Shown here one piece after another: positions 1 through 64,000 of a stretch of 64,000 nucleotides of DNA (positions within the stretch are counted from its first letter, which is position 1; every line of letters starts with the position of its first letter). This DNA is from Adlercreutzia sp. ZJ304 (GTDB lineage Bacteria; Actinomycetota; Coriobacteriia; Coriobacteriales; Eggerthellaceae). The position numbers were made by a program, and so were the translations under genes. The notes below the pieces were generated by a model, which searched no databases, was not told the DNA's origin, and worked only from the letters and a program-made list of their open reading frames with translations. Location: NCBI RefSeq assembly GCF_011039075.1, contig NZ_JAAKEG010000004.1:124001-188000 (forward strand), written 5' to 3'.

Positions 1-11
1 AGGAATTTATA

Positions 12-446
12 ATGAGCGACAAATGCCCGGTTTGCCAATCGCAAATTACCCCGAGGGATAACACTTGCCGTGTATGCGGATTTAACCTTATTGGTAAAAC
101 CAGCCGCTTTCAGCCGGTGCCCTCTCAGCCGCTTGAAGCCAACAATAATGAACGCACCGGGCGAGCATCTCTGCGTACTATTCGCGGATTGCAAGTAGGT
201 GTGTCGTATACACTTTCTCAAAGTCTTACATCTATTGGTCGAGATCCGAAATGCACTATATTCTTGAATGATATGACTGTTTCGCGTGCACATGCCACCA
301 TAACTCGTGAAGATGATTGCTATGTTATACGCGACAATGGATCATTTAACGGCGTGTGGGTTAACAATATGAATGTTGAAGCAAAAACACTGCAAGATGG
401 CGATGTGATACAAATCGGGTCATTCGCTTTTGTTTTTGAAAATTAG
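12..446 (+). CDS. zinc-ribbon and FHA domain protein
   Basis: A 144-residue protein with a zinc ribbon at its N-terminus (Cys5, Cys8, Cys19, Cys22), a short linker, and a forkhead-associated domain over about residues 55-143. The FHA core is visible as GRD at 76-78, SRAH at 91-94 and the N-G-S-x-N-G loop at 109-114. FHA domains bind phosphothreonine peptides, so it is probably a cytosolic reader of Ser/Thr kinase signalling; no kinase gene lies in the window. It starts just behind an AGGA ribosome site at the window edge. It is 21 bases ahead of iorA on the same strand, so it may be co-transcribed, but a functional link is not shown. Confidence 0.85.
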   Translation: MSDKCPVCQSQITPRDNTCRVCGFNLIGKTSRFQPVPSQPLEANNNERTGRASLRTIRGLQVGVSYTLSQSLTSIGRDPKCTIFLNDMTVSRAHATITREDDCYVIRDNGSFNGVWVNNMNVEAKTLQDGDVIQIGSFAFVFEN

Positions 447-467
447 TACGGCGGTATTGGAGAGTAT

Positions 468-2201
468 ATGGAACTTCTTTCTGGAAATGAAGCTATCGCA
501 CAAGGCGCTTGGGAGGCGGGGGCAACAATAGGTGCAGCTTACCCGGGTACTCCATCTACTGAGACTATGGAGGCATTTGCGCGAAAACCAAATGTGTACG
601 CTGAATGGTGCACTAATGAAAAAGTGGCTGTAGAAGTTGCATTGGGAGCATCGGCTGCAGGGGCGCGTACATTAGTAACTATGAAGCATGTCGGTGTAAA
701 TGTTGCTGCTGACCCTCTTTTTACAGCTGCATATACCGGTGTTGGTGGCGGTATGGTTGTACTTGCGGCAGACGATCCCGGGATGTATTCATCGCAAAAT
801 GAGCAAGATTCTCATTACTATGCACAGGCGGCTCATATTCCTATGCTAGATCCGTCGGATTCTCAGGAAGCACTTGATTTCACAAAAGAAGCCTACTCTC
901 TTTCTGAGCGCTTTGATGTACCTTTCTTTATTCGTTCTACTGTTCGCATATCTCATACACGCACAACAGTGGAAACGGGTGAGCGTATTTCTGAAAATGA
1001 TATTAAGGGATACGAAAGCGACCCTAGCAAGTGGGTTATGATGCCTGCATTTGCAAAGCCACGTCGCAAAGTGCAACTAGAGAGAATAGATGCGCTGCGT
1101 AAGTGGGCAGACGAATGCAGTTTCAATAAACGAATCGATGGCGTGCAAGCTCTTGGAATAATTTGTTCAGGTGCGGTTTACCAACATGTATTGGAAGCGC
1201 TGCCACAAGCATCTATTCTAAAATTAGGCGTAACATGGCCGCTTCCAGAAAAAACTATTAAGGAATTTGCAGATAAAGTTGACGCACTTTATGTAATAGA
1301 AGAAGCGTCTACTTACTTAACAGATGCCGTAAAAGCATTAGGCGTCAAGGTTAGCAAACCGCCCTATTCAATTTCTTTGGCAGGCGAACTTACGCCCGGT
1401 TTAATAAAAAACGCCTTTAATGGATTAGCATCTATAGATTATTCTAATATTGATGGTCTTCCGGCAAGACCTCCGGCATTGTGCCCGGGATGTCCGCATA
1501 GGCTAGTGTTTCGGGAATTAAAGCGCCTGAAGGCTATAGTTACAGGCGATATAGGATGCTATACACTTGGCGCGCTACCTCCTTTAGCATGTATGGATAC
1601 ATGCGTAGACATGGGGGCTTCTGTTTCCATGGCGCACGGGTTTGAGTTGGCGCTAGGCACCTCTGAGCACAGACCTGTTGTTGCGGTAGTAGGCGATTCC
1701 ACATTTGCGCATTCAGGGCTTAGTTCTCTTATTTCTACTGCATACAATAAGGGTGCAGGTACTGTGTGTATTCTTGACAACAGAACAACTGCGATGACTG
1801 GTCGGCAAGGTAATCCGTTTAATGGGAAGACTCTACAGGATAGACCTAGTCGCGAATTAGACATAGAAGGTATTATATCTGCGCTGGGGATTGATAACGT
1901 AAATCTTGTAGATCCTAACGATATGATGGCTGTCAGAAGTGCATTAAAAGAGGCTACTTCTAATACAGATAGGTTGGATGTAATAATATTTAGAAGCCCT
2001 TGTGTGCTGTTGTCGCGTATCAAGAATAAACCGTATGTAGTAACTAACTGCACTGGATGCGGCGTTTGTCTTACATTGGGTTGTCCCGCTATTGGTAAAC
2101 AGGCTGAAAGCGGGCTTGCTTATATTGATACCGAATTATGCATAGGATGCGGTCAGTGTGCGCAATACTGCCGTTTTGATGCCATTGTGCAGTCAGAATA
2201 G
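468..2201 (+). CDS. iorA: indolepyruvate:ferredoxin oxidoreductase, alpha subunit
   Basis: The large subunit of the thiamine-diphosphate enzyme that oxidatively decarboxylates aryl-2-oxo acids (indolepyruvate, phenylpyruvate, hydroxyphenylpyruvate) to arylacetyl-CoA while reducing ferredoxin. At 577 residues it has normal length. The N-terminal pyruvate-oxidoreductase-like domain carries a PGTPSTE stretch near residue 27, a TPP-binding half covers about 340-510, and a dicluster ferredoxin tail follows. Tail cysteines are C528, C531, C534, C539 and C558, C561, C564, C568, enough for two [4Fe-4S] clusters. A GGAGAG ribosome site precedes the ATG. The beta subunit follows 8 bases later. The role is typical of anaerobic amino-acid catabolism. 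Confidence 0.95.
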   Translation: MELLSGNEAIAQGAWEAGATIGAAYPGTPSTETMEAFARKPNVYAEWCTNEKVAVEVALGASAAGARTLVTMKHVGVNVAADPLFTAAYTGVGGGMVVLAADDPGMYSSQNEQDSHYYAQAAHIPMLDPSDSQEALDFTKEAYSLSERFDVPFFIRSTVRISHTRTTVETGERISENDIKGYESDPSKWVMMPAFAKPRRKVQLERIDALRKWADECSFNKRIDGVQALGIICSGAVYQHVLEALPQASILKLGVTWPLPEKTIKEFADKVDALYVIEEASTYLTDAVKALGVKVSKPPYSISLAGELTPGLIKNAFNGLASIDYSNIDGLPARPPALCPGCPHRLVFRELKRLKAIVTGDIGCYTLGALPPLACMDTCVDMGASVSMAHGFELALGTSEHRPVVAVVGDSTFAHSGLSSLISTAYNKGAGTVCILDNRTTAMTGRQGNPFNGKTLQDRPSRELDIEGIISALGIDNVNLVDPNDMMAVRSALKEATSNTDRLDVIIFRSPCVLLSRIKNKPYVVTNCTGCGVCLTLGCPAIGKQAESGLAYIDTELCIGCGQCAQYCRFDAIVQSE

Positions 2202-2209
2202 AGGTAATA

Positions 2210-2791
2210 ATGTCTACTAAAGTGCTACTTTGTGGTGTTGGTGGTCAAGGAACAATATTGGCTGCGCATGTTCTAGCGCAGACTGCGTTGTGTTGTGATC
2301 AGAATGTTAAAGTTTCAGAAATACACGGCATGGCACAGCGCGGGGGTGCTGTAACTACCGATGTTGCTTTTGGTGAGCATGTTGAATCGATGGTGTGCGA
2401 TTCTGGCTCGGCTGATATCGTTGTATCTTTTGAACTTATTGAAGCTTTGCGTAATCTTCCAATGCTGAAGAATGGCGGAAGAATTATTTCAAATAAAGAA
2501 ATCATTAAACCCGCATCGGTGTTAACGGGAAAAGCTTCTATGCCGCACAATATACAAGAAGAACTTTCAAAAGCTAATGCGTTGCTTGTACCTGCGCACG
2601 ACATAGCGCTAGAGGTTGGCAATGCTAAAACATCGAATATGGTTATGCTCGGTGCGCTTTCTGCGCTATTAGATTTCGATGTGTCTGCTTGGGAGAAAAC
2701 AGTGCAAGATTTTGTGCCACCAAAAACCATCGAAGCTAATATAGCGGCTTTTAGAGCAGGTAGGGCATCTATTGCAGAGAAGGTGATGTAA
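2210..2791 (+). CDS. iorB: indolepyruvate:ferredoxin oxidoreductase, beta subunit
   Basis: The 193-residue gamma-domain-like subunit that pairs with IorA to form the functional enzyme. The N-terminal G-V-G-G-Q-G-T segment (about residues 8-14) and the following H-x-L pattern are typical of the 2-oxoacid oxidoreductase gamma/IorB family, as is the HGMAQRGG segment near residue 40. Its stop codon overlaps the start of the next gene by one base (TAATG), so the two genes are translationally coupled. Confidence 0.94.
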   Translation: MSTKVLLCGVGGQGTILAAHVLAQTALCCDQNVKVSEIHGMAQRGGAVTTDVAFGEHVESMVCDSGSADIVVSFELIEALRNLPMLKNGGRIISNKEIIKPASVLTGKASMPHNIQEELSKANALLVPAHDIALEVGNAKTSNMVMLGALSALLDFDVSAWEKTVQDFVPPKTIEANIAAFRAGRASIAEKVM

Positions 2792-3234
2792 TGACAGTTT
2801 CGCAAATAAGTGTTTTTGCTCAAAGTAAGCCGGGGCATTTGGCGCGAGTGCTTAATGTTTTTGAGGCAGCTGGTGCTAATGTTCGTGGATTTGCAGTATC
2901 TGATACAGGAGAATTTGGCATAACGCGCTTTATTTTAGATAGACCAGATATCGCCTGCGATGCGCTTAAACGCGAAGGGTTTGCCTATATCGAAACACAA
3001 GTTCTCTGCTTAAAACTTGAAGATAGACCGGGTGAATTAGCGCGCGTTATAAGTCTTTTGGCAGAGCGCAATGAAAACGTTTTGTATAGCTATTCCATGA
3101 TTTCTACTTATATTATTCTGGCTACAGATAATATAGAAGAGACGAAAGAAATACTGAAAGACGCAGGTCTTAGAATTATTACGCAAGCCGATATAGAAAA
3201 AGCAAATGCCATACATGCAGGAAACGAGGATTGA
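2791..3234 (+). CDS. tandem ACT domain protein
   Basis: A 147-residue protein made of two ACT domains (about residues 4-70 and 72-140). The paired phrases QSKPGHLARVLNVFEAAG and EDRPGELARVISLLAE are the classic beta-alpha start of ACT modules, which bind amino acids and give allosteric control. Being wedged between iorB and an aryl-CoA ligase-like gene, it probably senses an aromatic or branched amino acid and regulates the neighbouring enzymes. That role is inference from position. There is no separate catalytic domain. Confidence 0.85.
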   Translation: MTVSQISVFAQSKPGHLARVLNVFEAAGANVRGFAVSDTGEFGITRFILDRPDIACDALKREGFAYIETQVLCLKLEDRPGELARVISLLAERNENVLYSYSMISTYIILATDNIEETKEILKDAGLRIITQADIEKANAIHAGNED

Positions 3235-3237
3235 GCG

Positions 3238-4635
3238 ATGCCAACAAGCAGTACAAACGAATTAAGCAGTAAAGGTGTATCGCAAAAGCAAGCTTTATTT
3301 GAAGCAATTAAGCAAAAAGATTTTGCTTCGTTTCCTATTTTTGATCGCAGTATAGAATGCATGCCGCGCAAGCAATTACGAGAACTCCAACTTAAAAAGT
3401 TGCAAGATCAGGTGGCATATACCTATCAAAATGTTGCATACTATCGCGATTTAATGGATAAAAGTGGGGTATCTCCTGCCGACATAAAAACTCTTGACGA
3501 TGTTCGTAAGCTTCCTTTTACCGACAAAACTGCCCTGCGCGATACGTATCCTTATGGGTTATTCGCGGTTAATATTGATGAGATTATTGAAATCCATGCA
3601 TCTTCTGGCACTACAGGTAAGCCGATAGTGGTCGGATACACTCGTGAAGACATGCAAGTTTGGAGTGATTGCATAGCCCGACTTGTGCAAATGGCGGGAG
3701 TTGTTCCCGGCGATATTGCGCAGATGGCTTTCGGGTACGGCATGTTTACGGGAGGATTTGGTCTGCATTACGGTTTACAAAAACTGGGATGCGCAATGAT
3801 TCCGGCTGGCTCTGGCAATACCGAGCGCCATATCAACATGATAAACGACTATGGCACCACGGTTTTAATTGCCACACCTTCGTATGCTATGCATATTTGC
3901 GAAGTAGGGGAGAAGATGGGGTTTGACTGGGAAAAATCTTCTCTTCGAATTGGTCTTTTTGGAGGGGAACCATGCCCTCCTGCTCTAAAAGCAGAAATTG
4001 AAAGCCGGATGCATATTGTATGCACCGATAATTATGGTTTAACGGAAGTTATGGGTCCCGGTGTTTCTGGTGAATGTTTAGCGAACAGATTCCAGCAGCA
4101 TATTGCCGAAGATCATTTCTTATGGGAGGTTGTGGACCCGCAAACTGGCGAACCTGTATCTGAGGGCGAAGAAGGCGAACTTGTTTTGACACCCTTAGAT
4201 AAACGGGGGATTCCTGTGCTTCGCTACAGAACGCACGATTTGACACGTGTTACTTGCGAGGAGTGTGAATGCGGTAGAACTCATGCGCGAATGGACAAGG
4301 TTCGTTCACGCTGTGATGATATGCTAATTATTCGCGGAACGAATGTCTTCCCAAGCCAAATAGAGGATGTACTTGCCGGAATAGAAGAGGTAACACCGCA
4401 TTACCACATTATTGTTGAAACTGTTAATGGTATGGATTCACTTACTGTAGAGACAGAAGTACGCCCTGACAAAATGACTGATTCCTTTGAAAAAATGGAT
4501 GCTATGCGCCGTCGAATTGCCGAAAAACTAAAAGGTACGCTTTTGGTCGGTGTTAATGTTCGACTGGTAGAGCCGGGCGGAATTGAACGCACGATGGGTA
4601 AAGCTAAACATATAGACGATTTGCGCAATGCTTGA
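3238..4635 (+). CDS. phenylacetate-CoA ligase family protein
   Basis: A 465-residue adenylate-forming enzyme of the PaaK type, which activates aryl acids with ATP and CoA (aryl-CoA plus AMP and PPi). The phosphate-binding loop SSGTTGKP is at about residues 122-129 and the NYGLTE signature is near 266. A zinc-type cysteine run (TCEECECGRTHAR) lies near 340 and the PaaK C-terminal lid domain follows. With iorAB it forms the arylpyruvate to arylacetyl-CoA to arylacetate route. Whether it makes or consumes arylacetyl-CoA cannot be read from sequence. paaK is the family symbol, but the substrate is not certain, so none is assigned. Confidence 0.88.
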   Translation: MPTSSTNELSSKGVSQKQALFEAIKQKDFASFPIFDRSIECMPRKQLRELQLKKLQDQVAYTYQNVAYYRDLMDKSGVSPADIKTLDDVRKLPFTDKTALRDTYPYGLFAVNIDEIIEIHASSGTTGKPIVVGYTREDMQVWSDCIARLVQMAGVVPGDIAQMAFGYGMFTGGFGLHYGLQKLGCAMIPAGSGNTERHINMINDYGTTVLIATPSYAMHICEVGEKMGFDWEKSSLRIGLFGGEPCPPALKAEIESRMHIVCTDNYGLTEVMGPGVSGECLANRFQQHIAEDHFLWEVVDPQTGEPVSEGEEGELVLTPLDKRGIPVLRYRTHDLTRVTCEECECGRTHARMDKVRSRCDDMLIIRGTNVFPSQIEDVLAGIEEVTPHYHIIVETVNGMDSLTVETEVRPDKMTDSFEKMDAMRRRIAEKLKGTLLVGVNVRLVEPGGIERTMGKAKHIDDLRNA

Positions 4636-5600
4636 TGAATAGTTGTGGTGTCTCATTTACGGGTAAACGTGTAGTTGGTCGGTTCGCACCTTCCCCTACA
4701 GGCAGGATGCATGCAGGCAATATTTTTGCTTACTTAATGGCATGGCTTGCTGCTAAAAGCCGTGGGGGAGATGTTTTATTGCGTATTGAAGATATTGACG
4801 AGTCTAGATCGCGCGCAGAATATGCCGACGCAATAATGCGCGATCTAGAATCTTTAGGCTTGTATTGGGATGGGGCTCCCGTATATCAAAGTTCTCGCAA
4901 ACAGTTTTATCGCGATACTCTAAATGAGCTGACAGCTTCTGATAATACCTATGAATGTTTCTGTACAAGAGCAGAGGCAAATATACAATCGGCTCCACAT
5001 TCAGGAGAAGAGAGCGGATATAAAGGTACTTGCAGGCATCTTAGCGAAACTGAACGCAAAAAACGAATATTAGAGGCATCTGCGCATGATAGAAAGCCAT
5101 CACTTAGATGCAGGGTAGTAGATTCGCGTATTTGCTTTGTCGATATATTTCAGGGCGAACAAGCAGGAACCCTACAAGCTGGATACGATGATTTTATACT
5201 GCGTAGAAGCGATAATTTATTTGCGTATCAATTGGCTGTTATAGTTGACGATGCGCAGTTTGGTATAAATTGTGTTGTTCGTGGCTACGATCTTTTAACA
5301 TCTACAAAAAGACAAATATATCTACAAAGTTTACTTGGCTATGAAAAACCTACATATGGACATGTGCCATTACTTGTTAATGAAGATGGAAGACGCTTAT
5401 CAAAGCGCGATAAAGATGCTTCGCTAGATTGTATGATTGATACTTACAAATCGACTGAAGCAGTTTTAGGTCATATCGCGTATATTGCAGGCATTACAGA
5501 ATATGACGAACCAACTACGCCTGAACAACTGCTAAGCTGTTATAACGAGCATGAATTGGGTAAGCATTTCAAAGAATGCCCCAATATTATTTACAGCTAA
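4635..5600 (+). CDS. gluQ: glutamyl-Q tRNA(Asp) synthetase
   Basis: A truncated GluRS paralogue that attaches glutamate to queuosine in tRNA(Asp) instead of charging a tRNA 3' end. The 321-residue length equals the catalytic domain alone, with no anticodon-binding domain. The HIGH-like motif is MHAGN (about residues 28-32) and the KMSKS-like motif is LSKRD (near 255). The family's zinc site is suggested by CFC near 107-110 and the Y-K-G-T-C segment about 20 residues on. The ATG chosen at 4635 overlaps the previous stop (TGATG). No Shine-Dalgarno is visible, so it probably relies on coupling. Confidence 0.88.
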   Translation: MNSCGVSFTGKRVVGRFAPSPTGRMHAGNIFAYLMAWLAAKSRGGDVLLRIEDIDESRSRAEYADAIMRDLESLGLYWDGAPVYQSSRKQFYRDTLNELTASDNTYECFCTRAEANIQSAPHSGEESGYKGTCRHLSETERKKRILEASAHDRKPSLRCRVVDSRICFVDIFQGEQAGTLQAGYDDFILRRSDNLFAYQLAVIVDDAQFGINCVVRGYDLLTSTKRQIYLQSLLGYEKPTYGHVPLLVNEDGRRLSKRDKDASLDCMIDTYKSTEAVLGHIAYIAGITEYDEPTTPEQLLSCYNEHELGKHFKECPNIIYS

Positions 5601-5618
5601 TGCTTAAAGGATTAGCTG
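5594..5618. terminator. possible bidirectional hairpin between gluQ and menA
   Basis: CAGCTAAT (5594-5601) and ATTAGCTG (5611-5618) form a perfect 8-base-pair stem with a 9-base loop. It spans the convergent ends of gluQ and menA, which are only 3 bases apart. No clear T-run follows on the plus strand. On the minus strand the flank is AT-rich. It may be a weak terminator. Confidence 0.4.
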
Positions 5619-6536
5619 AACATTTGAAGCAAATACTGCAACAGCATAAAAAGCGCCTAGCACAATATTCATGTTGCATACAGCTGCCATAGCTCCTACG
5701 CGAACCTTAGGTCCTAATGGACTAATGAACATTTTTGAAACTATTGGATAAAGAGCCAACAGCATGAATGGTAAAACAATAGTTCCCGAAGGAAACCAAA
5801 TACCCACAATTAGTACTGTTGATATAACAGATATTGCGATTAGGGTTTTATAAAGAGTGCGCGCACGTAAGCGTCCAAGCATTACGGGAAGGGTTTTTCT
5901 TCCAGCTGATATATCTTTTTCTATGTCGCAGGTATTATTTGTCATCATAATAAGACCGATGTTGATAATAAGCGGAATAGACCAAACCAGTATCATCCAA
6001 TTAAGACTATCGGTAAGCACATAAAACGAAGCAAGGGGAATTAAACCACCCATTGTAATACCGCTTATTGCTTCTCCAATTGGCAGGTAAGATATGGGTG
6101 TTTTTCCACCCGAATAAACAACGACAATAAAAGCGCCCACAATAGCAATGACAAGTGGAATCCATCCAGATGATACGATGCAATATATACCTAAAAGAAA
6201 TGCGACTATAAGAAAGGCTATTGCTAAAGCGAGTGCACTTTTAGGGTTGATATTGTTGTATACCAATACAGCATCGCTTTCTTCAACATTGTCGTTTTTT
6301 GAATCTGCACCTTTTACAAAATCAAAGTAATCATTGAATGTATTAACTGATGATTGCATTAATACAACAGCAATCAATAGGGCAATTGTTAGTGAAACTG
6401 ACAGAAAACCTTGCATTGAGTATGCAAACGCAATGCTTAGAAGTGCGGGCATAATAGAAGCTGCCCAAGTGTGTGGTGCCGCCAGCAATAATGCATCTTT
6501 TGGATGCAGATGTCTTTTATCGTTACTTAGAGCCAT
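5604..6536 (-). CDS. menA: UbiA-family prenyltransferase, probable MenA
   Basis: An integral membrane protein of 310 residues with about eight to nine hydrophobic helices. It should transfer a polyprenyl chain to 1,4-dihydroxy-2-naphthoate in menaquinone synthesis. The first Asp-rich motif NTFNDYFDF lies at residues 65-73. The second, with CDIEKD followed by GRKTLPVMLG, lies near 200-220; both bind the Mg-diphosphate. Other UbiA enzymes share these motifs, so the acceptor is inferred. The rest of the menaquinone pathway is not in this window. A lipoprotein gene lies just upstream (gap 4 bases). Confidence 0.82.
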   Translation of the reverse strand: MALSNDKRHLHPKDALLLAAPHTWAASIMPALLSIAFAYSMQGFLSVSLTIALLIAVVLMQSSVNTFNDYFDFVKGADSKNDNVEESDAVLVYNNINPKSALALAIAFLIVAFLLGIYCIVSSGWIPLVIAIVGAFIVVVYSGGKTPISYLPIGEAISGITMGGLIPLASFYVLTDSLNWMILVWSIPLIINIGLIMMTNNTCDIEKDISAGRKTLPVMLGRLRARTLYKTLIAISVISTVLIVGIWFPSGTIVLPFMLLALYPIVSKMFISPLGPKVRVGAMAAVCNMNIVLGAFYAVAVFASNVQLIL

Positions 6537-6540
6537 ATCA

Positions 6541-7104
6541 TCAATTCGACATTAGCGCTGCTGCAATATCTTCAGAAGCGTTAGAAACGGGTTCCCATAC
6601 ATTATCTACTTTTTCAAAAGATATTTCGATGGGTTCGGTTTGCCTTACTTCTACATCTTTAAGTGTATCTAAAATTGTTTTACCGAATGCTTTGTCAAGT
6701 TCATCTGTAGACATTTTAGCTATTGATGCATCAGCTTTCATAGCATCCGTTGCTTCTTGTAAAGCTTTTTCATATTCGGTGAAACTTTTACATGTAAGTA
6801 CAACTGTTGCAACCGCATTGTCGCCATCAACAGCTACATTTTGAACTAAATAATCGAAATCATCAAAGTATGCCGCCATGAAATCGTGCTCAGAAACACC
6901 GTATTGCGCAAGGGAGTCAATATCCATTCGGGAAGCAAAATTTGCTGTTTCAGAACTATCTATATTTTTATAGCCGTCTAAGCGGTTTGAGATGGATTGT
7001 TCTATTGCCTCTTCATCGGTTTGATATGAACAACCTACCAATAGAAATGCGAACATGGCAAAACAAGTTACGCATAAGATGAGTCTAGAAATTCTGTTTA
7101 CCAT
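6541..7104 (-). CDS. predicted lipoprotein of unknown function
   Basis: A 187-residue secreted lipoprotein. Residues 1-24 form a signal peptide ending in the lipobox L-V-G-C, with Cys25 as the lipidation site. The mature part is soluble, mixed alpha/beta and acidic. The segments EEAIEQSISNRLDGYKN and VDGDNAVATVVLTCKSF resemble the NTF2/DUF5105-like lipoproteins of Gram-positive bacteria, but that assignment is only an impression. It precedes menA on the same strand with a 4-base gap. A divergent promoter region of 119 bases separates it from the next plus-strand gene. Confidence 0.75.
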   Translation of the reverse strand: MVNRISRLILCVTCFAMFAFLLVGCSYQTDEEAIEQSISNRLDGYKNIDSSETANFASRMDIDSLAQYGVSEHDFMAAYFDDFDYLVQNVAVDGDNAVATVVLTCKSFTEYEKALQEATDAMKADASIAKMSTDELDKAFGKTILDTLKDVEVRQTEPIEISFEKVDNVWEPVSNASEDIAAALMSN

Positions 7105-7181
7105 AAAATGCTCCTATAGAATTGCTTACTAAAAAGATACGCGATTGTGCGAAGACTGTCCATAAAACAAATTATGGTAGT

Positions 7182-7187
7182 TATAAT
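7182..7187 (+). promoter_or_regulatory. -10 box of the 7224 gene
   Basis: A perfect TATAAT lies 36 bases before the ATG at 7224. No good -35 is seen at 16-18 bases. TGTCCA at 7157-7162 would give a 19-base spacer, so only the -10 is claimed. Confidence 0.45.
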
Positions 7188-7223
7188 CAAAGAAAATGCT
7201 ACTGATATGTTTAGGAATCTTAA

Positions 7224-7613
7224 ATGAAAAAACTTGCAGGGGAGCTGTCAAAAGTAATAAGTAATTTAGATGGCGATGCCGGTAAATTCATGCGTATTGC
7301 GCGTAATAACGATTGCTATAAGCAAGCGGTTAATACTATATGGAATGAAAATGCTGCATGTTTAATTCTGGAAAACACCAATGCTGTTTATATACGTGAA
7401 GACCCAGCGCCCCGAAAGGGACCGGATAAAGATAAACCGTACATAGTCTGTGAAGTTTGCAGTCAAGATTCTATGGTGCGTTCAGAATTAGATACACACA
7501 GAGAGTTGTTGCATCTTGAATTGCGTAAACTTGGCTTAAATTTTGAAGAGTTGCGAATAAAGCCGTCGCGTGGGGCAATGCGATCGCGCCATCCGTTCAA
7601 GGCGAAAGATTAG
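7224..7613 (+). CDS. small protein, possible DUF721/DciA-like
   Basis: A 129-residue soluble protein in a single-gene unit. The pattern NTIWNENAA followed by a basic, proline-rich loop, then a beta stretch (PYIVCEVCSQDSMVRSEL) and a helix with LLHLELRKLGLNFEELRIK, resembles the DUF721 fold. That fold includes the DciA replicative helicase loader. The match is by eye and only partial. DciA is usually beside dnaN/recF/gyrB, which is not the case here, so it may be a paralogue. It has an AGGAA ribosome site and its own TATAAT. It ends convergent with a membrane protein gene, 78 bases apart, with no strong hairpin between them. Confidence 0.6.
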   Translation: MKKLAGELSKVISNLDGDAGKFMRIARNNDCYKQAVNTIWNENAACLILENTNAVYIREDPAPRKGPDKDKPYIVCEVCSQDSMVRSELDTHRELLHLELRKLGLNFEELRIKPSRGAMRSRHPFKAKD

Positions 7614-7691
7614 CTTATCAGAGGCATTAAGCAGGATATTAATTAAGTTTACATAACATTTATTATCAGCCATTTATACAAATAGGAAAGA

Positions 7692-8111
7692 CTAGTCCCA
7701 CACAGAATTAGAGCCAGAAGAAGTTGATGCGCTTGAGAAATTCATTGCCTCTGTAAGCTTAGTAATATCACCGCTTTGCAGAAATTCAATAAACGCTGGC
7801 AATATGATAATTATAGAAATTGCGTTCAACACAATTGAAACAATACTTACCGAGATGCCAATTATCGCTTGACGTTTCAAATTATTTGCAATGGCACTAG
7901 GTTCAGATAATTTTTCTATAGCAGCACGTATTTTGCTAAGAGCCACTATGCCACAAATTAACGCCACGATACCTAGTGGTAAACCGCCGATAACTAACGA
8001 TACAGGAGATGCAATAATTGTAATTGTTACCAGTGTTTGAGCTGATGCTAATTGGTGGTTTGCAAAAGCTCTTGATTCATCATCTGGTGTGTTGCTGTAT
8101 TCCTGCTGCAT
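7692..8111 (-). CDS. two-helix membrane protein, DUF4190-like
   Basis: A 139-residue protein with two hydrophobic regions. The first, about residues 28-58, is rich in Gly/Pro/Ile (GGLPLGIVALICGIVALSKI) and the second is about 82-112. This Gly-rich first hairpin is typical of the DUF4190 family of small actinobacterial and firmicute membrane proteins. The C-terminal tail is Ser-rich. Function is unknown. It follows dut on the same strand with a 17-base gap and could share its transcript. Confidence 0.65.
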   Translation of the reverse strand: MQQEYSNTPDDESRAFANHQLASAQTLVTITIIASPVSLVIGGLPLGIVALICGIVALSKIRAAIEKLSEPSAIANNLKRQAIIGISVSIVSIVLNAISIIIILPAFIEFLQSGDITKLTEAMNFSSASTSSGSNSVWD

Positions 8112-8128
8112 ATTTTCACCTGCTATGC

Positions 8129-8572
8129 TTAGTTTAGTCCGCTGCTTCCAAACCCGCCAAAACCACGTTCAGTATCTTCCAGCTCGTCAACATGAATTAA
8201 GTTAACATTTGGTGTTTCAATTATCACCAGTTGAGCTATTCGCATGCCCACATCAATTGTGTAAGCCGCATTAGCGTCTAAGTTCTGTAGCGACACCATC
8301 ATCTCGCCGCGATAGCCACTATCAATAAGTCCCGGGCTATTGGGCACCGTAATACCATGCTTTGTGGCGAGTCCACTTCTAGGAAGTACCAATCCCGCAT
8401 ATCCTTCAGGAATAGCAATGGAAAACCCACAAGGAACAATAGCGCGCTCAAAGGGCTGCAATACTACATCTATAGCAGATCTAAGATCTAACCCTGCATC
8501 CCCAATATGAGCGTATGTGGGAGCCTCAATATTGTTGCGAAGTAGCTTAATCCGAATATCAAGTTGCTTCAT
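8129..8572 (-). CDS. dut: deoxyuridine 5'-triphosphate nucleotidohydrolase
   Basis: Trimeric dUTPase, 147 residues, which hydrolyses dUTP to dUMP and PPi to keep uracil out of DNA and feed dTMP synthesis. All five family motifs are present: AGLDLRS (26-32), PRSGLA (64-69), GLIDSGYRGE (81-90, with the catalytic Asp84), RIAQLVI (111-117) and the Gly-rich C-terminal arm RGFGGFGSSG (136-145). Its ATG directly abuts the nrdR stop codon (TAAATG), which links dNTP-pool genes in one operon. Confidence 0.96.
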   Translation of the reverse strand: MKQLDIRIKLLRNNIEAPTYAHIGDAGLDLRSAIDVVLQPFERAIVPCGFSIAIPEGYAGLVLPRSGLATKHGITVPNSPGLIDSGYRGEMMVSLQNLDANAAYTIDVGMRIAQLVIIETPNVNLIHVDELEDTERGFGGFGSSGLN

Positions 8573-9019
8573 TTATTTCAAACCTTTTAACGCTTCGCTG
8601 AACTCTTCTGCATCTTTGAAGTCTTTATACACGCTTGCGAATCTAATGTATGCAACATCATCTACATTAGCAAGCCTGTCTAAGACCATTTCTCCCAGTT
8701 CTTTTGAGCGCACTTCCGAGACACCGGAATTTCGAAGTGAATTTTCTATGTCATCAATTAGCTGGTCAATATGCTCTGGACTAACCGAGCGTTTTGCGCA
8801 AGCGATTAAAAGACCGCGAAAGAGTTTTTGCCTATCAAACGCTTCTTGGGAGCCATCCGATTTCAAAACAATTACAGGACGTTCTCCTAAACGTTCATAT
8901 GTCGTGAAACGGTTTTGGCACTTAAGGCATTCACGACGACGGCGTATCGCGCTGCCATCATCTGCCGAGCGCGAATCTATAACTTTTGATTCTTCATATC
9001 CACATGATGGACAACGCAT
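8573..9019 (-). CDS. nrdR: transcriptional repressor NrdR
   Basis: A 148-residue ATP/dATP-sensing repressor of ribonucleotide reductase genes. It has an N-terminal zinc ribbon (Cys3, Cys6, Cys31, Cys34) with the RRRREC DNA-contact segment, then an ATP-cone domain over about residues 46-136. It heads the nrdR-dut-membrane protein unit and is divergent from lexA. Two LexA operators sit in the shared intergenic region, so nrdR may respond to DNA damage (inference). Confidence 0.96.
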   Translation of the reverse strand: MRCPSCGYEESKVIDSRSADDGSAIRRRRECLKCQNRFTTYERLGERPVIVLKSDGSQEAFDRQKLFRGLLIACAKRSVSPEHIDQLIDDIENSLRNSGVSEVRSKELGEMVLDRLANVDDVAYIRFASVYKDFKDAEEFSEALKGLK

Positions 9020-9071
9020 TTATATCCTTTCCTTTTGATAGTATACATCATACATTAATTCAAGAATTTTC

Positions 9072-9100
9072 TTGCTAGAACCCATGTTCGCAGTTATAAT
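9072..9100 (+). promoter_or_regulatory. lexA promoter
   Basis: The -35 TTGCTA (9072-9077) and -10 TATAAT (9095-9100) are separated by 17 bases. The first LexA operator fills the spacer and the second lies just past the -10, as expected for autoregulation. The +1 would be near 9107, giving a leader of about 40 bases. Confidence 0.75.
9078..9089. promoter_or_regulatory. LexA operator 1 (GAAC-N4-GTTC)
   Basis: GAAC CCAT GTTC matches the core of the Gram-positive LexA (Cheo-type) box CGAACRNRYGTTYG. It sits inside the lexA promoter spacer and about 60 bases before the nrdR start, so it could control both genes. Confidence 0.8.
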
Positions 9101-9103
9101 TAC

Positions 9104-9115
9104 GAACAAAGGTTC
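9104..9115. promoter_or_regulatory. LexA operator 2 (GAAC-N4-GTTC)
   Basis: GAAC AAAG GTTC, preceded by C, is a second core match. It is 26 bases from operator 1 (about two and a half helical turns) and overlaps the likely lexA transcription start. Confidence 0.78.
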
Positions 9116-9145
9116 CGATTGGCAATCTTGATGCAAGGAGTCTTC

Positions 9146-9775
9146 ATGTCTACAAAAATTACAAAAAGACAGCAAGCAGTTCTCAATAATATTGAGAAAC
9201 ATATACGTGAAAAAGGTTTTGGACCTACTGTGCGTGAGGTATGTCAAGATTTAGGGCTTTCCTCCCCTTCTACCGTGCATGTTCATCTGAAAGCACTTGA
9301 AGAAAAAGGTTATATAAAGCGCGATCCTTTGAAGTCTCGTTCTATTTCTCTTACTTATCAACTTGAAGATGAAAATAATGAGTTGCATCCAGAGTTTGGG
9401 AAAGTAGTAAGTGTTCCCCTTGTAGGTGATGTTGCAGCTGGAACTCCAATACTTGCAGAGGAAAACATCACTGACAATATTGCGCTTCCCACCGATATCG
9501 TTGGAGATTCTCCATCTTTTGCATTGTCTGTGCATGGCGATTCAATGATTGAAGCCGGCATAAACGATGGCGATTATGTAGTTGTAAGAGAGCAGCCTAC
9601 AGCTAATAACGGAGAAATAGTCGTTGCTGTTATTGGAGATAGCGCCACGGTAAAGCGCTTTTATAAAGAAGACAATCGCATTCGCTTACAACCGGAAAAT
9701 TCTTCTATGAAGCCTATTCTCGTAGATGACTGTCTTATTGCGGGTAAGGTAGTGGCGGTATTTCGTCGTATTTAA
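9146..9775 (+). CDS. lexA: SOS repressor LexA
   Basis: A 209-residue self-cleaving repressor of the SOS regulon. The N-terminal winged helix covers about residues 1-70 and the C-terminal S24 peptidase domain starts near 85. The Ala98-Gly99 cleavage site, catalytic Ser133 (GDSM) and Lys170 (ATVKRF) are all visible. The ATG at 9146 was chosen over an upstream TTG at 9119 because AAGGAG lies 5 bases before it. It is autoregulated by the two operators upstream. Its TAA overlaps the hflX stop codon on the other strand. Confidence 0.97.
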   Translation: MSTKITKRQQAVLNNIEKHIREKGFGPTVREVCQDLGLSSPSTVHVHLKALEEKGYIKRDPLKSRSISLTYQLEDENNELHPEFGKVVSVPLVGDVAAGTPILAEENITDNIALPTDIVGDSPSFALSVHGDSMIEAGINDGDYVVVREQPTANNGEIVVAVIGDSATVKRFYKEDNRIRLQPENSSMKPILVDDCLIAGKVVAVFRRI

Positions 9776-11067
9776 CTCGTAATAAGAAACGGTTTGAATT
9801 CTCTTTCTAAGCCAATAGGTACTCTTAGAATTAAACTAGTTCCTAATTCGGTATGCGATTCGTTCGATATCCGGCATCTTTTATGTGCCAAAGAAACTAG
9901 TTCGCCTCTTGAGTATGGGATTAGAACGTGCATATTTGAATCAGTTGCAGCAGCTGCGGATACTATCCGTGTTATTAATTCATCTATACCGGTTTCCATT
10001 ACAGCAGAAACTTGGATAGACATAGAGTTTCTGAATGCTAGCGCTTGTTGTGCTGTGCTATCCAAAAGATCACATTTATTAAAAACAGTTAGTTTAGGTA
10101 TACTTTCAGCACCTATTTGTCCGAGTACGTCGTTTACAGCATCTACCTGCTGTTCATAAGAGTTAGAAGATGCATCTACAACATGCAAGATAAGATCGGA
10201 ATTGGTTATTTCGTCTAGTGTAGATTTAAATGCTTCTACAAGAGTAGTAGGTAATTTCTGGATGAATCCTACTGTGTCGCTTAAAGTAACCTCGCGGCCC
10301 TCTGGAAGTATAAGTTTTCTAGTGGTTGAATCTAGCGTGGCAAAAAGCTTGTCATCGGCATATACATTAGAATCAGTTAATCGATTGAGTAAACTAGATT
10401 TACCAGCATTTGTATATCCAACAAGGGCTATCTTGAATATTCCGCTGTTGTAGCGGCTTTCGCGCTGAACGCCTCTTATACGCGAAAGATGTTCTAGTTC
10501 ACGCCTGATAGAAGTGATGCGCTTTCGTACCATGCGCCTATCAACTTCTAGCTGGCTCTCCCCTTCACCAAACCGAGATCCAACACCGCCGCCCATTCTA
10601 TTTGATGCTAAATGAGCCCACATGCCTCGCAGGCGTGGGTATAAATACTCATTTTGCGCAAGTTGAACCTGAAGTCTGCCTTCACGTGTTTTTGCATGCA
10701 GAGCAAAAATGTCTAAGATAAGCGCAGTACGATCAATAACTTTTACATTTCTGCCAACAAGTTTTTCGAGATTTGATTGTTGAGATGGTGTAAGTTCATC
10801 ATCAAAAATAATTATATCCGCATCTAGTTCGCCAGCCATATTAACTAGCTGAGTTGCTTTTCCGCTACCAACAAAAGTACGCGGGTTAGGCGAAGTAAGT
10901 TTTTGCGAAGTGATACCTACCGTATCAGCACCTGCAGTATCAGCTAAGCGCGATAATTCTTGCAGAGAAGATTCCATCGACCATTTAGATCCAGCCTGTT
11001 CTATGCCAACTAATATGGCTCGCTCGCGACTAGATTGCTCTATTGTATACATAGGCTCATTTGCCAT
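9772..11067 (-). CDS. hflX: ribosome-associated GTPase HflX
   Basis: A GTPase that splits or rescues stalled ribosomes, especially under heat or antibiotic stress. About 431 residues: an N-terminal HflX subdomain, a coiled linker containing GGGVGSRFGEGESQLEVDRR, and a G domain with GYTNAGKSSLLN (G1), DTVGF (G3) and NKCD (G4). The ATG at 11067 is preferred to a leader starting at 11094. It has GGAG 8 bases upstream and overlaps dapF by 11 bases. It is the last gene of the long rny-to-hflX run and is convergent with lexA. Confidence 0.93.
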   Translation of the reverse strand: MANEPMYTIEQSSRERAILVGIEQAGSKWSMESSLQELSRLADTAGADTVGITSQKLTSPNPRTFVGSGKATQLVNMAGELDADIIIFDDELTPSQQSNLEKLVGRNVKVIDRTALILDIFALHAKTREGRLQVQLAQNEYLYPRLRGMWAHLASNRMGGGVGSRFGEGESQLEVDRRMVRKRITSIRRELEHLSRIRGVQRESRYNSGIFKIALVGYTNAGKSSLLNRLTDSNVYADDKLFATLDSTTRKLILPEGREVTLSDTVGFIQKLPTTLVEAFKSTLDEITNSDLILHVVDASSNSYEQQVDAVNDVLGQIGAESIPKLTVFNKCDLLDSTAQQALAFRNSMSIQVSAVMETGIDELITRIVSAAAATDSNMHVLIPYSRGELVSLAHKRCRISNESHTELGTSLILRVPIGLEREFKPFLITS

Positions 11068-11992
11068 AAATCTCCAAATCAACCTCTCCAACATACGATT
11101 CTTCTGCTGGTCCTGTCATTGCAACAATTCCATCGTTTTGCCAATTTATATGCAAAACTCCGCCAAGCAAGCGAATATCGTTTTCGCGGGGGGCATTTTT
11201 TGTTAGTACGGCTGCCACATTTACAGCACATGCACCTGTTCCGCAAGCTAGCGTCTCTGCGCAGCCGCGCTCGTATACGCGCATATTAATTACATCAGAT
11301 GAAATTTCAGCAAATTCAATATTAGATTTTTCGGGAAATACAGCATGCGATTCAAAATATTTACCGATTTTATCTACATCAAAATTAGATAATGACTTAT
11401 TTGTCGGGTCAACGAAGGCATCATCAGGCAAAGCTGTCCAATCATCAATAAAGCATATCGCATGCGGATTACCCATAGAAACGCAGGCAAACGAAAAATC
11501 ACCCCAAGGTGAAGCAAGATTCATATATCCAATAAATGGCTCTCCCGTAGTAGAGATGCTATCGGTGCTGGCATCTACCGGAATGGCTTTTGGATCTAAT
11601 ATAGGCTGACCCATTTGTACTGTAGCCATTTCCATTTTGCCATTAGGCGATCTTTTGAAACTTATCGGTTTGGGACCTGCCATAGTATCTGCTATTAATT
11701 CGCAAGAATTTGCATCAACTATATTGTTGTCAACTAAAAATTTCGTGAAGCATCGAACTCCATTTCCACACATCTGAGCAAGGGTGCCATCTGAGTTTAT
11801 GTAGTGCATATAGGCGCTACATTCGAAGCGTTTAGAAGGTCTTACAAGAATAACTCCGTCTGCGCCAATGCCGAAATGTCTATCGCAAAGCCATTTGACC
11901 TGCTTTTCGTCCAATTCGATATTATGTGACATGTCGTCAATCATAATAAAATCGTTGCCAAGCCCGTTCATCTTTGAAAATTTTATTTTCAT
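11057..11992 (-). CDS. dapF: diaminopimelate epimerase
   Basis: Converts LL- to meso-diaminopimelate for peptidoglycan and lysine synthesis. The catalytic cysteine pair is present: Cys75 in MCGNGVRCF and Cys250 in ACGTGACA. At 311 residues it is longer than the usual roughly 275. The extra length appears to lie around residues 130-215, between the two halves. It overlaps hflX and follows miaA with a 21-base gap. dapA and dapB of the same pathway lie further along the same strand. Confidence 0.95.
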   Translation of the reverse strand: MKIKFSKMNGLGNDFIMIDDMSHNIELDEKQVKWLCDRHFGIGADGVILVRPSKRFECSAYMHYINSDGTLAQMCGNGVRCFTKFLVDNNIVDANSCELIADTMAGPKPISFKRSPNGKMEMATVQMGQPILDPKAIPVDASTDSISTTGEPFIGYMNLASPWGDFSFACVSMGNPHAICFIDDWTALPDDAFVDPTNKSLSNFDVDKIGKYFESHAVFPEKSNIEFAEISSDVINMRVYERGCAETLACGTGACAVNVAAVLTKNAPRENDIRLLGGVLHINWQNDGIVAMTGPAEESYVGEVDLEIYGK

Positions 11993-12013
11993 TTTTTGCT
12001 CCTTGTGTATAGG

Positions 12014-12958
12014 TTATTTGTTTGTGGGGTTTTCTATAACTTGCAAAACTTGTTCAAGCATGTGGGTCATATTACCGGTTTCAGCATCTATCCACACTAT
12101 GCGCCTATCTTTACGAAACCATGTACGTTGTCTTTTTGCATAACGTCTGGTGGCTTGCTTAATGCTTTGAAATGCATCGTCTATCGTGCATTCGCCCCGC
12201 TTCGCACTAACAATCTCTTTATAACCAATAGCCTGAGGAGCTGTAATCCATTCCTCAAAGCCCTCTTCAAGTAAACGTTCTACTTCTCGCTCAAGACCCA
12301 ATTCGCGCATTTTGTCTACTCTTGTGTCTATTCGCTTAGCCAATGTATCAGGACTTACGGAAAGCCCTATCATTAGTGCGGGTACAAGCTGTTCAATTTT
12401 CGATAGTTTTTCTAGTTGGTTTGCATAGCTTTTTCCATCTGCATACAATTCAAGTGCGCGCATCACACGCTTAGAATTGTTTTTGTGGATACATTCGGCG
12501 CTTTTTGGGTCTACACTTTTTAATCGGTTCCAAAGTGCATCGGTACCGTTTTTATCTAAATACTCTACAAGTTCTTTTCGTATCGGGTTATCTACTTGTT
12601 CTCCTTTAGGAAAATCGTAGTTATCTATAGCGGCGCGAACATAAAAGCCTGTTCCACCAGCTAAAATAGAAGTATGTTTCCTGCTGCGTACTTCTTTGAA
12701 AGTACGCCGTGCATATTCTTGAAATAAAGCTGCAGAATAAGGCTCATTGGGATACACCAAATCTAAACCGTGGTGCATAACCTTACGCTGGTCAATTGGA
12801 ATCTTGCCAGTTCCAATGTCCATACCTTTATAAACTTGCATAGAATCAGCGCTGATAATTTCCCCATCCAGTTCAAGTGCTATATTCTGCGCTAAATCTG
12901 ATTTTCCAGTTGCAGTAGGACCTACAATGCAGATAACTTTATCAAGCAAAGATTCCAC
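12014..12958 (-). CDS. miaA: tRNA dimethylallyltransferase
   Basis: Adds a dimethylallyl group to A37 of tRNAs reading UNN codons, giving i6A. The P-loop GPTATGKS is at residues 13-20, and the DSMQVYKGMDIGTGK segment that places substrate is near 38-52. At 314 residues it has family length. The GTG start at 12958 directly abuts the miaB stop, with a GAGG site 8 bases before. Pairing with miaB makes the ms2i6A pathway contiguous. Confidence 0.96.
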   Translation of the reverse strand: MESLLDKVICIVGPTATGKSDLAQNIALELDGEIISADSMQVYKGMDIGTGKIPIDQRKVMHHGLDLVYPNEPYSAALFQEYARRTFKEVRSRKHTSILAGGTGFYVRAAIDNYDFPKGEQVDNPIRKELVEYLDKNGTDALWNRLKSVDPKSAECIHKNNSKRVMRALELYADGKSYANQLEKLSKIEQLVPALMIGLSVSPDTLAKRIDTRVDKMRELGLEREVERLLEEGFEEWITAPQAIGYKEIVSAKRGECTIDDAFQSIKQATRRYAKRQRTWFRKDRRIVWIDAETGNMTHMLEQVLQVIENPTNK

Positions 12959-14311
12959 CTAGATAACCTCGCCAAAAAGATACCATGTCTTAGCTTCAGT
13001 TATACGAATATTAAGGAATGTGCCCGCAAGCTCTTGTGTTGTTGTACCATCGGGGACATATGCATGCACCGTCTGATTCTTGGGGCTTTTGCCTGCAAGT
13101 ATTCCCTCTCCCCTTTTTGATGCACCTTCAACAAGTACGGGTACAACTTTGCCTAGCTCTTTTTGGTTGTATTTGTAAGCGCCATTTTGCACAGTATGAA
13201 CAAGCGTATCAAATCTGCGTTGTATGACATCACTGGCGGGGATTCCATCCATTTTGGCTGCAGGAGTGCCGCTGCGCGGTGAAAAAATAAAAGTAAATGC
13301 CTGTGCGAAACCTACCTGTTCAACAAGGCTTCGTGTTTGCTCAAAATCGTCTTCAGTTTCACTTGGAAATCCAACTATTATGTCAGTAGAAAGAGCAATA
13401 TCTGGACACACATGCCGTAACTTTTCAATTAGTCCCAAATAATGTTCGCGAGTATAAGAGCGATTCATTAATTTTAGAACGCGATTAGAACCTGACTGAA
13501 AAGGCAGGTGTAGCGCTGGCATGACCGAACGCAATTCTCCAAATGTGCTAATAACTTCATCGCTTAAATCTTTGGGGTGGCTTGTTACAAAACGAAGACG
13601 CTCAATTCCCGTAGCGTCAACCTCTTTTAGTATCCGGGCAAATTGAGGAGTTCCATAAGAATCGCGTCCAAAAGAGTTTACATTTTGTCCTAGCAGAGTA
13701 ATTTCTTTAACTCCGGAGTCAACATATTGCCGCGCTTCGGAAACGATATCTTCTATAGAGCGCGATCTTTCACGCCCTCGAACATACGGCACTATGCAAT
13801 ACGAACAAAAATTATTGCATCCGGTCATTATGGGAAGCCATGCCGACCAAGGTGTATTTCTGCTGGTGGGCAGATCGGCAGAAAAAATATCTGGATGATC
13901 TGATGTGTCGGCTAAACGTTTGTTCTTATATATTGCATCAGCCAACATTTCTGGGAGTAAATGAAGTGCTTGTGTTCCAAAAACTACATTAACATGAGCA
14001 AAAGATTCCAATAAAGATTCTCCATCGCGTTGGGCAATACAGCCCCCTATCACAATAATTCTATTTTCTAATGGAGAGTTCTTGCGTACAGGAACATTTT
14101 TGCATGATGCTACATGTCCAAATAGTCTAGTTTCGGCAGACAACCTAACACAACATGTTAAATATACAAGAATATCGCTATCTTCAAGAGCTTCAGCGCG
14201 CTTTGCGCCGTAATGTTCCAGCATGCCAGCTACGCGCTCGGCATCATGTTCGTTCATCTGGCAGCCAAAGGCTAATACGCAGTATGTAAATCCATCTAGA
14301 TTTAATGGCAT
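12959..14311 (-). CDS. miaB: tRNA-2-methylthio-N6-dimethylallyladenosine synthase
   Basis: A radical SAM methylthiotransferase converting i6A37 to ms2i6A37 in tRNA. It has the UPF0004 domain with Cys17 in GCQMNEHD, a radical SAM motif CNNFCSYC in the middle, and a C-terminal TRAM RNA-binding domain. At 450 residues it has normal length. The GCQMNE signature and the miaA neighbour separate it from the rimO and mtaB paralogues in this window. spoVS lies 9 bases upstream. Confidence 0.96.
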   Translation of the reverse strand: MPLNLDGFTYCVLAFGCQMNEHDAERVAGMLEHYGAKRAEALEDSDILVYLTCCVRLSAETRLFGHVASCKNVPVRKNSPLENRIIVIGGCIAQRDGESLLESFAHVNVVFGTQALHLLPEMLADAIYKNKRLADTSDHPDIFSADLPTSRNTPWSAWLPIMTGCNNFCSYCIVPYVRGRERSRSIEDIVSEARQYVDSGVKEITLLGQNVNSFGRDSYGTPQFARILKEVDATGIERLRFVTSHPKDLSDEVISTFGELRSVMPALHLPFQSGSNRVLKLMNRSYTREHYLGLIEKLRHVCPDIALSTDIIVGFPSETEDDFEQTRSLVEQVGFAQAFTFIFSPRSGTPAAKMDGIPASDVIQRRFDTLVHTVQNGAYKYNQKELGKVVPVLVEGASKRGEGILAGKSPKNQTVHAYVPDGTTTQELAGTFLNIRITEAKTWYLFGEVI

Positions 14312-14320
14312 TTGGAAAAC

Positions 14321-14644
14321 TTAAACAGAAACGTTAAGAGCCTGCGTTGTTTTTGAAGCGTCTTTGGGCTCAACTGTAAATCGTATGGCAGTTCTATACT
14401 CGCCATCTATGACAATATCTGCAAACGAAGGAATACAAACAATTTCTATGCCTACAGGAGATAGGAAACCACGCGATATAGCTATAGCTTTAACTGCTTG
14501 ATTTACTGCACCTGCACCTACTGACTGAATTTCTACTGGTGAACCGTCTTTAATCATTCCAGCAATCGCTCCAGCTACTGATGCGGGAGACGATTTTGAA
14601 GAAACCTTCAGGCAGCTGATTTCAGCTTTCTGGTCGTTAGCCAC
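14321..14644 (-). CDS. spoVS: stage V sporulation protein S family
   Basis: An Alba-fold nucleic-acid-binding protein of about 107 residues. The core KVSSKSSPASVAGAIAG and SVGAGAVNQAVKAIAI segments are very close to Bacillus SpoVS. SpoVS proteins are also common in non-sporing bacteria, so the name does not imply sporulation, and no sporulation gene is seen here. The GTG at 14644 is preferred to the ATG at 14650 because AAGGG is 6 bases from the GTG but touches the ATG. Its place between an ATPase gene and miaB suggests an RNA- or DNA-linked role (inference). Confidence 0.92.
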   Translation of the reverse strand: MANDQKAEISCLKVSSKSSPASVAGAIAGMIKDGSPVEIQSVGAGAVNQAVKAIAISRGFLSPVGIEIVCIPSFADIVIDGEYRTAIRFTVEPKDASKTTQALNVSV

Positions 14645-14763
14645 ATGCATCCCTTGTCCGTTACATTAACATTTATGGTGTATTTATAGCTGATTCGAAT
14701 GCGCATAAACCAGCAATTCGTAATTCTACCTTTAGCGATAACTTAAAGCAAACAGATACGTTG

Positions 14764-15870
14764 TCAATCAGCATTTATAAGCGGAATTTCTACTTTAAGA
14801 CTGCCATTTATAACATGCACATTGGGATTTACTGAATCGTCTAGAAAATAACCAGAAGCAAGCTCTCTAAATGCATCAGTTACTGTATTTGTAAATGAAT
14901 CTATGTCATTTTGGGTAAATTTTACAGCCGATTTTTTTGGCATTTTCTTAGGCGTGTCAAATTTTTGAGGCTTGCATGCGGATAGCGATTCGTGCTTGAT
15001 GCGCTCTAGCATCACAACAGCAGCCTTAATTTCTCCATCCATAATACGTCTAGAAGAACGTGGAGACATATCTAAGCCCAAACTAGATGCAATTTCAGAA
15101 AATTCAACTGGATCAACCGCAAAAGCAAGACGCTGTATTAATTTGCATTCATCAATGTTAGAACTGAAAGCTCTCATAGCTGGGCTACAAGTTGCCATAC
15201 CGTATTCATTGATTGCAGTTGCTATTTCTGTAAATGAACCGCAATAAACATTTACAGAATCTTTATGCTCCAATGCAAATTCAGCTGCAGTACGCAGTAT
15301 GTTTTTTGGACCGCGCATACACATCTTGCCATTCTGCATTTCAAAGCGAGGGAATGTAGACTGATCTGTTTTTTCGGAAATATTCTTAGTATCTACTACA
15401 ACTTGTATTGATGTCCCAAGACCGGGTTTTGAGTCTACAATCCTAGCGATTGACGAATTAACACGAATGGAATAGAGAGCCATTCCTCGTCCGTGAAAAC
15501 CCCATCTGTCGAGAGAAGCGGTATCCAATTTTGAAGTAACTCTTGGCTCGAATACGAGACTTCTCATGTTCTCTGGCAAGCCACATCCATCGTCTATAAC
15601 AACAATAGAGCGCTTATCTGCTTCTCGTTGTGTTGCTAAAAAAATATTTTTAGCATTAGCATCACGTGAATTACGCAAAAGCTCTATGACAATGTCTTCG
15701 CTAGACCTAATATCTTGAGCTGCTTGACGCTTTTCAGCTTCACTGGTTTTTAGCCGAACGAAGCCTTGCCCAAAATCTTTTTCTATCCGGAGGTTAGCAT
15801 CGCCGATAACCTCTTCAATAAATGAAGAGGTTATCTCTGGCGTATTACTATTTTGCGTAGTCAACTGCAC
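14764..15870 (-). CDS. GHKL-type ATPase of unknown function
   Basis: A 368-residue protein with an HSP90/MutL/histidine-kinase type ATP-binding fold. The N box has E63, N67 and D70 ([10 protein letters not shown]), the G1 box is DDGCG (93-97) and the G2 box is GFHGRG (124-129). There is no histidine phosphotransfer helix and no transmembrane segment, so it is not a sensor kinase. The C-terminal 200 residues are helical with a basic [11 protein letters not shown] linker near 310 and match no family I can name. The GTG at 15870 overlaps rny by 23 bases; a TTG two codons in is an alternative. It is probably co-transcribed with rny. Confidence 0.8.
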
Positions 15871-17410
15871 GGCTCTCGCGTATTACGACAACCTTAACTT
15901 GACCGGGATACTGAGTTTCAGTTTCTATTTGATGTGCAATATCATGTGCCAGCACAGTTGCTTGTGCTTCATCAACAATTTCAGGTTCAACCATGACACG
16001 CACTTCGCGTCCAGCTTGTATAGCGAAAGTTCTTTCAACGCCCTCGTAGCTATTTGCTATTTCTTCAAGCTTCTCAAGTCGCTTTATATAAGCATCTAGC
16101 GTTTCTTTTCTGGCTCCCGGTCTAGCAGCAGAAATTGCATCAGCTGCTTGAATGAGCACATCTAGAACAGTATTTGGTTCAACATCTTCATGATGCGCTT
16201 CTATTGCATGAACAATTTCAGGTTTTTCACCATATCTTTTAGCGAGATCGGCACCTAGTACGGCATGGCTGCCATCAACTTCATGATCAACCGCTTTACC
16301 TAGGTCGTGAAGTAGTCCAGCACGTTTTGCAGAAATAGGATCTAAACCCAACTCCGATGCCATAACACCTGCAAGATAAGAAACTTCCAGCGAATGGCTA
16401 AGTACGTTTTGTCCATAGGAAGTGCGATAAAGCAAACGTCCTAATGTGTTAACTAATTCAGGGTTTAAGTCATGAATTCCTACGTCGAATACAGCTTGTT
16501 CTCCAGCTTCATGAATGCGCTGACTGACAAGTTTGACAGCTTTATCATACATTTCTTCTATCCGTGCAGGATGAATGCGACCGTCAGCTATTAGATTCTC
16601 CATAGTTACACGACCAATTTCGCGACGTACCGGGTCGAAACAAGAAATGGTTACGCATTCGGGAGTATCGTCAATTATAAGATTGGTACCTGTAAGTTGT
16701 TCAAAAGAACGGATATTTCTGCCCTCGCGCCCGATGATGCGTCCTTTCAAATCATCGGAAGGGATATGGATTGTAGTTACAGTAGATTCAGTTGTGTGAT
16801 CGGCTGCAACTCGCTGTATTGCCAAGCTAAGAATCATCCTAGCCTTTTTATCAGCTTCAGCTTTTGTTCTTGCTTCTGCATCTCTAATTATCGCCGCTGA
16901 CTCGCGGGTTACGTCATCGCGAATAGTATCAAGCAGTTCTTCTTTTGCTTCTTGAGGTGTCATACCAGCAACACGCTCTAAGCGTTGTTCCATGTCAGTT
17001 TGAGCTTCCTCTAGCATGCGTTCGCGCTTTTCTATTTGTCCTTGAAGTGAAGATATTTGGTCTTCGCGCGAATCGAGAGAATTGCTTCTTTTGTCAAGGT
17101 ATTCCTCGCGCTGCGTTATACGGTTTTCCGCGGAGCGTATTTCATTCATGCGCTCCTTATTATCTGCATCTACCTCTTGTTTATATTTCAGCGCCTGATC
17201 TTTTGCCTCTATCTCGGCTTCTTTTCGCATGGTTTCTGCATGGCTTTTTGCTTTTTCGATAAGCTCTTTAGCATCGTCTTCAGCCTTCTTCTTTAATGCT
17301 TGCGCTTCTTCTGCTGCACGAGAAGCAGCTGATTTTGTAGCGAATCGTGCGATAAGAAAGCCGAGAGCAATGCCGATAATTGCTGCAATAGCTATAAATA
17401 CTACGTCCAC
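15848..17410 (-). CDS. rny: ribonuclease Y
   Basis: A membrane-anchored endoribonuclease that starts mRNA decay. The N-terminal transmembrane helix is at about residues 4-23, followed by a long charged coiled coil (about 30-180), a KH domain (about 210-270), and an HD metal-binding domain with HDLGKA near 367. The GTG at 17410 was chosen over upstream ATGs because AAGGGAG lies 8 bases before it. That choice gives 520 residues, which matches the family. A terminator separates it from recX upstream. Confidence 0.95.
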
Positions 17411-17461
17411 AGCATTTGCTCCCTTCATCATTTTTGCATCTTTACAATGCGGTTTGATATC

Positions 17462-17490
17462 AAAAATAAATGTCGGCAAAATGCCGACAT
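17462..17490 (-). terminator. intrinsic terminator after recA-recX
   Basis: On the minus strand a 9-base-pair perfect stem (17490-17482 with 17478-17470), a TTT loop and the tail TTATTTTTG form a classic terminator. It lies about 90 bases past the recX stop and before rny, so it should end the recA-recX transcript. Confidence 0.82.
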
Positions 17491-17547
17491 GAGCAAATGC
17501 ACGCTTTCAAAAGCAATACGCCAACCTTATTAAGTTGTATATATCAA

Positions 17548-17563
17548 GTATGCAAAAGCATAC
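17548..17563. other. small hairpin after recX
   Basis: GTATGC and GCATAC pair around a 4-base loop, 20 bases after the recX stop. There is no T-tail, so it may be a 3'-end stabiliser rather than a terminator. Confidence 0.35.
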
Positions 17564-17582
17564 GTTCGCTCAATATTAGTAA

Positions 17583-18077
17583 TTATAACCTATCACACCA
17601 AATGGCTACAGCACGCGAGGCAATCGACATGCTGTAGCCTTTGTTTAATAGTTTTCTGGTGGCTGCGGAGCGCTTATCCTTTGCACGGCTGGGATGTTGA
17701 ATTAGCAAATTTAATGCAGCATCAATTTGTGCGTCTTCTCCATTTTGAATATATTCTTGATAAGCATCCAAGTCTTCAATATATAGACCTAAAGACTGAA
17801 TTTCCTTCTTTACAAATTCCATTCCCTTGCCAGCAAGTGCATTAGACCTAACAAGACATTCCGCATATCGCACATCATCAATTACACCTACTCTGATAGC
17901 TTTTTTCATAGCAAAATCAATTACATCTTGTGAAAACCCTGCATATTCTAGTTTCTTTCTCATGCGTATACTGGACTGTTCGCATGCGCTTGCACTCCGG
18001 AGAATTTTTGCATAAGCCTTCTCTTTTTGTTCATCAAGAGAAAGAGAAGATATATTTGATGTTTTAATATTATGCAT
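17583..18077 (-). CDS. recX: recombination regulator RecX
   Basis: A 164-residue all-helical protein that binds RecA filaments and limits their growth. It has three tandem three-helix repeats; the KLEYAGFSQDVIDFAMKKA and LIQHPSRAKDKRSAATRKL segments are typical. It sits 16 bases after recA on the same strand, the usual arrangement, so both are under the same SOS promoter. No clear Shine-Dalgarno is seen before the ATG. Confidence 0.92.
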   Translation of the reverse strand: MHNIKTSNISSLSLDEQKEKAYAKILRSASACEQSSIRMRKKLEYAGFSQDVIDFAMKKAIRVGVIDDVRYAECLVRSNALAGKGMEFVKKEIQSLGLYIEDLDAYQEYIQNGEDAQIDAALNLLIQHPSRAKDKRSAATRKLLNKGYSMSIASRAVAIWCDRL

Positions 18078-18093
18078 TTTTTAATGTGGATGA

Positions 18094-19116
18094 TTATTCC
18101 GCGTTCGAAGAAGTTGCATTTATAACTGGGACATCGTAGCTCTCTCTTACTTTTGCCTCAATTTCATCTCGAAGCTCTGGGTTGTCACGTAAGGTTTGTT
18201 TTGCAGCTTCTCTTCCCTGTCCTAAACGTTCCTCGCCATATGTGTACCAAGCGCCACTCTTTTTGGCTACTCCACAATCAACTGCCATGTCAATAATGCA
18301 TCCTTCGCGAGAAATGCCTTCTCCATACATAAGATCAAATTCAGCCTGACGGAATGGAGGCGCTACTTTATTTTTGACAATCTTAGCTCGTACTCTATTG
18401 CCTACTGCTTCTCCGGATACTTTAATAGATTCTATTCGACGTATATCTATTCGTACACTTGAGAAGAACTTTAGAGCGCGACCTCCTGTGGTAGTTTCTG
18501 GATTACCAAACATAACGCCAATTTTTTCGCGCAACTGATTGATAAATATACATGTAGTATTCGACTTAGATAAAGAACCTGCCAGTTTTCTTAAAGCTTG
18601 CGACATTAGGCGTGCCTGCAAACCAACTGTAGTATCTCCCATTTCGCCTTCTATTTCAGCGCGAGGAACAAGGGCAGCTACAGAGTCAATCACTACGCAA
18701 TCAACTGCGCTAGAGCGAACTAACATATCGCAAATTTCAAGTGCTTGTTCACCTGTATCGGGTTGAGATATAAGAACTTCATCTATATCTACACCAAGGC
18801 GTGCTGCATATACAGGATCAAGTGCATGTTCTGCATCTATAAAAGCAACTATGCCACCAAGAGCTTGCGCTTCAGCTAGTATTTGTAAGGCTAGAGTTGT
18901 TTTGCCGCTAGATTCTGGACCGTAAATTTCAATTATTCTGCCTCGCGGTACACCGCCTATGCCTAAAGCGACATCGAGCGGAAGAGCCCCGGTAGGTATA
19001 ACACCTATAGAAAGATCGGCACCGCTTTCTCCTAATTTCATGATAGAGCCTCGACCAAATTTCTTTTCAATCTGATCGGTCGTACTCTTTAGCAGCTCTT
19101 CTTTCGACTGCGCCAT
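18094..19116 (-). CDS. recA: recombinase RecA
   Basis: A DNA strand-exchange ATPase and the co-protease for LexA cleavage. Walker A GPESSGKT is at residues 66-73, and the rest of the core ([31 protein letters not shown]) is fully conserved. It is 340 residues with no intein. An AGGAG site lies 7 bases before the ATG. The promoter has a perfect TATAAT with a LexA box filling its spacer, so it is SOS-induced. Confidence 0.98.
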
Positions 19117-19166
19117 TTTTTCTCCTCTTGCATTCTATGAATCGGCTATGTTTGCAATACGAACAT

Positions 19167-19194
19167 ATTATACGAACGTATGTTTGCAAGTCAA
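19167..19194 (-). promoter_or_regulatory. recA promoter
   Basis: On the minus strand the -35 is TTGACT (19194-19189), the spacer is 16 bases and the -10 is TATAAT (19172-19167). This near-consensus promoter would be strong when LexA is removed. Confidence 0.85.
19173..19186. promoter_or_regulatory. LexA operator of recA
   Basis: CGAACGTATGTTTG matches every fixed position of the Gram-positive LexA consensus CGAACRNRYGTTYG. It lies exactly between the -35 and -10. A half-site CGAACATAT (19160-19168) lies on the other side of the -10. Confidence 0.88.
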
Positions 19195-19253
19195 GAGGTT
19201 AAACTATATTCTGCTATAGCTACTTTGTTTCACTTGACACGTTCAATAATAGA

Positions 19254-19268
19254 TATAAAACCTTGCAT
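19254..19268. repeat. direct repeat copy 1 (TATAAAACCTTGCAT)
   Basis: Identical 15-base copy of 19376-19390, 122 bases away. Read on the minus strand it is ATGCAAGGTTTTATA. Confidence 0.75.
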
Positions 19269-19375
19269 TTATATATCAAAAATGCGATTTTTGTTTACAG
19301 AGAAATACATACACATTTAAATAGAAACATGGCATCAATACATATTCATATTAGCTAAAATGCAATATTGAATCC

Positions 19376-19390
19376 TATAAAACCTTGCAT
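19376..19390. repeat. direct repeat copy 2 (TATAAAACCTTGCAT)
   Basis: Second identical copy, followed by a degenerate AAACCTTACA. It starts 16 bases past the end of the pgsA-cinA gene. Near-copies occur at 51005-51028 upstream of comEA. Confidence 0.75.
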
Positions 19391-19405
19391 AAACCTTACA
19401 AATTT

Positions 19406-20572
19406 CTAACGCGCATCCCCATTAATGGCTTCAAGCAAAATATCTAATGCCTTTTTTGCAGATAAACGCCTGATTTTGTCTCTATTGCCTTCAAAGTGCA
19501 TAACCTCAGCTTCTGTTGCGTAAGGCGTACTAACAGCAAACCATACTGTGCCTATGGGTTTGCCCGGTTCAGCCCCAGTAGGACCTGCAATACCTGTAGT
19601 TGATACAGCAAAATCTGACTTTAATATTCGCTGAGCCCCTTTAGCCATATCAATGGCAGTACGAGCATTTACGGCACCATCAGATTTGAGCGTATCTGAA
19701 TCTACCCCAAGTACATCAGATTTAACACTGAGGGCATAGCTAGCCACACCACCCATTACAACAGAAGAACTACCAGCAACAGATGTAAGTGCGCAGCTAA
19801 CCATTCCCCCTGTTAGGCTTTCGGCACTAGAAACGGTAACTCCTTTATTAGATGCCGCACAAACAACATCTGCTGCTAATGCATTCAAATATTCGTCGTC
19901 AATATCGCATTCGTCACTATTTTCGGCATCAAATTTAGCGGGCTTAAAACCTAATAAATGTCTAGCTTTTGAAATATAGTCAAGCATAGAAATGATCGTA
20001 AGAATTAGGGCGATAATCATTGTCACCCATGAAATAACGTACAGAGGGTTATTGATATTCTCTGTATTCGGAATTACCAAAGCGTCTTTTATCAAAAATA
20101 AAACAATGGCTATTATTTGGGCGACAGTTTTGGCTTTTCCATACCAACTAGCTGCTATTACCTCGTTTTTGCTAGCCGCTATCATGCGTACACCTGACAC
20201 AATAAATTCGCGTGCAAGAATTATGAGCACAGGCCAAGCCGGCAATACTGAAAGCTCTACAAGCGCAAGTAATGCTGCTGCTACAAGAATTTTGTCAGCA
20301 AGCGGGTCCATAAATTTTCCGAAATCGGTTACTTCATTGCGCTTTCTGGCTAAATAACCATCTATCCAGTCTGTAGCGGAAATAAGAATAAATACTGCTG
20401 CCGCTACAAGCGATTTTGTCTGATCGTCAACCAGATGTGCGATACCAAACCACTCTGGCCACGGACTTAGCAGCGCAACCACAAATACGGGGACCAAACA
20501 TATCCTAATGAGAGTAATAATGTTGGAAAGTGTCCATATATTAGAAGCTGCTTTTTTGCGATTATCAGACAT
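19406..20572 (-). CDS. PgsA-CinA fusion: phosphatidylglycerophosphate synthase plus CinA amidase domain
   Basis: A 388-residue two-domain protein. Residues about 15-210 form a membrane CDP-alcohol phosphatidyltransferase that makes phosphatidylglycerol phosphate, with motif residues D71, G72, A75, R76, G85, D89 and D93. Residues about 230-385 are a CinA C-terminal domain (SAESLTGG, TTGIAGPTGA), which in other proteins deamidates nicotinamide mononucleotide. The reading frame is continuous through a short acidic linker (ENSDECDIDD). In most actinobacteria these are two neighbouring genes, so this is a gene fusion. Its ATG overlaps the rimO stop by 8 bases. Confidence 0.9.
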   Translation of the reverse strand: MSDNRKKAASNIWTLSNIITLIRICLVPVFVVALLSPWPEWFGIAHLVDDQTKSLVAAAVFILISATDWIDGYLARKRNEVTDFGKFMDPLADKILVAAALLALVELSVLPAWPVLIILAREFIVSGVRMIAASKNEVIAASWYGKAKTVAQIIAIVLFLIKDALVIPNTENINNPLYVISWVTMIIALILTIISMLDYISKARHLLGFKPAKFDAENSDECDIDDEYLNALAADVVCAASNKGVTVSSAESLTGGMVSCALTSVAGSSSVVMGGVASYALSVKSDVLGVDSDTLKSDGAVNARTAIDMAKGAQRILKSDFAVSTTGIAGPTGAEPGKPIGTVWFAVSTPYATEAEVMHFEGNRDKIRRLSAKKALDILLEAINGDAR

Positions 20573-21890
20573 TAATCGTAGCGCCTTCCATGTCGTAAAG
20601 CAATGTATCGTCTATGCTGACCGCAACGATATCGCCTACATTACCAGAATCGACAAACGTAATTCCGTCTACTTCGGGAGCTTGCTGCATAGTGCGTCCA
20701 TACAGTTGCCCGTCTTCTTCAACACCTTCAATTAAAACATTTTGCACGCTACCAATGCGGGCAGAAACAGCCGCTGCACCTGCTGCGTCAGCTGCATCTT
20801 GCACTTTTTGGGCTCGATACATTTTTTCATCTTCGTCTAATTGATTAGCCATAGAAGCAGCGCATGTGCCCTCTTCTTGTGAATAGGGAAACACGCCAAC
20901 ATAGTCAAAACAACCCGATGCTGCAAAATCGACAAGCATTTCGAATTGCTCTTCAGTTTCGCCGGGAAAACCGGCTATTAAAGTGGTTCGCAAAGTAACT
21001 TCATCTATGCGATTTCTTGCTTTTTGCGCCAAAGCTAGAAATGTATCTAGCGAACCTGTTCTATTCATAGCTTTTAATATGGTTGGATCTACGTGCTGAA
21101 GAGGAATATCTAAATATTTAGCGACATTTTTACAGTCGGCTATAGTGTCTAGTAATTCATCTGTTACGCCATCGGGCTGAATATACATTACCCTAAACCA
21201 TGTATCGGTAAAGCGATTCGCGAGCGACCTTAAAAGCCATGCAAGACTGCAGCCATCTTCTAAATCTTCTCCCCATCGACCTGTATCCTGCGCAATAAGG
21301 ATAATTTCTTTGGCTCCATTTTGAATTGCTTTCTCAACATCGTTTTCTATATCTTCCAATGGAAAGCTTCTATATCTGCCTCTTATAAATGGAATTGTGC
21401 AATACGAGCAGAACCTATCACATCCATCAGATATTTTTACATATGCGTAAGGCATGTGTGCACAAGGTGCCTCTAAACAGGCATTTGCACTATATTGATG
21501 CGCGTTATTAAGGCTTTTCATTGCGGCATCTACAACTTGCACTATATTTTGCTCTTCTGCACAGGAAACAAAAGCGAAAGGTTCTGGCAATTCTGTTTGT
21601 AGTTGCTCTCCATATCGCGCAGGCATACAGCCTGAAACTATAACAGCACATCTACCTTCATCAATTCCGGGTAGCGAACAAGCTTCAAGTACTGCATCGA
21701 TGCTTTCCTCCGTTGCAGCCTGAATAAAAGAGCAGGTATTAACTATAACAACATTTACCAAATCTGCATTATCGACAATAGAGTATCCTGCATCCCTTAA
21801 ACGATCGCGCATTTGCTGCGAATCAACTTCGTTTTTTGCGCATCCAAGCGTATAAATACAAACGCTTCCTTTTAAAACATTGTTATTCAT
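20565..21890 (-). CDS. rimO: ribosomal protein S12 methylthiotransferase RimO
   Basis: A radical SAM enzyme that methylthiolates the conserved Asp of ribosomal protein S12. The family signature GCAKNEVDSQ is near residue 17, the radical SAM cysteines are in CDRFCSYC, and a TRAM domain ends the 441-residue chain. GCAKN separates it from miaB (GCQMN) and mtaB (GCKVN). It begins 10 bases after yajQ and overlaps the pgsA-cinA start. Confidence 0.95.
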   Translation of the reverse strand: MNNNVLKGSVCIYTLGCAKNEVDSQQMRDRLRDAGYSIVDNADLVNVVIVNTCSFIQAATEESIDAVLEACSLPGIDEGRCAVIVSGCMPARYGEQLQTELPEPFAFVSCAEEQNIVQVVDAAMKSLNNAHQYSANACLEAPCAHMPYAYVKISDGCDRFCSYCTIPFIRGRYRSFPLEDIENDVEKAIQNGAKEIILIAQDTGRWGEDLEDGCSLAWLLRSLANRFTDTWFRVMYIQPDGVTDELLDTIADCKNVAKYLDIPLQHVDPTILKAMNRTGSLDTFLALAQKARNRIDEVTLRTTLIAGFPGETEEQFEMLVDFAASGCFDYVGVFPYSQEEGTCAASMANQLDEDEKMYRAQKVQDAADAAGAAAVSARIGSVQNVLIEGVEEDGQLYGRTMQQAPEVDGITFVDSGNVGDIVAVSIDDTLLYDMEGATINV

Positions 21891-21900
21891 ATATAAAACT

Positions 21901-22398
21901 TTATCGATAATTTACAAACTGCAAAGGCTGTCCGAAGTCTTCAGACTTTAGGTGAGCAATTACATCTTGCAGAGTGTCGCGCGAGGCCGATGTAACGCGA
22001 AGTTTGTCGCCTTCAATTTGAGTCTTTATTTTTAATTTTAGAGCCTTTAGATCTTTGTTAATTTTGGTAAGCGTGTCTTTATCAATACCGCTAATAATGT
22101 TACCTTTGCGCGATACATTGCCGCCGGAAATGCTTTGAACTTCCCCCCATTTCACAGCGCCTAAATCTATTCCGCGCTTTACAAGTTTTGAAGAAACTAT
22201 ATCTATGACTTGATTGGCTACAAAATCTGACGGAGCCTCTACAAGCATTTCATGTTTTTGCTTGTCCAATTCAATTTTAGATCCGGAATCTTTAAGATCG
22301 TAGCGCTGTGATAATTCCTTCTTTGCCTGTTGAAATGCGTTATCAACTTCTTGCATATCTACAAGAGACACAACGTCAAAACTATTTTCTTTTGCCAT
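21901..22398 (-). CDS. YajQ family nucleotide-binding protein
   Basis: A 165-residue cytosolic protein of two ferredoxin-like lobes. The N-terminal SFDVVSLVDMQEVDNAFQQA and internal QRYDLKDSGSKIELDK segments are hallmark YajQ sequences. Some members bind cyclic di-GMP or nucleic acids; the activity here is not known. It lies in the RodZ-like to rimO run, with 70 bases to the upstream gene. Confidence 0.9.
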   Translation of the reverse strand: MAKENSFDVVSLVDMQEVDNAFQQAKKELSQRYDLKDSGSKIELDKQKHEMLVEAPSDFVANQVIDIVSSKLVKRGIDLGAVKWGEVQSISGGNVSRKGNIISGIDKDTLTKINKDLKALKLKIKTQIEGDKLRVTSASRDTLQDVIAHLKSEDFGQPLQFVNYR

Positions 22399-22468
22399 TT
22401 CAACCCCTCTATGTTATACACCGCTTCTTGCGCTGCGGTCGCGCATTGTGCATCACTATGAATATATC

Positions 22469-23608
22469 CTATTCTGAAGACTTCTTAGAAGACGATGAAG
22501 ATGCAGAAGAACTCGCCGAGGAAGACGAACTATCGGCAGAGGGATGCTGTTCATTCCATTCATCTAAGATGGTCTGAAAATCTAGCGTATATACATAGTA
22601 TTCAGTTCCGCTCTGTTTTGTTAGCTTCTGTTCTACGCCATCAACTTCAACGGTAACAGGACTCGGGTTTGCCGTTCGTACCGTAAGTGTACCGGTGACA
22701 TCATATTCCTCTTCAAACGGTCCTCTAACCACTTCGGATAATAGCTCTGATTTCGAACCGCCTTCTTTTACCTCAATCCAAGAAGATTTTCCAGATTCAA
22801 TCGACAGTTTTAGTACTGCCTTTTCGGGCGGTGTTTCTACAACATCGGCGCTTACTGTGCCTTCTGGATTAGATGTGTCAGTAAGCCCGGATATGGGAAT
22901 ATCTGGAACATCTTGAACAGCCTGTCTGCCGCTATTGAATAAAACTACCAAAATAATTATGAGCACAATAGCAACAATAGCTATGCCTATCCATATTGCA
23001 AAGCTAGGTAATCCTCTACTTGCCTGCTTACCGCCATAAAGTGTATTACGTCCGCGAGGATCTGGCATAGCAGAGCCGCGCCGCGATGCTTGATGCCTTT
23101 CGCCTCCTACATATCCGTAACCGCGTGAAGGTGCACGCCCAGATGCAGATCGCGCAGGAATACTGCGGCTAGAGTTTCGTGAACTAGATGTTCGTGAAGG
23201 TGTATTTCGGTTTAAATTGCGAGACTGGCTAGTTCTTCGTGTGTCTTCATTATAAGAAGCCCTGCCTGTCCTACCCGCTGCAGGATTTCTGTGAGTCCTA
23301 GAATTACGTTGCGCAGAATGACTATCTGCACGAGCGCTACCAGCGCGCGGACGCCCAGTATCAAAAAGATGCAATTCATCGAGATACATTTCGCTTATAC
23401 GCTTTTGATCTAAGCCAACCGCGCGTGCATATGCACGTATCATATTGCGGGTATAACCGCTTGCAGGCATTCTGCCAAAATCAGACTCTTCTATCGATCT
23501 TAAAATATCAGGGCGAATATGCAGGCGACGCGCCATAGTAGTGAGATCGTAACCTTCTCTCTCACGTGCTTCGCGTAAGATGCGCCCGTATGAATCCTGC
23601 ATTGGCAC
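22469..23608 (-). CDS. RodZ-like helix-turn-helix membrane protein
   Basis: A 379-residue bitopic protein. The N-terminal HTH_25-type domain (about 8-80, YGRILREAREREGYDL) is followed by a basic, Ser/Arg/Thr-rich disordered linker (about 85-195). One transmembrane helix lies at about 201-226, and an outside beta-rich DUF4115-like domain runs to about 355. The tail is almost pure serine. This order matches RodZ, which links MreB to cell-wall synthesis, but no mreB is in the window. The GTG at 23608 has AGGAG about 9 bases upstream; an ATG two codons in is an alternative. Confidence 0.82.
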   Translation of the reverse strand: MPMQDSYGRILREAREREGYDLTTMARRLHIRPDILRSIEESDFGRMPASGYTRNMIRAYARAVGLDQKRISEMYLDELHLFDTGRPRAGSARADSHSAQRNSRTHRNPAAGRTGRASYNEDTRRTSQSRNLNRNTPSRTSSSRNSSRSIPARSASGRAPSRGYGYVGGERHQASRRGSAMPDPRGRNTLYGGKQASRGLPSFAIWIGIAIVAIVLIIILVVLFNSGRQAVQDVPDIPISGLTDTSNPEGTVSADVVETPPEKAVLKLSIESGKSSWIEVKEGGSKSELLSEVVRGPFEEEYDVTGTLTVRTANPSPVTVEVDGVEQKLTKQSGTEYYVYTLDFQTILDEWNEQHPSADSSSSSASSSASSSSSKKSSE

Positions 23609-23634
23609 CAGATGCTACTCCTGTTTATCACCCT

Positions 23635-26169
23635 TTAAGGTTGCAAATCTTGCTTCTCAAAAGCTTTAAGTGTTTCTAACTCTAATGCATCGACCATTAC
23701 TTCTCGGGGTTTTGAGCCGTTTGCTGGTCCTACGATGCCTTTTTCTTCTAGTTGATCCATTATACGTCCAGCGCGTGCATAGCCAACCTTCAAGCGTCTT
23801 TGTATATTAGATGTTGAACCCATTTTAGACGAAACTACTATTTCTGCTGCATCCCAGATAAGCGGATCATCGGAAGACGGAGTACCTCCGCTAGGATTAG
23901 TGCTGCCAATAGTTTGTATATTAGTCTTTAAGATTTCTGTGTGGTACTCTGGCTCGCCCTGTTCTTTCACCTTTTCAACAACTGCTTCTATTTCAGCTTC
24001 AGAAACATAACAACCTTGTATGCGCACAGGTTTAGCAAATTCCGGTTTTGACAGGAGCAGATCGCCTAAACCGACTAAATGTTCAGCGCCGGTTGTATCA
24101 ATTATTACTCGTGAATCTATCCCAGAAGCCACGTTAAACGCAATGCGATTAGTAATGTTAGATTTTATTAATCCTGTAACAACATTTGTGGATGGGCGCT
24201 GAGTTGCAACTATTAAATGTATACCCGCAGCACGCGCCAGTTGAGCAATGCGGCATATAGAAAATTCAACCTCTTTGCCAACAGCCATCATAAGGTCGGC
24301 AAGTTCATCAATAATGATGACTATATAAGGCATTGTTGTAGGTGCTGTTTCGCCTTCGGGCACTTCTAGCGCCCCAGATTTCACCTTTTGATTGTATTGC
24401 CCAATATTGCGAACACCGGCATCGCTCATAACTTTAAGACGACGCTCCATTTCCGCTACTCCCCATGCCAGTGCGCCCGCAGCCTCGCGAGGCTCTGTTA
24501 CTACAGGCGTATATAGGTGCGGAATGCCGTTGTAGGGAGTAAATTCAACACGTTTAGGATCAATCATTATGAAGCGAACTTCAGATGGGGTGGCACGCAT
24601 AAGTATTGACATTATCATGGCATTTACAGATACCGATTTGCCAGAGCCTGTGGTACCGCCTATCAATAAGTGTGGCATTTTTGCCAAATCTGAAATTATG
24701 GGATTGCCCTCAACATCTTTTCCTATGGCTATCTGTAAAGGACCGCTCTTGGCGCTGTCTAGGACATCGGCAAGAAAAACCGTTTCGCGTTTTTCGTTTG
24801 GAACTTCTATGCCAACATAATTTGTACCCGGAATAGGAGCAAATATACGAACTGAAGGCGTTGCAAGCGCTAGTGCAATGTCGGTATCAAGAACAGTAAT
24901 TCTGCTTACACGTACACCCGATGGTAAATCAACTTTGAAAAGAGTAACTGTAGGACCAGCCACCCAACCAACAACTTTTGCTGGTACACCAAAATCTTCT
25001 AAGGTTTTTTGCAGCAATGATGCAGTATGTCCAAGCTCTTTTGCGTTTGTAGCGCTTTTGCGTCCTTTAGGTGATCGAGCCAACAAGGACATAGAAGGCA
25101 AAATAAAACCATCTTTCGATATTGGCGTATTCGGTTCAGAATTAGTAGAACCCGCAGTATTTTTTGTTGCTATTTGCGCATTATCTTCTTTGGCGCGACC
25201 TAGTTTTCTAGTCATAGGTGCGGTTTTAGTTGGCTGCGCATTTTCCAGATCGGACAAAGCCATCGTTATGTTTGGGTCGCTTATGCGCGAAGAATCTATT
25301 TCAGCTACCTTTTGCGATTTTAGTTTGCGTTTTTTACCAGCAGTAGGAAGCTGCCGCGTTAAGGCAGAGTTAGCAAATCCCTTTTCAATATCGGAAATCT
25401 CTTCGCTATTAGCAAGACCTGCGGAATAGTTATCAACTTCTAGAACTTCATCGTCTATTTCTGCAGATTGTTGAATATCGCCACCTCGCCGCCGTATGCG
25501 TGCAGGCGCAATCTGAGAATTTGATGAAGAGTTTTCTGCGTGCTTATAGGATATTTCGCGCGCTTTTCTTCTAACCTTCTCAATAAGCCTTGATATAGAA
25601 AATCCTACTATTACAAGTCCAATTACCATTATTCCGATAAGTATTACTCCAGTAATAACTCGTCCAAATAAAGTAATTCCTGCCCAAGCTATTCCAGCAC
25701 CAATATAACCACCATAATTCACAAGCAAATGTGGCGAAAACAGCAAATCGGGATTATCTGAGCCTAGTGTGGTTATGGGGGTAAATAGCGCCATAAAACC
25801 AAGAAGTGCAATATAAAGAATAGCAAGTCCTACAGCTGCGCGCAAAGATAGGCGCTCTCGGCCGCTGCGATATAAAAATGTAATACCTACAATTGCTAAA
25901 ACAAACGGAAGTACATACGAACCAGCGCCTAAAGCTAAATGAACACCAGCAGAAAGTGCACCCGATACAACAGCTTCATTTTCTGGCATTGCCGCTATGA
26001 GCATAAACACTATAGCGATAACGATAAATATAACTCCTGCTATATCGCGCTTTGCATAATCGTCTAAAAGCCCAGCCTTAGGTTTCCTCTCTTCAAGCGG
26101 AAGCCGCGTCTGCGGAGCGTTGCTGGTTTTTTGAGCTTGCTTTTTAGATCGAGTATTGCGCGCCAACAC
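23635..26169 (-). CDS. ftsK: DNA translocase FtsK/SpoIIIE
   Basis: A septum-anchored motor that clears chromosomal DNA at division. It is 844 residues with about four N-terminal membrane helices (about 45-190), a low-complexity linker, an alpha/beta motor with Walker A GGTTGSGKS near 503-511, and a C-terminal winged-helix gamma domain (about 770-838) that reads KOPS-type sites. The GTG start has AAGGGA 4 bases upstream. It is followed by the RodZ-like gene 26 bases on. Confidence 0.95.
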   Translation of the reverse strand: MLARNTRSKKQAQKTSNAPQTRLPLEERKPKAGLLDDYAKRDIAGVIFIVIAIVFMLIAAMPENEAVVSGALSAGVHLALGAGSYVLPFVLAIVGITFLYRSGRERLSLRAAVGLAILYIALLGFMALFTPITTLGSDNPDLLFSPHLLVNYGGYIGAGIAWAGITLFGRVITGVILIGIMVIGLVIVGFSISRLIEKVRRKAREISYKHAENSSSNSQIAPARIRRRGGDIQQSAEIDDEVLEVDNYSAGLANSEEISDIEKGFANSALTRQLPTAGKKRKLKSQKVAEIDSSRISDPNITMALSDLENAQPTKTAPMTRKLGRAKEDNAQIATKNTAGSTNSEPNTPISKDGFILPSMSLLARSPKGRKSATNAKELGHTASLLQKTLEDFGVPAKVVGWVAGPTVTLFKVDLPSGVRVSRITVLDTDIALALATPSVRIFAPIPGTNYVGIEVPNEKRETVFLADVLDSAKSGPLQIAIGKDVEGNPIISDLAKMPHLLIGGTTGSGKSVSVNAMIMSILMRATPSEVRFIMIDPKRVEFTPYNGIPHLYTPVVTEPREAAGALAWGVAEMERRLKVMSDAGVRNIGQYNQKVKSGALEVPEGETAPTTMPYIVIIIDELADLMMAVGKEVEFSICRIAQLARAAGIHLIVATQRPSTNVVTGLIKSNITNRIAFNVASGIDSRVIIDTTGAEHLVGLGDLLLSKPEFAKPVRIQGCYVSEAEIEAVVEKVKEQGEPEYHTEILKTNIQTIGSTNPSGGTPSSDDPLIWDAAEIVVSSKMGSTSNIQRRLKVGYARAGRIMDQLEEKGIVGPANGSKPREVMVDALELETLKAFEKQDLQP

Positions 26170-26242
26170 TAATCCCTTTCGTATTACGTTTCTACTGTAT
26201 ATGCGGATCGTTGGTTATTTTGGTTACAAGTCTAAAGCAAAT

Positions 26243-28189
26243 CTATTCTACCTCTAGCAAATTAACAATTACCATAGGTCTTTGTTTTGTGCGTTCCCAA
26301 AGAAGCGACATAACGCAATCGCGCGCAGCTTTGCGAACATCTTTCAAGCAAGAATCTTTTTTGCCAAGAGATCGTTTTATAGTGCCTTCTACAGTGTCTC
26401 GCACTTCGTCTGTTAGATACGAATCATCTCCCCCCGTTATGCCATGCATTTCTAAAACCGGGCGACCTAAAATTGTCCGGTTTTTCATAGAGATAGCGCA
26501 TGCTAAGCTGGCGAAACCCTGATTGCCTAATTCGCTTCTTTCGTTTAAGACGTCTTGCGAAGTGTCTCCAACAGATAAACCGTCAACATACACAATGCCC
26601 GACTGAACACTTTCTCCCTTTTCAACTCCATTATGAGAAAGCGTCAAAGAGTCACCGTTCTCAAGAATAAAGATGTTTTCTTCGGGAACTCCTGTGTCGC
26701 TTGCCAATTTTGCGTGTGCCCGCAAATGTGCAGCTTCGCCATGTACAGGCAAAAACGCTGTTGGTTTCACAATGCTAAGAACAAGTTTTAACTCCTCAGC
26801 GCCAGCATGTCCAGAAACATGCACCCTAGCACGCGATTTGTCATACACATCGGCACCTATTTTTGCTAGTGAATTCACTACACGTGTGACAGCCTTTTCA
26901 TTACCCGGAACAGGTGTTGCAGATATTATTACCGTGTCCCCAGCTTCAATGTCTATCGTTTTGTGTTCACCATTAGCTATGCGCGCAAGTGCAGAAAGAG
27001 GCTCTCCTTGACTGCCGGTGCACATAATAACAACTTGTTCTGGAGGAATATCGTTTATCTCGTAGGCATCTATAAGGTCATCATCGCTAATTGTTAAATA
27101 CCCTAGTTTTCGCGCAATATCTGTGTTTTGAATCATGGAACGCCCGGTGACAACCACCTTGCGCCCCGATGCCACAGCAGCGTCGCAAATTTGTTGCATT
27201 CTGTGAATATGGCTTGCGAAAGAAGCTATAATAACGCGACCTTTTGCCCGGGTAATTATTCGCGAAAGCACCTTACCGACTTCTGCTTCTGAAGGGGTGA
27301 AAGTTGGGTTCATCGCATTTGTAGAATCTGACATCATAAGATCTACGCCGCGTTCGCTAAAGCGAGCAAGAGCGGCGAAATCGGTAGTAATTCCATCTAT
27401 AGGAGTTTGGTCTAGCTTAAAGTCGCCCATATGCAAGACATTTCCAGCAGGACTTTGGATGAAGGCTCCAACAGCCCCGGGAATTGAATGGTTTACCGCA
27501 AAAAAATCAACCATCATGCAGCCGAGTTTTATCTGTTGACCCGGTTTTATTTCTACCAGTTTTGCATTTTTTATCTTATGTTCAGCAAATTTTCCTTCAA
27601 TAAGACCAAGGGTTAATTTGGTGCCATAAATAGGAATTGTGCGGTCAAGATCCTTCATAAGATAAGGTAGCGAGCCTGTATGGTCTTCGTGTCCGTGCGT
27701 AATTATTATTCCGCGCAATTTATCAGCATTTTCAAGTACATACGTATAATCTGGCAGAATCAAATCAATGCCCGGATGATCGTCGTCTGGAAACATTAGA
27801 CCAGCATCGTCTAATATCATGTCGTTTCTACATTGAAACACTGTCATATTTTTACCTATGGCATCCAGACCACCCAGCGGTATTATTCTTAACTGTGCAT
27901 CAGTGTTATTTTTGTTGCTTCTGAACTGCCGCTTATTTTTGGTATAGCGGTGCTTTTTGTTGCTGTCGTGTTGTCCATCACGCGATAAATGTGGACGTTT
28001 ATGTTCTATGCTAACGTGCTTGTATGAACTAGTATTTTTCTTTGTATTCTGGTCTACCGTGTGCTGTTGTGAGGAATTTTGACCATTTGCTTTATTGGGT
28101 TCATGTCGTTTTTTGTTTGCATTTTGTCGCGACGTATACGTATGTTGATTATTTTTCTTATCGGGGTTTAACCCGTTATTGCTAGACAT
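26243..28189 (-). CDS. rnj: ribonuclease J
   Basis: A metallo-beta-lactamase/beta-CASP RNase with 5'-exo- and endonuclease activity in mRNA decay and rRNA maturation. The metal site HGHEDH is near residue 167, and the beta-CASP and C-terminal domains follow (GHAGAEELKL, LPVHGEAAHLRAH). An unusual N-terminal tail of about 95 residues is rich in Asn, Lys, His and Gln. The ATG at 28189 has AAGGAG 5 bases upstream, better than the leader from 28210. It lies directly after dapA, as in many actinobacteria. Confidence 0.95.
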   Translation of the reverse strand: MSSNNGLNPDKKNNQHTYTSRQNANKKRHEPNKANGQNSSQQHTVDQNTKKNTSSYKHVSIEHKRPHLSRDGQHDSNKKHRYTKNKRQFRSNKNNTDAQLRIIPLGGLDAIGKNMTVFQCRNDMILDDAGLMFPDDDHPGIDLILPDYTYVLENADKLRGIIITHGHEDHTGSLPYLMKDLDRTIPIYGTKLTLGLIEGKFAEHKIKNAKLVEIKPGQQIKLGCMMVDFFAVNHSIPGAVGAFIQSPAGNVLHMGDFKLDQTPIDGITTDFAALARFSERGVDLMMSDSTNAMNPTFTPSEAEVGKVLSRIITRAKGRVIIASFASHIHRMQQICDAAVASGRKVVVTGRSMIQNTDIARKLGYLTISDDDLIDAYEINDIPPEQVVIMCTGSQGEPLSALARIANGEHKTIDIEAGDTVIISATPVPGNEKAVTRVVNSLAKIGADVYDKSRARVHVSGHAGAEELKLVLSIVKPTAFLPVHGEAAHLRAHAKLASDTGVPEENIFILENGDSLTLSHNGVEKGESVQSGIVYVDGLSVGDTSQDVLNERSELGNQGFASLACAISMKNRTILGRPVLEMHGITGGDDSYLTDEVRDTVEGTIKRSLGKKDSCLKDVRKAARDCVMSLLWERTKQRPMVIVNLLEVE

Positions 28190-28236
28190 CTTACTCCTTG
28201 TTAAGTTCATATAACCCGCAATGGGGCGCTAGATTA

Positions 28237-29136
28237 TTAATCAAGCACCCCAACTTCACGCATAATATCTTGCAGCTGCTTCGACTGTTTAGGTGTTGCA
28301 TCTACAAGCGGAAGACGTACACCACCGACAGGGAATCCAGCAAGTTTTAATGCTTCTTTTACAAGAATTGGGTTGGATGTTGCAAACAGACCCTCCATCA
28401 AAGGCATAAGGGCATTATTTGCCGCAGACGCAGCATCCCAATCACCATTAGCGCATAAATAGCATATTTCGCGCATACGATCAGGTGCAACGTTACCTAT
28501 AGTTGATATAACGCCCGAACCGCCAAGTTTCATTATGTCGAGCGTAGCCGAGTCGTCGCCAGAATACACATCAAAATCTGCAGGCATGTTATCTATTATT
28601 GTTTTTATTTGAGCCATATCGCCAGAAGCTTCTTTAATTGCAACAATATTGTCGCAATTATGCGCAAGTGAAAGCGTAGTTTCAGCGGTCATATTAATAA
28701 CGCAACGACCCGGAATATTGTAGAGAATTATTGGCAAATCTAGCGCATCGGCAATAGATTTAAAGTGCGCATACAAGCCTTCTTGGGGCGGTTTGTTGTA
28801 GTAAGGAACAACGCACATAAAAGCGTCTACACCTAATTTTTCCACATCGCTTGCAAAAGAGATTGTGTCGGCAGTGCAGTTGTCGCCCACATTAGCAATA
28901 ATAGGCACACGACCTTTAGCTGCCGATAGAGCCACTCGGAATAAATCCATCTTTTGCGGATAGAAGACCGTAGGGCTTTCACCTGTTGTGCCGTTTATAA
29001 CCAATGCATCGCTGCCGCCTGTTATAAGCCTATCCACAAGCTGCTCTGTGCGTGCTAAATCTAATTCTCCGCTTTCATCAAAAGGAGTTACCATAGCGGG
29101 TATCATGCGTCCAAAACGCGGTTGTAGTTGAGACAT
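28237..29136 (-). CDS. dapA: 4-hydroxy-tetrahydrodipicolinate synthase
   Basis: Condenses pyruvate with aspartate semialdehyde, the first committed step to diaminopimelate and lysine. A TIM barrel of 299 residues with NGTTGESPT near 50, YNIPGR near 142 and the Schiff-base lysine in AIKEASGD near 163. The ATG at 29136 follows AGGAGC by 6 bases and is preferred to the leader from 29160. It forms a dapB-dapA-rnj group. Confidence 0.95.
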   Translation of the reverse strand: MSQLQPRFGRMIPAMVTPFDESGELDLARTEQLVDRLITGGSDALVINGTTGESPTVFYPQKMDLFRVALSAAKGRVPIIANVGDNCTADTISFASDVEKLGVDAFMCVVPYYNKPPQEGLYAHFKSIADALDLPIILYNIPGRCVINMTAETTLSLAHNCDNIVAIKEASGDMAQIKTIIDNMPADFDVYSGDDSATLDIMKLGGSGVISTIGNVAPDRMREICYLCANGDWDAASAANNALMPLMEGLFATSNPILVKEALKLAGFPVGGVRLPLVDATPKQSKQLQDIMREVGVLD

Positions 29137-29190
29137 ATTTATGCTCCTATGCGCAGCCATTTTGTGCTATTCCCTAAATTATAGATTAGC

Positions 29191-29967
29191 CTATAGCTCC
29201 ATAATGTTCTCAAGTCCGACAACAAGTCCTTCTAATGCCCCCACCGAACGTATTCCTAGCAAAACGCCGGGCATATATGATTCGCGATCCCAAGAGTCAT
29301 GCTTTATTGATAATACTTGTCCAAGAGAGCCAAAAATGACCTCTTGACTAGCCACAAAGCCGTTTGATCGCACAGAATGTACGGGAACGCCATTTACAAG
29401 TGCGCCTCTGGCACCTTTTGCCTCGTCTAGTTCGGTTTCGCTTCCCGGGGCTGTGCTAGAGATGCCGCCTCTGCCCTCTGATATAAGGCGAGCAGTTAAC
29501 ATGGCAGTACCAGATGGTGCATCTTTTTTGTTACAGTGGTGAAATTCCACAATTTCGGCCTCTGGAAAATACGGCGCTGCCGCTTTTGCAAACTGCATCA
29601 TAAGAACTGCCCCAGTTGTAAAGTTGGGCGCAAAGAACAAGCATGCACCATCGATGGCTTTGGCGGCAAGTTCTTCTAACTTGGCATTAGAAAGACCAGT
29701 AGTACCTACAACGCAATCGACTCCGTGCGAAAGTGCGCAAGCTACATTGTCGGCAACAGTTGTTGGCTGTGTAAAATCAACCATTACATCAACATCGATA
29801 GACGACAGCGCCTCTTCTACTTCGTGATATACAGGAAAAGCATCTGTATTGCGGTCAGCTTTTAAGTCGATGCCGCAAACAATTTGCATATCGTCTGCGG
29901 CATTTACTGCGTTAACCACCGCACCTCCCATGCGGCCGAAGCATCCCGCTACTGCTACCTTAATCAT
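29191..29967 (-). CDS. dapB: 4-hydroxy-tetrahydrodipicolinate reductase
   Basis: An NAD(P)H-dependent reductase acting after DapA. The nucleotide-binding loop VAGCFGRMGG is at about residues 6-15, and the catalytic HHCNKKDAPSGTA segment is near 155. Starting at ATG 29967 gives 258 residues, the usual size. The longer frame up to 30063 lies inside pnp and lacks family similarity. The start overlaps the pnp stop by 8 bases. Confidence 0.94.
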   Translation of the reverse strand: MIKVAVAGCFGRMGGAVVNAVNAADDMQIVCGIDLKADRNTDAFPVYHEVEEALSSIDVDVMVDFTQPTTVADNVACALSHGVDCVVGTTGLSNAKLEELAAKAIDGACLFFAPNFTTGAVLMMQFAKAAAPYFPEAEIVEFHHCNKKDAPSGTAMLTARLISEGRGGISSTAPGSETELDEAKGARGALVNGVPVHSVRSNGFVASQEVIFGSLGQVLSIKHDSWDRESYMPGVLLGIRSVGALEGLVVGLENIMEL

Positions 29968-32146
29968 TGGACTTATGAGAGCGGCGCGGAGTGCGACTGC
30001 CCTGCCCGGGACGCGGTTTATCGTTATTGTTGTGCTTGTTGTTGTTAGCTGATGCTGGAGCATCCGGCTTATCTAGGCGGTCAAGCGAAATTTTGCCAGT
30101 TTTCGAATCTACCTCAAGCACTTGCACCTTCACTTTGTCGCCCATTTGAAGAACGTCTTCAACCTTAGCAATGCGACCATTAGCAACGCGCGATATATGC
30201 AAAAGTCCATCTTTGCTGGCAGTTAATCTTACAAATGCCCCAAAATCCTTTATCCCTACAACTTCACCATCGTAAATTTCGCCAACTTCGGGTTCTTTAA
30301 CTATGTCGATAATCATAGATTTCGCGGTATCACCGGCAGCTCTATCAATCGCACCTATATGAATTGTGCCATCTTCTTGTATATCTATTGATGCACCAGT
30401 TTCTTCTTGGATACTGCGAACAACCTTACCACCGCTACCGATAACATCGCGAATCTTATCCACTGGGATAGTTATGGTTTCAATGCGCGGAACAGTGTCG
30501 CGAACTTCTTCTCGCGGCTTAGATATAGCCTCTGTCATGGCGTTGAGGATGAAATGGCGACCATCGTGGGCTTGTTGAAGTGCGCGCGAAAGAATATCAA
30601 TGGTAAGACCTTTAGCCTTATTGTCCATCTGAAGTGCAGTAATACCTTTTTCGGTACCGCAAACCTTGAAATCCATGTCGCCTAGGAAGTCTTCAATTCC
30701 TTGAATATCCGTCAAAATAACGGTTTGGTCGCCTTCTTTGATAAGACCCATAGCTACACCTGACACAGGTGCTTTAATGGGTACACCTGCGTCCATAAGT
30801 GCCAAAGTTGAACCGCAAGTAGATGCCATAGAAGACGAGCCGTTAGATTCCAAAACTTCACTAACCACGCGAATAGCGTAGGGGAATTCTTCTTCATCGG
30901 GAATAACTGGTAAAAGTGCGCGCTCAGCTAAAGCACCATGACCTATCTCGCGGCGCTTAGGTGCTCCCATTCTGCCCACTTCGCCTGTGGAATAAGGCGG
31001 GAAATTGTACTGATGCATATAGCGCTTACCCTCTACAGGATCTATGGTGTCTAAGCGCTGCCATTCGTTTAGCATACCTAAAGTGCATATACTCATAACC
31101 TGTGTTTGACCACGCTGGAACAAACCTGAACCATGTACTCTAGGCAGATAGCCGGGCACTATATGTAAGGGACGAATTTCATCAGGATGGCGACCATCGG
31201 CACGCTCGCCCGTCTCAATAATCATCTTGCGCATAGCTTTTTTCTCAAGCGATTTTAGCTCTGCGGCGATATCGCTTCCCCACTCAATCAGTTCTTCTTC
31301 TGTGAAGCACTCTTCTGTGATGGATGCTTTCAAAAGCTCAACTTTTTCAATACGAGATTGCTTGTCGGCATCTTTCAAGCAAGATTCCATATCGCCAAAA
31401 TAAGGCTGTATTCTTTCAGCAATTGCGGGATCTGCCTCATGGATTGTATATTCCATAGGTACCGGGTTAACTTTAGCTACAAATGCAGCTTGTTTCTCGC
31501 AGAATTTAGCTATGGCTTCTTGCGCGAAAGCCATAGCGTCAAGCATGTCTGCTTCCGATATTTCTTCAGCGCCTGCTTCAACCATTGATATATAGTCAGC
31601 GGTGCCAGCAACAGTAAGTTCTAAATCGGATACTTCCATTTCGGAATAAGTTGGATTCACAATAAATTCGCCTGTGTGTTTATTGCGCCCTATACGCACG
31701 CATGCTGCAGGACCATCAAACGGTGCGCCTCCAACCATTAAAGCCGCACTAGCACCAGCTACACATATCGTGTCAGGCGGATTGTCATTATCGACAACAA
31801 AAGTTGTCGCAACTATGTGTACCTCATTTTTGTAACCATCGGGAAAACCCGGACGAATAGGTCTGTCTATCATTCGTGCGGTCAAAGTTCCTTTATCGGA
31901 AGGCTTGGCTTCACGCTTTAGATATCCGCCCGGTATGCGTCCAACCGCATACATTTTCTCCATAAAATCGACTGTTAACGGGAAAAAGTCGTAATCTTTT
32001 TGCTGTTTCGATACAACAGCAGTAACAAGTACGCTTGTTTCTCCACATGTGCATAAAACAGCGCCCGTGGCCTGCTTAGCAAGTTCGCCTGTTTCCAGAC
32101 GATAGTTCTTTCCGTAGAGCTCGAATTCTTCTACGATTTTTGTCAT
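29960..32146 (-). CDS. pnp: polyribonucleotide nucleotidyltransferase
   Basis: A trimeric phosphorolytic 3'-to-5' exoribonuclease. It is 728 residues: two RNase PH domains around a helical domain, a KH domain (about 555-615, IPVDKIRDVIGSGGKVV), an S1 domain (about 625-695) and a basic RP-rich tail (PRPGQGSRTPRRSHKSND). It follows rpsO with a 118-base spacer holding strong hairpins, the classic rpsO-pnp arrangement. Confidence 0.97.
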   Translation of the reverse strand: MTKIVEEFELYGKNYRLETGELAKQATGAVLCTCGETSVLVTAVVSKQQKDYDFFPLTVDFMEKMYAVGRIPGGYLKREAKPSDKGTLTARMIDRPIRPGFPDGYKNEVHIVATTFVVDNDNPPDTICVAGASAALMVGGAPFDGPAACVRIGRNKHTGEFIVNPTYSEMEVSDLELTVAGTADYISMVEAGAEEISEADMLDAMAFAQEAIAKFCEKQAAFVAKVNPVPMEYTIHEADPAIAERIQPYFGDMESCLKDADKQSRIEKVELLKASITEECFTEEELIEWGSDIAAELKSLEKKAMRKMIIETGERADGRHPDEIRPLHIVPGYLPRVHGSGLFQRGQTQVMSICTLGMLNEWQRLDTIDPVEGKRYMHQYNFPPYSTGEVGRMGAPKRREIGHGALAERALLPVIPDEEEFPYAIRVVSEVLESNGSSSMASTCGSTLALMDAGVPIKAPVSGVAMGLIKEGDQTVILTDIQGIEDFLGDMDFKVCGTEKGITALQMDNKAKGLTIDILSRALQQAHDGRHFILNAMTEAISKPREEVRDTVPRIETITIPVDKIRDVIGSGGKVVRSIQEETGASIDIQEDGTIHIGAIDRAAGDTAKSMIIDIVKEPEVGEIYDGEVVGIKDFGAFVRLTASKDGLLHISRVANGRIAKVEDVLQMGDKVKVQVLEVDSKTGKISLDRLDKPDAPASANNNKHNNNDKPRPGQGSRTPRRSHKSND

Positions 32147-32232
32147 TCTTTTCTTTCCTTCTCTGCGTAGATGGCCTTATTGCCATCACCTTCTGCGGCC
32201 CCATGCCGCTTTGTGGCTTTATGCCATTGCGA

Positions 32233-32256
32233 CGGGACCCGCTTCTGCGGGTCCCG
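32233..32256 (-). other. strong hairpin between rpsO and pnp
   Basis: A perfect 10-base-pair GC-rich stem with a 4-base loop lies 8 bases past the rpsO stop. There is no U-tail, so it looks like an RNA processing or stability element rather than a terminator. Weaker hairpins follow before pnp. Confidence 0.65.
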
Positions 32257-32264
32257 AAAAGCAT

Positions 32265-32552
32265 TTAGATATTGTCGCGAATGCCCAGTTTCTTAATCAG
32301 GGTACGATATTCATCGATATCGCGATTTTTGATGTACTTCAAAAGACCGCGTCTCTTACCAATTAGCTGCATAAGACCGCGGCGTGTGTGGTTATCTTTC
32401 TTATGTACTTTCAAGTGCTCGGTAAGGTTTCTGATGCGTTCTGTAAGAATAGCAACTTGTACTTCTGCGCTGCCTGAATCGGCATTGCCCTTGCCAAATT
32501 CCTTAATAAGCTCGGCAGTTTTTTCTTTAGTGATACTGTACTTGTTGGACAT
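32265..32552 (-). CDS. rpsO: 30S ribosomal protein S15
   Basis: A primary 16S rRNA-binding protein of the small subunit. The central segments [22 protein letters not shown] and [20 protein letters not shown] are unmistakable. The ATG at 32552 has AAAGGTGG upstream and gives 95 residues, slightly above the usual 89; the extra lies at the N-terminus. It is in the recO-rpsO-pnp order. Confidence 0.96.
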
Positions 32553-32690
32553 TCTATCCACCTTTCATATATGCCTGTTAGGCTTTTCTTATACTTTCAT
32601 CTCTGGGCGAACAAGCTGTGGACAACATGAAAGCCAAGCGATGAATTCGCTGCAAAGTGCAGCCTTAAAATGATACTTCAAAGCAGCCTA
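32553..32690 (-). other. rpsO leader region
   Basis: A 138-base gap between rpsO and recO, with a hairpin GCTGCA/TGCAGC at 32649-32663 and the possible pair GCGA/TCGC next to it. S15 often binds and represses its own mRNA leader; whether this one does cannot be shown. Confidence 0.35.
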
Positions 32691-33473
32691 CTATTCAAGA
32701 TTAAGCGCCGTATTCTCTATATCCAAAAGAAAATCAAGCGATTTTAATCTAGTTCCCACATGAAATTTATTCCAATCGCGGCATAACTCTAACACGCTAA
32801 TCGCAAATGCCTTGTCGGCAGGAGTGTCTGCGATGTTTTTATATCGCGCCTTTAGAAGTGAAGCTGCCAATGCAATAACTTCGCCGTTAACAGGATAAGC
32901 GTTTTGAAGATTTGCGCATGTGGCGCACAGCCCACCACCATCAGATAATGAAAAGTAAACTTCTTTGCCGCCATTTTTCTCAAGACTGATATCGCATATT
33001 GCACAGCTATCTAACTGTGGCATAAGTCCGGCAAATGAAAACAATTTCAAAAGTGATGCTGCGCATATATAAAGTAATTGCGCATTGTCGCATTTGCTCA
33101 TAATATCGAAAGTAGCCATTAGCAAATCATAGAGACGGGGATGTTTTAATTCTGGTTGTGTTAAATGTTCAGCTAATTCAGCGACACACGACGCACAGGC
33201 AGATTTTTCTATATCGTTGCTAAAATTAATATGTGAAACGTTTAGTCTGGCTTCCTTGATAATATCTAAGCTGCGCCCACGAGAACATAGCAAATCAACA
33301 CTGTTATATAGTTCCAGTTTTCCAGCAAAAGCTCCACCCGGCTTGCGAGCACCTTTTGCTACGGCGCGCAGTTGCGACCCATCTCTAGACAACATGGTAA
33401 CAATGATGTCCGATTCGCCTAGCTTGGTTTTCTTAAGAATAATTGCCTCTACATTGTAAGTAGGTTGTGCCAA
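32691..33473 (-). CDS. recO: DNA repair protein RecO
   Basis: Loads RecA on gapped DNA with RecR. It has an N-terminal OB fold (YNVEAIILKKTKLGESDIIVTMLSRDGS), a helical middle, and a zinc site with CAIC near 160 and CATC about 30 residues later. Its 260 residues fit the family. It follows the PASTA gene by 1 base. era-recO linkage is common. Confidence 0.93.
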   Translation of the reverse strand: MAQPTYNVEAIILKKTKLGESDIIVTMLSRDGSQLRAVAKGARKPGGAFAGKLELYNSVDLLCSRGRSLDIIKEARLNVSHINFSNDIEKSACASCVAELAEHLTQPELKHPRLYDLLMATFDIMSKCDNAQLLYICAASLLKLFSFAGLMPQLDSCAICDISLEKNGGKEVYFSLSDGGGLCATCANLQNAYPVNGEVIALAASLLKARYKNIADTPADKAFAISVLELCRDWNKFHVGTRLKSLDFLLDIENTALNLE

Positions 33474-33474
33474 A

Positions 33475-34857
33475 TTATGATCCTTGCTTTATCGGCGGTT
33501 CTATTGAAGATATTTGATTAGAATCGGTCCATACAATAGAGCCATCAACTACTTCATAATTACCGTAGCGCGTTTCAGTTTGCGTGCCAAACCATGTAAC
33601 GGTTTGTATGGGACGCACCGTTATAGAAAACTTACAAGTATTACCGCCTTCAAATGTAACGTTGTTGACCTTACTCATTTCATAAAGGGAACCATTCATA
33701 GTAATAGCAGGCGTATTATTGAAGAAATCCTTAGTTAGCTGGATTAGCTCGCTCGATCGATTATGGGCAATATATACAACTACTTTCGATCCGGAATTGA
33801 GAGGCGATCCTGCTTCAGGGTCGGTTTTTACAACTTGCCCTTCGGGCGCATCTTCAGTGTTGTACTGTTGAGTGCTGACACTATAGCCCTCCGCTTCTAG
33901 TGCAGCTTGCGCCTCGTCTTTCGTTTTGCCGCTTACATCTGGCACGCGGAAAGGTTCTGCCACTTCTATAGTTATGCGTGCATCCGCCTTAGCCCGTGTA
34001 GATGCATCAGGATTAACGCTTAAAACAGTATCGGTTTTTTCATTAGATTTCTTGTACGTAATTTCATAATTTGTAAAACCGGCTTCGCGCATAAGCGATT
34101 CGGCTTCCTCTAGCGGTTTTCCCACAACATCGGGAATAAAGCGGGCAATAGAAATCCTAAGCGTAACTGTTGTTTTTTCGGGAGCGCGCGTACCGGCTAC
34201 AGGGTCGCTAGATAAGACAATTCCCTCAACCTCATCAGATATAACTTCTTCTATTTGCACGCCAAAACCCGACTCTTGTATTGCATATGTTGCATCCACC
34301 TGTGACATACCGGAAACATCAGGCACAACGCGCCCTCCCCAGAACTGCGCAAAATACGTTACAGCGACAGCTGCCGCAATAAGTAAAGCTAATATAGCCA
34401 AAATGATTCCGAATTTTTTTCCGCTGAAGTGGTGTTTGCGCTTTGCAGCAACTGGTGGGTTTTCGTCAATTCGATAATCGCGCGAAGCAACCTCATTTAA
34501 TAAGTTTGGAGATGAAGGTGCATCGTTAGACTCAATTGGTTTTGTTGGTGCATTGGAGTTTGATTCCTCAAAATCATCCTCAAAATCGTCTAGTGTAAGA
34601 AGCGTAATAGCATCTGAAGAGAAGATATCGTTTTCGTTATCATCAAAACTTACAGTAGGAATGAAGCCTTCGTCTATCGTAAGGCTTTCGCTATTCAAAT
34701 CAATCGTGTCAGCATTTTCAAAGTTATCGTCTTCATAATTTGCAGCAAAAGGTTCACGTACAGTTGCTGTTGGTTTAACTGAAGGCAGTTCGTATCCGCA
34801 TTCGTCGCAGTATTTCGCAGCGGACCTATTGGGAGTTTGACAATTAGGGCAGATCAT
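33475..34857 (-). CDS. zinc-ribbon, single-pass membrane protein with PASTA repeats
   Basis: A 460-residue protein. It has an N-terminal zinc ribbon (Cys3, Cys6, Cys17, Cys20), an acidic disordered region (about 30-130), one transmembrane helix (about 147-170) and three PASTA repeats (about 175-375, marked by VPDVSGMSQVDA, IPDVVGKPLEEA and VPDVSGKTKDEA). A C-terminal beta-rich domain of about 80 residues is one I do not recognise. PASTA repeats bind peptidoglycan or muropeptides and usually belong to Ser/Thr kinases, but no kinase domain is present. It lies between era and recO. Confidence 0.85.
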   Translation of the reverse strand: MICPNCQTPNRSAAKYCDECGYELPSVKPTATVREPFAANYEDDNFENADTIDLNSESLTIDEGFIPTVSFDDNENDIFSSDAITLLTLDDFEDDFEESNSNAPTKPIESNDAPSSPNLLNEVASRDYRIDENPPVAAKRKHHFSGKKFGIILAILALLIAAAVAVTYFAQFWGGRVVPDVSGMSQVDATYAIQESGFGVQIEEVISDEVEGIVLSSDPVAGTRAPEKTTVTLRISIARFIPDVVGKPLEEAESLMREAGFTNYEITYKKSNEKTDTVLSVNPDASTRAKADARITIEVAEPFRVPDVSGKTKDEAQAALEAEGYSVSTQQYNTEDAPEGQVVKTDPEAGSPLNSGSKVVVYIAHNRSSELIQLTKDFFNNTPAITMNGSLYEMSKVNNVTFEGGNTCKFSITVRPIQTVTWFGTQTETRYGNYEVVDGSIVWTDSNQISSIEPPIKQGS

Positions 34858-34939
34858 TTGGGCTTTGCTCCGTTTTATGTATATTAGCGCCTATATCCTA
34901 GCAATATTCTATATTAGATGAAGCCTATTTCGAGCAAGA

Positions 34940-35893
34940 CTATTCACCATAACCAAAACGCCTGATTTGGTTAGCATCGCGTCTCCAGTTACGTTTGCAT
35001 TTTACAGATAAATCTAAAAACACGCGGCACGATAAAAGCTGTTCTAGGTCGGCTCTAGCCTGTATTCCAATTTCGCGTATAGCTGCGCCTTTATGTCCAA
35101 TAATTATTCCTTTTTGGCTTTCGCGTTCTACATAAATTGTGGCGAAAATACGCATTAAATTTTTCTTGCGCACATATTCCATCTGCTCTACAGCCACTCC
35201 TATTGAATGAGGCACTTCATCATGGAATTCGCGCAATATTTTCTCACGTATAAATTCAGCGACCATAACTTCTTCAGAAAGGTCAGTTTCCATATCGTCT
35301 GGAAACCATTTAGGTCCTTGCACTAAATAGCTACTAGCAAGTTCAATAAACGAGTCAACGCCTGATTTTGTTTTGGCAGATAGTGCAACGATGCCATCCC
35401 AATCTGTCAATTTTTCAGCTGAAGCTAACTGTGTTTCCAGTTTCTCTTGTGAAATAAGATCGGTTTTTGTTAAGACGCAAATTTTAGTAGCGTGCACTTT
35501 ATTCAAAAGATTTGCTACCCACTCATCTCCACGACCAATAGACTTGCTGGAATCGATTAACATACATGCCACATCTACATCCAAAAGAGCGTTTTCAGCA
35601 GATATGTTCAACTCCTCGCCCAGCGCATCGTGCGGTTTGTGTATTCCGGGAGTGTCAACAATTACCATCTGATAACTGTCGGTTGTAAGTACGGCACGAA
35701 ATCGATGTCTTGTTGTCTGCGCGGTATTGGATGTAATAGCAATCTTTTTACCCATAATTGCATTTAATAATGTAGATTTACCGGCATTTGGTCTGCCGAT
35801 AAAGGCAACAAAACCAGACCTAAAGTCTTGTTCTACATTTCCTTGCATGCCGCCCATTTCGGGGTGTTCGGCAAAATAAGCATCTAAATCCAT
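34940..35893 (-). CDS. era: GTPase Era
   Basis: An essential GTPase that binds the 3' end of 16S rRNA and helps 30S assembly. GRPNAGKST (G1) is near residues 32-40, DTPG (G3) near 80, and the C-terminal KH domain contains GHKGAAIREIG. The 317 residues include a short N-terminal extension of about 20 residues. dgkA, ybeY and phoH come just before it, the widespread phoH-ybeY-dgkA-era cluster. Confidence 0.96.
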   Translation of the reverse strand: MDLDAYFAEHPEMGGMQGNVEQDFRSGFVAFIGRPNAGKSTLLNAIMGKKIAITSNTAQTTRHRFRAVLTTDSYQMVIVDTPGIHKPHDALGEELNISAENALLDVDVACMLIDSSKSIGRGDEWVANLLNKVHATKICVLTKTDLISQEKLETQLASAEKLTDWDGIVALSAKTKSGVDSFIELASSYLVQGPKWFPDDMETDLSEEVMVAEFIREKILREFHDEVPHSIGVAVEQMEYVRKKNLMRIFATIYVERESQKGIIIGHKGAAIREIGIQARADLEQLLSCRVFLDLSVKCKRNWRRDANQIRRFGYGE

Positions 35894-35902
35894 GTGTATT
35901 AC

Positions 35903-36349
35903 CTATCCAGATATAAAAGCACCTACGATGTAAATAATGCGGGGAATGTAGACGATAGCTGCAACAATTAACGATCCGATAGCCGCTATATATACAGCTC
36001 CGGCTGCGCAATCTTTAGCGCGCATTGCAAGAGCATTCCACTCGGGCGACACCATATCAACTACCGATTCGATAGCGGTATTTAACACTTCTAGCGACAT
36101 AACAATTGCTATACATAAAACGATAGCGAGCCATCCTGCTTCTGAAACCGAAAGAAGGAAACCCAACAATACAGCTGCGATAGCAAAACATGTATGCACT
36201 TTTAAGTTTTTTTGCGTAGCGAAGGCATACATTATGCCCTTACGAGCGCATCTAAGAGCGCATATAAATGGAAATGTAGATTTATCCCCTGCGTGCCGAA
36301 CGAATTTTCCATCTTTGTCGCAGAGCGACCGATACTGCTTTTCGGTCAT
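35903..36349 (-). CDS. dgkA: diacylglycerol/undecaprenol kinase
   Basis: A small integral-membrane lipid kinase of 148 residues. The catalytic segment VLNTAIESVVD and the AKDCAAGAV segment, with three hydrophobic helices, identify the prokaryotic DagK family. In Gram-positives the substrate is usually undecaprenol, linking it to cell-wall carrier recycling. An N-terminal hydrophilic stretch of about 35 residues precedes the family domain. Its start overlaps ybeY by 4 bases (ATGA). Confidence 0.93.
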   Translation of the reverse strand: MTEKQYRSLCDKDGKFVRHAGDKSTFPFICALRCARKGIMYAFATQKNLKVHTCFAIAAVLLGFLLSVSEAGWLAIVLCIAIVMSLEVLNTAIESVVDMVSPEWNALAMRAKDCAAGAVYIAAIGSLIVAAIVYIPRIIYIVGAFISG

Positions 36350-36816
36350 TTACAAATCTCGTTTCTCCATCGTTTAAGAAGTTCATCTTCGCGAGCTTCC
36401 ATTATTTCGGCTTCATCATCAACAATATGATCGTAGCCGCAAAGATGCAGTAACCCGTGCACCAAAAGCAATTCGATCTCTTGCTGGAATGTCTGTCCAA
36501 ATTCAGATGATTGCGCCTCGGCAACATCAACAGCAATTACCACATCTCCCAATTCGTAAACTGGGTTTTGCGGCAATAGCGTAGCCGATAGATCGTCTTC
36601 TACAGAATCGCACTCAAATGAAAGAACATCAGTAGGTCCGCTTTTGCCTCTGTATTGCGAATTTAGCTTTGCCATAGTTTCGTTATCGACAAATGTTATT
36701 GAAACCTCAGTAGTAAAGGGCTTTTGCTCTTCGGCGATAATATATTGCGCTAATTGTTGTATAGGCATGTCTTCTAGGTCTTCTTTGCGATAGTCGAAAG
36801 CGACCAGTATATCCAT
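36346..36816 (-). CDS. ybeY: endoribonuclease YbeY
   Basis: A zinc endoRNase for 16S rRNA 3' maturation and ribosome quality control. The zinc motif HGLLHLCGYDH is at about residues 118-128, and the fold signature GPTDVLSFE is upstream. The 156 residues fit the family. It starts 2 bases after phoH ends and overlaps dgkA. Confidence 0.95.
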   Translation of the reverse strand: MDILVAFDYRKEDLEDMPIQQLAQYIIAEEQKPFTTEVSITFVDNETMAKLNSQYRGKSGPTDVLSFECDSVEDDLSATLLPQNPVYELGDVVIAVDVAEAQSSEFGQTFQQEIELLLVHGLLHLCGYDHIVDDEAEIMEAREDELLKRWRNEICK

Positions 36817-36818
36817 CG

Positions 36819-37772
36819 TTACTCCTCTGAGGCTTTATCGTATGCAGCCACTATTGCTGCAACTAAAGAATTACGTACAACATCTTTACCTGAAAAAGTG
36901 CAAAATTCTATATCGTCAACATCGGCTAATACACGTTTAGCTTGAAGAAGCCCAGATGAGCCCGTAGGCAAATCTGTCTGGGTTTCGTCACCTGTTATTA
37001 CCATCTTAGAACCAAACCCAAGTCGCGTTAGAAACATTTTCATTTGTTCGGGTGTGGTATTTTGCGCCTCATCCAAAATTATGAAACTATCGTTAAGAGT
37101 GCGCCCGCGCATAAATGCAAGTGGTGCTATTTCGATAACACCTTGCTCTAGCAAAGAATTTGTATGTTCGGGATCTGTCATATCGAAAAGAGCGTCGTAT
37201 AAGGGACGAATGTAAGGGTCTACTTTTTCCGTAAGTGTGCCCGGTAAGAAACCTAAATTTTCGCCCGCTTCAACTATTGGTCGCGAAAGGATTATGCGAC
37301 CAACTTCCTTGTGCTTTAGTGCGCTTATTGCCATAGCCATTGCAAGATAAGTCTTACCTGTGCCAGCCGGACCAATGCCAAAAGTTATCGTATTATTTCT
37401 TATTGCGTCTACATAGCGCTTTTGACCAGCAGTTTTAGGTCGTATAGCATGTCCTCTGTGCGCAAGCAGAACATCTTTGCGCAGCGCAGACGGACTTAAC
37501 GCATCAGAGCGCACCAATTCAATTAGATGGCGAACATGCTGTTCGTCTAACAATATGGAGCTCTGCGCATTCTTTATCATGTCATCAAAAATTGCAGTAG
37601 CGGAATCTACCTCAGATGACACACCTTCAATTGATATAACATTGCCACGTAAAGTAATGCGCGCATCTATAGAGTCTTGTATTAGCCGCAGCAAAGCATC
37701 TGCATGCCCAGAAATAGATGCCACATCGACATCTGCTGGTATTTGTAATTCTGTATGGATAATTTCTGCCAT
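36819..37772 (-). CDS. phoH: PhoH-like ATPase
   Basis: A 317-residue protein with an N-terminal KH-like region and a PhoH NTPase domain. Walker A GPAGTGKT is near 130-138 and the Walker B segment FIILDEAQN near 230. PhoH proteins are predicted RNA helicases or RNA-binding ATPases, here grouped with ybeY and era in a ribosome/RNA-maturation cluster. mtaB is 45 bases upstream. Confidence 0.93.
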   Translation of the reverse strand: MAEIIHTELQIPADVDVASISGHADALLRLIQDSIDARITLRGNVISIEGVSSEVDSATAIFDDMIKNAQSSILLDEQHVRHLIELVRSDALSPSALRKDVLLAHRGHAIRPKTAGQKRYVDAIRNNTITFGIGPAGTGKTYLAMAMAISALKHKEVGRIILSRPIVEAGENLGFLPGTLTEKVDPYIRPLYDALFDMTDPEHTNSLLEQGVIEIAPLAFMRGRTLNDSFIILDEAQNTTPEQMKMFLTRLGFGSKMVITGDETQTDLPTGSSGLLQAKRVLADVDDIEFCTFSGKDVVRNSLVAAIVAAYDKASEE

Positions 37773-37817
37773 GTTTGTAATTGTATCATCTACAAAAAGC
37801 GATACACTTGTATGCTC

Positions 37818-39041
37818 TTAATCAACTGTGCGCAATTCTGGTTTTAATAAAACTTCAACAAAATTGCCGGGTGAATAAGTTTTTGAAACCTCCACTTCGT
37901 AATAGCTTTCAGTACATGCGCGCCCACAAATTTCAACAACTGCACGCTCAGACGTATTGCACCTACTAAGATAGTCCTCTTCTCGCAATTTTGCAGAAAG
38001 CTCTCTTAATTCAGTTGCTCTAGCAGCTTTAACAGCCGATTCAATTTGATCCTTTCTAAGCGCGGCAGGTGTGCCAGCTCTCATGGAATATGGAAACACA
38101 TGCATTTTTGAAAACTTCGATGCCTTTGAAAGGGCAATGGTTTGCTGAAAATCTTCGTCAGTTTCTCCGGGAAAACCTGCAATTACATCGGTTGAAATGC
38201 TAATAGTGGGAACAGCACTTCTTATTTGACATATAAGTTCACTGAAAAATTTTGCATCATAGGGACGTGCCATTTCGTGTAAAACTTTGTTGCTGCCCGA
38301 TTGTAGCGGAAGATGCAAATGCCTACAGACGCGACCTTTAGATGTTGCCAGTAGCTCTATGAGAGATTCATCCACATCGCGAGGCTCTATACTAGACACG
38401 CGAAAACGAGGACTTCTGCCCGCGCTATCTGTTATGTTTGAAGTTTCCTCTAGCAGTATACGAAGCAACTCGGATAAGTTAAGACCATCTAAATCGTATG
38501 TTCCCAGATTAATACCGGAAAGTACAATTTCTTTGACGCCCGACTGCGCAAGCGATACACAGTCTGAAATAATTTGTTCGCTAGGACGGCTTTTAGCTAC
38601 ACCACGAGCAACATGGACTATGCAGTAAGTACAAGCATTATTGCAACCGTCTTGAACTTTTACTCCAACGCGAGCATGCGTAGAACCTGCTAAACATATA
38701 TGTGAGGTTGCGCTATCTATTAAGCCGTGCAAATGATGTAAGACTTTTTCCTTTGGAACAACCTCAACTCTAGTATCCATTTCTAAAAATTCATTTGCCG
38801 AAATAGCCGATGCGCATCCAGTGACCAGTAATTCAGCAGAGGGATTGCCGCGCAAAGCGCTGCGAACCACCTTACGTGTCTTCTTCTCTGCCTCGGCTGT
38901 TACTGTACATGTGTTAATTATTATTAAATCGGCATATTCAGGCGAAACTTTTTGTGCGCCGGATGAAGTAAGGAAATTCTCATAAGAATCAGATTCAACT
39001 CTGTTTACTTTGCAACCAAGGTTTATAACGGAAAACCTCAT
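37818..39041 (-). CDS. mtaB: tRNA t6A37 methylthiotransferase MtaB
   Basis: A radical SAM enzyme that converts t6A to ms2t6A at position 37 of ANN-decoding tRNAs. N-terminal Cys10 lies in GCKVNRVESD, followed by INTCTVT and the radical SAM CNNACTYC near 135. GCKVN is the MtaB signature. The 407 residues end in a short TRAM-like segment. It overlaps the rsmE end by 4 bases. Confidence 0.93.
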   Translation of the reverse strand: MRFSVINLGCKVNRVESDSYENFLTSSGAQKVSPEYADLIIINTCTVTAEAEKKTRKVVRSALRGNPSAELLVTGCASAISANEFLEMDTRVEVVPKEKVLHHLHGLIDSATSHICLAGSTHARVGVKVQDGCNNACTYCIVHVARGVAKSRPSEQIISDCVSLAQSGVKEIVLSGINLGTYDLDGLNLSELLRILLEETSNITDSAGRSPRFRVSSIEPRDVDESLIELLATSKGRVCRHLHLPLQSGSNKVLHEMARPYDAKFFSELICQIRSAVPTISISTDVIAGFPGETDEDFQQTIALSKASKFSKMHVFPYSMRAGTPAALRKDQIESAVKAARATELRELSAKLREEDYLSRCNTSERAVVEICGRACTESYYEVEVSKTYSPGNFVEVLLKPELRTVD

Positions 39042-39826
39042 CGCCTACTCCGAATACTTGAATTGCCCAAACCGCCAAGTTCGTATATTGCAATAGCGCT
39101 GGCAACAATTCCAGCAGTTTCGGTACGCAGTATTGTTGAGCCTAAACTTACGAGATGCGCTTCGCTATTACATGCAAGAATTGCATCTACTTCGCTTTTT
39201 TCAAGTCCGCCTTCTGGACCAATAACTAAAGCTATATTAGCAGCGTTTGGTTTATTGCTTAAAGCCTGCCCAATGCCTATTGCTTGCGCGGCTTCCTCCC
39301 AGCATACAAGCACAATATCCATTTCAGATAGCGTATCTATAACAGCACTTAAAGCCATAGGGTCAGATATATGAGGAATGCTAGACCGACCCGATTGCAT
39401 AGCAGCACTTTTAGCAATTGTAAGCCATCGTTGGGTTTTCTTCTTCGCTTTGTCGCCTGCAAGTTTTACGACCGTGCGCGAACACTGCATTGGAATAATA
39501 CGCGCTACTCCAAGTTCAGTTGTATGGCGAACTATATCATCCATTTTGTCAGCTTTTGCGATGCCCTGCACAAGAGAAATATTCCATGCTGGAAGATTGG
39601 TCTGTACATGTTGACATATACGCACAATCATTTCAGACCCATTGAAATTTACAACTTCGCATTCGAAATAATCTTGCGTAGCATCTATAACAGCTATATG
39701 CTCGTGACATTTTATGCGTAATGCGCGCGCATGTTTTAAGTCGTCAACTGCAAGGCGCAATACGAACTCAGGGGCTGTTTCATCTACCAACGCCTGATCG
39801 TCTAAGAAAAAATGATGAAGTGACAT
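39038..39826 (-). CDS. rsmE: 16S rRNA m3U1498 methyltransferase
   Basis: A SPOUT-class methyltransferase for U1498 of 16S rRNA. It has an N-terminal PUA-like region and a C-terminal knotted domain with ALVIGPEGGLEKSEV and LGSTILRTETAG, the SAM-binding trefoil. The ATG at 39826 follows the dnaJ stop by one base and gives 262 residues. The dnaJ-rsmE-mtaB order is common in Gram-positives. Confidence 0.94.
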   Translation of the reverse strand: MSLHHFFLDDQALVDETAPEFVLRLAVDDLKHARALRIKCHEHIAVIDATQDYFECEVVNFNGSEMIVRICQHVQTNLPAWNISLVQGIAKADKMDDIVRHTTELGVARIIPMQCSRTVVKLAGDKAKKKTQRWLTIAKSAAMQSGRSSIPHISDPMALSAVIDTLSEMDIVLVCWEEAAQAIGIGQALSNKPNAANIALVIGPEGGLEKSEVDAILACNSEAHLVSLGSTILRTETAGIVASAIAIYELGGLGNSSIRSRR

Positions 39827-39827
39827 A

Positions 39828-40967
39828 CTAAATGAAAGCCTCACGTAGTTTTTGTAGCGGCGACTTTACTTCATTGTATTCTTCGCCCATTTCTTCAGCC
39901 AGTTTTTCTAATAATTCGCGCTCTTTTTTAGACAGCTTCTTAGGTATGTTGATAGATACGTGCGCATAAAGATCGCCGCGAGAATCACTTTTAATCTTTG
40001 GCATACCGAAACCTTTAATGCGCAAAACATCTCCATTTTGAGTACCGTGCGGAACTTTGATAGATACTTCTTCGTCTTCAAGAATGCCATCTATTAAAAC
40101 TGTCGATCCTAGCGCTGCTTGCACCATAGAAATATCAATTTGGGCATGCAAATTATCGCCATCACGCTCGTAGTATTCATGCGGCTGCATGCGAATAGTT
40201 ACAATCAAATCGCCAGAGGGCGCACCCTGCAATCCCGCTTCGCCGTAATTAGGAACACGGAGTTGCTGACCATCGTGGATTCCTGCAGGTATTTCTACAG
40301 AAACGCGTTGTCTATCTGGAATACGACCTTGTCCGCCACATTCTTCACATGCGCCTTCTATGCTCTCGCCTGTGCCATTACACTTCGAACAAGTCTGAGA
40401 CGATTGCATATCTCCCAAAAATGTTCGTTGTACTGTAACTACGCGTCCGGTGCCTTTGCATTCAGGGCATTGTACGCTTTTGCCATCTGGACCAAGACCT
40501 GTGCTATTGCAATCGGCGCATGGTGCTAATCTATCGTATACGATCTCTTTTTTTACACCTTTGGCTGCTTCTTCCAGAGTAATCTTTAATCCGATACCCA
40601 TATCTCGACCATCTTTGCGCACCTGACGCGCAGCGTTTGCGCCAAAGCCGCTAAAGAAAGACGAGAATATGTCGCCCATTCCACCGAATCCGCCACCGAA
40701 AATATCTTCAAAATCAACGTATCCACTACCTCCCCCGGCAGCCCCGGGAATGGTACCAAAACGATCATATTGCGCTCTTTTAGATGCATCAGAGAGCACA
40801 TCGTATGCCTCGTTTAATTCTTTGAATTCATCTTCTGCATTTGGAGATTTATTAACATCGGGATGCAATTCGCGAGCGCGTCGCCTGTAAGCCTTCTTTA
40901 TTTCGGTTTCATTTGCATCACGAGAAACGCCTAAGATTTCATATAGATCTTTCGTAGCAGTTGGCAT
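39828..40967 (-). CDS. dnaJ: chaperone DnaJ
   Basis: A full type I Hsp40 co-chaperone of DnaK. The J domain carries His35-Pro36-Asp37, followed by a Gly/Phe-rich region and four zinc repeats (CADCNSTG, CPECKGTG, CSKCNGTG, CEECGGQG at about 150-220). Two C-terminal substrate domains complete 379 residues. It follows hrcA by 8 bases, so it should be under the same CIRCE control. dnaK and grpE are not in the window. Confidence 0.97.
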   Translation of the reverse strand: MPTATKDLYEILGVSRDANETEIKKAYRRRARELHPDVNKSPNAEDEFKELNEAYDVLSDASKRAQYDRFGTIPGAAGGGSGYVDFEDIFGGGFGGMGDIFSSFFSGFGANAARQVRKDGRDMGIGLKITLEEAAKGVKKEIVYDRLAPCADCNSTGLGPDGKSVQCPECKGTGRVVTVQRTFLGDMQSSQTCSKCNGTGESIEGACEECGGQGRIPDRQRVSVEIPAGIHDGQQLRVPNYGEAGLQGAPSGDLIVTIRMQPHEYYERDGDNLHAQIDISMVQAALGSTVLIDGILEDEEVSIKVPHGTQNGDVLRIKGFGMPKIKSDSRGDLYAHVSINIPKKLSKKERELLEKLAEEMGEEYNEVKSPLQKLREAFI

Positions 40968-40975
40968 ATTGTGTT

Positions 40976-41713
40976 TTATCCATTCTCTCCCATTGCGTCT
41001 CGTGCTGCTCTTACTGCACGAATAACGCCTGTGTAATCCATACGTGTAGGTCCTATAACGGCTACAATTCCCTGAGCAGATCCTCTACCATATACTCCGG
41101 TAATAACCGAAACGCCAGAGAGCCCAGCAGATGCGTTTTCGCTTCCGATGCGCACCATTATATTGCCGCTGCGCTGCCCTTCGTCATTGAATACGCTAAG
41201 CAATACCGATTCATCTTCTAATATTTCCATCAGGGGTAATAAGGTAGACGAATCTTGAAACTCCGGTTTTCGCATCAATGCGGAAAGACCCATTCGTGAA
41301 ATCTGGCGAAGATGAGTTTCTCCTTCATCGGGCGGTAAAACCAAAGATAGACAATCAGTTAAACGAGCAAGTTCGGCAGAAGTACGCTCCATAAGTTCAT
41401 CCAAAACGTCGGCACTTTTGCGCAATTGCTCTACAAGTGAGCGATGTGGATGATCGTCTTTAAGCGCACCCGATGCTATTAGCTCTTCAACGTAAGCGCG
41501 ATATCCCGCATCAGTGGGAATGCGTCCTGCAGATGTGTGTGGCTGCTGGATGTAGCCTTCGTCTTCTAGGGCAGATAGATCGTTTCTGACCGTAGCAGAA
41601 CTGACACCTAAACCATAATGTTCAACTATGGTTCGCGACCCTACGGGCATAGCATGAGCTATATATTCTTCTATGAGCGCCCGTAAAACCTGCTGTCGCC
41701 TATCGGAGAGCAT
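40976..41713 (-). CDS. hrcA: heat-inducible transcription repressor HrcA, short form
   Basis: Represses chaperone genes by binding CIRCE. The N-terminal winged helix (SDRRQQVLRALIEEYI, VSSATVRNDL, TSAGRIPTDAGYR) is fully conserved. So is the C-terminal core (MRKPEFQD, VRIGSEN, AVIGPTRMDY). With the ATG at 41713 the protein has 245 residues against about 340 usually. The missing part is the middle of the GAF-like domain with its inserted dimerisation region, just after LVLPPDEG. The frame is intact, so this is a real in-frame shortening. CIRCE lies upstream. Confidence 0.9.
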   Translation of the reverse strand: MLSDRRQQVLRALIEEYIAHAMPVGSRTIVEHYGLGVSSATVRNDLSALEDEGYIQQPHTSAGRIPTDAGYRAYVEELIASGALKDDHPHRSLVEQLRKSADVLDELMERTSAELARLTDCLSLVLPPDEGETHLRQISRMGLSALMRKPEFQDSSTLLPLMEILEDESVLLSVFNDEGQRSGNIMVRIGSENASAGLSGVSVITGVYGRGSAQGIVAVIGPTRMDYTGVIRAVRAARDAMGENG

Positions 41714-41760
41714 CTTCCTCGCTTCCAAAATTCAAACTATTGTATACAGTGTGTCTTATT

Positions 41761-41787
41761 TTAGCAGCCGAAGGTCTAGAGTGCTAA
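41761..41787. promoter_or_regulatory. CIRCE element upstream of hrcA
   Basis: The arms TTAGCAGCC (41761-41769) and GAGTGCTAA (41779-41787) are separated by exactly 9 bases. The consensus is TTAGCACTC-N9-GAGTGCTAA; one arm is perfect and the other has two mismatches. It lies 47 bases before hrcA and touches the hemW stop. It marks autoregulation of hrcA-dnaJ. Confidence 0.9.
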
Positions 41788-42903
41788 TTATTGATTAGAT
41801 AAATCTAAAAGTGCTCCATAAAGATGATTGCCGCACAGCCAACCGCGCTTTGTTGGTTGCCATCTATTGTCGGCATGCTCCAAAAATCCATCTGCAGCTA
41901 AGTCTTGAAAAGCTTGCATAGCTTGCGGAAGAATCAATGCAGCTTCATTCAATTTATCATCTGATACACCTTTAGCCATTCTCATTGCAAGCATAAGATC
42001 TTCTGCCACCATTTGAGAGGCATTCAGATCGTCTACTACATGATTATCTTGTACTCGCATACGCCGACTAGCATTTTGGGTCATAGTGGTGGCGGAAAAT
42101 CCAATACCTAAATAAGGAATTCCTTGCCAATATGAACAATTATGTCTGCTTTCGTATCCGGGTATTGCGTAATTGGCAACTTCGTAATGCAAAAATCCAC
42201 TTTGACGTAAAATGCGACTGGCTTCTTCCATCATATCGGCTTGTAAGTCTTCATCAGGCTCGGGAAACATGTTGGCACAAATCATATTATTTAGTGGAGT
42301 ATGCTCTTCTACGCTAAGTGGATAGATGCTTATGTGCTTTACTCCAAGTTCTATCGCTTGGCGCACATCTGATATAAAACTATCAAGGGTTTGCCCGGGA
42401 AGTCCGCACATCAAGTCTACGCTTATGTTCTCGAATTTGCGCTGCGCTGTACGTATTGCGCGTACTGCTTCCTCAGAATTATGCGCGCGTCCAATTAACG
42501 ACAATAAATTATCATCGAAACTCTGTACACCCAACGAAAGCCTATTTACGCCAAGCGCCCACAGATCATCCACCATTCGTTCATCCAATGATTCTGGATT
42601 TGCCTCTACGGTGCACTCTACGCTAGGCGTTAGATGCATGCTAATTCCAAGCGCATACAACAAACTTGTTAAGTTTGCATTTCCTGCATGCGTGGGTGTG
42701 CCACCTCCTATGTAAACAGTTTCAATTGAAGACAGTTCACCTGCTTTGGAAAATTCGCGAATCTTTGATATAAGATCTTCAAAGTACTCTGTTATTTCAG
42801 GGGAAGAACTATCTTGGGCTTTTGTTGCGAAATCGCAATAGATGCACCTACTTTTACAAAAGGGAATATGGATATAGAGAGCTTTGTAAGGATCGTGTGG
42901 CAT
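41788..42903 (-). CDS. hemW: radical SAM heme chaperone HemW
   Basis: A HemN-like radical SAM protein now known to carry and insert heme rather than oxidise coproporphyrinogen. The cluster motif is CKSRCIYCDF (three cysteines plus Cys-Asp-Phe), at about residues 18-27 after YIHIPF. The 371 residues and the lack of the HemN N-terminal extension support HemW. It sits between dusB and hrcA, as in many Gram-positives (lepA-hemW-hrcA-dnaJ). Confidence 0.92.
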   Translation of the reverse strand: MPHDPYKALYIHIPFCKSRCIYCDFATKAQDSSSPEITEYFEDLISKIREFSKAGELSSIETVYIGGGTPTHAGNANLTSLLYALGISMHLTPSVECTVEANPESLDERMVDDLWALGVNRLSLGVQSFDDNLLSLIGRAHNSEEAVRAIRTAQRKFENISVDLMCGLPGQTLDSFISDVRQAIELGVKHISIYPLSVEEHTPLNNMICANMFPEPDEDLQADMMEEASRILRQSGFLHYEVANYAIPGYESRHNCSYWQGIPYLGIGFSATTMTQNASRRMRVQDNHVVDDLNASQMVAEDLMLAMRMAKGVSDDKLNEAALILPQAMQAFQDLAADGFLEHADNRWQPTKRGWLCGNHLYGALLDLSNQ

Positions 42904-42905
42904 GC

Positions 42906-43886
42906 TTATTCCTCTTCCGCAACGATATGTGTCCTATGCAATAAAGAATCAAACAACTCTTCGAAATCTTCTAACGATTCACATTGATTAATACGCCCTC
43001 TTGCGGCGCTAGCGAAAGGCATTCCGGTTATATACCACATGGCATGTTTGCGCATGCGTACAATATTGCGCCCTTCGCGCTGACTTAAAAGCTGTGCATG
43101 TTGGCGCGCCATTGATATACGCTGCTCCATCGTAGGAATACTCGGTTGCGCAGCACCATCTAAAGCTGCTTTAATCTGAGTGAATATCCACGGATTACCC
43201 TGCGCGCCACGCGCCACCATAATCGCGTCGCAGCCTGTCTTATCGATCATGCGTATAGCATCTGAGGCGCATTTGATATCGCCGTTACCTATAACCGGAA
43301 TAGATACAGAAGACTTAACTCTAGCAATGGTTGACATATCAGAAACACCGCGATACATCTGGGTTGAAAACCTGCCATGAACACATACTGCAGCTGCGCC
43401 AGCCTCTTCCATATGCTTGGCGAAAGCGGGTGCTGTCTCGCCTGTCTCTTCGCTGTATCCGCGGCGAAATTTCACAGTGACCGGATGTTTCACCACACTT
43501 GCAACTGACTTTACTATTTCAGCAGCAAGTTTTGGTGTCTTCATAAGCGCAGAGCCGTCACCTTTTGACACGATTTTGCGAGCAGGGCAGCCCATATTAA
43601 TATCTATGCAAGCCAGTGCATCACCCATTACATCTTCTATCCAAGCTGCTTGCGCAGACATTATGCTGGGTTCGTGCCCAAATATTTGCACGCCAACTTG
43701 CATCTCGCCTTCCGCCCTATCTAGCAAATGACGAGTCTTTTCATTAGCATATGAAAGTCCTTTTGCTGAAACCATTTCAGTAAACGCAAGATCGGCTCCG
43801 GCATGCAAGCATAAACTGCGAAACGCAATATCAGAAACACCAGCCATTGGCGCTAAAAGAACACGTTTGCCGAATACACCTTCCAC
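42906..43886 (-). CDS. dusB: tRNA-dihydrouridine synthase, DusB family
   Basis: A flavin enzyme reducing uridine in tRNA D-loops. It is a TIM barrel with APMAGVSDIAFR at the N-terminus, INMGCPARKI with the catalytic Cys, and VCVHGR. The ATG-like leader to 43931 would begin at a TTG inside the preceding small gene; the GTG at 43886 starts just before the family domain and is preferred, giving 326 residues. The ribosome site is weak (GAG). The exact target position is not certain. Confidence 0.88.
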   Translation of the reverse strand: MEGVFGKRVLLAPMAGVSDIAFRSLCLHAGADLAFTEMVSAKGLSYANEKTRHLLDRAEGEMQVGVQIFGHEPSIMSAQAAWIEDVMGDALACIDINMGCPARKIVSKGDGSALMKTPKLAAEIVKSVASVVKHPVTVKFRRGYSEETGETAPAFAKHMEEAGAAAVCVHGRFSTQMYRGVSDMSTIARVKSSVSIPVIGNGDIKCASDAIRMIDKTGCDAIMVARGAQGNPWIFTQIKAALDGAAQPSIPTMEQRISMARQHAQLLSQREGRNIVRMRKHAMWYITGMPFASAARGRINQCESLEDFEELFDSLLHRTHIVAEEE

Positions 43887-43890
43887 AGAA

Positions 43891-44082
43891 CTACTCAAAT
43901 GAATTAAGTTCAGCAAATACGCTGCATCCAAATAGAGCTAAAACAATTATCAAAACAAGCAATACCAATATAACCAAAATGCAACTGCGACTTTGAGATG
44001 AGTGTGCTTTCTGGAGCTCAGCTTTTTGAGCCTCTTCATCAAAAGGATCATTTAGCCAATCGTATTCTTGTCTCTTTTTCAT
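43891..44082 (-). CDS. small single-pass membrane protein
   Basis: A 63-residue protein with a charged N-terminal half (YDWLNDPFDEEAQKAELQKA) and one transmembrane helix (about 34-54), then a short acidic end. It lies between lepA and dusB on the same strand, 4 bases before the dusB start chosen here. There is no clear Shine-Dalgarno. Its in-frame fit between neighbours and clean topology suggest a real gene. No function can be named. Confidence 0.6.
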   Translation of the reverse strand: MKKRQEYDWLNDPFDEEAQKAELQKAHSSQSRSCILVILVLLVLIIVLALFGCSVFAELNSFE

Positions 44083-44128
44083 GTTTCAATAATATATAAC
44101 TTCATGTTCTAATAAAAGGCGATGTTTT

Positions 44129-45934
44129 CTATTCGTCAACTTTCAATATAGCCATAAACGCTTCTTGCGGAACCTCTACACTACCGATGGCTTTCATGCG
44201 CTTTTTACCGGCTTTTTGCTTTTCGAGCAACTTGCGCTTGCGGGTAATATCGCCGCCGTAACATTTTGCAAGTACATCTTTGCGCTTCGCCTTAACGGTT
44301 TGACGCGCCAATACTCTGCCACCAATAGCGGCTTGAATTGGCACTTCAAACATTTGACGCGGAATAATCTCTTTTAGTTTTTCGCACAACACACGTCCGC
44401 GATCGTAAGCCTTATCGCGATGGACAATAAACGACAGGGCATCAACTGGTTTACCTGCCAATAGAATATCTAGCTTCACTAAATTTGACGGTTTGTAGCC
44501 CATAAACTCGTAATCTAAGCTGGCGTAACCTTTTGTGCTAGATTTTAACTTGTCAAAGAAATCCATTATTAATTCCGACAATGGTATTTCCCAAAGCATT
44601 TCAACAGTTGTTTGAGACAAATAGTTCATAGTGACAAAAGTGCCGCGCCGCGCAACGGTTAAATCCATTACTGCGCCTACATAATCTGGCGGAATTAGCA
44701 CTTTAGCCTTTAGATAGGGTTCCTCTATGCGCTCTATAGCGCCGGGGTCTGGCATTTCTTGTGGCGAATTAAGCGATATCATATCGCCACCTTTTAGGAA
44801 AACGTGATATTCCACGCTTGGCGCAGTAGCCAAAAGGTCTAAGTTAAATTCACGTTCTAGACGCTCTTTTATGACCTCCATATGAAGCAAACCTAAAAAG
44901 CCAACACGGAAGCCAAATCCAAGCGCATGTGATGTTTCGGGTTCCCAGACAAGCGCCGGATCGTTCAAGCTTAACTTTTCAAGCGCTTCTTTAAGCGGCT
45001 CGTATTGATCGCCTTCTATAGGATAAAGCCCTGTGAAAACCATAGGTTTCGCTTCGCGATATCCCGGTAAAGGTTCGTCTACCCCACTTTCAACCGATGT
45101 TATCGTGTCGCCAACTTTTACTTGACTAACATCCTTCAAGCCTGTAACTAGATAGCCAACTTCACCCGCACTAAGTGAATCAGTGGGCTGTTCTGCGGGT
45201 CGTCTTGCACCCACTTCCTCTACAAGAGCTTCTTTACCAGTAGCCATCATATATATTTGATCGCCTTTTGAAACGTGCCCGTCTATAACGCGAATAAGAG
45301 CAACAACACCTCGGTATGCATCAAAAAAGCTATCGAATATAAGTGCGCGCAATGAAGCATTAGGGTTGCCTGTAGGAGAAGGAATGTTGTAGACAATAGA
45401 CTCCAGCAAGTCGTGTATGCCTTGCCCGGTTTTGCCAGAAGCAAGTACTGCATCATCTGCGGGTATTGCCAAACTATCTTCAATATCAGCACGAACACGT
45501 TCAGGCTCTGCTGCCGGTAGATCTATCTTATTAATAAGCGGAATTATTTCTAAGTTGGCATTCATGGCAAGCATGGCATTAGCAACAGTTTGAGCCTCTA
45601 CTCCTTGTGTGGCATCTACCACAAGAATTGCTCCTTCACATGCTGCTAAACTCCGTGATACCTCGTAAGTAAAATCAACATGACCCGGAGTGTCAATCAA
45701 ATTAAGTTGATATTCTTCGCCATCGTCTGCGGTATACATAACGCGTACAGCTTGGCTTTTTATTGTTATTCCGCGCTCGCGTTCTATATCCATCGTGTCA
45801 AGTAACTGCTCTTGCATATCGCGCGCAGCAACAGTACCGGTTTGTTCAAGAATGCGATCGGATATGGTCGATTTGCCATGATCTATATGGGCAATTATTG
45901 AAAAGTTTCTTATATGTTGAAGATCTTGCGACAT
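44129..45934 (-). CDS. lepA: elongation factor 4 (LepA)
   Basis: A ribosomal back-translocase GTPase of 601 residues. G1 is AHIDHGKST near residues 14-22, and DTPGHVDF (G3) and NKIDLP (G4) follow. The unique C-terminal domain ends with [25 protein letters not shown]. It begins the large leftward group that leads through hemW and hrcA, and it is divergent from rpsT across a 322-base gap. Confidence 0.97.
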
Positions 45935-46256
45935 TTCATCTTCCGTGTACGTAGTTTAATAATTAATTACAGCGGAAATTCCCGATTAAGTCGTGACTTA
46001 CGCGCTGCAATGGGTTATTCTATCGCATTGTGTCCAGTAAGGTGCTCGCTTCGTTTTATACGGAAGCGAATCCGCAGACGTGGCTGCTAAAGGATTGCCG
46101 GCTGGCGACGTAGATGTGACCTAGAAATCCCGAGGGTCATGCGCATATCCGTGAATGCGGTTTATTGCGTTGCGTTGTCTGCTTTAATCCTTTTGTCATA
46201 TCTTCGAATTTACACCCACCACACTGGCGTAATATCAATATGTAAGGAAGAGGAAA
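45935..46256. other. gene-free, structured region between lepA and rpsT
   Basis: No coding frame and no tRNA, SRP, tmRNA or RNase P signature was found. The middle part looks more GC-rich than its flanks. It holds several hairpin-forming pairs: CGCTTCG with CGGAAGCG at 46047-46068, TGACC with GGTCA at 46117-46139, and CGCAT with ATGCG at 46142-46159. It should contain the divergent lepA and rpsT promoters and may hold a regulatory leader or small RNA. Confidence 0.45.
46175..46204 (+). promoter_or_regulatory. possible rpsT promoter
   Basis: TTGTCT (46175-46180), an 18-base spacer and TATCTT (46199-46204), each 4/6 to consensus. The leader would be about 45 bases. Confidence 0.45.
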
Positions 46257-46796
46257 ATGGCTAATATTAAGTCTCAGAAAAAGCGCATTATTACTAACGA
46301 AAAGCGTCGCATGCGCAATCGCGCTATTAAAAGCGAGCTGAAAACAGCTACCCGTCGCGTTAAAGATGCTGTAGAGGCTGGCAATGGTGCCGAGGCATAC
46401 GCTGAAGCGCTTGCTTGCTGCCGTTTGATGGACAAGGCTGTTACAAAAGGTGCCATAAAGAAGAATCAGGCAGCCAATCGCAAAAGCGGCGTAATGAAGC
46501 TAGCCAACACAATTGTCACTGAAGACGATCGTAAGGCATACAAGAAGGCTGAGCCTAAGAAACAAGAAAAGACTGGCAACAAGAAAAAGGCCGCCAAGGA
46601 AGCCCGCAAGAAGGAAATGGAAGCTGCTTCTAAAGAGAAAGCTAAGCGTGCAGAAAAGCATAAGAAGGAAGAAGCTGCTGCTCTTAAGCGCAAGGAAAAA
46701 GCTGCTAAAGAAGCGGCTGAGGCAGAAGCCGCTGCAGCCGCTGCAGCTGAAGCTGAGGCAAGTGAAGAAGCGCCAGCAGAAGAGGCTGCTGAATAG
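46257..46796 (+). CDS. rpsT: 30S ribosomal protein S20 with long C-terminal extension
   Basis: Residues 1-88 are a standard S20 (MANIKSQKKRIITNEKRR start, GAIKKNQAANRKSGVMKL core), which binds 16S rRNA. Residues about 90-179 form an added Lys/Glu/Ala-rich helix that turns from basic (KKKAAKEARKKEMEAA) to acidic and Ala-rich (EAAAAAAAEAEASEE). S20 is normally 85-90 residues, so length is doubled. An AAGGAAGAGG ribosome site precedes the ATG. A perfect terminator lies beyond it, inside holA. Confidence 0.95.
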   Translation: MANIKSQKKRIITNEKRRMRNRAIKSELKTATRRVKDAVEAGNGAEAYAEALACCRLMDKAVTKGAIKKNQAANRKSGVMKLANTIVTEDDRKAYKKAEPKKQEKTGNKKKAAKEARKKEMEAASKEKAKRAEKHKKEEAAALKRKEKAAKEAAEAEAAAAAAAEAEASEEAPAEEAAE

Positions 46797-46797
46797 T

Positions 46798-47769
46798 TTA
46801 CTTCGCCAAGGTATTTACTACCCAATCTCTAAGAGCGGCATCTGCAGGGGTGCCGCTCTTCATTTTTTGTTCAGTATGCATCGACGAGATAAGAGCGCGG
46901 CGAAGATCGGATTCGGAAAAACGCCTAGCCCATTGAGCGTGGTTTTTCACTTTCCATTCTGGTACACCTAATTCTGATGCAATTTGTGCAGTAGAGCCAC
47001 CAGATACAAGCAAAGACTGTGCGCACATAAGTTCACGTATTTTGGAAGTACACATAGACAGAAGTGCTATAGGGCTACTATCCCCTACTTTAGGGAGGTA
47101 GTTGAGACACTTAACCATGTTGCGCGCTGCAAAAGCGTCAACAAATTCCCAAGGCTTCACCACAGATGTGTCGGCTACGAGGGCAATAACTTCATTTACG
47201 TTGACCGCATCCGATCCTCGATGAGCACTGGCTAGTTTTTTGATTTCGTTATCTAGTCGTACAGTATCGGTACCAACAAGTTCTATCAGTTTGGCGGCAG
47301 CATCATCTGTCATAGTAATGCCATGTGTAGGTGCCATAGCGCGAACGTGTGCCTGCATTTTGTAACTTTTAGGCTGAGCGCAATCTATAACAGCGTCTGC
47401 ACCAAGAGACGAAACAGTTTTGTATAACTTAGTATTTTTCGCAAGTTTTTCCGCTAAAAGCATTAGCACAGTTGTAGTGTTAGCGTTTTTAAGATAATCG
47501 CATACAGCATCCACTCCAGCCTTTCTAAGCTTATCAGCTGCATTAACCTGTACAAGTCGCTTTTGGCTGGCGAAAGGAACAGTGTTACAAGCGCTTACTA
47601 TGTCGATTCCGCTACATTGAGCACCGTCGAACGTATCCGAGTTAAACGACAAATCGCCTAGTTTTTCAAGACGCATACGCATGCGTTTCATAACGGCTTC
47701 GCGCTTAAGCGCATCGTCGCCCACTACTAGATATGCTGGGAGCAATTCTTTTTCTTGTTTGTTAGCCAT
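46798..47769 (-). CDS. holA: DNA polymerase III delta subunit
   Basis: The clamp-loader wrench subunit that opens the sliding clamp. It is 323 residues with the degenerate AAA+ fold of the delta family: YLVVGDDALKREAVMKRM at the start, the VQVNAADKLRK segment, and a helical lid with KPWEFVDAFAARN. It follows comEC by 54 bases, the frequent comEC-holA pair. It is convergent with rpsT with a 1-base gap. Its last codons encode the rpsT terminator on the opposite strand. Confidence 0.93.
   Translation of the reverse strand: MANKQEKELLPAYLVVGDDALKREAVMKRMRMRLEKLGDLSFNSDTFDGAQCSGIDIVSACNTVPFASQKRLVQVNAADKLRKAGVDAVCDYLKNANTTTVLMLLAEKLAKNTKLYKTVSSLGADAVIDCAQPKSYKMQAHVRAMAPTHGITMTDDAAAKLIELVGTDTVRLDNEIKKLASAHRGSDAVNVNEVIALVADTSVVKPWEFVDAFAARNMVKCLNYLPKVGDSSPIALLSMCTSKIRELMCAQSLLVSGGSTAQIASELGVPEWKVKNHAQWARRFSESDLRRALISSMHTEQKMKSGTPADAALRDWVVNTLAK
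46831..46866 (+). terminator. intrinsic terminator of rpsT inside holA
   Basis: A perfect 10-base-pair stem, AAGAGCGGCA with TGCCGCTCTT, a 10-base loop and a tail of CATTTTTTG. It starts 35 bases after the rpsT stop and lies wholly within holA coding sequence on the other strand. Confidence 0.88.
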
Positions 47770-47823
47770 AGCATCATTCTAAACCAGCGAGGCGCATCCC
47801 GTATATAAGATGTCAGCAACTTA

Positions 47824-50163
47824 TTAAGAGCTAGATTTAATTTCTATGCCTTCCTCCTTGAAAGTTAAGGAAGTTTGTCCATTTATATCCGTGCGCATAA
47901 TGCATTTCGATGTATCTAGGCATTCCAATGCTTCATCGGATGGGTGCCCATATCTATTATTGGCACCACAACTTATTAACGCTATTTCCGGCTGCAATTT
48001 ATTTGATATAGCTTTAGTCAAAGAAATTTTTGAACCGTGGTGTCCAACTTTTAAAACATCAATATCGCCTACGCTGCCCGAATTAAGTAATTCATCTAAC
48101 TGTTCGGCTTCGGCGTCTCCTGTGAACAAAGTTTTGTAGTCGCATATACCATCGCTATTGCAATCTGCTTCGCATAACAGACAAATACTATCGGAGTTTC
48201 CTCCTTCGTCTTTGTACTCGTTGGGCCATATAACGCGAAGCGAAAAAATGCCAACTTTAAGAGTGTCGCCAACGCTAAGTCCTTGCAGTTCACTATCACT
48301 AGCGCGTTCAGCTGAATTACGTAATTCGGAGCAATTTTCACATTCGCAATTGAGCAAAAATTTAGATGAATATACTCTATCAATTTGCATATACGTAGAT
48401 AGCGATTCTAAAGAAGAACAATGATCGTCATCTGGATGGGTTATAACTACCGCATCAAGTTTATATACTCCTAAATTTGCCAAACCCTCTTTTAGCAAAC
48501 TGTCTTGATTTCCTGTATCTATAAGAATAGATGAACCTTTGCTACGCACAAGGAATGAATCGCCCTGCGCAACGTCAAGCATTACTATTTCGTCGGCTTT
48601 TGTTAATGGAGACAGAAATATAAAGATTGCTACAGCAGCATACGAACAAATAAAAAATGCCATAGCAACATTTAGGTGCAAGCTAGGCCAGAGAAACCAA
48701 AGAGTAAGACACATTGCAACACTCAGCAAAAGCATTACCCACGGCGAAACGCTAATGGCAATACATCCAAAAGGAATGTCTGCTAAAAATTCTACTGCCA
48801 CGCTTAATGGCATTACAGAAATTGCTGCCAGCTGAACTATAGCTACAGCCGCCGCTGGAAACATACATGAAATTACTGCGCCCAGTAAGGCACCAACGCA
48901 GGATATAGTAAACAGCGGAGTTGCTACAATGTTTGCCAAAGGCGCAACTAGTGGAAGTTGCGAAAATAAAGCCATGGAATACGGCAAAGTTGCTACATTT
49001 GAAGCTAGTGTCATTCCGATAGGAGCGCCTATCGTTTTGCGAATAGAGTTAGGACAAGAGGAAAACCAAGATGACACAAGCCCTGCAAATAGCAAAATTC
49101 CCAAAGTTGAACCAACTGATAATACAAACGAAGCAGATATTGAAACTGCAGGATCGGTGCAAATAAATACAATTATGCATAATGCTAGAGCGCTTATTGC
49201 GGAATCTCGGCGTTTAGCAAAGGGAGATAAGAGCGACAGTACAACCATAAAAGCCGCGCGTAGCGCAGATATTGGTACACCAGCAAGCACTAAGTAAGCT
49301 AAAACAAACGCTATAAGAATAATAGTTACAGCAATACGTGGCATTTTAAGAAAGCTAAGCAGCCAACGAAAAAGAATGGTGACAATGCCAAGATGTGCAC
49401 CTGATACAGCTACAAGATGTGCTAAGCCACACCTTTTGTAATATTCATAAATTCCACTGTCTTCAATGCCTTGTCTATAACCGCAAGCTAAAGCCTGCAA
49501 CAATCCCGCTTGGTCCCCACCAAATTCCTCAAACAGACTAATAGCTTGTTTTCTTATATTTTGTAAAGCCGAAATAATACCATCGCGCACAACAAGTTCG
49601 TATGTATCCGCTGTTATCGAACAACCTACTCCTTGACTCCAATAAAACTCAGAACTTGATTCTTTAATAGTTTTAGGAGAGGCACTTAGTATTAATTCGT
49701 CCCCACGAAACAGTTCTACATTTTCGCGGAATTGAACGAATATTTTAGCTGTCTGATTGTGCGGACCACGCGATAGTACGTATGCAGAAGACCCAAAAGC
49801 ACCATCTTTGGCATCTGAAATAAGCGATAGGTGCCACTGACCACTATCCCTTATTGCTGCGTCTGCTTTACTATGTATTGCGCCTGCACCGAAAAAGCCA
49901 AAAGCGCAACCTAGTGCTAGCGAAATACACATCAGTGCAAGTGGACGAATTTTTTTCGATATGCAAAGCAAAGACGCAACAAGAAATGCGACTGTAGCTA
50001 TAAGTGAATAGCGGATACAGCTATCAATACTCAATAGAAACGATGCGTTGTATGTAAGCGCACATGCTAGCCAAAGCAATAAAGCAAATGGGAGTAAAAT
50101 CGAAAGACCCGGTTTAGTGGGTCTTTCATCGGATATAAGTGTGTTGCTTGTATTTTTCATCAT
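47824..50163 (-). CDS. comEC: DNA uptake channel ComEC/Rec2
   Basis: The inner-membrane channel for single-stranded DNA entry in transformation. The chain has about 780 residues: two N-terminal helices, a DUF4131-type soluble domain, the multi-helix Competence domain (about 220-490, with LAHLVAVSGAHLGIV) and a C-terminal metallo-beta-lactamase domain (THPDDDHC, KVGHHGS). The start is in ATGATGA overlapping the comEA stop; either ATG at 50163 or 50160 is possible. The frame is intact. Confidence 0.93.
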   Translation of the reverse strand: MMKNTSNTLISDERPTKPGLSILLPFALLLWLACALTYNASFLLSIDSCIRYSLIATVAFLVASLLCISKKIRPLALMCISLALGCAFGFFGAGAIHSKADAAIRDSGQWHLSLISDAKDGAFGSSAYVLSRGPHNQTAKIFVQFRENVELFRGDELILSASPKTIKESSSEFYWSQGVGCSITADTYELVVRDGIISALQNIRKQAISLFEEFGGDQAGLLQALACGYRQGIEDSGIYEYYKRCGLAHLVAVSGAHLGIVTILFRWLLSFLKMPRIAVTIILIAFVLAYLVLAGVPISALRAAFMVVLSLLSPFAKRRDSAISALALCIIVFICTDPAVSISASFVLSVGSTLGILLFAGLVSSWFSSCPNSIRKTIGAPIGMTLASNVATLPYSMALFSQLPLVAPLANIVATPLFTISCVGALLGAVISCMFPAAAVAIVQLAAISVMPLSVAVEFLADIPFGCIAISVSPWVMLLLSVAMCLTLWFLWPSLHLNVAMAFFICSYAAVAIFIFLSPLTKADEIVMLDVAQGDSFLVRSKGSSILIDTGNQDSLLKEGLANLGVYKLDAVVITHPDDDHCSSLESLSTYMQIDRVYSSKFLLNCECENCSELRNSAERASDSELQGLSVGDTLKVGIFSLRVIWPNEYKDEGGNSDSICLLCEADCNSDGICDYKTLFTGDAEAEQLDELLNSGSVGDIDVLKVGHHGSKISLTKAISNKLQPEIALISCGANNRYGHPSDEALECLDTSKCIMRTDINGQTSLTFKEEGIEIKSSS

Positions 50164-50843
50164 ACACAAATTTGGTCGCGTATTGATTCGAGCGTTTTCT
50201 CGCCTATACCCGATACATTTGTTAAGTCTTCTACACTTTTGAATTTTCCGTTTGATTCGCGATAGGCGATTATCTTCTTTGCTTTAGACTCGCCAATTCC
50301 GCTTATTGTCTGTAGTTGCGCAGCATCAGCTGTATTGATGTTTACCCTTGAAGACTGCGCACCGCTCGGTGTCTGATTAGATGCAGACAAAGTGTCTTCA
50401 GGGGCTGCTGTAGCAGCGGAAATTTGCGCCATGTCTTCTTTACTGGGTACTGAGATTTGTTCTCCATCAGTGATAACTTGTGCAAGATTCAACGCATCTG
50501 TACAGGCATTATCAGAAAAACCACCAGCAGCACTTATAGCATCAGCTATTCGTGCACCATCAGTTAATTCATAAAGACCAGCGTTAAGAACACAACCTGT
50601 TACATGAACAAAGATGCTTGCTTCTTTAGCATCTTCTACTTGTACCCCCGCATCTTCTGTAGTCTCTGCTGCTTGAGCTTCAACAATTTGAAAGTTATTT
50701 GTATCGGCAACGCTCTTCAAACCGAAAAGCAGAGCACCTAATGCTACGACACATATTGCAGCAATTCCTATTACTATTTGCGGACGTATTTGTCCTAGGT
50801 GTAGTTTTGATTTTGCACTTTCCGAATAATCTTGGAAACCCAT
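50160..50843 (-). CDS. comEA: DNA uptake receptor ComEA
   Basis: A membrane-anchored DNA-binding protein for transformation. One N-terminal transmembrane helix (about 22-44), an SLBB domain (about 75-135, VTGCVLNAGLYEL and AISAAGGF) and a C-terminal helix-hairpin-helix pair (VNINTADAAQLQTISGIGESKAKKI). The ATG at 50843 has GGAGG 5 bases upstream and is preferred to the TTG at 50855. It forms a comEA-comEC-holA operon. Confidence 0.94.
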   Translation of the reverse strand: MGFQDYSESAKSKLHLGQIRPQIVIGIAAICVVALGALLFGLKSVADTNNFQIVEAQAAETTEDAGVQVEDAKEASIFVHVTGCVLNAGLYELTDGARIADAISAAGGFSDNACTDALNLAQVITDGEQISVPSKEDMAQISAATAAPEDTLSASNQTPSGAQSSRVNINTADAAQLQTISGIGESKAKKIIAYRESNGKFKSVEDLTNVSGIGEKTLESIRDQICV

Positions 50844-51087
50844 TTTCGCCTCCAAAACTTAGGTTTCCTCGGAAGTGTAGATATTAGATCTAACGTAGGC
50901 GTTATAGAAATGCAAGATTAATTACTATAAATTTATGCGCACATGGCAGTATGCATTCAATATCAAAACTATCTTTTACTAAATAAAATGCGAATTTATT
51001 TCAATATAAATCTTGCAGAAACCTTGCAAATATCGTGCATAATTCTGGCACTTATCTAACACTATATAAATACGTGCAGTAAGGGAG
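50844..51087. other. AT-rich gene-free stretch upstream of comEA
   Basis: No coding frame is visible. The part at about 50941-51030 resembles the region upstream of recA: TGCCATGT, GCATTTTA and tandem GCAAGGTTT-like words appear in the same order on the minus strand. No confident promoter could be placed. Confidence 0.5.
51005..51028. repeat. degenerate CTTGCA tandem upstream of comEA
   Basis: TATAAATCTTGCA followed directly by GAAACCTTGCA; both resemble the exact repeat TATAAAACCTTGCAT found twice upstream of recA. Confidence 0.55.
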
Positions 51088-52287
51088 CTAATTCTTGCGT
51101 TTTAGTAATGGTGAATTGTATTCATGCACACATGCATTGCTTGCAAGTTCTTCTACCCAATTCTCTAGTGGATATTCGCTTTCCGCTTGCAAAACAGCAT
51201 CTATCTTTGCGTGCGTTTCAGGAGAGCGCGGCATAAACAAGGTACAACAATCGGGAGCATCCTGAGAAGAAATCTCAAATGTGCCAAGCTGCTGTGCCTG
51301 AGCAATTATTTCCTGCTTATCTGTACCAATAAGTGGTCGCAGAATTGGTAGATTAACAGATTGATCTGTTGCGGCTATATTATCTAGTGTCTGTGATGCA
51401 ACTTGTCCCAAACTCTCGCCTGTAACAAGAGCACGTGCACCTTCTATGTGCGCTATGCGTTCTGCCGTCTTAAACATAAGACGCCTATACAGAATTACAC
51501 GTAGCGGTGGCGGAGCTAATACCGATATTTCGCGCTGATAATCGCCCATAGCGCAAGTGTATATACGAGATATACATCCTGTTTTCTCTAGAACATGCGC
51601 GATGTCGTCTACGAGATACTCTGATGTGTCGCTCGTAACAGGCGCACCCGAAAAATGAACGCCTATGCAATTGGCTCCGCGACGCGCTAGGCGCCACAAA
51701 GCAACAGGTGAATCGATGCCAGATGAGAGCAGGCACACAACGCGCCCCGAACTTCCCACCGGTAAGCCGCCTATGCCAACGATACTTTTTGCATACACAA
51801 ACGCGCTATTTTGTATAACCTCTACATCAACTTGCACATCGGGGGATTTCATCTTTACATGCTTGGTAGGATAAGCCTCACACAAAACCGCACCAATATC
51901 GCGGTTAATTTGCATTGAATCTATCTCGAAATCGGTATGATTGCGTCGCGCTTGTACCTTAAAGGTTTCAAATGTTTGTACCTCAGCTAAAGCATTTATA
52001 GCAGCTTGCCCAATATCATCCATATTTCGCGGGCATTTAAAACCGCAAGACGCACGCGCCACCCCGGGTATCTGCGCAATTATTTCTTCGCACGCACAGG
52101 CAATATGAAGACTTGTGCCTTCTTTAAGAAAAACGACAAGCCGTCCAGAAATTCTATGAATATCAACTACGGGAAAACCTTCAAGAAGAAACTTCAAGTT
52201 TTTAAGAAGCCTCTGCTCGAAAGACCCTCTATTCTTGCCCTTAAGCCCGATTTCGTGGTAATGAACCAGTATTACTCGCTGATACAT
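51088..52287 (-). CDS. thiI: tRNA 4-thiouridylation protein ThiI
   Basis: Adenylates U8 of tRNA for sulfur insertion and can serve thiamine thiazole synthesis. It has an N-terminal ferredoxin-like/THUMP region, then a PP-loop LLSSGIDSPVA near residue 190, and no C-terminal rhodanese domain, as in most Gram-positive ThiI. The ATG at 52287 (MYQRVILVHYHEIGLKGKN) fits the family start better than the TTG at 52311. No good ribosome site is seen. It is the last gene behind rpoZ and gmk. Confidence 0.92.
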   Translation of the reverse strand: MYQRVILVHYHEIGLKGKNRGSFEQRLLKNLKFLLEGFPVVDIHRISGRLVVFLKEGTSLHIACACEEIIAQIPGVARASCGFKCPRNMDDIGQAAINALAEVQTFETFKVQARRNHTDFEIDSMQINRDIGAVLCEAYPTKHVKMKSPDVQVDVEVIQNSAFVYAKSIVGIGGLPVGSSGRVVCLLSSGIDSPVALWRLARRGANCIGVHFSGAPVTSDTSEYLVDDIAHVLEKTGCISRIYTCAMGDYQREISVLAPPPLRVILYRRLMFKTAERIAHIEGARALVTGESLGQVASQTLDNIAATDQSVNLPILRPLIGTDKQEIIAQAQQLGTFEISSQDAPDCCTLFMPRSPETHAKIDAVLQAESEYPLENWVEELASNACVHEYNSPLLKRKN

Positions 52288-52316
52288 AATCAAAGCGCAA
52301 ACTGTTCTCAATAAAA

Positions 52317-52577
52317 TTAGTGATTATGAACATCTATGCTTTCGGGATTATACGACACATCATGGCGTGCTATTTCATTAAACGCCATTGTAAGCGGCTT
52401 TGTGTCGGCAGCACGAGCAATTTCAACTGCTGTTTGCAATGCAATAGCGCGATCTCGCTGACCACGCATCATGTCGTTAATATCATGTGCACGTTTAGAA
52501 GCTAGTGTGCACAGCAAAAAACGATCATTATCAGCCTCTTCAAGCAGAATGTCGATAGGTGGTTCGATTATGCTCAT
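52317..52577 (-). CDS. rpoZ: RNA polymerase omega subunit
   Basis: A small subunit that helps assemble beta'. The 86 residues include LASKRAHDINDMMRG and KPLTMAFNEIAR, the two conserved patches of omega. It follows gmk by 19 bases; gmk-rpoZ is a classic pair. Confidence 0.88.
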   Translation of the reverse strand: MSIIEPPIDILLEEADNDRFLLCTLASKRAHDINDMMRGQRDRAIALQTAVEIARAADTKPLTMAFNEIARHDVSYNPESIDVHNH

Positions 52578-52596
52578 ATGTCTTCTTGCCTCAAAT

Positions 52597-53157
52597 CTAA
52601 TCTGTCAAACCGGTCACATAATCCGCAAGCTCTTTCGCTGCGGTATCAAGGTCATCATTCACAAGCAATTTATCATACTCTAATTTGCGCGAAAGCTCCA
52701 GTTTTGCGGTTTCCATTCTAGCTCGAATGGATGCTTCGCTATTAGTTCCCCTACCCCTTAGGCGCTCTTCGAGTATGGAAAGAGATGGTGGCTCTACAAA
52801 TACCATTTTACATTCAGGCATACGCTTTTTTACAGCTGCAGCACCTTGTACTTCTATTTCTAAAATTACCTCATCGCCTGCATCAATATGTTCAAGAACA
52901 GAACCCATAGGTGTGCCGTACAAATTTGAGTCGTATTCAGCCCATTCCAAAAAGCGATCTTGCTCTATTGCTTTCTCAAAAGCTTCGCGCGACATAAAAA
53001 AGTATTCGCGACCATTACGTTCTCCTTGGCGCGGCGGGCGCGTTGTTGCAGACACAGAAATCCATGTATTTGCTACATCTTGAATTAAACGCTTTACCAG
53101 CGTGCCTTTCCCTGCCCCAGAAGGTCCGGATATAACTATTAGATGACCTCTGCTCAT
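52597..53157 (-). CDS. gmk: guanylate kinase
   Basis: Phosphorylates GMP/dGMP to the diphosphates. P-loop GPSGAGKGTL at about residues 10-19, the TTRPPRQGERNGREYFF substrate loop, and EIEVQGA. The 186 residues are standard. It lies 21 bases after pyrF, so purine and pyrimidine nucleotide genes may be co-expressed. Confidence 0.96.
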   Translation of the reverse strand: MSRGHLIVISGPSGAGKGTLVKRLIQDVANTWISVSATTRPPRQGERNGREYFFMSREAFEKAIEQDRFLEWAEYDSNLYGTPMGSVLEHIDAGDEVILEIEVQGAAAVKKRMPECKMVFVEPPSLSILEERLRGRGTNSEASIRARMETAKLELSRKLEYDKLLVNDDLDTAAKELADYVTGLTD

Positions 53158-53178
53158 AGTTGCAGCCTTTTAGTTTCG

Positions 53179-53907
53179 CTAGTTTAATTCTTCTGCTATG
53201 CGGCAGAAGGCTGCTATCGGATCGTCAGCATCTGTAATTGGACGACCTATCACAATGTGCGAAGCACCATTATCGAATGCTTGTGAAGGTGTTGCTACAC
53301 GGCTTTGATCGCCAAGTGCAGAACCAGCGGGACGCACGCCCGGACACACAATATAGGCATTCTCTCCCATTTTCGCACGAAGGGCAGCGGCTTCTATAGG
53401 TGAAGCAACAACACCCGATATCCCAGCATCTACTGCAAGATCGGCCAGAGCGAGAACCTGATCTTGCATAGGACGTGCAACTCCACATTGGTTAAGCGTA
53501 GTCTCATCCATTGACGTTAATACCGTAATGCCAAGCGTTACAGGTACGCTTCTTCCAATATTGCTAGCACCAGCTATTGCCCCACGCTGCGCGGCTTCCA
53601 TCATAGGGACACCGCCGGATGTATGCATAGTTAGCATATCCGCACCCGATTCCGCCGCCGATCTGGCAGCGCCTTCAACTTGATGCGGAATATCATGGAA
53701 TTTTAGATCTAAGAATACTTTATAACCGCGTTGTTTCAGCATTTTGATTAGGTCGGTACCATACGCATAATATAGCGTCATACCAATCTTTACCCAAGAA
53801 GCAACACCAGCTAATTCATAAGCAATTGCAATCGCTTTATCAGCTTCACAGTCGAGCGCGACAATAACTCTATCTTTGCGAGATTCTTCATTGAAATGAT
53901 TTAGCAT
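53179..53907 (-). CDS. pyrF: orotidine 5'-phosphate decarboxylase
   Basis: The last UMP step, decarboxylating OMP. Signature segments are VALDCEADKA near the start, the catalytic DLKFHDIPHQV near 67-77 and the phosphate loop VIGRPITDADDP near the end. The 242 residues are standard. Overlaps the pyrD stop by 7 bases. Confidence 0.96.
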   Translation of the reverse strand: MLNHFNEESRKDRVIVALDCEADKAIAIAYELAGVASWVKIGMTLYYAYGTDLIKMLKQRGYKVFLDLKFHDIPHQVEGAARSAAESGADMLTMHTSGGVPMMEAAQRGAIAGASNIGRSVPVTLGITVLTSMDETTLNQCGVARPMQDQVLALADLAVDAGISGVVASPIEAAALRAKMGENAYIVCPGVRPAGSALGDQSRVATPSQAFDNGASHIVIGRPITDADDPIAAFCRIAEELN

Positions 53908-54809
53908 TCCAGTGCTCCTATCAATTCGTTTACGTCTTTTACGCCATACATCTCACAATAATGCCTGATACCATCTACAACATCGGCGCTAGCGTGCGGA
54001 TTTGTAAAGTTCGCAGTACCTACTGCTACAGCTGTAGCGCCTGCAAGCATAAATTCAACAGCATCTTCACCGGTACATATGCCACCCATTCCAAGTATGG
54101 GAACAGATACGGCATGCGAACATTCCCAAACCATACGAAGCGCTACAGGTTTTACTGCAGGTCCTGATAAACCACCCACTACGCGTGCAAGTTTAGGCTT
54201 TCGTGTGCGGGCATCTATTGCCATGCCTAAAAGAGTATTGATAAGCGAAATGGCATTAGCTCCAGATGCTTCTGCTGCTTTAGCGATTTCTGTTATGTCG
54301 CCAACGTTAGGTGTTAGCTTCACAATTAACGGACGCGACGTAGCGCACCTACACTTTTGAACTACTTGTCCGACAGAGACTGGGCTGCACCCCATTGTCA
54401 TGCCGCCTGCATCTACATTAGGGCAAGATACATTCACTTCGTAAGCATCTACAGGATGCGGCTCTAAAGCCTCTATAACTTGGACATATTCATCGATGCT
54501 GTGCCCGGATACGTTAACAATTACACTTGCACCTTTAGCTTTTAACCAAGGTATTTCATTTTGTATTAAATGGTTTACTCCGGGATTTTGCAATCCTATA
54601 GAATTCAGCATGCCAGAAGGTGTTTCGGCGATACGCGGACTAGCGTTGCCTTCCCACCCGTTCAGAGAAACTCCTTTAGTAGTTACAGCACCAAGAGCCG
54701 CCACATCTATAAAGTCGGAATATTCAAGCCCGGCAGCAAAAGTACCAGAAGCTGTGGTTACAGGGTTTTTCATGTGTAACCCGCCTAAATTGACGCTCAT
54801 GTTTACCAT
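53901..54809 (-). CDS. pyrD: dihydroorotate dehydrogenase B, catalytic subunit
   Basis: A class 1B, NAD-linked enzyme oxidising dihydroorotate to orotate with FMN. The catalytic-loop segment NVSCPNV carries the class 1 cysteine, and an adjacent pyrK confirms the 1B form. The ATG at 54809 has AGGAG 5 bases upstream and overlaps pyrK by 7 bases, giving 302 residues. The leader up to 54848 is inside pyrK. Confidence 0.95.
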   Translation of the reverse strand: MVNMSVNLGGLHMKNPVTTASGTFAAGLEYSDFIDVAALGAVTTKGVSLNGWEGNASPRIAETPSGMLNSIGLQNPGVNHLIQNEIPWLKAKGASVIVNVSGHSIDEYVQVIEALEPHPVDAYEVNVSCPNVDAGGMTMGCSPVSVGQVVQKCRCATSRPLIVKLTPNVGDITEIAKAAEASGANAISLINTLLGMAIDARTRKPKLARVVGGLSGPAVKPVALRMVWECSHAVSVPILGMGGICTGEDAVEFMLAGATAVAVGTANFTNPHASADVVDGIRHYCEMYGVKDVNELIGALEC

Positions 54810-55606
54810 AGTAGCTCCTGCGCATCGAATACTGGACCATCCACACAAGCACGCTTTTTGCCATCTTTAGTATCAACTACACACGAAAGACAAGCCCCAA
54901 CACCGCAAGCCATACGGCGCTCAAGCGAAACTTCGCAACGCACGTTAGCAGTGTGCGCCAAATTAGCAACTATTTTCATCATAGGCTCTGGACCACATGT
55001 AGCTACATAATCGTAAGGAGCATCAGAATCTGCAGCGCATTGCAGGGCATCTTGAGCAATGGATGTACAGAACCCAGAAATTCCGTAACTACCATCATCG
55101 GTTGCGCACAGCACGCGAAGTTTAGGCATAGCAAGTTCATTGTATCTATCTAGGCATACTAAACTATTTGAAGAACCCGCACCCAAAGCGACATCAACTT
55201 GAACTCCGCTTTTACATAGCGCAACACAGAGCATGTAGAGAGGAGCAGCTCCTACTCCACCACCAACAAGCAAAGCTTTATGAATATCGTCTGACAGCGT
55301 CCACCCATGCCCTATAGGCGAAATCATAGGTGCTTTATCGCCCGCTTGCCAAAACGTCATCTCGCGCGTACCGCTGCCAACAACCTGATACAAAATGTCA
55401 ATCATTCCATTTTCAGGATTTGCCGCATAAATAGAGAATGGTCGCCTGAGCACATGTGCTGGGTTTGTAGATATCTGCATATGTACAAATTGACCGGGAA
55501 GTATCTTACTAGCTGTTTTAGGTGCAAGCATACTTAAAAGATAAAGATTGGGACCAACTTGTAAGTTCTGCTTGACCTCGCCCATTTCATCAAATAATCC
55601 GCTCAA
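54803..55606 (-). CDS. pyrK: dihydroorotate dehydrogenase B, electron-transfer subunit
   Basis: An FAD and [2Fe-2S] subunit that passes electrons from PyrD to NAD. The FAD-binding segment RRPFSIYAA lies near 54-62, a nucleotide-binding GGGVGAAPLY near 115, and cluster cysteines in ACGVGACLSC and RACVDGP near the C-terminus. The 267 residues are normal. It lies 6 bases after carB. Confidence 0.95.
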   Translation of the reverse strand: MSGLFDEMGEVKQNLQVGPNLYLLSMLAPKTASKILPGQFVHMQISTNPAHVLRRPFSIYAANPENGMIDILYQVVGSGTREMTFWQAGDKAPMISPIGHGWTLSDDIHKALLVGGGVGAAPLYMLCVALCKSGVQVDVALGAGSSNSLVCLDRYNELAMPKLRVLCATDDGSYGISGFCTSIAQDALQCAADSDAPYDYVATCGPEPMMKIVANLAHTANVRCEVSLERRMACGVGACLSCVVDTKDGKKRACVDGPVFDAQELLW

Positions 55607-55612
55607 GGTGCA

Positions 55613-58600
55613 TCATCTCCATCTAGGTAGATCTTGCAAACACACCGCTTCAAAGTTGCTTTCTGAAGCCACTTCCATACCTGCTACAAAAGCCTGCGCC
55701 GCTGCTAAAGTAGTAACACATGTTATGCCATGACGCACAGCTGCTGCTCGCAGTTCGTATCCATCACCTCGCGTAGCAGAACCCATTGGAGTATTTATAA
55801 TAATAGAAATCTCTCCTGCAGCAATGGATGCCGTTATATCGCTTGAGCCTTCGTAAATCTTGCCAACTTCTTCGCATTCTACACCAGCAGCCCGCAATGC
55901 ACGCGCTGTTCCCTGTGTTGCTAAAATTTCAAAGCCAAGACGCTTAATATTTCTAGCTATGGGTAGCACGTTTCTCTTATCGCGGTCATTTACAGAAATA
56001 AACGCTTTACCACCTTTGGGCATTTCGTAATCTATAGCAAGTTGAGTTTTCATATAAGCAAGTGGGAAATTGCGTGCAACTCCCATAACTTCGCCGGTAG
56101 AGCGCATTTCCGGTCCAAGTACCACATCTGATCCGGGGAATCTGCCCCAAGGCATAACAGCCTCTTTCACACAGAAATGATCTAAAAGCCGCGTATCGGG
56201 TGGAAGATTCATATCGACTAACTTTTCACCAGACATAACGCACGCTGCCACCTTAGCAAGCGGTACTCCGGTTGCTTTCGAAACAAACGGCACTGTACGG
56301 CTGGCACGCGGGTTTGCTTCTATCACATATACTATGCCATCTTTTATGGCGAATTGAATATTCAGAAGTCCAATTACGCCCAATTCGAGCGCAAGCATAC
56401 GCGCTATATCGCGCAAGCGCTGCTGAATAGCTTCCGGCAATGCAAATGGCGGAATGCAGCACGCAGAATCGCCCGAATGAATACCCGCCATTTCGATATG
56501 TTCTAAAATGCCACCGATGTACACCGTTTCGCCATCGCAAACTGCATCTAAGTCTAATTCTACTGCTCCCTCTAAGAAGCGGTCTAAATACACAGGATGA
56601 TCTGGAGATATTCGCGCGGCTTCACCCATGTATTTCTCAAGCTGCACACCATCATAGACAATAGCCATGCCTCTGCCACCAAGCACATAACTTGGGCGCA
56701 CAAGCAGCGGAAAGCCAATTTTATCTGCCACCTGCACAGCCTGCTGGTAAGTATGAGCCATGCCGGCGGGCGGATAAGATATCGCCAATCTATCCAAAAG
56801 CGCTGCAAATCTATCGCGATCCTCTGCAAGATCGATCGAATCGGGAGATGTTCCCATTATGGGAATGCCTGCATCCTGAAGACGGCGTGCCAATTTCAGT
56901 GGCGTTTGTCCACCTAAAGTAACTATTACGCCGCTTGCGTGTTCAACATCTGCTATATCCATTACATCTTCAAATGTTAGTGGCTCGAAATACAGCTTGT
57001 CAGAAGTGTCGTAATCGGTGGAAACGGTTTCGGGGTTACAGTTAACCATTATTGTTTCAAATCCACGTTCCGCAAGCGCATAGCTAGCATGAACGCAACA
57101 ATAATCAAATTCGATACCTTGACCTATTCTGTTTGGTCCTGCCCCTAAAATGATAACTAGCGGCTTATTGGAAGTGCTTATTTCGCTTTCACTTGCACCG
57201 TAAGTTTTATAGAAATAATCGGTGCTGGATTCAAATTCGGCAGCGCATGTATCTATCGCCTTAAAGGCAGGTATTACCCCTAGCGCTTTACGTGTTGCGC
57301 GAACCTCTGCTTCACTTGCATGTGTGGCGCGCGCTATTTCAACATCAGAAATACCGTATTGTTTAAGCAAGCGCATTGCATCCGCATCTAGTTCATCTAG
57401 GCGCATATTTTCCAAATTACGCCCAATGGTCGCCATATCAGCCATGCGCTGTACAAAGAATGAATCTATACGAGTTATCTCGCAAATATCGGAAGATGAC
57501 ATGCCTGCCCAAAGCGCATCCATAATATGGAAAATGCGCTCTGGAGTAGGACGACTTATCAATTCACGCAATTCATCAAGATCTGAAATATTGCCAGAAG
57601 ATAGCGCCCCCGCGCGTCCATTTTCGAGCGAGCGCATTGCTTTTCCAAACGCTTCCTCAAATGTACGCCCAACGGCCATAACCTCTCCAACAGCCTTCAT
57701 CCTTGTAGATAAAGTATCGTCAGAACCTTGGAATTTTTCAAAAGCAAAACGCGGAACTTTCACCACACAATAGTCTATAGCGGGCTCAAAGCATGCCGGT
57801 GTTACTTTTGTTATATCGTTTGATATTTCATCTAAGGTGTAACCCACAGCAAGCTTTGCCGCCACCTTCGCTATAGGAAAACCAGTAGCTTTTGAAGCTA
57901 GCGCCGAAGAACGAGATACGCGCGGGTTCATCTCTATTACAATCATGCGACCGTTTTGCGGGTTTACGGCAAACTGCACATTACTGCCGCCAGTTTCCAC
58001 CCCTATGCGTTCTAGAATTGCCAGAGAAGCTACACGCATGCGTTGGTATTCAATATCGGTTAAAGTTTGCGCCGGCGCAACGGTTATTGAATCGCCCGTA
58101 TGGACACCCATTGGGTCTAGGTTTTCTATGGAGCACACAATAATGCCGTTTCCGGCGCTATCGCGAATAACCTCCATCTCGTATTCTTTCCAACCCTCAA
58201 TAGATTCTTCAACCAAAACCTCAGATGTTACCGATAACTCTAAACCCTGAGAAACTATGCGCGTTAATTCTTCTTCGTTATGAGCTATGCCACCACCAGC
58301 GCCGCCCAGTGTAAATGAAGGTCGCAGTACAACAGGAAAGCCAATTTGCGCCACAATCTTTTTTGCATCCTCAACAGAGTATGCATAACCACTACGCGCT
58401 GTTTCAATTCCGAGTTCAGCCATGCATTCGTTGAAGACCTTGCGATCTTCACCGCGCTGAATAGCAGCCAAATCGCACCCGATCATTTTTACGCCGAACT
58501 CATCCAAAATACCCTTTTCAGCAAGTTCAACTGCGGCATTTAGCGCAGTTTGACCACCTAAGGTTGGAAGCAGCGCATCGGGGCGTTCTTTCTTAATAAT

Positions 58601-58828
58601 GTCGCGAATTGCATCAGCAGTAATAGGTTCAATATATGTTCTGTCAGCCAATTCGGGGTCGGTCATAATGGTGGCTGGGTTCGAATTAACAAGCACAACC
58701 TTGTAGCCATCTTGCGAAAGAACTTTGCACGCCTGCGCACCTGAATAGTCAAATTCGCATGCTTGACCTATAACAATCGGACCGCTTCCTATTACTAAAA
58801 TGGTTTCTATATCATTACGCCTTGGCAT
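55613..58828 (-). CDS. carB: carbamoyl-phosphate synthase large subunit
   Basis: Makes carbamoyl phosphate from bicarbonate, ammonia and two ATP. About 1071 residues: two homologous ATP-grasp halves ([20 protein letters not shown] near 13, and [17 protein letters not shown] near 555), an oligomerisation domain between, and a C-terminal MGS-like allosteric domain (about 930-1060). The ATG at 58828 has AAGGAGG 7 bases upstream and overlaps carA by 14 bases. The single set of car genes in the pyr operon serves pyrimidines and possibly arginine. Confidence 0.97.
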
Positions 58829-60164
58829 TAGCGGCCTCCTTGCAAGCAAACTTCCATCCCTGCAAACGATCGTGGGCTATATCAATATTCAGATAGTCTG
58901 AATCTCCTGCCATAAGACGCATAAATGCCGTAAATAGATAATGCGAATCGGTAGGACCCGGAGAGGCTTCCGGGTGATATTGCACACTGAAAGCCGGAAT
59001 ATCTAAAAACTCCATTCCCTCAGGCGTGCCATCGTTTAAGTTCACATGGGTTAAGCGAATGCGTCCATAGCGTTCATTTTTTACAACGGGTGCTACACCC
59101 AATGCAGCCCACTTGCGCAAATCGTCGAAGTGCTGCGCATGCCCTGCTGATTGTTCTGGAATAATTTCACCTAAACTTTGAAAGACTTGCCCGAACCCAT
59201 GATTTTGAGCAGTTATTTCCACGCGAGAGCTAAGTAGATTGACCACAGGATGATTGCCACCTCTATGACCATATTTCAGCTTTTCTATTTTAGCTCCAGC
59301 TGCTTTCGACAACATTTGGTGCCCCAAACATATTCCAAAAATTGGTACTTTACCCATAAGTTTTGCCACTTGATCATATGTTTGTTGAACCGCCTCCGGA
59401 TCTCCCGGACCATTCGATAGAAATACACCATCAGGTTGCATATTTAAAACATCTTGCGCCGGTGTATTCCATGGAACTGCACCAACTTCACATCCTGCCA
59501 ATGTTAATGAATGCAATATTGAATCTTTAGCTCCGCAATCGTATGCAATTACTTTGAATTGACGCGGCTGCGCTTCGCTCAAAGCGAATGTGTGATTTGT
59601 CGGCACATGTGGAGCCGCGCGCATAGCATCGCAAGAGACACTGGCAACCAAGTTTTCGCCCACAATGCTTTTTTGAGAGCGCACTTTATTAAGCAGACTT
59701 TCAACATTCAAGTCTTCTGTAGAAATACCACCACGCATAGCTCCAGATTCGCGAATGCGTCTTACAAGCGCTCTTGTATCTATGCCTTCAATTGCTACCA
59801 CACCATGTTCTGCCAAATAATCGGGCAAACTAACTACACTTCGCCAACTAGAGGGCGTGCTGCACATATCATATACAACCAGTCCGCGCAATGCGGGCGT
59901 ATCGCGCTGTACATCCTGCACGTCAACGCCATAGTTTCCTATTTGCGGATAAGTCATGGTTATTATTTGACCCGCATAAGAAGGGTCGGTTATAACTTCT
60001 AAATAACCTTCAACAGAGGTGTTAAAACACACCTCCCCAAAAACCTCTCCTTTAGTACCACACGAAAATCCAGAAAATGCGCTGCCATCTTCTAGCACCA
60101 ACAGTGCCGGGCACCTTGTAGCTTTAGAGGTGCCCGACAATAATGCTTCACTAGCTTTACTCAA
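58815..60164 (-). CDS. carA: carbamoyl-phosphate synthase small subunit
   Basis: A glutaminase supplying ammonia to CarB. Class I amidotransferase triad: Cys in FGICLGHQ, His and Glu in YHPEASPG. At 449 residues it is longer than the usual 360-390. About 34 extra residues sit between ITAQNHGF and THVNLNDGT (rich in [15 protein letters not shown]), with another roughly 30 at the C-terminus. The active-site parts are intact. It overlaps pyrC by 8 bases. Confidence 0.95.
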
Positions 60165-61449
60165 CTATCTTCCCATCACGCAATGTTGCATAGCCGCCAA
60201 CATATACATCGGTGGCACACCCTACTAAATCAAACCCTAAGAAACCTGAATTACCGGCTTTTGAATAGAAATTATCGCGAGATACATTCCACTTTTTATC
60301 GGGATCAATCACTGTGAAGTCGGCAATGCTTCCTGCTTCTATACGCACAGGGTCTTCGCGCAATATAGCACGCGGCGCTATTGCCATAAGTTCAATCATG
60401 CGCGCGTAATCTATTACGCCGCTATTCACCAAATTTGTAAGCACCAAGCCAAGTGATGTTTCAAGTCCAATCATTCCGAAAGGCGAAAGCTCAAATTCTC
60501 TATCTTTTTCCCAATCGGTATGTGGAGCATGGTCGGTAACTATGGCATCAATGGTTCCGTCTGCAACACCTTCAATTAGCGCTTTAGCATCAGCTTTAGT
60601 GCGCAGCGGCGGATTTACTTTAAGGGAAGTGGGGTATGTATCGTCAATATCATCTTCTGTTAAGAACATGTGATGTGGCGTAACTTCGCAAGTAACAGGT
60701 AGCCCCTCCGCTTTAGCTGCTCTTACCATTTCGACACCGCGAGCAGTAGTTATATGCTGAATATGAAGCGGGCAACCAGTTAATCTACAAAGAGCTATGT
60801 CGCGTGCAATTTCTAGCTCTTCGCCCTCTGCTGGCCAGCCAAACATGCCAAGGCGAGTAGATGCCACGCCTTCATTTACCTGGCCTTCGCCCACAAGGGA
60901 GTTATCTTGACAGTGCACCATAACCACGCGGTCAAACTGAGAAGCGTAATCTAGTACGCGGCGCATCATACCGCTGTCTTGCACACCGTGCCCGTCATCG
61001 GTAAATGCTTTTGCACCGTGCGCTATCATATCGCCCATCTCGGACAATACTTCGCCTTCAAGATTTTTAGTGCATGCCCCAGAAACAATAACGCGGCATT
61101 TACCTACTTGCGTTGCACGCGCTTTCACATACTCTACGCCGACAGCATTATCTATTACTGGATTAGTGTTGGGCATAGCGCATACTGCCGTGAAACCACC
61201 GTGCGCCGCCGCCCTAGTGCCGCTTGCTATATCTTCTTTTTGTTCGAAACCCGGCTCGCGTAAATGCACATGCATGTCTACAAGCCCCGGCACCAAAATC
61301 TTTCCGCTAAGGTCTACCTCTTCACCTTTTTCCATAGAAAGATTTTTGCCTACTTCAACAATGCGTCCGTCGCGCACAAGTAAATCGATTACCTCGTCAA
61401 GTTCTACCTGCGGGTCGATTACGCGCGCATTTTTAAGCATCAATGCCAT
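60157..61449 (-). CDS. pyrC: dihydroorotase
   Basis: A zinc amidohydrolase closing carbamoyl-aspartate to dihydroorotate. The class I signature DMHVHLREPGFEQKED binds the first zinc, and the second signature ATDHAPH lies near residue 300. The ATG at 61449 has GGGAGGT 7 bases upstream and overlaps pyrB by 17 bases, giving 430 residues. The leader to 61506 lies inside pyrB. Confidence 0.96.
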   Translation of the reverse strand: MALMLKNARVIDPQVELDEVIDLLVRDGRIVEVGKNLSMEKGEEVDLSGKILVPGLVDMHVHLREPGFEQKEDIASGTRAAAHGGFTAVCAMPNTNPVIDNAVGVEYVKARATQVGKCRVIVSGACTKNLEGEVLSEMGDMIAHGAKAFTDDGHGVQDSGMMRRVLDYASQFDRVVMVHCQDNSLVGEGQVNEGVASTRLGMFGWPAEGEELEIARDIALCRLTGCPLHIQHITTARGVEMVRAAKAEGLPVTCEVTPHHMFLTEDDIDDTYPTSLKVNPPLRTKADAKALIEGVADGTIDAIVTDHAPHTDWEKDREFELSPFGMIGLETSLGLVLTNLVNSGVIDYARMIELMAIAPRAILREDPVRIEAGSIADFTVIDPDKKWNVSRDNFYSKAGNSGFLGFDLVGCATDVYVGGYATLRDGKIVE

Positions 61450-62377
61450 CGTTTGTACCTCCCAAAAGCTGATATAGCGCAGCCATGCGCACGAGAATGC
61501 CTGCATAAACTTGATCTAGAATTACTGAACGCTTGGGGTGATCTGCCATAAAGCTATCTAGTTCCACGCCACGATTAATGGGACCCGGGTGGCATACAAT
61601 AGCATCTGGCTTCATTAAATGATCTCGCTCTTTTGTAAGCCCAAACAACATATTGTATTCACGCAAACTAGGAAATGGCGCACCTTCCAAACGTTCGCGC
61701 TGAACGCGCAGCATATAAACAACGTCTAGGTCGGGAAGAACGCTGTTTAGATCGCTAGTAGCGCTGTCAGCACCAAGTGTGGCTACGTCAGCCGGAAGCA
61801 AAGTAGGCGGTGCTATAACACAAACATTAGCGCCCATTATTTTTAGCGCAGGAATAAGAGAGCCGCATACGCGCGAGTGGCTTATATCGCCCACAACGCC
61901 AACATTTAGCCCTTCAAACTTGCCTTTGTGTTCCCAGATGGAATAAAGGTCAAGCAAAGCTTGTGTCGGATGCTGATGCTTGCCGTCTCCTGCATCTATT
62001 ACATGCACGCCAGATAAATCGGCAATTTTGCGCGGTACACCTGCGTGCTTATCGCGCACAATTATCATATCCACTTTGTAGGCGCAAAGTGTCTCCACCG
62101 TATCGGATAAGCTTTCGCCTTTAACTGTAGATGTGGAGCTTCCACCGAAATTTAAACTGTTGGCAGAAAGGCGCTTCTCAGCAATTTCAAACGACGAGCG
62201 TGTACGTGTAGAAGGCTCGTTAAACATGTTCACAATAGTTGCGCCTTTTAGTGTCGGCACCTGCTTGATGCGGCGCTCGTTCACTTCTTTGAATCTCTCG
62301 GCTGTCTTCAATAGCAGCATTATTTCATCTGCTGAATATTCCGAGATGTCAATTAAATGCTTGTGCGGGAAAGCCAT
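61433..62377 (-). CDS. pyrB: aspartate carbamoyltransferase catalytic subunit
   Basis: Joins carbamoyl phosphate and aspartate. Carbamoyl-phosphate site FNEPSTRTRSSFE near 52-64 and HPTQALLDLYSI near 135. At 314 residues it is the catalytic chain alone; no pyrI regulatory chain gene follows, so it is probably not allosterically controlled by CTP through PyrI. TAATG overlap with pyrR. Confidence 0.96.
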   Translation of the reverse strand: MAFPHKHLIDISEYSADEIMLLLKTAERFKEVNERRIKQVPTLKGATIVNMFNEPSTRTRSSFEIAEKRLSANSLNFGGSSTSTVKGESLSDTVETLCAYKVDMIIVRDKHAGVPRKIADLSGVHVIDAGDGKHQHPTQALLDLYSIWEHKGKFEGLNVGVVGDISHSRVCGSLIPALKIMGANVCVIAPPTLLPADVATLGADSATSDLNSVLPDLDVVYMLRVQRERLEGAPFPSLREYNMLFGLTKERDHLMKPDAIVCHPGPINRGVELDSFMADHPKRSVILDQVYAGILVRMAALYQLLGGTNDGIDA

Positions 62378-62973
62378 TATTCCGTATCCTCCTTTGTGCC
62401 CAGAGGCGCCGCTCCCGCGCGCCCACCCGGATCAACATCCAGAATTTCCACCGCCGATTTACCATCTACATCTTGTAAGAAAAGTCTTACGCTTTCATCT
62501 GCTGCTGACGGTACGTTTTTGCCTACATAATCTGCGCGTATGGGAAGTTCGCGATGCCCGCGATCTACTAACACCGCAAGTTGTACCGCCGCAGGGCGAC
62601 CGATATCCATCAATGCATCAAGCGCCGCACGAATTGTGCGACCGGTGTAAAGTACATCATCAACTAGCACTATGGTTTTACCATCTATGTTAAATTGAAT
62701 GTCTGTACCTAGCACTTCGGGGGCAAAGTGCGTCATAAAATCGTCGCGGTAGAAGCTGATGTCTAATTTGCCTAGCGGTACGCAAACGCCTTCAATTTCT
62801 TCAATGCGTTCGCGCAGGCGCTTCGCCAAAATGTCTCCGCGTGTAACAATGCCCACAAGCGCTAAACTTTTTGCGCCGTGATTTGCTTCGAGGATCTGAT
62901 GTGCCATGCGCGTAAGTGCGCGATCAATATCCTCTTCATTCATGCAAATGGATTTTACGAGAGGTTCGCTCAT
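62377..62973 (-). CDS. pyrR: pyrimidine operon regulator PyrR
   Basis: A UMP/PRPP-sensing RNA-binding regulator, with uracil phosphoribosyltransferase activity in many relatives. PRPP-binding segment [19 protein letters not shown] near 105-123. ATG 62973 was chosen (AAGGAG 5 bases upstream) over a GTG at 62979; the protein has 198 residues. It is the first gene of the pyr operon and should bind the RNA leader just upstream. Confidence 0.96.
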
Positions 62974-62975
62974 AC

Positions 62976-62997
62976 ACACTCCTTACTGGTCGAGTGC
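62976..62997 (-). promoter_or_regulatory. hairpin over the pyrR ribosome-binding site
   Basis: GCACTC (62997-62992) can pair with GAGTGT (62981-62976) around a 10-base loop. Two bases of the Shine-Dalgarno AAGGAG (62985-62980) fall in the stem and the rest in the loop. It directly abuts the PyrR-binding hairpin. No T-run follows, so control is likely on translation. Confidence 0.6.
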
Positions 62998-63059
62998 GTA
63001 CAGATGAACCGAGAAAAGCTGCCGTGTTTAAGCTGCGTGCCTTGTCGGTCTCTCTGTAC
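62998..63059 (-). promoter_or_regulatory. PyrR-binding RNA leader of the pyr operon
   Basis: The minus strand carries ACAGAGAGACCGACAAGG (63057-63040), very close to the PyrR recognition loop pattern AGAGAGGCNNGCAAGG. GTACAGA-GA-GACCG (63059-63046) pairs with CGGTT-CA-TCTGTAC (63011-62998): a 7-base-pair lower stem, a small purine bulge and a 5-base-pair upper stem, as in known PyrR sites. It lies 25 bases before the pyrR ATG. Confidence 0.82.
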
Positions 63060-63077
63060 CGCTTTTAAAGGTCACGG

Positions 63078-63086
63078 AACAGTATG
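63078..63086 (-). promoter_or_regulatory. possible extended -10 of the pyr operon
   Basis: TGGCATACT on the minus strand fits a TG-n extended -10 (CATACT, 4/6). No convincing -35 is seen. It would place the start about 15-20 bases before the PyrR hairpin. Confidence 0.35.
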
Positions 63087-63174
63087 CCACGAACCCGTGC
63101 ACCAAGTAACCCCTATTCTTCAATTAATTTTTAAGCATGCTAATGTGCAGCGCCAATGATAAATACCCAACCAA

Positions 63175-63999
63175 CTAGAAAGTGGCTTTATGAAGCATTT
63201 CGCGCATGCGCCTAGATGCTTGCTCGTTCATTTTGGGTATTAGATTGTCAAGCAATTCCAGCATTTTTTCTTGGTTTTCGGGAACTCTACCCTGAAAACG
63301 CAGAATGTCAGTATCGTGCGAACAGTTCACCGTACAGTCGCAATTCAAATTTGCGATAAGAGTACGTATCTCGTGTGCCATTTCAATTTCCGTGGGTACT
63401 TTCCATCTACCCGCTTGTATGTCGGCTGCTAAGGGCCATGTTTTAGTTGGAGTCATTGTAACTACCAGAATGCGCTTTGGCGCAGCTTCGCTGAAAACTT
63501 TTCCCGATGCGATAGCATTTTCCTCTGTATGCCCCGCACCAGCCATTCCTGTAAGGTAGAAGAAAGTAAAACTTATACCAGCTTTATGAAGACGTTTTGC
63601 TTGCTCGATGATATCTGCAGCGGTATGACCTTTGCACATAAAAGCTAACGCTTCGTCAAATCCACTTTCTGCACCTATAGCTATGTCGTCCACGCCTCTA
63701 CTTGCAAGCAGCGCAAGATCTTCATCGCTTTTATTGGCAATATCGGCTATGCGACAAAATCCACCATAGCTATTTACTGTGGGAATGCGCTTTTCCACCT
63801 CGTCAAACACTTCAATTAGACGCTTAGTAGGCAATGTAAAAGGATTACCACCGGTAAGATAAATGCGTCTAGTTATGGCGGTTGAATATTTTGCAATTTC
63901 CTCAATATCAGATATTACGGTTTCCATAGGTAGCGCTGTAAAGGGAATATCTGTAAATATGTCGCAGAATCGGCATTTTCCATGAGCGCAACCATCCAC
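63175..63999 (-). CDS. radical SAM protein, N-terminus cut by window end
   Basis: The visible 274 residues begin at the iron-sulfur motif CAHGKCRFCD, so the real N-terminus lies outside the window. The SAM-binding region YLTGGNPF near 48 and the ESGFDEAL segment follow. The last 70 residues contain a Cys-rich patch (NCDCTVNCSHDTDILRFQG). It resembles general B12-free radical SAM oxidoreductases; I cannot name a substrate. It precedes pyrR on the same strand but is separated by the 200-base pyr leader. Confidence 0.8.
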   Translation of the reverse strand: MDGCAHGKCRFCDIFTDIPFTALPMETVISDIEEIAKYSTAITRRIYLTGGNPFTLPTKRLIEVFDEVEKRIPTVNSYGGFCRIADIANKSDEDLALLASRGVDDIAIGAESGFDEALAFMCKGHTAADIIEQAKRLHKAGISFTFFYLTGMAGAGHTEENAIASGKVFSEAAPKRILVVTMTPTKTWPLAADIQAGRWKVPTEIEMAHEIRTLIANLNCDCTVNCSHDTDILRFQGRVPENQEKMLELLDNLIPKMNEQASRRMREMLHKATF

Positions 64000-64000
64000 A

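Follow-up and report, generated by a model that had tools for sequence, protein, structure and literature searches.

Competence regulons known from other bacteria are governed by ComK, ComX/SigX or CRP-S/Sxy. In a different setting, operators of SARP regulators consist of direct repeats spaced 11 or 22 bp apart, with the 3' repeat lying 8 bp from the -10 element (PMC10936776), and that of PimR is built from the heptamer CGGCAAG with 4-bp spacers (PMC5930380). For actinobacteria, a study of the model species Micrococcus luteus stated that little is known about the development of competence in the phylum (PMC8467076). Our literature search, which had partial full-text coverage, returned nothing on DNA-uptake control in Coriobacteriia, on competence under the control of a SARP or on arrays such as those described below.

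Here we describe the regions upstream of recA and comEA in the window (the whole 64-kb stretch of DNA that was analysed). The two regions are likely, with a probability of about 0.8, to be promoters of one competence regulon, activated by a SARP-domain protein encoded next to secA through phased arrays of 11-bp units; binding and activation are what we infer from the arrays and the protein.

The recA and comEA upstream regions

The first-pass annotation had reported a series of words shared by the two gaps, and had suggested a shared competence regulator site, a duplicated non-coding element or, alternatively, 3'-end elements of pgsA-cinA and thiI; it described neither an 11-bp array, nor a fixed promoter, nor a regulator. 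All of the words it named were found on the minus strand in both gaps, in the order given. The first three are equally spaced in the two gaps, with 25 bp from the second GCAAGRT to GCATTTTA, but the spacing of TGCCATGT is unequal, at 54 versus 68 bp from the second GCAAGRT heptamer. With up to three mismatches allowed, AAGGTTTNTGCAAGRTTTNTA occurs in just two places in the 64 kb, the recA gap and the comEA gap, against an average of 0.04 in shuffled sequences. The 15-mer TATAAAACCTTGCAT is an exact repeat (19254-19268 and 19376-19390), as had been noted; its two copies are units of one recA array, the distal one and the one nearest the promoter, 122 bp apart. The gaps do precede recA and comEA, but they are larger than had been drawn (19249-19395 and 50941-51035): the first spans from the cinA stop at 19406 to the recA start at 19116, the second from the thiI stop at 51088 to the comEA start at 50843. 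The element itself also extends further downstream than first drawn, as far as -10 sequences at 19246-19251 (recA) and 50874-50879 (comEA). The features are as follows, in window coordinates.

18094-19116, minus strand: recA (PF00154)
19173-19186, minus strand (19186-19173): LexA-like box CAAACATACGTTCG, overlapping the second recA promoter
19167-19194, minus strand: second recA promoter, TTGACT-N16-TATAAT, as read from the sequence
19246-19399, minus strand: competence-type recA promoter, with in-phase degenerate 11-bp units, then 8 bp, then the -10
19399-19393 and 19388-19382, minus strand: distal units of the recA array, GTAAGGT and GCAAGGT
19266-19260, minus strand: proximal recA unit GCAAGGT, followed by 8 bp and the -10 TATTAT (19251-19246)
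47824-50169, minus strand: comEC (PF03772 match G000:C27:172691-173491, window 48691-49491)
50160-50843, minus strand: comEA (SLBB and helix-hairpin-helix domains)
50874-51027, minus strand: comEA promoter, with GCAAGGT (51027-51021) and GCAAGAT (51016-51010), and degenerate in-phase units between these and the proximal unit
50894-50888, minus strand: proximal comEA unit GTTAGAT, followed by 8 bp and the -10 TACACT (50879-50874)

Each gap is thus laid out as a promoter preceded by about a dozen in-phase degenerate 11-bp units with the core GCAAGRT. In an unbiased scan of the window for 11-bp periodicity, the comEA gap ranked first (z 5.1); the recA gap, where the phase slips by one base, lay outside the top 12. 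The LexA-type promoter, named from a box that resembles the LexA consensus, is closer to recA than the competence-type promoter. recA appears to be under both controls, with SOS and competence apparently acting separately.

Arranged in lines of 11 bases, the promoters of this kind in the source genome show in-phase degenerate units across approximately 130 bp. Their mean autocorrelation is 0.33 to 0.35 at lags of 11, 22, 33, and 44, and approximately 0.27 elsewhere; the 11-bp periodicity has a z of 8.9 against shuffles. The final unit takes the form G(C/T)NAG(A/G)T, followed by 8 bp and then TAnnnT, as in these five promoters:

recA: GCAAGGT-tttatatc-TATTAT
comEA: GTTAGAT-ctaatatc-TACACT
comF: GCAAGAT-ttcatatc-TAGAAT
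ssb: GTAAGAT-ttgctatc-TATAGT
yraN: GCTAGAT-atgaaaac-TATCGT

In 16 of 28 promoters from this genome and its relatives, heptamer and TAnnnT are separated by exactly 8 bp, and no other single distance is found in more than 4. Both patterns were picked after viewing the promoters, so that the p-value of this test gives no more than an indication; what stands independently of that choice is that the distance obtained equals the published SARP distance. The same offset is found in GC-rich relatives. By spacing, then, the arrays have both features of a SARP operator, with repeats 11 (or 22) bp apart and a 3' repeat 8 bp from the -10.

Genes behind the arrays, in the source genome and in relatives

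We searched the source genome (2.0 Mb in 33 contigs) and read the stretches around the matches in context. The motif gave 21 matches, against 1 for a reversed control; the proximal box TGATAC-N9-AGATTT-NN-TATCTA gave 17 against 3, nearly all of them at motif sites. Matches were not scattered but concentrated before competence genes: arrays lie upstream of recA, comEA-comEC, comF, the yraN-comM-dprA operon, the rpsF-ssb operon and a Tad pilus operon with cpaB as its first gene. One element therefore precedes genes for DNA uptake, the pilus, dprA, ssb and recA together, the composition expected of a competence regulon, and the suggestion of a shared competence regulator site gains support from these matches and from their recurrence in relatives. 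The few remaining weak matches, inside coding genes, are probably due to chance.

Further arrays precede several Rpn/PDDEXK_2 genes (PF12784), a DUF559 endonuclease gene and the gene for a surface protein of 1384 aa with thioester (TED_2), SpaA and TQ domains, which is followed by a sortase gene. At least six Rpn/PDDEXK_2 genes carry the competence promoter (L011, L013, L018, L020, L041-L043, L002, L003); several copies lie at contig ends, and contigs C6 and C32 have an identical stretch in common, through either assembly redundancy or duplication. The DUF559 gene (L026:7429-7866) lies between rsmG and parA-parB, behind one of the longest well-matched runs of units in the genome. The surface protein gene (L025:7762-11916), with its sortase gene, lies behind an array divergent from rseP; an array is found at the same rseP-divergent place in G036, and a SpaA-domain protein behind an array in G009 (L247, L232). 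Divergent from the rpsF-ssb operon is a Cas9-like ORF (L027:9648-13000).

An exact motif search in related genomes gave almost no matches, because the unit sequence drifts between genera, and conservation emerged only in a periodicity test. Upstream of comEA the unit is GCTGGATCCGC in G005 and G036 and GTCAGATCCCG in G002; upstream of comF in G013 it is TTCAATCCGTA. Our period statistic, T11, averages the excess of matches over the lags k, 2k and 3k, with k = 11, and is compared with shuffles. Across Eggerthellaceae its z was 16.4 upstream of comEA (21 other genomes), 16.7 upstream of comF (20) and 12.6 upstream of recA (25), and no other period from 5 to 15 was raised upstream of these three genes in the family. 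T11 was near zero in all controls (≤0.008, versus 0.04 to 0.06), whether these were taken within thiI, within comEA or ahead of the SARP gene. A query of two tandem units gave 18, 10 and 4 matches in three GC-rich relatives, with 0 in the control for each; these matches precede comEA, comF, yraN-comM-dprA, rpsF-ssb, recA, and cpaB. The arrangement thus recurs in related genomes, kept as an 11-bp array pattern rather than as a sequence. Outside the family the signal is weaker (comF z 4.2, n = 7; comEA z 2.6, n = 8), and the periods seen for comEA in Firmicutes and others are mainly codon-related. No array was detectable in G010 and G031, which contain the SARP gene and comEA/comF.

Three toxin-antitoxin pairs of the Gp49/HigB type lie behind competence arrays in G005 (L231, L234, L242), much as toxTA in Haemophilus influenzae is competence-regulated (PMC6957337). 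The best-matching array of the same genome (L228, G005:C1:1735281-1735368) points at no evident gene, and an inverted repeat comes after it; the site is possibly an insertion or an unannotated RNA.

A SARP-domain protein encoded next to secA

Since the array period and the 8-bp offset match published SARP operators, we searched for BTAD (PF03704), the hallmark domain of SARPs. It was found in 36 of 41 relatives, nearly always as one copy. The only family member in this sample to lack it, G004, is also the only genome without both comEA and comF. Among 138 family genomes, BTAD was present in 127, mostly once, and ComEC in 122; both are missing from all three members of genus g3, to which G004 belongs. 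The association of BTAD with ComEC is weak in 92 high-quality genomes, at a Fisher p of 0.10, versus 3e-4 in all 138, incomplete ones included, and the co-loss rests on one genus and is hence a single event. G085 and G108 have ComEC and no BTAD match, and G040 has a comF array and no BTAD match; these three, like G010 and G031, may be assembly gaps, cases of undetectable divergence or real exceptions. The recA gaps of two SARP-less genomes, G004 and G112 (L307, L308), show a high 22-bp lag without one at 11 or 33 (n = 2), which could be a decayed array or chance.

In the genomes that were read closely, the SARP gene lies directly upstream of secA. The protein of the source genome (G000:C3, L288:4326-6959) has 877 aa and consists of an N-terminal NTPase-like part with a Walker A motif, helical repeats and a C-terminal SARP domain, in which an OmpR-like DNA-binding domain is followed by BTAD (residues ~624-873). 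PF03704 matched with E=1e-11, and profile searches matched EmbR and AfsR. A model of the SARP domain (pLDDT 90.7) gave as its best structural match AfsR in a transcription initiation complex with RNA polymerase (Z 19.4 over 240 residues), with EmbR at Z 18.3. In the full-length model, the N-terminal NTPase and helical part gave weak matches only (the STAND protein Avs3, DnaA, and a clamp loader). The AfsR DNA-contact residues compared were W74, T88, S91, R92, R94 and K95; by alignment, W74, S91 and R94 are kept (R94 as K in the source genome's own copy), T88 is replaced by S and R92 mostly by Q, M or L. The AfsR equivalog model of NCBIfam scored 15.7 bits against a cut-off of 1430. We call the protein a SARP-domain regulator, and not AfsR, because its SARP domain is C-terminal and this score falls far below the cut-off.

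No clear array precedes the SARP gene itself (T11 0.008, close to background). Array strength correlates with the identity of the DNA-binding domain to that of the source genome's SARP (Spearman 0.54, p 0.017), in a comparison uncorrected for shared ancestry and base composition.

Alternative readings, proposed mechanism and known systems

The most serious competing binder is a two-component response regulator of the OmpR/PhoB type. PhoB, PhoP and similar members of that family bind tandem 11-bp direct repeats, and the source genome has 8 PF00486 matches, so such a protein could occupy the arrays. The 8-bp offset to the -10, however, is the published SARP rule. OmpR-type counts range from 1 to 20 among the relatives, in contrast to the BTAD protein, of which there is nearly always just one, and the non-competent G004 keeps 4 OmpR-type domains and is without BTAD. 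We consider an OmpR/PhoB-type binder unlikely. Phased A/T tracts could instead bend the DNA without a specific binder, since the AAGGTTTT-type units recur every 11 bp in an AT-rich genome; but the units of GC-rich relatives, GCTGGATCCGC, contain no A tracts and have an equal period and the same 8-bp offset, which leaves this a slim chance. A BldC-like regulator was rejected on the 9-bp length of the BldC repeat.

The element could also stem from a repeat or mobile element, such as the multi-copy Rpn/PDDEXK_2 genes, one end of which became inserted ahead of recA and comEA. Several Rpn-type genes do have a match in front of them within upstream DNA that is nearly identical, in some cases at the end of a contig. 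Beyond the Rpn copies, however, likeness is limited to the motif positions and the distance to the promoter is fixed, and GC-rich relatives keep the period and the gene set with a different unit sequence; an origin of this kind is very improbable. A repeat or mobile-element reading of the shared 3' parts was dropped once the downstream genes were identified. Nor is a duplicated non-coding element needed, the units being degenerate, promoter-linked and kept as pattern rather than sequence. Both elements do lie just past the stops of cinA and thiI, where terminators or RNA elements of those genes might be sought. Many other, unrelated genes also have an array behind them, as do divergent ones, rseP for instance, and the arrays point at the downstream gene and are followed by a promoter. 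On these grounds we reject 3'-end elements of pgsA-cinA and thiI, and give that reading almost no weight.

We return to the secA-adjacent SARP-domain protein, which is conserved and is the most likely binder of the arrays. Units of 11 bp, one per helical turn, would align many protomers along the same face of the helix. A signal may be sensed by the N-terminal part, made up of the NTPase-like region and the helical repeats, with the NTPase-like region as the likely sensor; the protein would then bind the array cooperatively, one protomer per unit. At the proximal unit, whose heptamer is the last of the array and 8 bp away from a sigma-70-type -10, it would contact sigma and RNA polymerase in the manner of AfsR. 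In this way it would switch on uptake (comEA-comEC, comF, and the Tad pilus) and processing and recombination (dprA, ssb, and recA), as well as accessory nucleases and surface proteins. A long array would make the response steep and switch-like. For Eggerthellaceae, and perhaps much of Coriobacteriia, the competence master regulator is probably such a SARP with an NTPase sensor, acting as a row of protomers on about 12 to 15 phased sites, with a regulon reaching to nucleases, toxin-antitoxin pairs and adhesins.

A candidate regulator, its operator code and its regulon are thereby named together for a gut family that includes Adlercreutzia and Ellagibacter, and SARPs, familiar from antibiotic control, gain a probable role in gene transfer. 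The prediction is that natural transformation is possible in these gut bacteria. Rpn-type nucleases, the DUF559 nuclease, the thioester adhesin and toxin-antitoxin pairs of the HigB/Gp49 type are candidate new competence genes.

Among known systems, the regulons of ComK, ComX/SigX and CRP-S/Sxy are similar in that one regulator class serves uptake, pilus, dprA, ssb and recA, but they use other regulator families and boxes, with no phased 11-bp array. BldC also forms head-to-tail multimers of variable number on direct repeats, but its repeats are 9 bp and its fold is MerR-like and unrelated. EmbR of Mycobacterium tuberculosis, the closest protein by sequence, shares the DNA-binding domain and BTAD, but has a C-terminal FHA domain and no NTPase-like part. 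AfsR and the large SARPs share the OmpR-like DNA-binding domain and BTAD with the same fold (Z 19.4), together with NTPase-like and helical-repeat parts; relative to AfsR, however, where the SARP domain is N-terminal with NOD and TPR behind it, the domain order is reversed, at approximately 18% identity. The operators of AfsR (the afs box) and PimR are alike in their 11-bp direct repeats, heptamer plus 4-bp spacer and 8 bp to the -10, and the PimR heptamer CGGCAAG has GCAAG in common with the units found here. Those operators have 2 to 3 repeats (PMC10936776, PMC5930380), against some 12 to 15 units over approximately 130 to 165 bp here, and their targets are antibiotic or pimaricin regulators rather than DNA-uptake genes. 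The SARP domain, the SARP-type operator and the competence genes are each already known in kind; as far as can be told, what is new is the way they are combined, the reversed order of the domains and how long the arrays are.
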